From positions 1 through 37,173 of the forward strand of contig JAFSXN010000199.1 of assembly GCA_017444015.1 (NCBI GenBank): a stretch of DNA of 37,173 nt. Reading direction: 5' to 3'. The notes under the pieces were generated by a model. The model was not told the origin of the DNA and ran no database searches. It was given only the letters and a program-made list of their open reading frames with translations. The number at the start of each line of letters is the position of its first letter. Positions within the stretch are counted from its first letter, which is position 1. This document shows, piece after piece, positions 1 to 37,173 of the stretch. The DNA is from Lachnospiraceae bacterium. Its GTDB lineage: Bacteria; Bacillota; Clostridia; Lachnospirales; Lachnospiraceae. Made by a program: the position numbers and the translations under genes.

Positions 1-331
1 TAAATGACAATATTTTGCAACTGCAAATTCGAGAAAAACCTTCCGAATATCCGCTCGAAATCAACGGTTTGTGGCTCTGCCCCTATTTGAAAAATATGGC
101 ATTTTATTCTATGTAGTTGTCAAAGTACACGGGAATTAGAGTTAATGGATACTGTCAGGATCATTATAGCAAATTTTACTATAAACAACAGGAGTCCGGC
201 GTAGGAACAGCATATCCGAAACTTAATATTTTTTCTATTGTATTTTAAAGGCGAATATTTTAGTATTATAGAGGGAGTCAGGTAGTGGAATAATTGATAA
301 GGAAGGCGCTTGCCAGGCGTCTGAGGGGAGA
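1..331. other. Upstream non-coding region before the carboxypeptidase gene
   Basis: No convincing gene is seen here. The stretch is more AT-rich than the genes and looks like a regulatory or intergenic region. It holds a short inverted repeat, TTATAG and CTATAA separated by 9 nt, near 162-182, and a promoter-like pair at 238-266. The upstream neighbour lies outside the window, so it is not known whether the first part is the 3' tail of another unit. Confidence 0.5.
238..266 (+). promoter_or_regulatory. Candidate sigma-A promoter for the dacF-like gene
   Basis: The -35-like TTGTAT (238-243) is separated by 17 nt from the -10-like TAGTAT (261-266). Each box matches consensus at four of six positions and the spacer is optimal. 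The AT-rich setting makes chance matches likely, so the call is tentative. It would give a leader of about 60 nt. Confidence 0.35.
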
Positions 332-1564
332 ATGGCAGAGGAAAGTATTTTTCTTTCGCTGGATGAGGAAGAGGTCCTGAGGCGAAAGAAGGCGGCGTAT
401 CATGCCGTAATGAGGAGAAAAAACAGAAAGAAGCGGCTCGTACAGGCCAGGATACGGCTTGCGGGGCTGATTCTTTTTATTGTACTTATAATCGGGGTAC
501 TCGGCTTTATGATCTTCAAGCTCGTCGGAGTACTTCAGGGTCCGGAAAAGACGACGACGGAGGTATCGGCGGATCCGGCGTTTGGAACTATCGAGCGGGT
601 GATCGAGCCCACGGTCGAGGAGCCGGAACCGGAGCCTGAGCCGGAATCGCTTCAGGGTCCCGGAACTGTCTATCAGGCAGCCGTTGATGAGGATAAGGGG
701 GTCGGCAGGGTAACGAGCGAGGTATTCGGATCCTACGCGATCTTAGTAGATAAAACGGAGCAGAAGGTGATTGCGGGGAGGGATTATCAGACGCGGATCT
801 CGCCTGCCTCGATGACCAAGGTCCTGACGCTTTTGGTGGCGGTTGAGCATCTGACCCCGGCGCAGTTAGATGAGCCGTATACGATCTTAAACGAGGTGAC
901 CAGCTTTGTTTACGCGCATGATTGCAGCGAAGCCGGTTTTTTGGACGATGAGGTAGTAACGATCAGGGATCTGCTCTACGGGACGATCCTGCCCTCCGGC
1001 GGGGATGCGGCGCTGTCACTGGCGTACTATATCGCTGGCTCCCACGAAGCCTTTGTCGATCTGATGAATGAAAAGCTGGCGGAGCTGGGGCTTTCGTCGA
1101 CGGCGCATTTTACGAACTGTATCGGACTCTATGATGAGGAGCATTACTGTACGCCCTATGATATGGCGATGATCATGTGTACGGCGATGGACAACGAGCT
1201 TTGCAGAGAGATCCTGTCCGCGAGGAAATATCTGACGAGTCTGACACCGGAGCATCCGGAGGGAATCCTGCTTTCGAACTGGTTCCTTCGCAGGATCGAG
1301 GATAAGGACGCGGGAACGGTGACGGTCCTTGGCGGAAAGACGGGCTTTGTCAATGAGTCGGGAAACTGCGCGGTAAGTCTCGCGACAGGAGACGACGGGA
1401 AGGAATATGTGGCGGTTGTCGCGAATTCCCGGAGCGCCTGGCGTTGTATTTATGATCATGTAGCCCTGTACCGGCAGTATTTTGATCCGGGCTATGTCGA
1501 GCCTGCTGTAGAGGTTCCGGAAACAGAGGAGGAGCTTGCGGAGGATTCTCAGGCGGAGGATTAG
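332..1564 (+). CDS. dacF: D-alanyl-D-alanine carboxypeptidase (PBP5/DacF-like), membrane anchored
   Basis: This penicillin-binding protein removes the terminal D-Ala from peptidoglycan stem peptides outside the membrane. A basic cytoplasmic N-terminus (1-42) is followed by one membrane segment (about 43-66) and an acidic Pro-Glu spacer (about 95-106). The peptidase S11 domain has SMTK with the catalytic Ser160 and Lys163, SGG at 222-224 in the place of the SxN motif, and GGKTG at 334-338. The signal-anchor N-terminus differs from the cleaved signal peptide plus C-terminal amphipathic anchor of classical PBP5/DacF. The tail is rich in Glu and Asp. A GAGGGGAG Shine-Dalgarno at 323-330 sits close to the ATG. 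The 3' end is adjacent to, or overlaps, the pseudouridine synthase gene, so translation is probably coupled. The S11 family is clear; the exact orthologue (dacF or dacA type) is uncertain. Confidence 0.85.
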   Translation: MAEESIFLSLDEEEVLRRKKAAYHAVMRRKNRKKRLVQARIRLAGLILFIVLIIGVLGFMIFKLVGVLQGPEKTTTEVSADPAFGTIERVIEPTVEEPEPEPEPESLQGPGTVYQAAVDEDKGVGRVTSEVFGSYAILVDKTEQKVIAGRDYQTRISPASMTKVLTLLVAVEHLTPAQLDEPYTILNEVTSFVYAHDCSEAGFLDDEVVTIRDLLYGTILPSGGDAALSLAYYIAGSHEAFVDLMNEKLAELGLSSTAHFTNCIGLYDEEHYCTPYDMAMIMCTAMDNELCREILSARKYLTSLTPEHPEGILLSNWFLRRIEDKDAGTVTVLGGKTGFVNESGNCAVSLATGDDGKEYVAVVANSRSAWRCIYDHVALYRQYFDPGYVEPAVEVPETEEELAEDSQAED

Positions 1565-1571
1565 TCCAGAA

Positions 1572-2330
1572 GTGGATTTTAGAATATTATATGAAAACAA
1601 GGATCTGATCGCGGTTTATAAGCCGGCGGGGATAGCGACGGAGACGAGGGACGTTCTTTCGGAGGATATGGTAAGCCTCGTACGGAAGTATGCTGCGGGG
1701 AAGGAAAGGCCATTAACAGCCGGGCAGAAGGCTCTAAACGATTCAGGGAAGCAGGGTAACCGGGCAGATACAGCTCCTGGATCGATCGAGCCTGTTCACA
1801 GACTGGATCAGCCCGTCTCCGGGATCCTGATTTTTGCAAAAAACAAGGAGAGCTTTCGAAAGCTTTCCGCGCAGCTTTCCGGAAATCAGTGCGATAAGAG
1901 ATATCTGGCGGTGGTGGAGGGAGCTGTGCCTTTGGCGGAAGGCGAGGTTCATCTGACCCACTATCTGAAAAAGGAAATTAGCGGGCGCGGGACGAAGGCT
2001 GTGATTTGTAAAGCCTCTGAGCAGGGGGCGAAAAAGGCGGAGCTGATATATAAAATAACAAAGGTATTAAACGACCCGCCGCGCTCAGTCCTTGAGATCC
2101 GATTGCTGACCGGGCGGTTTCATCAGATCCGGGCGCAGCTTTCGGCCATCGGGCATCCGATCCTCGGAGATATGAAATATGGGTATCAGGGTTCGCGGAT
2201 CGATTCCTGCGAGATCGCACTGCTTTGTTACCATATCGCGTTTGTGGACCCGGGGAGTAAGAAGCAAATCGAGCTTTCCTTAGATGAAAATGATCCCGCA
2301 ATGGTTGATTTTTTGGGTAATTACGGGTAG
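1572..2330 (+). CDS. RluA/RluD-family 23S rRNA (or tRNA) pseudouridine synthase
   Basis: The enzyme isomerises uridine to pseudouridine in structured RNA in the cytoplasm. The signature [14 protein letters not shown] carries the catalytic Asp (about residue 79 from this start), and [10 protein letters not shown] and [11 protein letters not shown] are the usual RluA-family C-terminal motifs. No N-terminal S4 domain is present, so it belongs to the short RluA-type group. The GTG at 1572 gives an N-terminus, [20 protein letters not shown], that starts exactly where short family members usually do, with GGCGGAGGA at 1552-1560 as ribosome site. A TTG at 1536, which would overlap dacF, is the alternative. 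A low-complexity insert of about 30 residues, just before the HRLD motif, is longer than I expect for the family. The target base cannot be told from sequence. Confidence 0.85.
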
Positions 2331-2395
2331 GATATGATTATTATAGGAAGAATCTATTTGATCCGTTTAAGATAACAGTGTGGAGGAAGAAGAGC

Positions 2396-3832
2396 ATGGC
2401 GGAAAAAAAGCTGGTGGAAGCGATCACCTCGATGGAGGAGGATTTTGCGAAGTGGTATACGGATGTCGTTAAGAAGGCGGAGCTGATCGATTACAGCAAC
2501 GTAAAGGGCTGTATGGTCATAAAGCCCGCCGGTTACGCGATCTGGGAGAATATACAGAAGGAGCTGGACAGACGTTTCAAGGAAACGGGCGTGGAAAACG
2601 TCTATATGCCGATGTTCATACCGGAGAGTCTGCTGCAGAAGGAAAAGGATCACGTCGAGGGCTTTGCGCCTGAAGCGGCGTGGGTAACCTACGGCGGCTC
2701 TGAGCCGTTACAGGAAAGAATGTGCGTCAGACCGACCTCGGAGACGCTGTTCTGCGACTTTTACGCCGGAGATATCCATTCCTACCGGGATCTGCCGAGG
2801 CTCTATAACCAGTGGTGTTCGGTCGTGCGCTGGGAAAAGACCACCAGGCCCTTCCTTCGTTCGAGAGAGTTCTTATGGCAGGAGGGACATACCGCCCACG
2901 CGACGGCGGAGGACGCGGAGGAGCGGACGAAGCAGATGCTCAACGTCTACGCGGATTTCTGCGAGGAAGTCCTTGCGATACCGGTTGTCCGCGGCCAGAA
3001 AACGGAGAAGGAAAAGTTCGCGGGAGCGGAGGCCACCTATACGATCGAGGCTTTGATGCACGACGGTCAGGCCTTGCAGTCGGGGACCAGCCATAACTTC
3101 GGCGACGGCTTTGCGAAGGCCTTTGATATTCAATTTACAGATAAGGATAATTCCTTAAAGTATGTTTATCAGACCTCCTGGGGAATGTCGACGAGGATCA
3201 TCGGCGCGATCATCATGGTCCACGGGGACAACAGCGGGTTGAAGCTGCCGCCGAGGATCGCTCCCTGTCAGGTCGCGGTGATCCCGATCCAGCAGAAGAA
3301 GGAAGGCGTTCTGGAAGCGGCTGCGGGGATCCGCGACGCATTGAAGGAAAGCGGGCTTCAGGCGAAGTTGGATGACGCGGATAAGAGTCCCGGATGGAAG
3401 TTCTCGGAGCAGGAGATGCGGGGGATCCCTTTAAGAGTTGAGATCGGACCGAAGGATCTTGAGGACGGAAACTGTGTTCTGGTCCGCAGAGATACGAGAG
3501 AAAAGGTGACTGTTCCTATCAGTGAGGCGGGAGCTAAGGCGAAGGAGCTTCTAGAGACGATCCAGAAAGAAATGCTTGAGAGAGCGAAGGAGCATCTGGA
3601 GGAACATACTTACGAAGCGACGGAGTATACGGAGTTTCAGAAGACGATAGAGGAAAAGCCGGGCTTTGTCAAGGCGATGTGGTGCGGCGACCGGGCCTGT
3701 GAGGATAAGATCAAGGAGGAAACGGGCGCTACCTCGCGGTGTATGCCCTTTGAGCAGAAGCGGCTGTCGGAGAGCTGTATCTGCTGCGGGAAGCCTGCGA
3801 AGGCGCTGGTATATTGGGGAAGAGCATATTGA
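2396..3832 (+). CDS. proS: Prolyl-tRNA synthetase, archaeal/eukaryotic-like type
   Basis: It charges tRNA-Pro with proline in the cytoplasm. It is a class II synthetase of 478 residues without the bacterial INS editing insertion. RPTSET at 112-117 and the motif 2 region [15 protein letters not shown] (151-165) are present, followed by an anticodon-binding domain. The C-terminal domain has a four-Cys pattern ([10 protein letters not shown] and SCICCGK) and ends in YWGRAY; this zinc-ribbon-like domain with a terminal Tyr is typical of the short archaeal-type ProRS. The ATG at 2396 is chosen because GGAGGA (2382-2387) lies 8 nt upstream and [11 protein letters not shown] is the usual family start; a GTG at 2378 would put that site inside the gene. 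Its stop codon directly abuts structured repeat copy C1. Confidence 0.96.
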
Positions 3833-3962
3833 CTCTGGTGTTTTGCGCGTTCTTTTCGATGTGTTTTCGTAAGAGAGATTCAGCGCAAAACCCAGAGGGG
3901 CAAAAACATCTGTTTTTCAAGATGTGTTTGTCGATAATGGATTTACGGTAGTAAATCCTATC
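3833..3962 (+). repeat. Structured intergenic repeat, family C, copy 1 (C1)
   Basis: It begins immediately after the proS stop and has three predicted stems. P1 pairs 3833-3848 with 3883-3897 (6 bp, a bulged T at 3839, then 9 bp) around a 34-nt loop. P2 pairs AAAAACATCT (3902-3911) with AGATGTGTTT (3920-3929), one mismatch. P3 is GGATTTAC, loop GGTA, GTAAATCC (3939-3958). The block 3894-3962 matches 29663-29731 at 66 of 69 positions. It ends shortly before the ackA ribosome site, so it would lie in the 5' leader of ackA in a read-through transcript. There is no U-tract after P3. Function unknown; it could be an mRNA-processing or stability element, a regulatory RNA or a non-autonomous mobile repeat. 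Confidence 0.85.
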
Positions 3963-3987
3963 ATTACAAAGTATGGAGGAGATTATC

Positions 3988-5181
3988 ATGAAGGTATTGG
4001 TTATTAACTGCGGCAGCTCGTCATTGAAGTATCAGCTGATTGATTCGGAGACGGAGCAGGTTTTGGCGAAGGGTCTCTGTGAGCGGATCGGGATCGAGGG
4101 AGGAATGCTCTCCCATACCCCGGCGGGGAAGGAGAAGATCGAGACCTCGGTGGATATGCCGGATCACGTCAAGGCAGTGGAGCTTGTGCTTCAGAGCCTT
4201 ACGGACAAAGAAAACGGAGTGATCGACAGCCTTGAGGATATCGATGCGGTCGGACACCGGATCGTACACGGCGGAGAGAGCTTCGCGGAGGCGACGCTGA
4301 TCACGGACGAGGTCATCAAAGCCATCGAGGAGTGCAACGATCTTGCGCCGTTGCATAATCCCGCGAATCTGATCGGGATCAGCTCCTGCAAAAAGCTGAT
4401 GCCGAATACGCCGATGGTCGGGGTTTTTGATACGGCCTTTCATCAGACCATGCCGAAGAAGGCGTATCTGTACGGGATCCCTTACGAGTATTATGAAAAG
4501 TATAAAGTCAGACGCTACGGCTTCCATGGGACCAGTCACAGCTATGTTTCCAAGCGGGCGGCTGAAATATTGCACAAGGATCCCAGGGAGTTTAAGGTGA
4601 TCGTCTGCCATCTGGGCAACGGGGCGAGCATCAGCGCGGTAAAGAACGGGGAGTGCGTGGATACGAGTATGGGTCTGACGCCGCTGGAGGGCCTGTTTAT
4701 GGGGACCCGTTCGGGGGATCTGGATCCCGCGATCCTTGAGTTTATTTGTAACAAAGAAAATATCTCGATCTCGGAGATGACGAATATCCTGAACAAGAAA
4801 TCCGGAGTTCTCGGTCTGTCGGGCCTTTCCAGCGATTTCAGGGATCTGATCGAGGCCAGGGACAAGGGAAACGAGAGAGCGAAGACGACGTTAGAGGCCT
4901 ACGCTTACCGGGTGGCGAAGTACATCGGCGCTTATACCGCGGCGATGAACGGGACGGACGCCATCGTATTTACGGCCGGGATCGGCGAGAACAATAAGGA
5001 CGTCCGCCAGATGGTCGGCGATTATCTGACTTATATGGGAACGGGAGTTGACCGGGGCAAGAACGAGACCCGGGGAGAGGAAGCTATTATTTCTCCCGGA
5101 GCGGCGAGGATCCCGATCCTTGTAGTTCCTACGAACGAGGAGCTGGCGATCGCGAAGGAAACCGTGGCGCTGGTTTCTTAG
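3988..5181 (+). CDS. ackA: Acetate kinase
   Basis: It interconverts acetyl phosphate plus ADP with acetate plus ATP, the last step of acetate fermentation. The 397-residue protein starts MKVLVINCGSSSLKYQL, the first ASKHA phosphate-binding motif. It also contains VGHRIVHGGE, the RYGFHGTSH motif, CHLGNGAS and FTAGIGEN, all hallmarks of AckA. The ATG at 3988 is chosen because GGAGGAG (3975-3981) lies 6 nt upstream; the in-frame codon at 3973 would leave no ribosome site. Phosphotransacetylase (pta), the common partner, is not in the window. It is preceded by repeat C1 and followed by repeat A1. Confidence 0.97.
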   Translation: MKVLVINCGSSSLKYQLIDSETEQVLAKGLCERIGIEGGMLSHTPAGKEKIETSVDMPDHVKAVELVLQSLTDKENGVIDSLEDIDAVGHRIVHGGESFAEATLITDEVIKAIEECNDLAPLHNPANLIGISSCKKLMPNTPMVGVFDTAFHQTMPKKAYLYGIPYEYYEKYKVRRYGFHGTSHSYVSKRAAEILHKDPREFKVIVCHLGNGASISAVKNGECVDTSMGLTPLEGLFMGTRSGDLDPAILEFICNKENISISEMTNILNKKSGVLGLSGLSSDFRDLIEARDKGNERAKTTLEAYAYRVAKYIGAYTAAMNGTDAIVFTAGIGENNKDVRQMVGDYLTYMGTGVDRGKNETRGEEAIISPGAARIPILVVPTNEELAIAKETVALVS

Positions 5182-5183
5182 TG

Positions 5184-5255
5184 GCGGTTTCCCGTAAGGG
5201 ACCGCGCGGAATTTTCTTGAAAATTCCGCATAAAAGAATCGCTCTGCGATTCTTC
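5184..5255 (-). repeat. Three-hairpin palindromic element, family A, copy 1 (A1)
   Basis: This 72-bp element lies just after the ackA stop. On the + strand it is GCGGT-TT-CCC, loop GTAA, GGG-ACCGC (5184-5205); a perfect 11-bp hairpin with 2-nt loop (5206-5216 with 5219-5229); and AAGAATCGC, loop TCT, GCGATTCTT (5234-5254). Read on the - strand it aligns along its length with 34608-34682 inside ileS, and in the same frame it reads EESQSDSFMRNFQ then ENSARSLTGNR, 24 codons without a stop. Strand is given as - to match the ileS copy. The last hairpin could also act as a weak ackA terminator, though no strong T-run follows. Confidence 0.85.
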
Positions 5256-5316
5256 ATTGTGTTTTATGGTGAAGTTACGATTACAAATACCGGAAATAAA
5301 AATCGGAGAATCCCAT

Positions 5317-6672
5317 ATGTCAATCAGACTTCCGGAGAAGGTGAATTTTATCATATCCAGGCTGACAGATGCCGGATTTGAAGCGTACTCCGTTGGCGGG
5401 TGCATACGGGATTCTTTGCTTCAAAGGACCCCGGAGGACTGGGATATTACGACCAGCGCGAGACCGGAGCAGGTCAAGAGGCTGTTTCGCCGGACCGTGG
5501 ATACCGGGATCAAGCATGGGACCGTGACGGTTTTGATCGGGGATGACGGCTTTGAGGTCACGACCTATCGGCTGGACGGCGTTTACGAGGACAGCAGGCA
5601 TCCCAGGGAGGTCACGTTTACAACGACGCTTACCGAGGATCTTTCCCGGCGTGATTTTACGATCAATGCGCTTGCCTATAACGATCAGGACGGACTGATC
5701 GACGCTTTCAGCGGGCTTTCGGATCTGGAGAACGGGCTGATCCGGGCGGTGGGAAATCCCTGTGAGAGGTTTTCGGAGGATGCCCTTCGGATCATGCGGG
5801 CGGTACGCTTTTCGGCGCAGCTGAATTTTACGATCGAAGAAAAGACCTTTGAGGCGATCCGTCCGAAGGCGGAAAACCTGAAAAAGATCAGTGCGGAGCG
5901 GATCCGGGTAGAGCTGACCAGGCTCCTTTGCTCAAAGCATCCGGAGAAGTTATTGACCCTTTCGGAGTGCGGGATCACGGCGGTCATTCTTCCGGAGTTT
6001 GACCACGCGCTCTTAACAGAGCAGAACAACCAGCATCATATGTATGATGTCGGACGGCATACCATCGAGACCTTAAAGCATTCGACGATCTATGATGAGA
6101 AGCTCTCGGAGCAGGAAAAAACCGTTTTAAGGCTTACGATGCTTCTGCACGATCTGGGTAAGCCCGACTGTCATACCAGGGATGCGGACGGAACGGACCA
6201 TTTTAAGGGACATTCTGAGGCAAGTGTAAAAAAAGCAGATGATATTTTAAGACGGCTGAAATTTGATAACAAGACGATCGATCAGGTTCTGACCCTGGTG
6301 CGCTATCACGATCACAGGGATGCCGCCTCCAAGCGGAGTGTAAGGCGGACTGCTGTGAAGGTCGGAACGGAGCTGATGCCTCTCTGGTTCCTTGTAAGGC
6401 GGTGCGATACCATGGGGCAGAGCGTTTATATCCGTGAGGAAAAGCTTGCGCAGATCGATGAATATGAGAGGGTTTATCAGGAGATCCTTACGGAGCAGGA
6501 CTGTCTTTCCTTAAAGGCTATGGCCGTGAAGGGAAAGGATCTGATTGAGGCGGGGATCGCCCCGGGACCGGAGCTTGGCAGGATCCTTAATGAGATGTTG
6601 GAGCTGGTACTGGATGAGCCTTCCCGCAATACGAAAGAATATCTGATGGGACGGCTGGAAGATTTGGTATGA
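5317..6672 (+). CDS. cca: CCA tRNA nucleotidyltransferase with HD domain
   Basis: It builds or repairs the 3' CCA end of tRNA from CTP and ATP. The nucleotidyltransferase head has GGCIRDSLLQRTPEDWDI (about 27-44) with the metal-binding Asp pair written DWD (41-43), then RRDFTINALAY and the RIMRAVRF RNA-binding region. An HD domain follows, with LHDLGKP (His278, Asp279) and HFKGHSEAS. Length is 451 residues. The ATG at 5317 is chosen because GGAG at 5305-5308 lies about 8 nt upstream and MSIRLPEKV matches family starts; an in-frame TTG at 5257 lies next to repeat A1. The stop overlaps the next start by ATGA, indicating translational coupling. A poly(A) polymerase of the same family is possible but less likely. 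Confidence 0.93.
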   Translation: MSIRLPEKVNFIISRLTDAGFEAYSVGGCIRDSLLQRTPEDWDITTSARPEQVKRLFRRTVDTGIKHGTVTVLIGDDGFEVTTYRLDGVYEDSRHPREVTFTTTLTEDLSRRDFTINALAYNDQDGLIDAFSGLSDLENGLIRAVGNPCERFSEDALRIMRAVRFSAQLNFTIEEKTFEAIRPKAENLKKISAERIRVELTRLLCSKHPEKLLTLSECGITAVILPEFDHALLTEQNNQHHMYDVGRHTIETLKHSTIYDEKLSEQEKTVLRLTMLLHDLGKPDCHTRDADGTDHFKGHSEASVKKADDILRRLKFDNKTIDQVLTLVRYHDHRDAASKRSVRRTAVKVGTELMPLWFLVRRCDTMGQSVYIREEKLAQIDEYERVYQEILTEQDCLSLKAMAVKGKDLIEAGIAPGPELGRILNEMLELVLDEPSRNTKEYLMGRLEDLV

Positions 6673-8180
6673 AGAACATATTCCTCCCGGTTACGATCGT
6701 TCTGGTCCTGACCATACTGGGTTGTGTGCTGATCGCAAATGAATATCAGAAGGGCTCGCGTAAGGGCGATGCCGGGCTTGTTATGGGAACAGTTCCGGAG
6801 GGACCGGAGATCGAACAGGATATAGATCTGACCGCTTCCCATGCGAAGGGCATGGTCCTTGCTGTCGTAGCGGGAGTTGATCCCACGGAGAGGCTCTTAA
6901 CCCTTAAGGATGTGGAAAGCGACAAAACAGGCGAGGTCCCTTACGACGGAACGACAGCCTTTTATGATAAGTTCGGGCAGAGCATTACCGCGGGCGAGCT
7001 TTCCTGCGGAGATATCGTTGACGTGCGCTACGACGACGGGATGAAGCTGACGAGCGTCAAGCAGAGCAGCGATATCTTTACGATCACCGATGTTGTGAAA
7101 TATTCGGTGGATGAGCAGAAGAAGATCTTTACGGTCGCAGGGGATTCCTATAAATTTAACGACGACGTATATATCTATTCCGATGATGAGAAGGGCTCCT
7201 GGATGGATCTGACGGATATGGATACGTTAACGGTCCGGGGGATGGACCGGACGATCTGGTCCGTGGTCGTACAGAAGGGACATGGGTATATCCGTCTGAA
7301 GAATGATACCTATTTTGTCGGCGGCTGGATCGAGGTCGGAAATGAGATCATCCGTACGATCACGGAGGATATGCTGATGGTGGCGCCGGAAGGCGATTTT
7401 CACGTCCGGCTTACCAACGGAGGATATCTCGGGGAAAAGGATGTTCAGATCATACGGAATAAGGAGACGGTGATCGACCTTTCGGAGATCGAGATCGAAG
7501 AAGTGGCAATCGGCCACGTTGAGTTTACGCTGTCGCCGGTCTACGCGCAGCTTTATATTGACGGACAGATCACGGAGTATGAGGAAAGGGTGCCGCTGGA
7601 ATATGGGATCCATAATATCCGGGTAGAGGCAGCAGGCTATGAGACGGTAACGACCAATATCAAGGTCGGCGCGGCGTACGCGAACGTGGATATCGCGCTG
7701 GATCCGGACGGAAGCGAGTCGACGGCTTCCAATAATACGGAGGGGGCCTTCGGTACAACGAGGACAGCCCCGAACGGGCAGACGACTTCAACGACGACTG
7801 CAACTGCTGCTTCGACTACGGCGCCGTATATCTCCGGAACAGCTTCCCAGGCGACGCCTTCCGCGACGAGTGCGACTTCTTCAACCGGAACGACTGCGGC
7901 CGTAACTACAACGACAACTGCTGCGACATCAAGTACGCAGACCGACACGAACGTTGTTTCAGGGACTAAAAAGATCTTTGTCGAGCAGCCGGCGGGAGCG
8001 GAGGTTTATCTGGACGGCAGCTATATCGGGATCGCCCCGGCTTCTACGACGAAGGTGACGGGAATGCATATCATTACTCTGAGCAAGACAGGGTTTGTCA
8101 CGAAGAGCTATACCGTGACCGTAGAGAACGACGGAAAGGATATCACGTTCTCCTTCAGCGATCTGGAGAAGGCGGAGTAG
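6669..8180 (+). CDS. Secreted or membrane-anchored PEGA-domain protein
   Basis: I do not recognise a characterised orthologue. Residues 5-22 form a hydrophobic N-terminal segment (signal anchor; Cys19 in ILGC is a weak lipobox). A beta-rich extracellular region of about 230 residues follows, then a first PEGA domain (about 283-345, with AQLYIDG and YGIHNIRVEAAGY). A Thr/Ser/Ala linker of about 85 residues (346-432) resembles a cell-wall or glycosylated spacer. The second PEGA domain (433-497) has AEVYLDGSYIG and GMHIITLSKTGF. PEGA domains occur in surface-layer and envelope proteins and some sensor proteins. The start overlaps the cca stop (ATGA), so the gene is translationally coupled to a tRNA-processing gene. 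The domain call is confident; the role is unknown. Confidence 0.8.
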   Translation: MKNIFLPVTIVLVLTILGCVLIANEYQKGSRKGDAGLVMGTVPEGPEIEQDIDLTASHAKGMVLAVVAGVDPTERLLTLKDVESDKTGEVPYDGTTAFYDKFGQSITAGELSCGDIVDVRYDDGMKLTSVKQSSDIFTITDVVKYSVDEQKKIFTVAGDSYKFNDDVYIYSDDEKGSWMDLTDMDTLTVRGMDRTIWSVVVQKGHGYIRLKNDTYFVGGWIEVGNEIIRTITEDMLMVAPEGDFHVRLTNGGYLGEKDVQIIRNKETVIDLSEIEIEEVAIGHVEFTLSPVYAQLYIDGQITEYEERVPLEYGIHNIRVEAAGYETVTTNIKVGAAYANVDIALDPDGSESTASNNTEGAFGTTRTAPNGQTTSTTTATAASTTAPYISGTASQATPSATSATSSTGTTAAVTTTTTAATSSTQTDTNVVSGTKKIFVEQPAGAEVYLDGSYIGIAPASTTKVTGMHIITLSKTGFVTKSYTVTVENDGKDITFSFSDLEKAE

Positions 8181-8189
8181 ATAATAAAG

Positions 8190-11100
8190 ATGAAAGGTAA
8201 ATGCTCACTTAGCCACTCGCATACTTGCGAGTGGCGTAGCAATAAAGCAGCAGAGCCAAGCAGCCGGGCGCGCAGCCCTTGGTTGCAAAGCAACCAACGG
8301 GGCATTTCCAATGCGCAAGCTGCCCCGGCTGCCGTATCTGCCCAGGATAGCTGGGCAGATACGATGAAGGGATCATTTCAGGAGAAAGAAGGGAGAAGGA
8401 ACTGCCCGGACACAAAAAAGCTGGTCTGGCTTTCTGCTTTTGCGCTTCTTGTCGCCCTGAGCCCCCTGTTTACAAAGCTCTGCATCAACGGGCATGATCT
8501 GGAGTACCATCTGCTTCGGATCGAGAGCCTGAAGGAAGGGATCCTGATGGGCAGGCCCTTCTTAAAGGTGAACGTCCTGTTTTTCGGGGGAGCGGGGTAT
8601 GCCAGCTCTATGTTCTATCCCGATTTTCTGCTCTATATCCCGGCTCTGCTTCGGGCACTGGGGGCTTCCATCAACGCAAGCTATCATATTTTTGTGGGGC
8701 TCTGCGTCGTCCTCTGCTATCTCAGTACTTATTACTGCGGATACCGGCTGACCGGATCGAAATATGCCGGATTAATAACAGCTGTTATAATAACTCTCTG
8801 CAACTATCATATCGAGGATATCTACGTCCGGGCAGCGGTGGGAGAGTTTACGGCCTTTATCTTTGCTCCCTTTGTGATCTACGGGATCTACAACGCTCTC
8901 TATGAGGAGGCGGACCGGGTCTATCTTCTCGGGATCGGTTACGGCGGTGTCCTGCTCTGTCATACCGGGACCTTTGTACTGTGCCTGGCTTTCGGGGCGG
9001 CAGCGATCCTGTGGAGCCTTATTGCCGGATGGATTTTCGGAAGGAAGGATAAGATCTGTGCCCTGGGGAAAGCCCTGGGAAAAGTCATCGTTGCCGCGGT
9101 CCTTACGGCGGGTCTGACCTCGTTTTACTGGCTGCCTGTAATGGAGCAGCTTGCCTCGGAGACTTTTTACGTCAGCCGCCCGTGGATCGAGCCGGCGCAG
9201 GAGGCCAGACAGTTTGTAGAGATTTTTTTCTCGGAGTTTCCGTCGCTTGGAGCGCTGCTGATTTTGCTGTATGTGGTCCGAATTTTTATTCCGGGGGAAT
9301 CGGATGCTGTAACGTATGAGGATGCAGAGCAGGCGGATAAAGTATCGGATTCGGGTAATGCTGTAAAGAACCCGGATATAATTTCGGATTCAGGCAATGC
9401 TGTAAAGAACCTGGATATCATTTCAGAGTGCCCTGTGGAGAAGGATTGCGTTAAGCTGCTTCGCTTTGCGGATATGCTGTTTATATTCGGGGTGTTCTTC
9501 GCGCTCTGTTCTACAAATTTCTTTCCTTGGGAGAGGCTGGGGCGTTTTATGTCCTTTATGCAGTTTCCGTGGCGGTTTTTTTTGATGAGCTCGATCTGCC
9601 TCGGGTTTGCGGATGCGATCCTGCTGTATTTTTTAGGCAGCTATCGTCTAATCGGGAAGGTAGATGCGTACGGATTTGCGGACGATACGCGGAATCGGTA
9701 TCGGGGTCATGCAGTGACGGCAGTCCTTGTTTTGCTGGTATTTTCTCTGAGCGCGGTTCGGACGATGGAGGTAAACACCCAGGGCTACTACGATTATTCG
9801 GAGGATTATTACAGCTATACGCCCTTTACGGCAAACGTGATCGCGGGGGAGTGGCTGCCTGTTTCGGTGGAGGACAGGGGGCTTTTACTGGAACAGAGCG
9901 AGACGGCGATGGGAAGCGACGGCAGGCCGGTTACCTTTGAGCGGGTAAAGAATGAACTGAGGCTTTTACCCGACAGAGAGCTTTCCTATATCGACGCGCC
10001 GTTTGTGTATTATAAAGGATATCAGGCGGAGCTTTCAGAAGAAGGTCAACCGGATCAGGGGGCTTTAGGAAGCGGCACTCTACGGCCTCTTACGGTGGAC
10101 GGAAGCGGAAATAACGGTCTGGTAAGGGTTTATTTAGAGCCCGGAATGAAAGGCAGCATCCTTGTCCGCTACGGCGGTACTTCTTTACAGTGGCTTTCCC
10201 GGTGGATCTCGGTAGGTTCGCTGATCCTTATTCTTCTGATTTTATTTTTGAAGTTACGCAAGGCAGGGAATATAGGATCTGTTGATCATCGGCAAGGAAC
10301 AGATGAGGGCAGCGGGAAGGCTGTAAGTGATCAAAAAATGACAGGAGCCGACGCAGAAAATGGAATTAGAACTAAGGCGGCCGCTGAGAAAAAAACATCG
10401 ATGGCTTTTTGCAGTCATGGGAGGTTCAGATTCCTTGCGGTATTGATTGGATGTTCGGGGCTGCTTTCTCTGGCTGTTACCGGCTGCGGAGGAACAGTTG
10501 CGGATAGGTCCCGTCCCGATCCGGAAAGTCTTCGGGAGATAGAGGATCTGTTAGCGGGAAGGACCGTGGAGGAAGAGGCCAGGGCGGAAATAGAAAGCTA
10601 TGCTTCCCCGGAACTGTATGTAAGGGTCAACGGTTCAGGGTTTGAGCCGGAGAGTAATAAGTCGTTTACGGTAACTGCGGTCGATTGCGAGGGGATTCCT
10701 GCCGAAGAGCTGAGCTTTTCAGTGCTTTGTAAGGGGGAAGAGGTATATAGCGGCACGCTATCCGAGAGAAGTATTTCCGCGGATGGGTATGATTCCGTTC
10801 CGGGGGACAGAGCGGGAGACGAAGCCGATAATCAAAATGAGAACGAGAATATAAGCTGGTTTTACGGAGATTTTACGGAGCTTACCGATCCCGGGGAATA
10901 CTATATCAGCTGTTATATCGGGGATTTGTATGCGTCGAACAGTGAGAGCTTTCGGATCGAGAAGAATTTCTATAATAACCGATTGACGGAGCTGGTTCTT
11001 CAGTCGGAGAGGAAGCTCTCGGGGAAGGGACAGCAGTCGGAGAATGAGCCTGAGGGCAGCGTGTATACAAGAATAGCGGATCTCCTGTTGTCCTATGAAT

Positions 11101-12083
11101 TTTATGAAAAGGGAACGTTTCAGGCTGCCGGACAGACAGCGATCCTCCCGAAGAGCCTGGAGCTTGCGGGAGAGTATCTGACGGGGCTTTTTACGGAAGC
11201 AGAGGAGAGCGAGTCCGGGGATATTTCTTCAGCTGATCAAAGCGATACGGAACAAGCGCAGGAGAATCTTAGCGCAGAAGTGGACGAAACGACAAGAAAG
11301 TATCTGCTCTCAGCGGTTTCCGCGATGTACGCTTATGATATCGCCTCCTTTGATAAGGCCGCCGCGAAGGATTTTGGAAAAAAGGCGGTGCAGCTGTTTA
11401 AGGAGGCGGAGAAGGAAAACGTGAACTCCGAAAAACAGGATACGGAGGAAACGTCTCCTGAGACCGAAGGCAGGCTGTCAGCGTTTCACAGGGAAGCTGT
11501 CCGGTACTGGACTGCCGCTCAGCTTTATAAATATAAAAATGACAAGGCATATCGGAGGCTTGCGGAAGAACTTGCCGGAAGCTATTTCGGGGAGGCAGAG
11601 GAAGTTGTCGGAGAGCAGGGATCCGGAAGGTCGAAAGGCCCGGGCTCTGAAGGAGTGAGTGACAGGGCAGGATCAAGCATGACAGGCTTCAGCGAGGATG
11701 CCCCGGCTTATCTCGGAGCGGTCGCTTATCTTACGACGACAAATAAGGTGGACACAGAGCTTTCGGAGCTGCTTATGAATGAGCTTCTGAGTGATGCGGT
11801 ACGGACGGCGGAGAGCGTCAAACGAGGCATATATTGGAGCGAAGAGTTCTTTACAGGAAAAGCCTCCGGAATTTATAAGAACAACTCGTCGGAAGCCTTT
11901 GATCAGGCAAGGCTTCTGATCTTTGCCAATTCGGTGAGCCAGAGCGTTTTGTATGTGAAGTCGGCGGAGGAGCTTTACGGATATTTTACCGCGCCTTCGG
12001 AGAATAAAGAGCCGCAGATGTTTATTCTGAACGGTCTGATCCATTCCTATATCACAGGCGGCAACACGGATTGGCCGGAGTAA
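8190..12083 (+). CDS. Fusion: polytopic membrane protein (YfhO/PTPS-related type) plus lipoprotein-like GH9-related half
   Basis: One open frame of 1297 codons. After about 58 codons of palindromic repeat, residues about 81-735 have many membrane segments with GHDLEYHLLRIESL, as in YfhO-like proteins and those annotated '6-pyruvoyl-tetrahydropterin synthase-related', suggesting a glycan or wall role. A last helix (ISVGSLILILLILFLKL) and a charged cytoplasmic linker follow. From residue about 738 a second basic-hydrophobic-Cys start appears (FLAVLIGCSGLLSLAVTGCGG), like an internal lipoprotein signal. The outer part has an Ig-like region (806-925; TDPGEYYISCYIGDLYASNS) recalling the N-terminal Ig domain of GH9 cellulases, then an alpha-helical region. 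Catalytic GH9 residues are not recognised. The 5' end is uncertain: ATG 8190 has a distant GGCGGAG (8171-8177), while ATG 8364, after the repeats, has no clear site. Both are in frame. Confidence 0.7.
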   Translation: MKGKCSLSHSHTCEWRSNKAAEPSSRARSPWLQSNQRGISNAQAAPAAVSAQDSWADTMKGSFQEKEGRRNCPDTKKLVWLSAFALLVALSPLFTKLCINGHDLEYHLLRIESLKEGILMGRPFLKVNVLFFGGAGYASSMFYPDFLLYIPALLRALGASINASYHIFVGLCVVLCYLSTYYCGYRLTGSKYAGLITAVIITLCNYHIEDIYVRAAVGEFTAFIFAPFVIYGIYNALYEEADRVYLLGIGYGGVLLCHTGTFVLCLAFGAAAILWSLIAGWIFGRKDKICALGKALGKVIVAAVLTAGLTSFYWLPVMEQLASETFYVSRPWIEPAQEARQFVEIFFSEFPSLGALLILLYVVRIFIPGESDAVTYEDAEQADKVSDSGNAVKNPDIISDSGNAVKNLDIISECPVEKDCVKLLRFADMLFIFGVFFALCSTNFFPWERLGRFMSFMQFPWRFFLMSSICLGFADAILLYFLGSYRLIGKVDAYGFADDTRNRYRGHAVTAVLVLLVFSLSAVRTMEVNTQGYYDYSEDYYSYTPFTANVIAGEWLPVSVEDRGLLLEQSETAMGSDGRPVTFERVKNELRLLPDRELSYIDAPFVYYKGYQAELSEEGQPDQGALGSGTLRPLTVDGSGNNGLVRVYLEPGMKGSILVRYGGTSLQWLSRWISVGSLILILLILFLKLRKAGNIGSVDHRQGTDEGSGKAVSDQKMTGADAENGIRTKAAAEKKTSMAFCSHGRFRFLAVLIGCSGLLSLAVTGCGGTVADRSRPDPESLREIEDLLAGRTVEEEARAEIESYASPELYVRVNGSGFEPESNKSFTVTAVDCEGIPAEELSFSVLCKGEEVYSGTLSERSISADGYDSVPGDRAGDEADNQNENENISWFYGDFTELTDPGEYYISCYIGDLYASNSESFRIEKNFYNNRLTELVLQSERKLSGKGQQSENEPEGSVYTRIADLLLSYEFYEKGTFQAAGQTAILPKSLELAGEYLTGLFTEAEESESGDISSADQSDTEQAQENLSAEVDETTRKYLLSAVSAMYAYDIASFDKAAAKDFGKKAVQLFKEAEKENVNSEKQDTEETSPETEGRLSAFHREAVRYWTAAQLYKYKNDKAYRRLAEELAGSYFGEAEEVVGEQGSGRSKGPGSEGVSDRAGSSMTGFSEDAPAYLGAVAYLTTTNKVDTELSELLMNELLSDAVRTAESVKRGIYWSEEFFTGKASGIYKNNSSEAFDQARLLIFANSVSQSVLYVKSAEELYGYFTAPSENKEPQMFILNGLIHSYITGGNTDWPE
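8212..8297 (+). repeat. Cluster of perfect short hairpins at the 5' end of the membrane-fusion gene
   Basis: Two strong inverted repeats are seen. GCCACTCGCA (8212-8221), loop TACT, pairs with TGCGAGTGGC (8226-8235), 10 of 10 bp. TTGGTTGC (8279-8286), loop AAA, pairs with GCAACCAA (8290-8297), 8 of 8 bp, extendable by GCCC and GGGC around a one-base bulge. A small GCATT-TCC-AATGC hairpin follows near 8302-8314. Together with hairpin B1 the region 8212-8362 is almost entirely palindromic, yet has no stop codon in the frame of the downstream gene. Confidence 0.8.
8329..8363 (+). repeat. Palindromic element, family B, copy 1 (B1)
   Basis: GTATCTGCCCAG (8334-8345), loop GATAG, pairs perfectly with CTGGGCAGATAC (8351-8362). 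The left flank and arm, GCTGCCGTATCTGCCC, and the right arm with its flank, GGCAGATACGA, recur upstream of gntR (copy B2). In the frame of the surrounding gene it reads AAVSAQDSWADT; copy B2 reads AAVSARVSPADT in the equivalent frame. It directly precedes the possible start ATG at 8364. Confidence 0.8.
9345..9422 (+). repeat. Tandem 2 x 39-bp coding repeat
   Basis: Units 9345-9383 and 9384-9422 differ at only a few positions and encode SDSGNAVKNPDII then SDSGNAVKNLDII. The repeat preserves frame and lies in a non-membrane loop of the membrane-fusion protein, suggesting recent slippage or unequal duplication in a tolerant loop. Confidence 0.9.
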
Positions 12084-12099
12084 AGAAGAGGGGGAGAAT

Positions 12100-13185
12100 A
12101 TGAAAATCATAGTATTAGCAGGGGGAGTGAGCACGGAGCGGAATGTTTCGCTGATCTCCGGAAAACAGGTGTATCAGGCCTTAAAGAGCAGAGGACATCA
12201 GGTTGTGCTGCTGGATGTCTTTATGGGATATATGGGAGAGACAGAGGGGATCTTTGAGCAGGATAAGGACTGGGCAGAGGATATTCCTCCGATCTCGGAA
12301 ATGACACCGGATCTGGAGGCAGTTAAGGCGAGGCGGAGGGAAATGCTGCCGTCTGCTGAAAGAGAGCGGTACGTACACGTTCTGTTCGGACCGAATGTCA
12401 TAGCGCTCTGCAAAATGGCGGATATCGTCTTCATGGCGCTGCACGGCGACTGCGGAGAAAACGGAAAGATCCAGGCGGCCTTTGATCTCCACGGAATCAA
12501 GTATACGGGAACGGATTCTTTCAGTTCGGCGCTTGCTATGGATAAAGCCGTCACTAAGCAGCTGTTTACCGTTAACGGAGTAAAGACACCGCCGTATCGG
12601 ATCGTGAAAAAGGGGGAGGAAGCCTCCTTTGAGCCGGAGTTTCCCTGTGTGGTCAAGGTTACAAACGGCGGATCGAGCGTCGGAGTCTATATCGTAAAAG
12701 ATCGGGCGGAGTACGACGCGGCGCTTTCTGAGGCCTTTACCTACGATCATAAGATCCTGATCGAAGCCTATATCAAGGGACGGGAATTCACGGACTGTGT
12801 GATCGAGGGGCAGGCGCTTCCGATTGTTGAGATCGCTCCGAAGAGCGGCTTTTATGACTATAAGAACAAGTATCAGGCGGGGACAACGGTTGAGACCTGC
12901 CCGGCGGAGATCGACGAGGAGCTTGCGGAAAGGATCAGAACGTCTGCTGTCAGGGCATATCAGGCGCTGGAGCTGAAAACCTATGCCAGAATGGATTTTA
13001 TGGTGGATGATAGCGGTGAGGTCTACTGCCTGGAAGCGAATACGCTGCCGGGGATGACGCCGACGAGCCTCGTACCCCAGGAGGCTGCGGCTGTCGGAAG
13101 GTCGTTTGAGGATCTCTGTGAGTGGATCATAGATATTTCCCTGAACAAGTATCAGATGGGATTTTATAGAGCAGGAGGAGTATAA
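12100..13185 (+). CDS. ddl: D-alanine--D-alanine ligase
   Basis: It joins two D-Ala with ATP to make the dipeptide used by MurF. It is an ATP-grasp enzyme of 361 residues starting MKIIVLAGGVSTERNVSLISG, with LHGDCGENGKIQAAFDLHGI, the phosphate-binding NGGSSVGVY loop, the omega-loop region GFYDYKNKY and the metal-binding end CLEANTLPGMTPTS. The Tyr residues in the omega loop fit D-Ala rather than D-lactate specificity (family knowledge). A GGGGGAG-type ribosome site lies just upstream. The stop codon directly touches the ATG of murF, so the two consecutive pathway steps are coupled. Confidence 0.94.
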   Translation: MKIIVLAGGVSTERNVSLISGKQVYQALKSRGHQVVLLDVFMGYMGETEGIFEQDKDWAEDIPPISEMTPDLEAVKARRREMLPSAERERYVHVLFGPNVIALCKMADIVFMALHGDCGENGKIQAAFDLHGIKYTGTDSFSSALAMDKAVTKQLFTVNGVKTPPYRIVKKGEEASFEPEFPCVVKVTNGGSSVGVYIVKDRAEYDAALSEAFTYDHKILIEAYIKGREFTDCVIEGQALPIVEIAPKSGFYDYKNKYQAGTTVETCPAEIDEELAERIRTSAVRAYQALELKTYARMDFMVDDSGEVYCLEANTLPGMTPTSLVPQEAAAVGRSFEDLCEWIIDISLNKYQMGFYRAGGV

Positions 13186-14595
13186 ATGCGGGGAATGACA
13201 TTAGAAAACATAGCAAAAGCCTGTGAAGGGGAGCTGTTCTATGCAAAAGACGCTGACCCAAAGGAGCTTTCCGGGAAGGAAGCGGTATCCGTAGTGATCG
13301 ATTCAAGGATCGCGGAGCAGGGAGGCATCTTTGTAGCGACCAAGGGCGAGCGGGTCAACGGACATTCCTTTATCGGAGATGTTCTTGCAAAGGGCGCTCT
13401 GGGAGTGATCTGTGAACAGAAGCCGGACGATCAGGCTGGTAATTATATCGTTGTAGAGGACAGCTTTGTCGCCATCAAGAAGTTGGCAAAGTATTACCGG
13501 AGCCAGTTTGATATTCCCATCGTCGGGATCACGGGGAGCATGGGAAAGACCAGCACCAAGGAGATGGTCGCTGCGGTTCTTTCGCAGAAATACAGGGTTT
13601 TAAAGACGGAAGGAAATTACAATAACGAGGTAGGCGTACCGCTGACTATTTTCCGGCTCAGGGATGAGCATGAGATCGCCGTGGTTGAGATGGGGATCAG
13701 TGAGTTTGGCGAGATGTCGCGGCTTTCGGATATCGTCTGTCCGGACAGTGTCGTCATAACGAATATCGGTCCCTGTCACCTGGAGTATTTAAACGATCTG
13801 GATGGCGTATTCAAGGCAAAGACCGAGGTATTTGAATATCTTTCCGGGAAGGGCGCTGTCTGCCTGAATGGGGATGATGCAAGGCTGATTCAGGTTTCTC
13901 AGGTCAAGGGAAAGAAGCCGGTCTTTTACGGCAGAAATGCCCTGAATGATATTTATGCCTATAATATCGAGGACGGGGGCTTACAGGGAACCGATGCCTC
14001 GATCCATACGAAGGAGGGGCGCTTTAAGGTACATATTCCGCTGCCGGGGAAGCATATGGTAGACAACGCGCTGGCGGCGACGGCGGTAGGGCTGTTCTAT
14101 GGGCTGACTCCCGAGGAGATCCGGAGCGGGATCGAGACCGTAAAAGGGGTCTCCGGGCGGCTGAATCCGATAAGGACAGAGAATTATCTGGTGGTGGACG
14201 ATTGCTATAACGCCAATCCCAAGTCGATGGAGGCGGGACTGACGCTTCTTGAGGGAACCGGAAAGCGCTGGCATCTTCGGACAGTGGCGATCCTTGGGGA
14301 TATGTTAGAGCTTGGCGGGGATACGGAGCGGATGCACGCCAGGGTCGGCGCGTACGCTGCAAGGCTTGAGATCGACGTTCTGCTGATCGCTGGCCCGATC
14401 TCGAAGAATATGTACGAGGAGGTCAAACGGCTGGGAGATCCCGGAAAGCCGGAGATCTTTTACTATGAGACGACGGAGGAGCTGATCGCGGCGCTTCGAA
14501 GGGAGCCTCTGATAAAAAAAGGAGACGTGATCTTAGTCAAAGCGTCTCACTCCATGCATTTTGAGAAGGTGGTAGAGGAACTTACAGCAGAGTAA
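13186..14595 (+). CDS. murF: UDP-N-acetylmuramoyl-tripeptide--D-alanyl-D-alanine ligase
   Basis: It adds D-Ala-D-Ala to the UDP-MurNAc-tripeptide in the cytoplasm, the last soluble step of peptidoglycan precursor synthesis. The 469-residue Mur ligase has ITGSMGKTSTKEM (ATP loop, about 117-127), KTEGNYNNEVGVPLT, the central-domain GISEFGEM and TNIGPCHLEYL stretches, and the C-terminal-domain VVDDCYNANPKSMEAGL and AILGDMLELG, all diagnostic of MurF. The start abuts the ddl stop and AGGAGG lies a few nt upstream; a second ATG at 13195 is possible. It converges on plsC with only 7 bp between the stop codons and no visible terminator. Confidence 0.95.
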   Translation: MRGMTLENIAKACEGELFYAKDADPKELSGKEAVSVVIDSRIAEQGGIFVATKGERVNGHSFIGDVLAKGALGVICEQKPDDQAGNYIVVEDSFVAIKKLAKYYRSQFDIPIVGITGSMGKTSTKEMVAAVLSQKYRVLKTEGNYNNEVGVPLTIFRLRDEHEIAVVEMGISEFGEMSRLSDIVCPDSVVITNIGPCHLEYLNDLDGVFKAKTEVFEYLSGKGAVCLNGDDARLIQVSQVKGKKPVFYGRNALNDIYAYNIEDGGLQGTDASIHTKEGRFKVHIPLPGKHMVDNALAATAVGLFYGLTPEEIRSGIETVKGVSGRLNPIRTENYLVVDDCYNANPKSMEAGLTLLEGTGKRWHLRTVAILGDMLELGGDTERMHARVGAYAARLEIDVLLIAGPISKNMYEEVKRLGDPGKPEIFYYETTEELIAALRREPLIKKGDVILVKASHSMHFEKVVEELTAE

Positions 14596-14602
14596 AGCAA
14601 GC

Positions 14603-15346
14603 CTACTGCCGGAGAATCGCTTCGTTTTCCTCTAACATCTTTTCTATGATATTTGCAGTATATTTTCCGATAAATTTCAGGTCGTCGCCGGTCAGCTGAT
14701 CGGGATAGATCGGGGCTCCGTAGCGGATGACGACCTTTGCGGGTCGGAGCTTTGGAAACTGGGCTTCAAAAACATCTTTGGAGCCCGAGATCGCTACCGG
14801 TATGATCGGGGCGCCGGATTTAGTGGATATTTTCATCGTCCCTTCCTTAAACGGGAGCAGGGGCGCGTCGGTCTTGTTTCTGGTTCCCTCCGGATAGACG
14901 TAGACGGAGCGGCTGTTGCTCTTTAAATAGTCGATCGCCGTCAGGACGGTCTTCAGGCCCTGCCTGAGATCTTCGCGATCCAGGAAGAGGCAGCGGAGGC
15001 TCTTCATCCAGAGGCAGAGGATCGGGATATGCTCGAAATCCTTTTTCGCGATATAAGCCGTAGGACGATAGAGCTTTCTGCCGGAGATCAGGATATCGAA
15101 ATAGCTCCGATGGTTTCCGATATAGAGGACAGGACGGTCCGTAGGAACGTTTTCGTATCCGATGGTTGTGACTTTCGCTCCGGAGAGCCAGACGATGACG
15201 CTGAAGGCAAAGCGCACGAAGCCCAGTGCGATAAGTTCCTCGGTTTCCGGCCGGAAATGCCCGATCAGGCGGACGATGAGCCATACCGGAACGGAGAGGA
15301 TCAATGCTATAACAGCGAATAACAGTGCTAAAATAAATCTGATCAT
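14603..15346 (-). CDS. plsC: 1-acyl-sn-glycerol-3-phosphate acyltransferase
   Basis: It acylates lysophosphatidic acid to phosphatidic acid at the membrane. The 247-residue protein starts with a membrane segment (about 3-26). It has the HX4D box NHRSYFD (His79, Asp84) and the glycerol-phosphate-binding YPEGTRNKT (Glu153-Gly-Thr155), followed by IIPVAISGSKDVF. It is the only - strand gene here and sits between murF (convergent) and pyrC (divergent). Its promoter is so close to the ATG that the transcript may be almost leaderless. No Shine-Dalgarno site is seen before the ATG, which fits. PlsC family membership is clear; acyl-chain preference is not visible. Confidence 0.92.
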   Translation of the reverse strand: MIRFILALLFAVIALILSVPVWLIVRLIGHFRPETEELIALGFVRFAFSVIVWLSGAKVTTIGYENVPTDRPVLYIGNHRSYFDILISGRKLYRPTAYIAKKDFEHIPILCLWMKSLRCLFLDREDLRQGLKTVLTAIDYLKSNSRSVYVYPEGTRNKTDAPLLPFKEGTMKISTKSGAPIIPVAISGSKDVFEAQFPKLRPAKVVIRYGAPIYPDQLTGDDLKFIGKYTANIIEKMLEENEAILRQ

Positions 15347-15353
15347 GTGCCTC

Positions 15354-15382
15354 AGTATAGCACAAGGGCGGGGGCGTTACAA
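15354..15382 (-). promoter_or_regulatory. Sigma-A promoter for plsC
   Basis: On the - strand, TTGTAA (15382-15377), a 17-nt spacer and TATACT (15359-15354) form a good promoter. A start about 7 nt past the -10 box would fall at about 15347, next to the plsC ATG at 15346, leaving practically no 5' leader. Confidence 0.65.
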
Positions 15383-15402
15383 TAAGTGAAAAAATTATGA
15401 AT

Positions 15403-15417
15403 GACGTATGTTATGTC
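15403..15417. promoter_or_regulatory. Possible operator palindrome between plsC and pyrC
   Basis: GACGTA-TGT-TATGTC is an imperfect inverted repeat (5 of 6 positions) in the 122-bp divergent region. It lies upstream of both genes. It has no recognised regulator and could be chance. Confidence 0.2.
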
Positions 15418-15468
15418 GTTTCCGGATTTTTATGATGATATTGAATTTAAGGTGTATTTTCAGGGAAC

Positions 15469-16803
15469 ATGAAGTTAAGTAATATTCTGATTAAAGGTAT
15501 AAGAATCCTTGATCCTGCGAGAAAAAACGAGTGGCAAGGGGAGATTCTTATAAATAACGGCGTTGTTGAACGTATAGAAAAGGTAATAGAAGCGGGAGAC
15601 CTTCAGGATATCCGCGTGATCGACGGGACCGGTCTGTGTATCGCTCCCGGATTTGTGGATGTCCATGTGCATTTCAGGGATCCGGGGTTTACCTGGAAGG
15701 AGGATATCCATACCGGCGCGCTTGCGGCGGCAGCAGGCGGCTATACTTCTGTTGTTATGATGGCAAATACGAAGCCTGCGCTGGATTCTCCGGATCTGCT
15801 TAAGGAGGTATCCGAACGGGCGGCAAAGGAGGATATCCGGATTTATACAGCCGCAAACCTCACCAGAGGGATGAAGGGAGAAGAACTGACGGAGCTTCGG
15901 GCGTTGGAGGAAGCCGGGGCGGACTGCTTTTCGGATGACGGGAAGCCTGTACTGTCGGAGGCGCTTTTACGGAAGGCTTTTGAAGAACTCGTTGGAGTAC
16001 CCATCATAAGCCTGCATGAAGAGGATCCGGCTTATATAGGAAATCCTGGAATCAATGCAGGCGTCGTAGCAGAGCGGCTCGGGATAATGGGAGCGGATCG
16101 GCAGGCGGAGATTTCCATGGTCGAGAGGGATATCCGGCTGGCGCTTGAAACCGGGGCAAGGATCGATATCCAGCATATCAGTACGAAGGAAGCGGTAGAG
16201 TTAGTCAGACAGGCGAAGAAGCAGAGCGATGGGATTTATGCGGAGGCGACGCCCCATCATTTTACGCTGACGGAAGAAGCGGTCTTAAAATACGGGGCGA
16301 ATGCGAAGATGAATCCGCCTCTTCGGACAGAGGAGGACCGGCTGGCGATCATCGAAGGTCTTCGGGACGGTACGATCGATATGATCGCGACAGATCACGC
16401 TCCCCACAGCAGAGAGGAAAAAGGGATCACGGGACCTGTTGCTTCAGGGTCAAGGACTGAGGGTTCGCGGGATATAGAAAGATTGCTGAAGGCCCCCAGC
16501 GGAATTATCGGTCTGCAGACGACCCTGGCTTTGGGGATTACGGAGCTGGTAGATAAGGGATATCTGAGCCTGCTGCGGCTGATGGAGCTAATGAGTACGG
16601 CTCCCGGCCGGATCTTTAAAATATATACGGGCCAGTTTTTGGAAGGAGCACCTGCGGATTTCGTAATCTTTAATCCAACGGAGAAATGGGTATTTACGGA
16701 GAAGGACTGCGCCTCGAAGTCGTTCAATACGCCGTTTGCGGGGCGGGAACTGACGGGAAGAGTAAAGTATACGATTTGCGGGGGTAAGATCATTTACGAG
16801 TAA
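15469..16803 (+). CDS. pyrC: Dihydroorotase, class I
   Basis: It cyclises carbamoyl-aspartate to dihydroorotate, step 3 of pyrimidine synthesis, in the cytoplasm. The 444-residue amidohydrolase has the zinc motif DVHVHFRDPG (His66, His68), the metal-bridging Asp in ADCFSDDGKPV, LHEED, the zinc His in IQHIS, and ATDHAPHS with the catalytic Asp. MNPPLRTEEDR is the substrate-binding segment of bacterial class I enzymes. The ribosome site before the ATG is poor (AGGGA at 2-nt spacing), so initiation may be weak. It is separated from pyrK by a 355-bp gap, so the pathway genes here are probably two units. pyrB, carAB, pyrE and pyrF are not in the window. Confidence 0.95.
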   Translation: MKLSNILIKGIRILDPARKNEWQGEILINNGVVERIEKVIEAGDLQDIRVIDGTGLCIAPGFVDVHVHFRDPGFTWKEDIHTGALAAAAGGYTSVVMMANTKPALDSPDLLKEVSERAAKEDIRIYTAANLTRGMKGEELTELRALEEAGADCFSDDGKPVLSEALLRKAFEELVGVPIISLHEEDPAYIGNPGINAGVVAERLGIMGADRQAEISMVERDIRLALETGARIDIQHISTKEAVELVRQAKKQSDGIYAEATPHHFTLTEEAVLKYGANAKMNPPLRTEEDRLAIIEGLRDGTIDMIATDHAPHSREEKGITGPVASGSRTEGSRDIERLLKAPSGIIGLQTTLALGITELVDKGYLSLLRLMELMSTAPGRIFKIYTGQFLEGAPADFVIFNPTEKWVFTEKDCASKSFNTPFAGRELTGRVKYTICGGKIIYE

Positions 16804-16864
16804 AAATAAATCTGTCACATAGATATATTGTATAGATAAGAATCAAACTCTTTTCAGTTTGGCG

Positions 16865-16892
16865 TTTGCTGTCGGATTGTATCTGCTATAAA
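16865..16892 (+). promoter_or_regulatory. Candidate promoter for pyrK-pyrD
   Basis: TGCTATAAA (16884-16892) is an extended -10 motif, with TTTGCT (16865-16870) at a 16-nt spacer as a weak -35. Transcription from here would produce a leader of about 260 nt containing the 17051-17114 hairpin. Confidence 0.35.
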
Positions 16893-17050
16893 CGACATAT
16901 TTCCTGACAAAAATCCGTGTACAATCACAGTAAGTGGCATTTTATTCTTTGCTTATGATAAAAGACAGAGAACATAAATCCGTATGCATGGGGCAGAAAA
17001 GCGTTTTAACAACCTATACTGATTAACGATTTTCGTTGCCGATCAACCGG

Positions 17051-17114
17051 ACTCGCAAACGCAATTCCAGTACGTTTGCTTTATCAAAAACGGCAATTAA
17101 TTGCGTTCGCGAGT
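17051..17114 (+). promoter_or_regulatory. Long inverted repeat in the pyrK leader
   Basis: ACTCGCAAACGCAATT (17051-17066) and AATTGCGTTCGCGAGT (17099-17114) pair at 15 of 16 positions across a 32-nt loop. The loop contains a further CGTTT/AAACG pairing. No T-run follows on either strand, so it is not a simple terminator. It could be a regulatory mRNA structure or another palindromic repeat; a second copy is not seen in this window. Confidence 0.55.
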
Positions 17115-17158
17115 ATATCGAGTGTAAAAAAATATAAGGCTGGAAACAGGACAAGAAT

Positions 17159-18013
17159 ATGAAGAAAAAGGAAACCGCAAAAATCATAGAGAAAGTACGG
17201 CTGGCGGAAGATATTTACAGCCTTTGGATTGAGACTGAGATTGCAGAGGAATCTGCGCCTGGACAGTTCGTCATGGTCTATCCCAAGGCGGAGACGAGAT
17301 TATTAGGACGCCCGATCAGTATCTGCGAAAGCGAAAGAGGGAGGCTGCGCCTGGTTTTTCGTACGGTCGGCGCGGGAACGAGGGAGTTTGCGGGCTATGA
17401 AACAGGAGATACGGTCGAGCTGTTAGGGCCCCTGGGGAACGGCTTTCCGATCGAGGAGGGCAGGGCGCTTCTGATCGGCGGAGGGATCGGGATTCCGCCG
17501 CTTTTAGGGCTTGCCAGGGCAAGAAAGAAAGAAGATAATCTGATCGTTGCAGGCTATCGGACGGAGGATACCTATCTTACCGGGGATCTTTCCGATGTCG
17601 GGATCCTGTATACTGCGATCGAGAAACTGAATGGGGGAGACGCAGGGAAGCGCTCAGATCAGCCCTTCCTTAATGAATTGTCACGTTCGGACGCTACATC
17701 GAAACAAGCCTGCAAGCAGCAGCTGCAGAATATCACTGTGGGGAACGTCCTTGACGCGATCGCCAAAAACAGCTTAAAAGCCGATATCATATACAGCTGC
17801 GGGCCGATGCCTATGCTTGCCGCGGTAAAGAGCTACGCAGAAAAAAACGGGATTTGCGCCTATCTTTCCCTGGAAGAGCGGATGGCCTGCGGCGTAGGAG
17901 CCTGCCTGGGCTGCGTCTGTAAAACAAAGGAGATTGATGCCCACAGCAAGGTCAAAAATGCCAGAGTCTGCAAGGAAGGCCCGGTATTTGCCGCGGATGC
18001 GGTCGAGTTGTAG
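17159..18013 (+). CDS. pyrK: Dihydroorotate dehydrogenase B, electron-transfer subunit
   Basis: PyrK carries FAD and a [2Fe-2S] cluster and passes electrons from PyrD to NAD+. RPISIC (51-56) is the FAD-binding motif; GGGIGIPPLLGLA (108-119) is the nucleotide-binding loop. Cys244, Cys249, Cys252 and Cys271 (MACGVGACLGC, then ARVCKEGP) are the cluster ligands. A hydrophilic insert at about 158-190, containing GKRSDQPFLNELSRSD, interrupts the NAD-binding lobe and makes the 284-residue protein longer than the roughly 255-265 usual for the family. The gene ends 11 nt before pyrD, its obligatory partner, so the pair forms one operon. Confidence 0.95.
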   Translation: MKKKETAKIIEKVRLAEDIYSLWIETEIAEESAPGQFVMVYPKAETRLLGRPISICESERGRLRLVFRTVGAGTREFAGYETGDTVELLGPLGNGFPIEEGRALLIGGGIGIPPLLGLARARKKEDNLIVAGYRTEDTYLTGDLSDVGILYTAIEKLNGGDAGKRSDQPFLNELSRSDATSKQACKQQLQNITVGNVLDAIAKNSLKADIIYSCGPMPMLAAVKSYAEKNGICAYLSLEERMACGVGACLGCVCKTKEIDAHSKVKNARVCKEGPVFAADAVEL

Positions 18014-18024
18014 AGGAGTCATAC

Positions 18025-19029
18025 ATGAAATTTTCAGTTAACATAGCAGGTGTTACCTTAAAAAATCCGGTGATGACGGCTTCGGGGACCTTTGGTTCCG
18101 GAATGGAGTATTCGGAGTTTCTGGACCTTAATAACCTGGGCGCGGTCGTGACAAAGGGGGTCTCAAGTACTCCCTGGGAGGGCAACCAAACGCCCCGGGT
18201 CGCCGAGACCTGCGGCGGGATGATGAACGCCATCGGCCTTCAGAATCCGGGGATCGATACCTTTATCGAGCGGGACCTGAAATTTTTAACGGAAACGCTT
18301 CATAACCGCTCAGACACAGGTTCTTCGAAGGGAGGGACCGAACCCGTAAACCTTACGCTTCCAGGGGAAGATCTAAAAGAAGACACCATCCCGACCCGGA
18401 TCATCGTCAACGTCTGCGGCAAGACGACAGAGGAATACCTGGAAGTAGTGGAAAGATTAGGAGATACGAAAACGGATCTTCTGGAGATCAATGTATCCTG
18501 CCCGAACGTTAAGGAGGGAGCCATCGCTTTCGGTCAGAACCGGGATGCCCTCTATGACATAACAAAGCAGATCAAGACAAAGGCGAAGCAGCCGGTCATC
18601 ATGAAGCTGTCTCCGAATGTTACGAGTATTTCGGAAATGGCTAAGGCCTGTGAGGCAGCCGGAGCGGACGCGATCTCTCTGATCAATACCTTTACGGCAA
18701 TGAAGATCGATATCCATAAAAGACGCTTTGTTCTCGCCAATAAAACCGGAGGGCTTTCGGGACCCGCTATCAGGCCCATCGCTGTCCGGATGGTCTATGA
18801 GTGCAGAAAGGCCGTAAATATCCCGATCATCGGGATGGGCGGGATCGCCTCGGGGGAGGATGCCATTGAGTTTATGATGGCGGGAGCGAACGCGGTCGCT
18901 GTCGGAATGATGAATTTTCATGATCCGAATATTTGTGATAAAATTCTGAAATCTATGGTACAATATATGAAAGAGTATGACGTGCAGGATATCAATGAGC
19001 TTGTCGGCTGTATGGATTGCGGCAGCTAA
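18025..19029 (+). CDS. pyrD: Dihydroorotate dehydrogenase, type 1B catalytic subunit
   Basis: It oxidises dihydroorotate to orotate using FMN. The protein starts MKFSVNIAGVTLKNPVMTASGTFGSG, has EINVSCPNVKEG with the catalytic Cys159, KLSPNV, and the FMN phosphate site GMGGI with a later ANAVAVGMMNF. The Cys base, cytosolic nature and adjacent pyrK identify type 1B. A hydrophilic insert at about 94-122 (around RSDTGSSKGGTEP) lengthens it to 334 residues, against about 300-310 for most relatives. The stop lies 27 nt before ispE, so the unit probably continues. Confidence 0.96.
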   Translation: MKFSVNIAGVTLKNPVMTASGTFGSGMEYSEFLDLNNLGAVVTKGVSSTPWEGNQTPRVAETCGGMMNAIGLQNPGIDTFIERDLKFLTETLHNRSDTGSSKGGTEPVNLTLPGEDLKEDTIPTRIIVNVCGKTTEEYLEVVERLGDTKTDLLEINVSCPNVKEGAIAFGQNRDALYDITKQIKTKAKQPVIMKLSPNVTSISEMAKACEAAGADAISLINTFTAMKIDIHKRRFVLANKTGGLSGPAIRPIAVRMVYECRKAVNIPIIGMGGIASGEDAIEFMMAGANAVAVGMMNFHDPNICDKILKSMVQYMKEYDVQDINELVGCMDCGS

Positions 19030-19056
19030 CGGCGCATCCCTGAAAGGAGCAGGATT

Positions 19057-19917
19057 ATGAGTATGATCCTTCCCGCGAATGCGAAGATCAATCTGGGACT
19101 CGATGTCCTGGGCGTAAGGCCGGACGGGTATCACGAGGTAAGAATGGTGATGCAGAGTCTTAAGCTGCACGATGATATCGGGATAGGGAAAAACGAAGAA
19201 AACAGGATCCTGATCAAGTGTGATTCCGATGCGGTTCCTTCGGATGAAAGCAATCTCTGCTATAAGGCGGCACAGCTTTTACAGGAGGAATACGGGATCT
19301 CACAGGGTATTACGGTAACGATCAACAAGCGGATCCCGGTGGCGGCAGGTCTTGCCGGCGGAAGCGCGGATGCCGCGGCAGCGCTGCTTGGGATCAACGA
19401 AACATTCTCTCTTGGATTGTCCGGAGAAGAGCTCAGGAAACAGGCGGTCAGGCTCGGAGCGGACGTTCCTTTCTGTATTTTCAAAAAGACCGCGCTTTCG
19501 GAGGGGATCGGAGAAAGGCTTACGGAGCTGCCTCCGCTGCCGGAATGTACGATCCTTCTGTTTACTCCCGATATTCCCGTTTCGACGGCTTCTGTATACA
19601 AAAAGCTGGATCAGACGGGGATCGATGTTCATCCGGATATCGACGGGATGATCGCTGCCTTAAAGACCGGCGATCTGAAAGGAGTTGTCTCTCTTTTGGG
19701 AAATGTACTGGAGATGGTTACGGAACGGGAGCATCCGATCATCTCCGCGGTAAAGATGAAGATGAAGGAGTTTGGGGCGCTGAACGCTGTTATGAGCGGG
19801 AGCGGCCCTACGGTGTTCGGGATCTTTGAAGATCCCGGAGAAGCCCAGGCTGCGTACAGCAAATTAAAGCATGAGAGTTTTAAGGGACAGTTATTGTTGA
19901 CGGATTCATGGCAGTAG
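19057..19917 (+). CDS. ispE: 4-diphosphocytidyl-2-C-methyl-D-erythritol kinase
   Basis: It phosphorylates CDP-methylerythritol in the non-mevalonate isoprenoid pathway. The 286-residue GHMP kinase begins MSMILPANAKINLGLDVLG with GYHEVRMVMQSL, has the ATP loop PVAAGLAGGSADAAAAL (about 95-111), and ends with the conserved MSGSGPTVFGIF loop. AAAGGAGC-type ribosome site precedes the ATG. It sits between pyrD and a gntR gene. Confidence 0.95.
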   Translation: MSMILPANAKINLGLDVLGVRPDGYHEVRMVMQSLKLHDDIGIGKNEENRILIKCDSDAVPSDESNLCYKAAQLLQEEYGISQGITVTINKRIPVAAGLAGGSADAAAALLGINETFSLGLSGEELRKQAVRLGADVPFCIFKKTALSEGIGERLTELPPLPECTILLFTPDIPVSTASVYKKLDQTGIDVHPDIDGMIAALKTGDLKGVVSLLGNVLEMVTEREHPIISAVKMKMKEFGALNAVMSGSGPTVFGIFEDPGEAQAAYSKLKHESFKGQLLLTDSWQ

Positions 19918-19949
19918 ATCCTGCCTTGTATTGTAAGCAAAAGGAGGTA

Positions 19950-19985
19950 GCTGCCGTATCTGCCCGGGTCTCCCCGGCAGATACG
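19950..19985 (+). repeat. Palindromic element, family B, copy 2 (B2)
   Basis: GTATCTGCC (19956-19964) pairs with GGCAGATAC (19976-19984); inside, GGG (19966-19968) pairs with CCC (19972-19974) around loop TCT, with one C-C mismatch. The flanks and arms match copy B1. The element is bracketed by an exact 8-bp direct repeat AAAGGAGG (19940-19947 and 19986-19993), the second copy being the gntR ribosome site 5 nt before its ATG. Confidence 0.8.
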
Positions 19986-19998
19986 AAAGGAGGCGTGC

Positions 19999-20676
19999 AT
20001 GGAGGATCATAACCTTAAGCTGCAAATGGACGAATTTCTGCCTCTCAGGGATATTGTATCGAATACTCTCAGAGAGGGCATTTTGACGGGCGAGCTGAAG
20101 CCGGGCGAACGGCTGATGGAGATCCATCTGGCCAAAAAGCTGGATGTCAGCAGAACGCCGATTCGGGAAGCGATCAGGATACTGGAACTGGAGGGACTTG
20201 TTACGATGGTGCCGAGGAAGGGCGCGGAGGTAGCAAGGATCTCGGAGGACGATATCCGTGATGTGCTGGAGGTAAGGAGGTCGCTCGATTCCCTTGCCGC
20301 AAGGCTTGCCTGTGAGAGGATCACGGAGGAGGAAAAGGAAGCTCTGAGGGCTGCGGAAAAGGAGTTTGAGGAGTCGACGCTTACGAAGGACGCGACGACG
20401 ATCGCCAGGGCCGATGTCAGGTTCCATGATCAGATCCTTTCGGCATCCAAGAACAGGAGACTCACGCAGATGGTGAATAACCTGGCGGACCGGATCTATC
20501 GCTACCGGTATGAGTATATCAAGGATGATACGAACCACGAGCGCCTGATCAGGGAGCATCGGGCAATTCAGGAGCTGATCTTTCAGGGCGATACAAAACG
20601 GGCCATGGAAATGGTGGAGGCCCATATCGACAATCAGGAGAAAGGGATCATCAAGCAGCTCAGAAAGAGCAGTTAA
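19999..20676 (+). CDS. GntR-family transcriptional regulator with FCD domain
   Basis: It is a DNA-binding repressor or activator of the FadR subfamily. A winged helix (about 14-78) contains LREGILTGELKPGERL and SRTPIREAIRILELEGLV, the diagnostic GntR recognition segment. An all-helical FCD ligand-binding domain (about 88-215) follows, with the metal/ligand-type pattern D..FH (ARADVRFHDQIL) and later EHRAIQELIF and VEAHIDN His positions. The ligand is unknown. Hairpin B2 stands just before the ribosome site and might influence translation. It is 9 nt upstream of murI; the target genes cannot be inferred. Confidence 0.9.
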   Translation: MEDHNLKLQMDEFLPLRDIVSNTLREGILTGELKPGERLMEIHLAKKLDVSRTPIREAIRILELEGLVTMVPRKGAEVARISEDDIRDVLEVRRSLDSLAARLACERITEEEKEALRAAEKEFEESTLTKDATTIARADVRFHDQILSASKNRRLTQMVNNLADRIYRYRYEYIKDDTNHERLIREHRAIQELIFQGDTKRAMEMVEAHIDNQEKGIIKQLRKSS

Positions 20677-20685
20677 GAGTAAAGC

Positions 20686-21501
20686 ATGAATAAAAAGGCT
20701 ATAGGCGTATTTGATTCGGGTGTCGGGGGGCTGACTGTCGCTAAGGAAATTATGGCGCAGCTCCCCGACGAGCGTATTATATATTTCGGAGATACGGCAA
20801 GGGTTCCCTACGGTTCAAAATCCGAGGAAACGGTGACCCGGTATACAAGACAGATCATCCGGTTTCTGATGACGAAGGATGTCAAGGCCTTTGTTGTCGC
20901 CTGTAATACCATGAGCGCCCTGTCGCTTAGTACCGTGGAAAAGGATCTGACGCTCCCGATCATCGGAGTTGTCGAGCCGGGCGCCTTTGTTGCGGGAAAC
21001 GCGACAAAGAACAAAAAGGTCGGCGTGATCGGGACCGAAAGTACGATCCGCTCGGGACTTTATACCCGCTGCTTAAAGAGGATCGACCCTGAGATCGAGG
21101 TGATCGGGAAGTCCTGCCCGCTGTTCTGTCCGCTTGTCGAGGAGGGGCTGATTGACGACCCGGTGACGGAGGAAATGGCCAGGCGCTATCTGTTCGGGCT
21201 GATGCGGCAGGACATCGATACGCTGATCATGGGCTGTACGCATTATCCCTTATTGAAAAAGACGCTGGCGGAGATCGTCGGCGAGAAGGTCACACTGGTC
21301 AATCCCGCCTATGAAACCGCAAGAGAGCTGAGGCACCTGCTAAAGAGGCTCCATCTGGAAAACGAGGCTGCGCCGGCGCATTACAAGCCAGCGCATGATT
21401 TCTATGTCAGCGATTCGGCGGAGCGGTTTTCGGAATTTGCCGCAAAGCTCTTACATATCGAGGGGCTTTCCGCGCAGATCGTAAATATCGAAGATTATTA
21501 G
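20686..21501 (+). CDS. murI: Glutamate racemase
   Basis: It converts L-glutamate to the D-glutamate needed for peptidoglycan stem peptides. The 271-residue protein has FDSGVGGLTV with Asp10 and Ser11, the FGDTARVPYG loop, the first catalytic Cys in ACNTMSA (Cys73) and the second in MGCTHYPLL (Cys184). These residues define a functional racemase of the Asp/Glu racemase superfamily. The gene follows gntR closely, suggesting co-transcription, and precedes a probable new promoter for trkA. Confidence 0.95.
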   Translation: MNKKAIGVFDSGVGGLTVAKEIMAQLPDERIIYFGDTARVPYGSKSEETVTRYTRQIIRFLMTKDVKAFVVACNTMSALSLSTVEKDLTLPIIGVVEPGAFVAGNATKNKKVGVIGTESTIRSGLYTRCLKRIDPEIEVIGKSCPLFCPLVEEGLIDDPVTEEMARRYLFGLMRQDIDTLIMGCTHYPLLKKTLAEIVGEKVTLVNPAYETARELRHLLKRLHLENEAAPAHYKPAHDFYVSDSAERFSEFAAKLLHIEGLSAQIVNIEDY

Positions 21502-21515
21502 GAATTTTGCGGGTA

Positions 21516-21544
21516 TTGGTTTTTTAACGGAATAGTGCTATAAC
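21516..21544 (+). promoter_or_regulatory. Candidate sigma-A promoter for trkA and downstream genes
   Basis: TTGGTT (21516-21521), a 17-nt spacer and TATAAC (21539-21544; five of six positions) lie in the 88-bp murI-trkA gap. This is the only promoter-like sequence I see upstream of the trkA-trkH-sensor unit. Confidence 0.5.
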
Positions 21545-21589
21545 TATACTTAGCTGCATTGAAAACACAGAGAGGAACCGACATTTCAA

Positions 21590-22996
21590 ATGTTTGGAAT
21601 AGGAGAATCGAAAGCAAAGCAGAAGCCCAGACAGCAGGGCCTGAAGATCATAATCGTAGGTATGGGAAAGGCGGGATCTGTTCTCGTTGAAAAGCTGTCG
21701 GACGAAGGGCACGATATTACGATCATCGATAAAAACAAACAGAGACTCCAGGCGCTTACCAATCTCTATGACGTGATGGCGGTGGAGGGAAACGGAGCGA
21801 GCTTCTCGGTCCAGCAGGAGGCGGGGATCAAGGACTCGGATCTGATCATCGCGATGACAGGCTCCGATGAGCTGAATCTGCTCTGCTGTATGGTCGCAAA
21901 GAGGGTCGCCAAGTGCTCCGCTATCGCAAGGGTCAGGACCCCCGATTACAGCAAGGAGATCGGATATCTCAGAGAGCGGCTGGAGCTTGCCATGATCATA
22001 AATCCCGACTTTGAGGCAGCGCGGGAGATCACGGATATCCTCTGTCTGCCGGATGCCCTGGAGGTCAATTCCTTTGCTCACGGGCAGGTCGAGCTGGTCC
22101 AGTACAAGATCGAGGAAGGGAATATCTTAGATGGCGTCGTGATCTCAAAGCTCTCCGACCGGATCGGCGTTAAGATGCTGATCTGCGTGCTGGAGCGGGA
22201 CGGCGAGGTTATTATCCCGAACGGCGACGTGATGCTTCAGAAAGGGGATGTCATCTCCTTTGTCGTTACCAGGAGAGAAGCCAAGCTGTATCTGGAAAAG
22301 ATCCATCTGCATACCGACCGCGTCAAGGACTGTATGATCGTCGGCGGCGGAAGGGCGGCGTATTATCTGGCGACGAATCTGATCAATATGGGCGTGTCGG
22401 TCAAAATGATCGAGCGGGACGACAAGCGCTGCGAGGAGCTGAGTATTCTGTTGCCGAAGGCGACGATCATCTGCGGAGACGGCACCGACGAGGAAACTCT
22501 GAAGGAGGAGGGGATCGATACGATCGAATCCTTTATCCCTCTGACGGGAATCGATGAGGAGAATATCCTCCTTACTATGTATGTTAATCAGGTGTCGAAG
22601 GCCAAGGTCGTTACCAAGATCAACCGTATGAATTTCAAGAGCGTGTTTTCCAGGCTGAATCTGGGGAGCGTCGTCTATCCGAGATATATCGTGTCGGAGG
22701 AGATCGTCGCGTACGTCCGCGCGAAGAACAATTCCGGGAACAATCCCATTGAGACCCTGTACCACCTGTTTGATCAGAGGGTCGAGGCGCTTGAGTTTAT
22801 CATCGACAAGCCCTCTGCGGTAACGGATATCCCGCTTATGGAGCTTTCAATCAAAAATGATGTGCTGATCTCCTTTATCAACCGAAACGGCCGGATCATC
22901 ATTCCGAACGGTCAGGATATGATCCAGGTCGGGGATTCGGTCATGGTCGTAACCAAGCACAAGGGCTTTACGACGATCTTGGATATATTAAAGTAA
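21590..22996 (+). CDS. trkA: Trk potassium uptake system, NAD-binding gating subunit
   Basis: TrkA forms a cytoplasmic ring that binds nucleotide and gates the TrkH channel. The 468-residue protein is a tandem duplication: RCK-N domain 1 begins KIIIVGMGKAGSVLVEKL (about 18-35), followed by a TrkA-C domain. RCK-N domain 2 begins DCMIVGGGRAAYYLATNL (about 246-263), followed by a second TrkA-C domain, as in E. coli-type TrkA. A short N-terminal extension rich in Lys and Gln precedes domain 1; there is no internal ATG nearer the Rossmann start. The ribosome site is weak (AGAGGA at a long spacing). trkH follows after 16 nt. Confidence 0.94.
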   Translation: MFGIGESKAKQKPRQQGLKIIIVGMGKAGSVLVEKLSDEGHDITIIDKNKQRLQALTNLYDVMAVEGNGASFSVQQEAGIKDSDLIIAMTGSDELNLLCCMVAKRVAKCSAIARVRTPDYSKEIGYLRERLELAMIINPDFEAAREITDILCLPDALEVNSFAHGQVELVQYKIEEGNILDGVVISKLSDRIGVKMLICVLERDGEVIIPNGDVMLQKGDVISFVVTRREAKLYLEKIHLHTDRVKDCMIVGGGRAAYYLATNLINMGVSVKMIERDDKRCEELSILLPKATIICGDGTDEETLKEEGIDTIESFIPLTGIDEENILLTMYVNQVSKAKVVTKINRMNFKSVFSRLNLGSVVYPRYIVSEEIVAYVRAKNNSGNNPIETLYHLFDQRVEALEFIIDKPSAVTDIPLMELSIKNDVLISFINRNGRIIIPNGQDMIQVGDSVMVVTKHKGFTTILDILK

Positions 22997-23012
22997 AGAA
23001 GGACCGGAATAG

Positions 23013-24485
23013 ATGAACATACCGATAATAGTCTATATTCAGGGCAAGGTATTGATGATCGAAGGCGTTTTGATGCTGCTGCCCTGTCTTGTTGCGGCAA
23101 TTTACAGGGAAAGGACCGGCCTTGCGTTTCTGTTTGTGGCTGTTGTATGTTTTCTGGCCGGCTTCCTTCTGTCCCGGAAAAAGCCGGAAAATTCTGTCTT
23201 TTATCTGAAGGAAGGGTGTCTGACGACCGCCCTGAGCTGGGTTATCCTCAGTATCTTCGGCTGTCTCCCCTTTGTTATGACCCGTGAGATCCCCTCATTT
23301 ACAGACGCCTTATTTGAAACCGTATCGGGCTTTACGACGACCGGAGCTTCGATCTTAAGAGATGTTGAGGCGCTGTCTCACGCAAGCCTGATGTGGCGGA
23401 GCTTTACTCATTGGATCGGCGGAATGGGAGTTCTGGTTTTTCTGCTGGCGATCCTTTCTCTAAGCGGCGGCTCCAATTTCAATCTGATGCGGGCGGAAAG
23501 CCCGGGACCCGCGGTAGGAAAGCTGATGCCAAAGCTCCGTTCGACGGCACAGCTCCTGTACGTTATTTATTTCGTTATGACGCTGATTGAGATCGCTATT
23601 CTTCTGATCAGCGGAATGTCCGTGTTTGATTCCATCGCGCTGTCCTTTGGAACCGCGGGAACGGGGGGCTTTGGGATCCGCAATTCCAGTGTGGCGGATT
23701 ATACGGCCTTACAGCAGTGGATCATTACGATCTTTATGCTTCTGTTCGGTGTTAATTTCAATCTTTACTATCTCCTCTTATTCCGGGAGGTCAAACGGGC
23801 CTTTACCATAGAGGAGGTAAGGGTCTATTTCGGGATCGTGCTGTTTTCGATCCTTTCGATCGCTGTCAAGATGCACGATTACTATGCCTCGGTCTGGGAC
23901 AATCTTCGGACCAGCGCGTTTCAGGTGGCGTCGATCATCACAACGACGGGGTACTCCACTGCCAACTTCGATCACTGGCCGACCTTCTGCAAGATGCTTC
24001 TCGTGCTTTTGATGTTCTGCGGAGGCTGTGCCGGAAGTACGGCGGGCGGATTGAAGGTTTCCAGGCTTCTGATCGGGATGAAGACGGTCCGTAAGGAGTT
24101 AAACGCCTATATCCATCCCAAGAGTATCAAAAAGATCCAGATGGACGACAAGCCCATCGAGCATGAGGTTGTGCGCTCCACGAATGTCTTTTTTCTGACC
24201 TTTATGACGACCTTTGTTCTCTCCGTTCTGGTTCTTTCCTGGGATAAGGAGGATTTTGTGACCTGCTTTACGGCGGTTGCTGCGACCTTAAACAATGTCG
24301 GCCCGGGCCTTTCCATGGCAGGTCCGGCGAAGAACTATCATCATTTCTCCATGCTCTCGAAGTATATCATGATGTTTGATATGTTCGCCGGAAGGCTGGA
24401 GCTGTTTCCGCTTTTGATCCTGTTCCATCCGCAGGTCTGGAAGGATTTCCTCAATGTACAGAAAAACACGAAGGGAAAAGCATAA
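23013..24485 (+). CDS. trkH: Trk/Ktr potassium uptake channel subunit
   Basis: It is the membrane-embedded K+ translocating subunit of 490 residues with about ten hydrophobic segments. Four pore-loop selectivity regions can be seen: SGFTTTGAS, GTAGTGGFGI, IITTTGYSTAN and VGPGLSMAGP. The SKYIMMFDMFAGRLELFP end is typical of the family. It works with TrkA encoded 16 nt upstream. The last 32 nt overlap the following sugar-binding lipoprotein gene in another frame, so that gene may depend on translation of trkH. Confidence 0.95.
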   Translation: MNIPIIVYIQGKVLMIEGVLMLLPCLVAAIYRERTGLAFLFVAVVCFLAGFLLSRKKPENSVFYLKEGCLTTALSWVILSIFGCLPFVMTREIPSFTDALFETVSGFTTTGASILRDVEALSHASLMWRSFTHWIGGMGVLVFLLAILSLSGGSNFNLMRAESPGPAVGKLMPKLRSTAQLLYVIYFVMTLIEIAILLISGMSVFDSIALSFGTAGTGGFGIRNSSVADYTALQQWIITIFMLLFGVNFNLYYLLLFREVKRAFTIEEVRVYFGIVLFSILSIAVKMHDYYASVWDNLRTSAFQVASIITTTGYSTANFDHWPTFCKMLLVLLMFCGGCAGSTAGGLKVSRLLIGMKTVRKELNAYIHPKSIKKIQMDDKPIEHEVVRSTNVFFLTFMTTFVLSVLVLSWDKEDFVTCFTAVAATLNNVGPGLSMAGPAKNYHHFSMLSKYIMMFDMFAGRLELFPLLILFHPQVWKDFLNVQKNTKGKA

Positions 24486-25566
24486 AATAACAGGAGTTAC
24501 TATATTTCTTCTTTCCGCGGCCCTGCTTTTTTGTATGGCGGGCTGCGGGCGGAAGGAAGACGCTTCGGATGAGGCGGAGAGTACTCTTTCTCAGGATAAT
24601 CCCCCGGAACATATCGTTACCATAGGCTTTTCACAGATCGGCTCCGAATCGGACTGGCGTATGGCCAGCACAAAATCGGTTCAGGAGGCCTTTGCCGCGC
24701 ACGAGGGCTTTGAGCTGATCTATAACGACGGCCAGCAGAAGCAGGAAAACCAGATCAAAGCGATCCGGGAATTCATCGATCAGGATGTGGATTATATCCT
24801 GCTTGACCCCTGTGTTGAAACCGGCTGGGATTCTGCCCTCTTAGAAGCGAAGGAGGCTGGGATCCCGGTTATTGTTTATGACAGGGAGGTCGTTGTTTCC
24901 GACAACAGCCTGTATACCGCATGGATCGGTTCGGATTTCTATCTGGAGGGGAAAAAGGCCTGTACCTGGCTCCGGGAATATTTACAGGCCATCGGCTACT
25001 ACGGCGACGTCAATATCGTCGATATTCAGGGAACCTTCGGCGCCTCCGCCCAGATCGGAAGGAGCAGGGCGTTAGACGAAGCCGTTTCGGAAAACAGCAG
25101 ATGGCATCTGATCGGACAGGAGACCGGCGACTTTACAACCTCAAAGGGTAGAGAGGTCATGGAGGAAATGTTAATACAGCATGGCGGCAATATCAACGTG
25201 GTCTACTGTGAGAATGATAACGAAGCCTATGGCGCCATCGAGGCGATCACGAAGGCGGGCTATAAGATAGGAAGTGATTTCGCGGCGCATGAAATGCTGA
25301 TCCTTTCGTTTGATTCTACAAGCGAAGGTCTGCGGCTGACGAAGGAGGGAAAGATCGCGGTCAATACCGAATGCTCTCCGCTTTACGGGCCGCGGTTAGT
25401 TCGGATGATCGAGCAGATGGAGGCCGGAGAAAAGCCGGAGTTTCGGACCTATATCGAGGAGGAGCAGTTTTCCGCCTTTACCGGGATCGGGTCGCTTCGC
25501 ATCGACGGAGATTCGTATTTTGTGACGCGGGTGACGGATGAGCTGCTGGATGAGAGAGAGTATTAA
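24454..25566 (+). CDS. YtfQ-like sugar-binding lipoprotein, probable sensor partner of the adjacent kinase
   Basis: It has a basic N-terminus, a hydrophobic helix and a lipobox ending CMAGC (Cys31), so it should be anchored on the outer face of the membrane. The periplasmic-binding-protein type 1 fold matches E. coli YtfQ in several blocks: IGFSQIGSESDWR, DGQQKQENQIKAIREFID, TGWDSAL and IQGTFGASAQIGR. It is a clear paralogue of the binding protein at 28504 but sits next to the two-component genes, not the permeases. By analogy with XylFII-LytS-YesN in Clostridium beijerinckii, it may present bound sugar to the kinase (inference). It overlaps trkH by 32 nt and touches the regulator gene. Ligand: galactofuranose or a related sugar is possible, not shown. 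Confidence 0.85.
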   Translation: MYRKTRREKHKITGVTIFLLSAALLFCMAGCGRKEDASDEAESTLSQDNPPEHIVTIGFSQIGSESDWRMASTKSVQEAFAAHEGFELIYNDGQQKQENQIKAIREFIDQDVDYILLDPCVETGWDSALLEAKEAGIPVIVYDREVVVSDNSLYTAWIGSDFYLEGKKACTWLREYLQAIGYYGDVNIVDIQGTFGASAQIGRSRALDEAVSENSRWHLIGQETGDFTTSKGREVMEEMLIQHGGNINVVYCENDNEAYGAIEAITKAGYKIGSDFAAHEMLILSFDSTSEGLRLTKEGKIAVNTECSPLYGPRLVRMIEQMEAGEKPEFRTYIEEEQFSAFTGIGSLRIDGDSYFVTRVTDELLDEREY

Positions 25567-26697
25567 ATGATTAAATTATTTCTGGTAGAAGACGAGAAGG
25601 TGATGCGGGAAGGCATCAAGAAGCATATCGACTGGGAGAAGGAGGGGATCGAGTTCGTCGGGGAAGGAAGCGACGGGGAGGTCGCTCTGCCTCTGATCCT
25701 TGAAAAGAAGCCCGATATCGTGATCACGGATATCAAAATGCCGTTTATGAATGGACTGGTGCTTTCGGAACGGATCCGAAAGGAGCTGCCGGATACAAAG
25801 ATCATTATCCTGTCGGGGTATGATGAATTCAGCTATGCTCAGGACGCGATCCGGATCGGAGTGACGGAATACCTTTTAAAGCCTATCACGCCGGCCGCTC
25901 TTCTGGAGTCGATTAAGACCGTCGCGGATCAGATCCGTAAGGAAAGAGCGGAAAATGACGCTCTCCCGGAGGAAACGGCGCTTGGCGAGCCGGCATCTGC
26001 AGACACTAAGAATCCGCTTATGGATACCGAGGCAGCAGGCGTGGTCTCCGGAAAAGAGCTGGAGGAGTTCCTTCGGACCGGAGCGTCGCCTGAGGCGGAT
26101 ACTTTTATGGAAGGGATCTTTGCCTCCATCGGGGAGCAGAACGCTAAATCCCTGCTGTTTTTGAATTATCTGACCATGGATATGTACTTTACCATGTCCC
26201 GGTTTTTAAAGGAGCTGACAGGGGACGCGCAGACAATGGACAGGGAGTGCGGGGATATCAATGACATCGTCCGGAATATGACGGAGGTCTCCGAAGCTAA
26301 GGACTATCTGACCAGGTGCTTAAAGCGCGTGATTAGCATCAGGGATCAGCTCTCCGTAAAGAGATACGGAAAGGTAATGCGCGAGGCGGTGGCCTATATC
26401 GATGAGCACTACGCGGATGAGGATATTTCGCTGAATACGCTGGCTTTGCTGTTAAGCATCAGCCCGAATCATTTTTCCGCTATTTTTTCCCAGGAAATGG
26501 GGGTTACCTTTATCGAATACCTGATCGGAAAGCGGATGGAAAAGGCGAAAGAGCTGCTGATGACGACAGATATGAAGAGCTTTGAGGTCGCTTACGCCGT
26601 CGGCTATAAGGATCCCCACTATTTCAGCTCAACCTTTAAGAAGACACAGGGGATGACAACCAGGGAATACCGCCTGCGGGGAAGCTCCCATGAATAA
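25567..26697 (+). CDS. Response regulator, receiver plus AraC-type DNA-binding domain (YesN-like)
   Basis: The receiver domain (1-120) has the acidic pocket VEDE, the phosphoacceptor Asp55 in ITDIKMP, the ILSGYDEF switch region and Lys105 in LLKPI. A middle helical region with a low-complexity linker (about 125-160) follows, then an AraC/XylS double helix-turn-helix at about 270-370 with ISPNHFSAIFSQEMGVTFIEYL and YFSSTFKKTQGMTTREYR. It starts directly after the lipoprotein stop and overlaps the kinase by 8 nt, so the three are made together. The likely target is the transporter promoter at 28346-28435. Confidence 0.92.
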   Translation: MIKLFLVEDEKVMREGIKKHIDWEKEGIEFVGEGSDGEVALPLILEKKPDIVITDIKMPFMNGLVLSERIRKELPDTKIIILSGYDEFSYAQDAIRIGVTEYLLKPITPAALLESIKTVADQIRKERAENDALPEETALGEPASADTKNPLMDTEAAGVVSGKELEEFLRTGASPEADTFMEGIFASIGEQNAKSLLFLNYLTMDMYFTMSRFLKELTGDAQTMDRECGDINDIVRNMTEVSEAKDYLTRCLKRVISIRDQLSVKRYGKVMREAVAYIDEHYADEDISLNTLALLLSISPNHFSAIFSQEMGVTFIEYLIGKRMEKAKELLMTTDMKSFEVAYAVGYKDPHYFSSTFKKTQGMTTREYRLRGSSHE

Positions 26698-28300
26698 AAA
26701 GCATACGTTATTTAATGACCTTCCCATCGGCCAGAAGCTGATGCTTCTGAGCGTTGTCATCATTGCGCCTTTTGTCATCGTTCTTACGCTCTTCATCTTT
26801 CAGATTAACCGTCTTACGTCCTCCTATGATTCCGTCGTCAGGAATATCACCAGCGCGAATGAATATAATATTATCTTTAAGGAAGAGGTCGATTCGGTCA
26901 TGTATCAGATGGTCGCCAGGTCCTTAGATAAAGAGGAGGTGGAGGAGGAGCTGTCCATGACCAATCCCGACCGGCTGATCTTGCGTGCCGAGGAGAGTTT
27001 TCGGTCCATGCAGAAGGATACGGATTCCAGGGAGGCGCAGAATCGGATCAACAGTATCTTAAACCTTCTTTCCACTCTCAGAAAGCGGGCGGATGAGATC
27101 AACGATACGGTAAAGATCTCAGGACATTACGACGAGAATATGATGAGGTTAGATACCGATATCCGGATCATCACGGAGCTGATCCAGGAGCGGATTTCGG
27201 AATATATCTACTATGAGTCCGAAAGCATGGAGAAGACGAGGCGGGAGATCGACGAGCAGCGAAAAGTTCTGATCGATATTTCGATCCTGACGGTATTTCT
27301 GATCGCCGCGGCGACCATCTTTCTTTCCGTTCTGATTTCCTCCAGCATAACCAAGCCCATTGATGAGCTCTGCCACGTGACGGATGAAGTCGCCCACGGA
27401 AATTTCGAGATCCGTTCGGATATCCGCTCCGGTGGCGAGCTGGTACAGCTGGGTAACTCTCTGAACGAGATGACGGAGCAGCTTGGGACGTTAGTGGATA
27501 ATATAAAGAAGGAACAGATCAATTCCAGAAATCTCGAGCTGCGTCTCCTTCAGGCTCAGATCAATCCCCATTTCCTGTACAATACGCTCGACAATATTGT
27601 CTGGCTTGCCCAGGACGATCAGAAGGAGCAGGTCGCGTCGATCGTCACCTCTCTCTCCACCTTTTTCCGGACGACCCTGTCGGGCGGCAGGGATTCGGTC
27701 CGCATCCGGGATGAGATCTCGCATATCAAGGCCTACCTTGAGATCCAGCAGTTTCGTTACAGCGATATCATGGATTACCGGATCGATGCGCCGGAGGAGT
27801 TCTCAAACTGTTCCATTATCAAAATGACCCTGCAGCCGATCGTGGAAAACGCGCTGTATCACGGTCTGAAGAACAAAAGGGGCGGCGGGCGGATAGAGAT
27901 CTCGATCCGTGAAAGAACGCAGGAAATTCCGAAAAATCCGGATATTTTCAAGGGAGTAGGCGTTGAAGCCAAAGGGGAGCTTACGGGCAGCAGAGCGGAG
28001 GACAGCCTGCAGGGAGAGCCTCTTTTTGAAGGCCAGGATCCGGAGTCTGAGATACTCAGACAGTTGGTTCTTACGGTAAAGGACGACGGGATCGGGATGA
28101 GTGAAGAGGAGCTTTCCCGGCTTACGAGAATAGCGGAATTAAAAGAAAAGCCCTCGATCGAAGGAAGCGGTTTCGGGATCGCCAACGTTGCGGAGCGGCT
28201 TCGGCTGAATTATGGGGAAAACTGCGGAATCAGCTTCGAAAGCAGGGCGGGAGAAGGAACTACGGTAGAGATCATAATACCGCAGCTCCTGTACGTATAA
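26690..28300 (+). CDS. Sensor histidine kinase, YesM/LytS type
   Basis: Membrane segments at about 17-38 and 195-218 enclose an extracellular helical domain of about 155 residues; a HAMP domain (219-270) follows. The phosphoacceptor region LLQAQINPHFLYNTLDNI holds His294 and is typical of the His_kinase (PF06580) family. The ATPase has an N-box (QPIVENALYHGLKNK), a G1 box (DDGIGMS) and a G2 box (GSGFGIANV). An insert of about 45 residues lies between the N and G1 boxes and is unusual for the family. The small helical outer domain has no recognisable ligand pocket, which suits sensing through a partner lipoprotein (inference). No clear terminator follows. Confidence 0.92.
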   Translation: MNKKHTLFNDLPIGQKLMLLSVVIIAPFVIVLTLFIFQINRLTSSYDSVVRNITSANEYNIIFKEEVDSVMYQMVARSLDKEEVEEELSMTNPDRLILRAEESFRSMQKDTDSREAQNRINSILNLLSTLRKRADEINDTVKISGHYDENMMRLDTDIRIITELIQERISEYIYYESESMEKTRREIDEQRKVLIDISILTVFLIAAATIFLSVLISSSITKPIDELCHVTDEVAHGNFEIRSDIRSGGELVQLGNSLNEMTEQLGTLVDNIKKEQINSRNLELRLLQAQINPHFLYNTLDNIVWLAQDDQKEQVASIVTSLSTFFRTTLSGGRDSVRIRDEISHIKAYLEIQQFRYSDIMDYRIDAPEEFSNCSIIKMTLQPIVENALYHGLKNKRGGGRIEISIRERTQEIPKNPDIFKGVGVEAKGELTGSRAEDSLQGEPLFEGQDPESEILRQLVLTVKDDGIGMSEEELSRLTRIAELKEKPSIEGSGFGIANVAERLRLNYGENCGISFESRAGEGTTVEIIIPQLLYV

Positions 28301-28345
28301 AAGCGCGCTGCGAAAAAATTAAACTAACGCGATAAATTTTTCTAT

Positions 28346-28375
28346 TTTCCGTTCATTTTCTGTTAACATTTCTGT
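28346..28375 (+). promoter_or_regulatory. Three direct repeats, possible response-regulator site
   Basis: TTTCCGT (28346-28352), TTTCTGT (28357-28363) and TTTCTGT (28369-28375) recur at 11- and 12-nt spacing, about one helical turn, ending some 30 nt before the -35 region. AraC-type regulators commonly bind such direct repeats. A palindrome TGGAA-ATAA-TTCCA (28393-28406) lies between them and the promoter. Confidence 0.4.
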
Positions 28376-28406
28376 AAGAATTTGAAATTTTTTGGAAATA
28401 ATTCCA

Positions 28407-28435
28407 TGGATTGTCTTTCCTTTCCCTCCTATAAT
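28407..28435 (+). promoter_or_regulatory. Promoter of the sugar transporter operon
   Basis: A perfect -10 TATAAT (28430-28435) is paired with only a poor -35 at 17 nt (TGGATT, 28407-28412). A strong -10 with a weak -35 is the pattern expected for an activator-dependent promoter, consistent with control by the neighbouring AraC-type regulator. Confidence 0.6.
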
Positions 28436-28441
28436 GGTAAA

Positions 28442-28474
28442 CAGTCAGGGTTCCTAAGAGAAAGGAACCCACTG
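28442..28474 (+). promoter_or_regulatory. 5' leader hairpin of the transporter mRNA
   Basis: GGGTTCCT (28448-28455) pairs perfectly with AGGAACCC (28463-28470), and CAGT/ACTG can close the base. It falls at the very 5' end of the predicted transcript, a position where hairpins often protect mRNA. The strong ribosome site AAGGAGG (28485-28491) follows unpaired. Confidence 0.6.
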
Positions 28475-28503
28475 GTAATCTTATAAGGAGGAAAAGAACT
28501 AAG

Positions 28504-29634
28504 ATGAAAAAGAAACTGATTAGCGTATTACTTACGGGTGTTATGGCTGCAAGTCTTCTTGCAGGCTGTGGTGGAGCTGCTCCTGCTCCTGCGGCTGAAG
28601 CTCCTGCTGCTGCTACCGAGGCGGTAGAAGAGGTAGCTGAGACGGTAGAAGAGGCTGCTGAGGAAGTAGCTGAGGCAGTAGAGGACGCTGGCGGAGCTGA
28701 CGGCCTTATCACGGTAGGTTTTGCGCAGGTTGGACATGAGTCTGACTGGAGAACAGCTTCCACGAAGTCCTGCCAGGACGTTTTCTCAGAGGCAAACGGC
28801 TATGACCTTAGCTTTGTTGACTGTGATAACGACGAAGCAGCTCAGAAGGAAGCAGTTCGTTCCTTCATCGAGCAGGGTGTTGACTACATCATCATCGACC
28901 CCATCATCGCAACCGGTTGGGATACCGTTCTTACCGAGTGCGACGACGCAGGAATTCCTGTTATCGTTATCGACCGTACTATTGATGACTCTGACAAGTA
29001 TGTTTCCTGGGTAGGCTCCGACTTCTTAACAGAAGGTAAGGCTGCCGGCGAGTGGTTAAAGGCTTATGCTGAGAAGCAGGGTATCACCGAGATCAACGCT
29101 CTGATCATTCAGGGAACGATCGGTTCCTCAGCTCAGATCGGACGTACCGATGGATTCAACGAGATCGCTGAAAGAGAAGGCTGGACGGTTCTTGATCAGC
29201 AGACCGGTGACTTCACCGAGGCTGGCGGACAGGAAGTTATGGAGTCCTTCTGCAAATCCTATGAAGGCAAGTTCAACGTAGTAGTATGTGAGAATGATAA
29301 TGAGGCGTTTGGTGCAATGACTGCTATGGATAACGCAGGCGTAAGCTATGGCCCCGGCAATGACGTAATCCTGATCTCCTACGATGCTTGTACGGCAGGT
29401 CTTGAGAAGGTTAAGGCAGGCGGAATCACGGCTGACTTCGAGTGTAACCCTCTTGCAGCTCCTACGGTTGCCGGAGTTATCGATACTCTTGAGGCTGGCG
29501 GAACTCCCGAAGCTCAGATCCTTGTTCCGGATAACTGGTATGCGCTTGCTGACGCAATCGTTGACTTCTCTGTAGACGGCAATGCTCAGTCTATGATCGA
29601 AGTAACCGATGAGGTTATCGAGGCTCAGTATTAA
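28504..29634 (+). CDS. ytfQ: YtfQ-like sugar ABC transporter substrate-binding lipoprotein
   Basis: It is the extracellular binding protein of the transporter that follows. The signal peptide MKKKLISVLLTGVMAASLLAGC has lipobox LAGC (Cys22). A roughly 40-residue Ala/Glu/Pro linker, with repeating EEVAE-type heptads, tethers the type 1 binding fold. Blocks shared with E. coli YtfQ include VGFAQVGHESDWR, FIEQGVDYIIIDP, ATGWDTVL and IQGTIGSSAQIGR. Codons favour T-ending forms (GCT, GGT, CGT, GTT), unlike neighbours that use GCG, GGG and CGG, so expression is probably high. The gene has its own promoter and a terminator after it, which should give more binding protein than permease. Galactofuranose-type specificity is only suggested by homology. 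Confidence 0.9.
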   Translation: MKKKLISVLLTGVMAASLLAGCGGAAPAPAAEAPAAATEAVEEVAETVEEAAEEVAEAVEDAGGADGLITVGFAQVGHESDWRTASTKSCQDVFSEANGYDLSFVDCDNDEAAQKEAVRSFIEQGVDYIIIDPIIATGWDTVLTECDDAGIPVIVIDRTIDDSDKYVSWVGSDFLTEGKAAGEWLKAYAEKQGITEINALIIQGTIGSSAQIGRTDGFNEIAEREGWTVLDQQTGDFTEAGGQEVMESFCKSYEGKFNVVVCENDNEAFGAMTAMDNAGVSYGPGNDVILISYDACTAGLEKVKAGGITADFECNPLAAPTVAGVIDTLEAGGTPEAQILVPDNWYALADAIVDFSVDGNAQSMIEVTDEVIEAQY

Positions 29635-29636
29635 GA

Positions 29637-29731
29637 CTCTGATGTTTTCCGAAGGAAAACTCAGAGGGGCAAAAACATCTGCTTTTCAAGATGTTTTTGT
29701 CGATAAAGGATTTACGGTAGTAAATCCTATC
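29637..29731 (+). repeat. Structured intergenic repeat, family C, copy 2 (C2)
   Basis: It begins 2 nt after the binding-protein stop. P1 pairs 29637-29650 with 29654-29666: 6 bp, bulged T at 29643, 7 bp, loop GAA. P2 is AAAAACATCT (29671-29680), an 8-nt loop, AGATGTTTTT (29689-29698), perfect. P3 is GGATTTAC, loop GGTA, GTAAATCC (29708-29727). Relative to C1 the P1 helix is shorter and changes a G-C pair to A-T while keeping the same bulged T. A terminator follows 23 nt later. Confidence 0.85.
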
Positions 29732-29754
29732 CGAATAAACTGATTACAACCCAA

Positions 29755-29789
29755 GGAGGTCCCTGATATCCGGGGACCTCCCATTTTTT
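29755..29789 (+). terminator. Intrinsic terminator inside the transporter operon
   Basis: GGAGGTCCC (29755-29763) pairs perfectly with GGGACCTCC (29773-29781) and is followed by a run of six T (29784-29789). It lies between the binding-protein gene and the ATPase gene with no visible promoter in the remaining 19 nt, so partial read-through must supply the ATPase and permease messages. Confidence 0.85.
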
Positions 29790-29808
29790 AAAAAGGGGTG
29801 GAAAACCA

Positions 29809-31329
29809 ATGGAAGAAAATGTTGTTTTAACTGCCAGAGGCATATCGATGACCTTCCCGGGGGTCAAGGCGCTTCAGAATGTGGACTTTACGCTTCGAAA
29901 GGGTGAGATCCATGCGCTGATGGGCGAAAACGGCGCCGGAAAATCCACGCTGATCAAGTGCCTGACCGGAATCAATGATTTTGAGGAAGGCGAGATCCAT
30001 ATTGACGGTATTTCGGGCCCCGTCAAGAACCATTCCACGAGGGATGCCCAGAATGTCGGTATATCTACTGTTTATCAGGAGGTCAACCTCTGCCCGAACC
30101 TTTCGGTAGCGGAAAATCTGTTTATCGGAAGAGAACCGATGACGAAATTCCATACCATAGACCGGAAATCCTATAACAAGCGTTCCCAGAACATTATGGA
30201 CGAGTTGGGGATCTCCGTTGATGTAACGCAGAATCTGGAAAATTATTCCCTTGCGATCCAGCAGATGGTGGCGATCGCAAGGGCTGTCGATATGGATTGC
30301 AAGGTCCTGATCTTAGACGAGCCGACTTCTTCCCTCGACGACGAAGAGGTGGAAAAGCTGTTCGTTTTGATGAGAAGGCTCAGAGATAAGGGCGTTGGGA
30401 TCATCTTTGTAACACATTTCTTAGAGCAGGTTTACGCGGTCTGTGACCGGATCACGGTTCTTCGGGACGGGAAATTTGTCGGAGAGTATCCGATCGAGGA
30501 GCTGCCGAGAGTAAAGCTCGTCGCGGCTATGATGGGTAAGGATCTGGACGATCTGGCGGAGATCAAGAAGGAGGGGGCCGAGGATGCGGCAAACAATCCT
30601 CTTGAGATCAGCGCCCGCGGGCTTTCCCATACCGGTACCGTCAAGCCCTTCGATCTCGATATCCATAAGGGCGAGGTGGTCGGAATCGCGGGACTCTTAG
30701 GCTCCGGACGGAGTGAGCTGGCGCGTTCGATCTACGGCGCGGACAAGGCCAATACCGGAACTCTTCAGGTAGACGGAAAAGAAGTCAAGATCAATCAGCC
30801 GATCGACGCGATGAATCTCGGAATGGGAATGCTTCCCGACGACAGAAAGGCTGAGGGGATCATCGGCGATCTTTCCGTCAGAGAAAATATTATTCTTGCG
30901 CTTCAGGCGAGGAAGGGAATGTTCAAGCCCCTTTCCCGGGCGAAGCAGGAGGAACTGGCGGATGAGTATATCAAGCTCCTTCAGATCAAGACTGCCAGCA
31001 AGGAAACTCTGATCAGGCAGCTTTCCGGAGGAAACCAGCAGAAGGTTATTTTAGCGAGATGGCTTGCGACGAACCCGGATTTTCTGATCCTTGACGAGCC
31101 TACCAGAGGTATCGATATCGGTACAAAATCCGAGATCCAGAAGCTGATCGTAAAGCTGGCGGGCGAGGGAAAGAGTATCCTGTTCATTTCCTCGGAGATC
31201 TCGGAGATGCTTCGTACCTGCAGCCGGATGGCGATCATGCGCGACGGCCAGAAGGTAGGCGAGCTTGACAGAGAGCTGACGCAGGAGAATGTTATGAAAG
31301 CGATAGCGGGAGGTGAGGAAGAGAAATGA
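29809..31329 (+). CDS. ytfR: Sugar ABC transporter ATPase with two nucleotide-binding domains (YtfR-like)
   Basis: It powers sugar import from the cytoplasmic face. The 506-residue protein is a tandem ABC of the RbsA/MglA/YtfR group. Domain 1 has Walker A GENGAGKST (39-47), a degenerate signature NYSLAIQQMVAIARA and Walker B VLILDEPTSSLD. Domain 2 has a degenerate Walker A-like GLLGSGRSE, a full signature LSGGNQQKVILARW and Walker B FLILDEPTRGID. This pattern of one canonical and one altered site is usual for the group. The ribosome site (AAGGGG) follows the terminator. The stop overlaps the next start (ATGA). Confidence 0.94.
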   Translation: MEENVVLTARGISMTFPGVKALQNVDFTLRKGEIHALMGENGAGKSTLIKCLTGINDFEEGEIHIDGISGPVKNHSTRDAQNVGISTVYQEVNLCPNLSVAENLFIGREPMTKFHTIDRKSYNKRSQNIMDELGISVDVTQNLENYSLAIQQMVAIARAVDMDCKVLILDEPTSSLDDEEVEKLFVLMRRLRDKGVGIIFVTHFLEQVYAVCDRITVLRDGKFVGEYPIEELPRVKLVAAMMGKDLDDLAEIKKEGAEDAANNPLEISARGLSHTGTVKPFDLDIHKGEVVGIAGLLGSGRSELARSIYGADKANTGTLQVDGKEVKINQPIDAMNLGMGMLPDDRKAEGIIGDLSVRENIILALQARKGMFKPLSRAKQEELADEYIKLLQIKTASKETLIRQLSGGNQQKVILARWLATNPDFLILDEPTRGIDIGTKSEIQKLIVKLAGEGKSILFISSEISEMLRTCSRMAIMRDGQKVGELDRELTQENVMKAIAGGEEEK

Positions 31330-32408
31330 AGAAGAACACAGCCTGGGATAAAATAAAGAACTGGAGTCTTTTACTTCCCGTAGTAGCTCTGATCCTCGTT
31401 ATGGCCGTCAATATCATCTACGATGCCGCAAACGGAAACAATCCGCTGTCCTTCTTTATGATTACTCTTCAGCGGACGACCGGCAACGGAACGATCCTGT
31501 ACGGGCGTATCATTGATATTTTGAATCGAGGAAGCGAAGCGGCGATTCTTGCCATCGGTATGACGCTTGTTGTTTCGGCTTCCGCGGGAACGGATATTTC
31601 CGTCGGCTCGGTTATGAGCCTCTGCGCAAGCTTCTGCTGTATGCTGCTTGCGGGCTACGGAGTTTCCTCGACGACGACTCTGGCAAAGCCTCTGATCGTA
31701 GGTATTTTAGGCGGGCTTTTGATGGGCGTTGTCTGCGGAATGTTCAACGGAACGCTTGTCGCCTACTTTAAGATCCAGCCCATGGTAGCGACGTTGATTT
31801 TATATTCGGCGGCGCGAGCGATCGGACTTCTGCTCTGTAACGACCTGATCGTTTATGTAAGAAATCCTTCCTACGCTTTCTTCGGAAGCTTCTTAGGACC
31901 CCTGCCGACGCCTCTTGTCATTACGGCGGTCTGCGTTGCGGTCATGTCGATTCTTTTGAAAAAAACGGCTCTCGGTATGTATATCCAGTCGGTCGGTATT
32001 AACTCCAGAGCCAGCCGGATCGCGGGACTGAATTCCAAGCGGATCATCTTTGTCTGTTATGCGATCTGCGGTCTGTTCGCGGGAATCGCGGGTATCGTGA
32101 ACTCCTCCCGTATTACCTCGGCGGATTCAAATAACATCGGTCTTTATCTTGAAATGGATGCGATCCTTGCGGTCGCTCTCGGCGGCAACAGTCTCGGCGG
32201 CGGTAAATTCAACCTCGCCGGTTCCATCATCGGCGCCTATACGATCCAGGCGATTACGACAACGCTCTATGCGTTGGGTGTTTCTGCGGCGCAGGCTCCT
32301 GTATTTAAGGCCGTGATCGTTATCCTGATCGTTGCGATCCAGTCGGAGCCTGTTAAGGCCTTCTTTAAGAAACAAGGCCAGGCTAAGAGAGTAAAGGGGG
32401 TGGCATAA
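31326..32408 (+). CDS. ytfT: Sugar ABC transporter permease (YtfT-like)
   Basis: This is the first of two permease subunits, 360 residues with about ten hydrophobic segments. It has the branched-chain/ribose permease family motif AIGMTLVVSASAGTDISVGSV in early segments and AVALGGNSLGGGKFNLAGS in the later cytoplasmic coupling region. Two different permeases in one operon with a YtfQ-like binding protein match the YtfQRT-YjfF layout. It overlaps the ATPase stop by 4 nt and touches the second permease ATG. Confidence 0.9.
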   Translation: MKKNTAWDKIKNWSLLLPVVALILVMAVNIIYDAANGNNPLSFFMITLQRTTGNGTILYGRIIDILNRGSEAAILAIGMTLVVSASAGTDISVGSVMSLCASFCCMLLAGYGVSSTTTLAKPLIVGILGGLLMGVVCGMFNGTLVAYFKIQPMVATLILYSAARAIGLLLCNDLIVYVRNPSYAFFGSFLGPLPTPLVITAVCVAVMSILLKKTALGMYIQSVGINSRASRIAGLNSKRIIFVCYAICGLFAGIAGIVNSSRITSADSNNIGLYLEMDAILAVALGGNSLGGGKFNLAGSIIGAYTIQAITTTLYALGVSAAQAPVFKAVIVILIVAIQSEPVKAFFKKQGQAKRVKGVA

Positions 32409-33443
32409 ATGAAAACAGGTAAATTAAAGCTCAACGGACATACCATTCTCTTACTTATTACGATCGCTCTGTTTATCGTATTGTACGCCGGCGGGTGTAT
32501 TACTTACGGGGCAAAGGGCTTTACCCATCTGCAGACCTTCTGTAATATCCTTATTACCAATGCGGGTCTGATCTGCGTTGCCTGCGGCCTTACCTGCGTT
32601 ATGCTGACGGCTGGTATTGATATCTCGGTCGGCGCTTTGATCGCAATGGATTGTATGCTGCTTGCCACCGGAATGCAGAAGGGGATCGGAGCAGTTCCGA
32701 TGATCCTTATCATTATGGTGATCGGTGTAGCCTTTGGGGCGTTTCAGGGCTTTATGGTCGGCTTTCTGGATGTACAGCCCTTTATCGTGACCATGGCGGG
32801 TATGTTCTTCTGCAGAGGTATGACGGCCGTGATCTGTACGGATCAGGTTTCCATTACGGAGGAGGTCAACGCGACCTTCTATAAATGGGCAAACTCCAAG
32901 GTAGTCATTCCCTTCGGCGGCTACGTTAATAACAAGGGGAAATATATGGCTCCTTATGTCAGGCCCGGCGTTATCGTTGCGCTGATCGTACTGGTTGTCA
33001 TCTTCATCATGCTCCGCTATACGAAGTTCGGACGTTCGCTCTACGCGGTGGGAGGCAGCGCCCAGTCCGCTACGATGATGGGTCTGAATACAAAGCTGAT
33101 CCGGATGAAGGCGTATATGCTTTCTTCGGTACTCTGCTCCATCGGCGGGATCTGCTACTGCTTAAATACGATGGCAGGTTCGGTTACGCAGGCGCTGGGA
33201 CTTGAAATGGACGCGATCTCTTCGGCGGTTATCGGAGGAACGCTTCTTACCGGCGGTGTCGGAAACGTCTTTGGTACGTTCTTCGGCGTTCTGATCAACG
33301 GAACGATTTCTTCGATCGTTAAGACCAACGGAAAGTTAGCTAGCTCCTGGCCGAACATTCTTACGGCGGCTCTGCTGTTCGTCTTCATCGTAATCCAGAG
33401 CGCGTTTGCGGCGATTCGGGAACGGAGCAAGAATAAGGGCTGA
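32409..33443 (+). CDS. yjfF: Sugar ABC transporter permease (YjfF-like)
   Basis: Second permease subunit, 344 residues, of the same family. ICVACGLTCVMLTAGIDISVG lies early and SAVIGGTLLTGGVGNVFGTFFG is the coupling-loop region. FGRSLYAVGGSAQSATMMGLNT is the conserved pre-coupling segment of this permease family. The ATG directly follows the stop of the first permease, and a strong terminator follows at 33471-33507, closing the operon. Confidence 0.9.
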   Translation: MKTGKLKLNGHTILLLITIALFIVLYAGGCITYGAKGFTHLQTFCNILITNAGLICVACGLTCVMLTAGIDISVGALIAMDCMLLATGMQKGIGAVPMILIIMVIGVAFGAFQGFMVGFLDVQPFIVTMAGMFFCRGMTAVICTDQVSITEEVNATFYKWANSKVVIPFGGYVNNKGKYMAPYVRPGVIVALIVLVVIFIMLRYTKFGRSLYAVGGSAQSATMMGLNTKLIRMKAYMLSSVLCSIGGICYCLNTMAGSVTQALGLEMDAISSAVIGGTLLTGGVGNVFGTFFGVLINGTISSIVKTNGKLASSWPNILTAALLFVFIVIQSAFAAIRERSKNKG

Positions 33444-33470
33444 GAGTCCAGTATAGAAGTGTGAAAATGA

Positions 33471-33507
33471 AACTCCGGGAGGATACTTCCGGGGTTTTAT
33501 TTTTTTC
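33471..33507 (+). terminator. Intrinsic terminator of the sugar transporter operon
   Basis: AACTCCGGGA (33471-33480), a 6-nt loop and TTCCGGGGTT (33487-33496) form a 10-bp stem with two G-U pairs, followed by a T-rich tract TTATTTTTTTC (33497-33507). Confidence 0.88.
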
Positions 33508-33536
33508 TTGTAATTCCGGTGTTTTGTCCATATAAT
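33508..33536 (+). promoter_or_regulatory. Sigma-A promoter for the small ORF and ileS
   Basis: TTGTAA (33508-33513), exactly 17 nt, then a perfect TATAAT (33531-33536). It starts right after the transporter terminator, so the small ORF and ileS form a new transcription unit. Confidence 0.8.
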
Positions 33537-33545
33537 AAGGTAGTA

Positions 33546-33572
33546 TGCGTATGGGCTGTGCTTTTTGCGTAT
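33546..33572 (+). promoter_or_regulatory. Two TGCGTAT direct repeats at the start of the ileS transcript
   Basis: TGCGTAT occurs at 33546-33552 and 33566-33572, 20 nt apart (about two helical turns), right at and after the predicted transcription start. This could be an operator for a repressor; no regulator is recognised. Confidence 0.3.
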
Positions 33573-33609
33573 ACGACCGTAAAATCAGTGGAATTACAGA
33601 GGAGAGATC

Positions 33610-33804
33610 ATGCCTGCCGATAAAGAAATAGACGAGATCGTCGCGATGTTAGATGGAAAGACCGAAGAGGGCGTCAGCCGGATCGGTGTGCACCGCGTAG
33701 AAACGGAGCGGGAAGACTTTGTAAAGGAGGTCCATCATCACGGACGCTGTGATGTCGGAAGCCCTTTCTCGAGAGCGGATTTTAAAAACGTAGACTGCGG
33801 GTAG
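33610..33804 (+). CDS. Small protein of unknown function upstream of ileS
   Basis: A 64-codon ORF with a good ribosome site (GAGGAGAG, 33599-33606) and its own strong promoter. The acidic N-terminal half (DKEIDEIVAMLDGKTEEGVSRI) looks helical. The C-terminal half has a His/Cys cluster, VHHHGRCDVGSPFSRADF, and ends in VDCG, which could bind a metal. I do not recognise the family with certainty. It ends 29 nt before ileS, so it could also serve as a translated leader. It has no membrane segment or signal peptide. Confidence 0.65.
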   Translation: MPADKEIDEIVAMLDGKTEEGVSRIGVHRVETEREDFVKEVHHHGRCDVGSPFSRADFKNVDCG

Positions 33805-33833
33805 AAAAAAGAAAGCAGATATAAGGAGAAACC

Positions 33834-36800
33834 ATGTACAAAAAAGTGTCAACTGATCTGGGCTTTGTAGATCGGGAGAAGGAAGTTGAAAAGTTCTGGA
33901 AGGACAACGATATCTTTAAAAAGAGTATCAAAAACCGGGAAGGCTGCGAGACCTATATGTTTTACGACGGGCCGCCGACAGCAAACGGCAAGCCCCATAT
34001 CGGTCATGTTCTGACCCGTGTGATCAAGGATATGATCCCGCGTTACCGGACCATGAAAGGCTATATGGTTCCGAGAAAGGCGGGGTGGGATACCCATGGA
34101 CTTCCGGTAGAGTTAGAGGTCGAGCAGGAGCTTGGACTGGACGGCAAGGAGCAGATCGAAGAGTATGGCCTGGAGCCCTTTATTGAAAAGTGTAAGGAAT
34201 CCGTCTGGCGCTATAAAGGGATGTGGGAGGACTTCTCCGCTACCGTTGGCTTCTGGGCGGATATGGACGATCCCTATGTAACCTATCATGACGATTTTAT
34301 TGAATCCGAATGGTGGGCGCTTAAGAAAATCTGGGGGAAGGGTCTTCTGTACCGCGGGCATAAGATCGTACCCTACTGCCCGAGATGCGGAACCCCGCTT
34401 TCTTCGCATGAGGTCGCGCAGGGCTATAAGGATATCAAGGAGCGTTCCGCGACAGCCAGATTCAAAGTAAAAGCGGGCAGCGAATTCGATATCAACGGTG
34501 AGGGTAAGACCTATATCCTTGCCTGGACAACGACACCCTGGACCTTACCGAGCAACGTTGCGCTCTGCGTCAACGCAAATGAAAACTACGCCATCGTCAA
34601 GGTCAAGGAAGAATCGCATAGCGATTCTTCTATGCAGGATTTCCAGGGAAATCCTGCGCGGTCCGTCGAAGACGGAAACCGCTATGACGGATATTATTAT
34701 ATTCTGGCAGAGGCTCTTCTGGATACCGTTCTCGGGAAGTTAGCAGTAAAGGAGCAGAAAGACAGGGAAGGTAATATCGTAACAGAGGCAAGACCCGCTT
34801 ATGAGGTAATAAGGACCGTAACGGGCAGGGACCTGGAATATACCGAATACGAGCCGCTCTATCCCTATGATGGGCCGAAAACCGAAGGTAAGAAGGGGTG
34901 GTATGTGATCTGTGACGACTATGTAACGCTTACGGACGGTACCGGTGTCGTACATAACGCGCCTGCCTTTGGTGAGGACGATTACCGGATGGGGAAGCTT
35001 TACGATCTGCCGTTTCTGCAGTTCGTGGATACCAAAGGAAATATGACTGAAGAGACGCCCTTTGCCGGTCTGTTTGTCAAGAAAGCCGATAAAGAGATCC
35101 TGGTCGATCTGGATAAGCGGGGACTGTTATTTGAGGCACCGAATTTCGAACACAGCTATCCCCACTGCTGGCGCTGCGACACGCCGCTCATTTACTACGC
35201 GAGAGAATCCTGGTTCATCAAGATGACGGCAGTAAAGGACGATCTGATCAACAATAACAATACGATCAACTGGATCCCGGAGTCCATCGGAAAGGGACGC
35301 TTCGGCGACTGGCTGGAAAATATTCAGGACTGGGGAATTTCGAGGAACCGTTACTGGGGTACGCCCCTCAATATCTGGGAGTGCGAAGCCTGCGGCCATC
35401 AGGAGTCTGTCGGCTCGAGGGAGGACCTCTACAAGCTGTCCGGAAACGAGAAGGCGAAAACCGTAGAGCTGCACAGGCCCTATATCGATGAGATCACGGG
35501 GACCTGCCCGAAGTGCGGAAAGATGATGAAGCGTGTGCCGGAGGTCATCGACTGCTGGTTCGATTCGGGGGCTATGCCCTTTGCGCAGCATCATTATCCC
35601 TTTGAAAACCAGGACCTGTTTGAAAAGCAGTTCCCGGCGCAGTTCATCTCCGAGGCGGTGGACCAGACCAGAGGCTGGTTTTACTCGCTGCTTGCGGAGA
35701 GTACGCTGTTATTCAATAAATCCTGCTATGAAAACGTTATCGTTCTTGGCCATGTTCAGGACGAGAACGGGCAGAAGATGAGTAAATCCAAAGGAAACGC
35801 GGTAGACCCCTTTGATGCTCTGAAGGAGTACGGGGCTGACGCGATCCGCTGGTATTTCTATATCAATTCCGCTCCCTGGCTTCCGAACCGTTTCCACGGA
35901 AAGGCAGTTACGGAGGGACAGCGGAAGTTTATGGGAACGCTGTGGAATACTTACGCGTTCTATGTGCTTTACGCGAATATCGACGGCTTTGACGCTGCGG
36001 AGCATAAGTTAGAATATGACAAGCTCCCCGTGATGGACAGATGGGTGCTTTCCCGCCTGAATTCCGCGGTAAAGGAGGTCGATGAGGACCTGAACCAGTA
36101 TAAGATCCCCGAGGCGGCAAGGGCTCTGCAGGACTTTGTCGACGAGTTATCTAACTGGTACGTCAGAAGAAGCCGTGAACGCTTCTGGGCAAAGGGAATG
36201 GAGCAGGACAAGATCAGCGCTTATATGACGCTCTATACCGCGCTGATTGATATCTGTAAGGCGGCGGCCCCCATGGTTCCGTTTATCACCGAGCAGATCT
36301 ATCAGAATCTGGTGCGGAAGGAAGCGGCCTTTACTCCCGGAAACGGAGACGGGGAAGAGTCGATCCATCTCTGCGATTTCCCGGAGGTACACGAGGACTG
36401 GATCGATACGGAGCTTGAGAAGAAGATGGATACGGTCCTTAAGATCGTTGTGATGGGAAGAGCCTGCCGGAATACGGCCAATATCAAGAACCGCCAGCCG
36501 GTGGCAAAGCTCTATGCGAAGGCAGCCTCTGATGAATCCGAAAAGCTGGATGAATTCTATGTGGATATCATCCGGGACGAGCTCAATGTTAAGGAAGTCG
36601 AGCTTACAGATGATGTCCGGGAATTTACGTCCTATTCCTTCAAGCCGCAGCTTAAAACAGTAGGTCCGAAGTACGGAAAGCTTCTCGGTAAGATCAAGGG
36701 GAGTCTAAGCGGTCTCGACGGAAACGCCGCGATGGATGAGCTGAATGAGAAGGGAGCCCTGACCTTTGATTACGATGGTGAAAAGGTCGAGCTGACAAAG

Positions 36801-37154
36801 GATGACCTTCTGATCGAGATGATCCAGAAGGAAGGCTATGTCACGGAGGGTGACAATAAAGTAACGGTTGTTATTGATACAAAGCTGACCCCGGAGCTGA
36901 TCGAGGAGGGTTTTGTTCGCGAGATCATCTCAAAGGTTCAGACCATGCGGAAGGAAGCGGGTTTTGAGGTGATGGACCGGATCGCGGTCTATGAATCCGG
37001 AAACGACAAGATCAAACAGGTTCTTCTGGATAACAGCGAATCCATTATGCATGATGTTCTGGCGGACGCCATAAGGACGGATGAGCTTGACGGCTACCAG
37101 AAGGAATGGAGTATCAACGAGGAAAAGGTAACGCTTGGAGTTAAGAAACTATAA
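33834..37154 (+). CDS. ileS: Isoleucyl-tRNA synthetase, IleS2 type, with in-frame palindromic insertion
   Basis: It charges tRNA-Ile with isoleucine and edits misactivated valine. HIGH is at 55-58 (NGKPHIGHVLTR) and KMSKS at 648-652. Zinc-like knuckles are YCPRCG (about 181) and paired CEACGHQ and CPKCGKMM. The editing domain has TGVVHNAPAFGEDDY. The overall layout resembles the eukaryote-like IleS2 group common in Clostridia. Length is 1106 residues. Residues 259-283 are encoded exactly by a 75-bp palindromic element (A2) in the early part of the editing domain, between KVK and YDGYYYILAEALL. AAGGAG precedes the ATG by about 6 nt. No T-box riboswitch is visible upstream, which is unexpected for a Firmicute ileS. 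An AAAGGAGGAG ribosome site after the stop indicates another gene beyond the window. Confidence 0.97.
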   Translation: MYKKVSTDLGFVDREKEVEKFWKDNDIFKKSIKNREGCETYMFYDGPPTANGKPHIGHVLTRVIKDMIPRYRTMKGYMVPRKAGWDTHGLPVELEVEQELGLDGKEQIEEYGLEPFIEKCKESVWRYKGMWEDFSATVGFWADMDDPYVTYHDDFIESEWWALKKIWGKGLLYRGHKIVPYCPRCGTPLSSHEVAQGYKDIKERSATARFKVKAGSEFDINGEGKTYILAWTTTPWTLPSNVALCVNANENYAIVKVKEESHSDSSMQDFQGNPARSVEDGNRYDGYYYILAEALLDTVLGKLAVKEQKDREGNIVTEARPAYEVIRTVTGRDLEYTEYEPLYPYDGPKTEGKKGWYVICDDYVTLTDGTGVVHNAPAFGEDDYRMGKLYDLPFLQFVDTKGNMTEETPFAGLFVKKADKEILVDLDKRGLLFEAPNFEHSYPHCWRCDTPLIYYARESWFIKMTAVKDDLINNNNTINWIPESIGKGRFGDWLENIQDWGISRNRYWGTPLNIWECEACGHQESVGSREDLYKLSGNEKAKTVELHRPYIDEITGTCPKCGKMMKRVPEVIDCWFDSGAMPFAQHHYPFENQDLFEKQFPAQFISEAVDQTRGWFYSLLAESTLLFNKSCYENVIVLGHVQDENGQKMSKSKGNAVDPFDALKEYGADAIRWYFYINSAPWLPNRFHGKAVTEGQRKFMGTLWNTYAFYVLYANIDGFDAAEHKLEYDKLPVMDRWVLSRLNSAVKEVDEDLNQYKIPEAARALQDFVDELSNWYVRRSRERFWAKGMEQDKISAYMTLYTALIDICKAAAPMVPFITEQIYQNLVRKEAAFTPGNGDGEESIHLCDFPEVHEDWIDTELEKKMDTVLKIVVMGRACRNTANIKNRQPVAKLYAKAASDESEKLDEFYVDIIRDELNVKEVELTDDVREFTSYSFKPQLKTVGPKYGKLLGKIKGSLSGLDGNAAMDELNEKGALTFDYDGEKVELTKDDLLIEMIQKEGYVTEGDNKVTVVIDTKLTPELIEEGFVREIISKVQTMRKEAGFEVMDRIAVYESGNDKIKQVLLDNSESIMHDVLADAIRTDELDGYQKEWSINEEKVTLGVKKL
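34608..34682 (+). repeat. Three-hairpin palindromic element, family A, copy 2 (A2), inside ileS
   Basis: Exactly 75 bp, 25 codons. Hairpin 1: GAAGAATCGC, loop ATA, GCGATTCTTC (34608-34630). Hairpin 2: GCAGGATTTCC (34634-34644), loop AG, GGAAATCCTGC (34647-34657). Hairpin 3: GCGGT-CCGTC, loop GAA, GACGG-AA-ACCGC (34658-34682). It is the reverse-orientation homologue of A1. It starts at a codon boundary and reads EESHSDSSMQDFQ then GNPARSVEDGNR in ileS. Confidence 0.9.
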
Positions 37155-37173
37155 GGGTTTAAAAGGAGGAGAA

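Follow-up and report, generated by a model that had tools for sequence, protein, structure and literature searches.

What kind of sequence recurs at two places in a genome with both its fold and an open reading frame apparently intact? The question is raised by two short hairpin-rich segments, A1 and A2, in the 37,173 nucleotides of Lachnospiraceae DNA analyzed here (hereafter the window). A1 and A2 are copies of one 73-76 nt element that consists of three consecutive hairpins (Table 1). A1 is intergenic, starting two bases past the stop codon of the acetate kinase gene and ahead of a gene of the poly(A) polymerase/CCA type. The initial annotation of this locus had described hairpin 1 as nearly identical in the two copies and hairpin 3 as having a common GCGGT/ACCGC and AA bulge around an altered inner helix, and alignment of A1 with A2 (together with folding in the case of hairpin 1) agrees on both points. 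Hairpin 2 has the arms GCGGAATTTT/AAAATTCCGC in A1 and GCAGGATTTC/GAAATCCTGC in A2, with the three paired changes that had been reported (G-C to A-T, A-T to G-C and T-A to C-G). All ten Watson-Crick pairs are kept, and the eleventh pair of the earlier count is a closing T-G. Likewise, the peptides read from A1 and A2, EESQSDSFMRNFQENSARSLTGNR and EESHSDSSMQDFQGNPARSVEDGNR, do have 16 residues in common as claimed, but a coding role does not extend to A1, as only A2 sits in a gene (ileS).

Table 1. Features of the two element copies in the window
Feature	Position	Strand	Basis or context
Element copy A1, 73 nt	5184..5256	-	between acetate kinase gene (end 5181) and PolyA_pol-family gene (start 5317)
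A1 hairpin 1	5232..5256	-	alignment of copies, folding
A1 hairpin 2, loop CAAG, 10 Watson-Crick pairs	5206..5229	-	alignment, folding
A1 hairpin 3, AA bulge	5184..5205	-	alignment, folding
Element copy A2, 76 nt	34607..34682	+	covariance model search
A2 hairpin 1	34607..34631	+	alignment of copies, folding
A2 hairpin 2, loop CAGG, 10 Watson-Crick pairs	34634..34657	+	alignment, folding
A2 hairpin 3, AA bulge	34658..34682	+	alignment, folding
ileS (isoleucine-tRNA ligase), A2 host, single open frame, 1106 aa	33834..37154	+	
Insert in ileS, 78 bp = 26 codons, residues 258-283	34605..34682	+	absent from 108/108 aligned relatives

BLAST searches followed by covariance models R1 and R2, the latter in its sensitive setting on 7 genomes only, gave at least 36 accepted copies. 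These are divided among the genome of the window (G000) with at least 15, the congener G017 with at least 18 and the congener G020 with at least 3, all of which are lower bounds because first-look candidates were scored only in part. BLAST had located 8 copies in G000, and it was the covariance models that raised this number. G017 gave 21 matches, and the ones excluded were two reverse-strand matches that overlap other copies and one decayed copy of 73 nt (G017:C174:15786) that lies within the open frame of a PP2C gene. Among the scored candidates from the 36 further draft genomes of the genus that were searched, the other 34 congeners yielded no accepted copy; one weak and doubtful match in G011 (E=0.0052) was not counted. 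An order-wide sample of 392 genomes, searched with stricter filters and with few candidates scored, gave a match in G000 only. The distribution is patchy, with copies in 3 of the draft genomes of the genus, and as far as seen the element appears to be restricted to three related species of one Lachnospiraceae-type genus.

Several copies depart from the common form. The PP2C gene of G017 and its downstream spacer (G017:C174:15573-16170, L040) hold several copies in varied states of decay, one of which lacks most of hairpin 1 with its frame open. The copies G000:C34:28-131 (L019) and G000:C197:2054-2124 (L015) have near-identical close flanks, and the L019 copy has an additional hairpin nested inside hairpin 3. 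A 109-nt copy (G017:C64:5553-5661, L254) has 36 extra nt in hairpin 2 and is in frame in a response-regulator-like gene. The window also contains other repeats. A second hairpin-rich family (3840-3962 and 29634-29731) has 12 BLAST matches in G000, none in G017 and one weak match in G020, with 8 of 10 examined copies having no spanning open frame above 121 aa. A third palindromic type is represented by a hairpin chain at 8190-8370, before a gene that probably starts near 8364, and by a related intergenic hairpin, CGTATCTGCC..GGCAGATACG, at 19955-19985 (region 19950-19986).

The repeated palindromes have a stable single-strand fold, as do those of the gene-embedded kind exemplified by the Rickettsia palindromic elements (RPEs). 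Specifically, four copies folded as single strands gave z-scores of -5.6 to -8.5, and none of 200 shuffles of each folded as well. We analyzed covariation in an alignment of 32 copies using the three-hairpin structure (29 base pairs) and 500 shuffles. Two-sided changes are present at 18 of the 29 pairs as compared to 10.2 in the shuffles, none of which reached 18. The covariation score is 0.339 versus 0.162 when shuffled (0/500 reaching it), and 93.5% of cells are paired versus 84.2% (0/500 as high). When the structure is slid along the same alignment, the score falls to 0.038 to 0.113. Pair 63-84, for example, is G-C in 16 copies and C-G in 15. The structure is weakest at the foot of hairpin 1, where pair 3-23 is unpaired in 19 of the 32 copies. 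Thus, the covariation that the initial annotation proposed to look for among all genomic copies is real. Pairing is nonetheless not enforced at every site, because there are two decayed copies: that in rpsC of G020, with 21 of 29 positions paired and a frame that is still open, and the intergenic copy G000:C11:11825, with 22 of 29 paired and stops in all three sense frames. The fold therefore need not persist in each insertion.

The case for a mobile element is carried mainly by the sites in ileS, an M20 peptidase gene and rpsC, where, as in the RPE-like kind, the element is inserted in frame in a conserved gene for which relatives have empty orthologs. The comparison that had been suggested was with sister strains; the empty sites come from draft genomes of relatives, none of them a near-identical strain. 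In tblastn searches with IleS, matches in many relatives stop at residue 257 and restart at 284 or 285, with zero to few bases between. The insert is found in none of the 108 other rows of the protein alignment, which include the best 80 of 590 relatives and in which two rows (L065 and L123) come from a single genome, such duplication affecting at least this one. It lies after the conserved ..CVNPxETYxKVKA and before DGYTYYLAEAL, and phmmer aligns IleS to IleRS chains of known structure with a break between residues 253 and 322, a region that we take to be the CP1 editing region. Unrelated insertions also occur in this protein, one of them in L149 (JAJQIE010000181.1) at the A2 site and another of 26 aa in L069 (G032) near residue 730. 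The M20 peptidase (pepD-like) gene of G017 has a 25-codon insert, KDESQGDSLMRDFQENPARPLTRDR, that is absent from all 9 correctly read orthologs (29 loci fetched and 11 aligned, with L156 and L158 being in wrong frames). At the rpsC site G017 is empty, reading AAC AAGGAAGGGAGC, and G020 has 75 extra bp. This 25-codon insert is in none of the 27 other loci read, where two genomes have an unrelated 6-codon insert (orthologs were read by motif, 2 of 30 loci were unreadable and two loci are from one genome). The rpsC gene of G000 has 15 extra bp in frame, AAGGAAGAGAGCCGC, that resemble both ends of the element. It is plausible that this stretch is a deletion scar of the element, but not certain because of the unrelated 6-codon insert that two genomes have there. 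Finally, a G017 gene that is presumably FHA/EssC-like has three copies read in two different frames, none of which is present in 8 aligned orthologs (of 14 fetched). We left this gene out as a clean empty site because the alignment is loose around the three inserts.

When judged from open frames, Pfam and inspection, 23 of the 36 accepted copies are located in genes (9 in G000, 13 in G017 and 1 in G020). A Pfam family was assigned to 15 of 18 host proteins, with none for L017, L024 and L035. The hosts with a family include carboxylesterase, MBOAT, Nudix, an NRPS condensation domain, glycosyltransferase, an HSP70-like protein, a response regulator with LytTR, MobA-MoeA, GH28, pectinesterase (two tandem copies), M20 peptidase, PP2C and ribosomal protein S3. 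No Pfam family was reported for the FHA/EssC-like host, and we take L020 to be a BMC-like and L254 a regulator-like host. The length of the element is 1 mod 3 in all 23 in-gene copies, which are 73, 76 or 109 nt long, as compared to 8 of the 13 copies that are elsewhere or uncertain (Fisher p=0.0034), a contrast that is partly circular because frame-breaking copies make host genes harder to recognize. Such a length together with about 2 duplicated bases would add whole codons (75, 78 or 111 bases), and ileS, rpsC and the peptidase gene do each show a net gain of 75 or 78. Eighteen of the 23 copies are read in one main frame that encodes a version of KEESQSDSxMQNFQENSARPLxGNR, with 3 and 1 being read in the other two sense frames and 1 antisense. 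Random frame-breaking decay, which according to the initial annotation would speak against conservation of structure and frame, is not seen in the in-gene copies, these being recognized partly by their open frame.

A shared frame could reflect selection on the peptide or the choice of landing site. The flanks of the element resemble NRGGWNGAR, and the right-flank consensus, ARGGANGAA, is similar to the element's own left end. Each of the two bases before the element matches its counterpart after it in 20/32 copies, where chance predicts 14.6 and 10.0 (p=0.0036 and 0 of 5000 permutations; 22 positions were tested, with L019 excluded and tandem copies included). A target duplication is nevertheless uncertain because the flank matches are short and in part a shared motif, because tandem copies are in the set and because the right flank of A2 lacks the motif; the longer flank repeats in the peptidase gene and rpsC are likewise inseparable from the motif. 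In 25 genes of the window NRGGWNGAR has 42 occurrences on the sense strand, of which 28 are in the main phase and 8 and 6 in the remaining two, versus 6 antisense, and the exact string AAGGANGAA is present only twice in window genes. The observed placement of the element (18, 1 and 3, antisense 1) does not depart significantly from these motif phases (main phase p=0.12, two least open placements p=0.07, strand p=0.42), indicating that the shared frame comes mostly from the landing site. Some loss of insertions that bring stops has perhaps occurred on top of this landing bias. Across the six frames of 24 copies of 73 nt, pN/pS is 0.65 in the main frame and 0.53 to 1.25 in the others, and shows no sign of selection on the peptide. 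Thus, of the earlier claim that fold and coding potential are both preserved, the part on the fold is upheld by covariation. The part on the peptide is not, as pN/pS is not discriminating and the frame is largely explained by the target motif.

These results bear on several other explanations. One is that the element is a functional peptide module, retained as a protein domain would be, and that the fold of the DNA is a by-product. This would account for the main-frame peptide in 18 of the 23 in-gene copies, but the other two sense frames are also used, the antisense strand is used once, the main frame does not have a notably low pN/pS and the hosts have no common function, all of which makes this explanation highly improbable. 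Even less credible is a cis-acting RNA element (terminator, attenuator or riboswitch-like) that recurs by chance. The position of A1 just past the acetate kinase stop codon and the strong folding are what such an element might show, but a search of the window, with its two copies, gave no Rfam family at gathering score, the 23 in-gene copies are within unrelated genes and the species range is narrow. The paired changes themselves could have come from palindrome correction, that is, template switching between hairpin arms in replication, instead of from selection for a fold that movement requires. Palindrome correction would yield identical, perfect double changes, and the two decayed copies agree with it in showing that pairing is unenforced at every site. 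However, the same hairpin 2 variant, GTGGAATTTT/AAAATTCCAC, is exact in 8 of 15 aligned G017 copies, a recurrence that would follow from variants originating in source copies and spreading from there. Palindrome correction also leaves the empty sites unexplained, and we consider it unlikely.

An element of the REP/RAYT type, with GTAG-tagged single-stranded hairpins moved by a Y1 (IS200-like) transposase, would be mobile as well. The small palindromes, the insertion next to a short motif, the fact that no terminal inverted repeat is seen and the GTAG at the left end of 7 of 32 copies all point in this direction. On the other hand, 25 of the 32 copies have no left-end GTAG, the element has three hairpins, the majority of copies are inside genes and PF01797 has no match in the three draft carriers even though 18 of 37 genus genomes have it. 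A REP/RAYT origin is therefore very unlikely.

We conclude that A1 and A2 very probably belong to a palindromic mobile element that is non-autonomous, mostly 73-76 nt in length and built of three hairpins, and that is spreading in a few species of one Lachnospiraceae-type genus. The mobile, protein-compatible element that had been proposed from two copies is thus borne out by empty sites, patchy spread, in-frame residence in conserved genes and covariation. This family of elements has recently spread or is still mobile, and is tolerated in genes. We infer that the element would move as a folded single strand of DNA or RNA, would be recognized by an enzyme acting in trans and would insert at AAGGANGAA-like sites with duplication of about 2 or more bases, perhaps 7-9. 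Read in its main phase, the motif would give a charged triplet, (Lys/Arg/Glu/Gln)-(Glu/Asp/Val)-Glu in type, and an insertion would thus in most cases contribute 25-26 open codons in a single frame. Insertions may fall in surface segments that tolerate them, copies that cause frameshifts or stops would then be removed by selection, and imprecise deletion may remove copies while leaving short in-frame scars, perhaps such as that in rpsC of G000.

No mobilizing enzyme was found among the candidates searched (PF01797 and PF00078) in the draft genomes of the carriers. The Y1 transposase was rejected on the PF01797 results given above (0 matches in G000, G017 and G020). Reverse transcriptase (PF00078) is matched in G000 and G017 but not in G020, as well as in 13 other genus genomes; because these matches do not track the three carriers, it is not associated with the element. 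With regard to carriage by phages or plasmids, A1 as a query had no match in either, and IMG/VR had no match to one exact pattern.

The target could conceivably be chosen by base pairing, with the 3' arm of hairpin 1 as a built-in guide to the motif AAGGANGAA, an idea that we regard as distinctly doubtful. This arm, which is TTCTTTT in many G000 copies and TTCTCTY in many from G017, could pair in part with AAGGANGAA when G-T wobbles are allowed; the pairing would span few bases and is imperfect, particularly in G017. Weakness at pair 3-23, the foot of this hairpin, is in keeping with a left side of the arm that is supplied by the target. If true, the guide would direct the element to coding-strand codons of the charged Lys/Glu type, and with them to insert-tolerant protein segments, making it a guide-directed mini-element that is protein-compatible through its target rule.

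Protein-coding palindromic elements have been described in Rickettsia and Wolbachia (PMC10969869, PMC2229807), and a similar process in other prokaryotes is called conceivable in a 2024 review (PMC10969869). Searches of the open-licence PMC literature gave no report of such elements in Lachnospiraceae. The system described here, from a Lachnospiraceae-type genus, offers many relatives with empty sites, genomes with several copies each and a flank motif that explains much of the frame bias, and its rpsC site has empty, filled and possibly scarred states across three relatives. How palindromic elements enter proteins and are tolerated there thereby becomes directly testable.

Among known systems, MITEs have terminal inverted repeats, which were not seen on inspection of the 32-copy alignment; as for their target duplications, the two flanking bases match in excess and the longer repeats are inseparable from the motif. 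YPAL/RU-2 of Yersinia is similar in having internal inverted repeats, variable-size target duplications and in-frame fusions, and differs, by description, in its length of about 168 bp and its occurrence in Yersinia and relatives (PMC2229807). PARCEL is also palindromic DNA with a unit of 75 nt or 25 aa, but its units are tandem amphipathic DUF285 repeats associated with membrane proteins, whereas the element here is a dispersed insertion in unrelated genes (PMC2996958); DUF285 is absent from the families found at E<=1e-5 in the 18 host proteins. REP sequences are likewise short palindromes found genome-wide, but are 20-40 bp long, GTAG or CGTC tagged and predominantly between ORFs, in contrast to the copies here, most of which are in genes (PMC3733652).

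In mode of action, the closest kind appears to be the RPEs together with their Wolbachia and Methanocaldococcus counterparts. To our knowledge no mobilizing enzyme is known for RPEs. The palindromic coding elements of Wolbachia and Methanocaldococcus jannaschii are, by description, likewise repeats with coding potential in genes, in other hosts (PMC2996958, PMC2229807). RPEs, like the present element, are small repeated palindromes located both in frame in conserved genes and between genes (PMC2229807, PMC3767692, PMC10969869). RPEs proper, as the same sources describe them, are about 100-150 bp long, with long stem-loops and terminal inverted repeats, and occur in Rickettsia (PMC2229807, PMC3767692, PMC10969869). 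The ends of the element here, GGAAGAATCGC and ..ACCGC, are on inspection not mutual inverted repeats. Unlike RPEs, it is mostly 73-76 nt long, folds into three separate hairpins, has a purine-rich flank motif and resides in a Lachnospiraceae-type genus.
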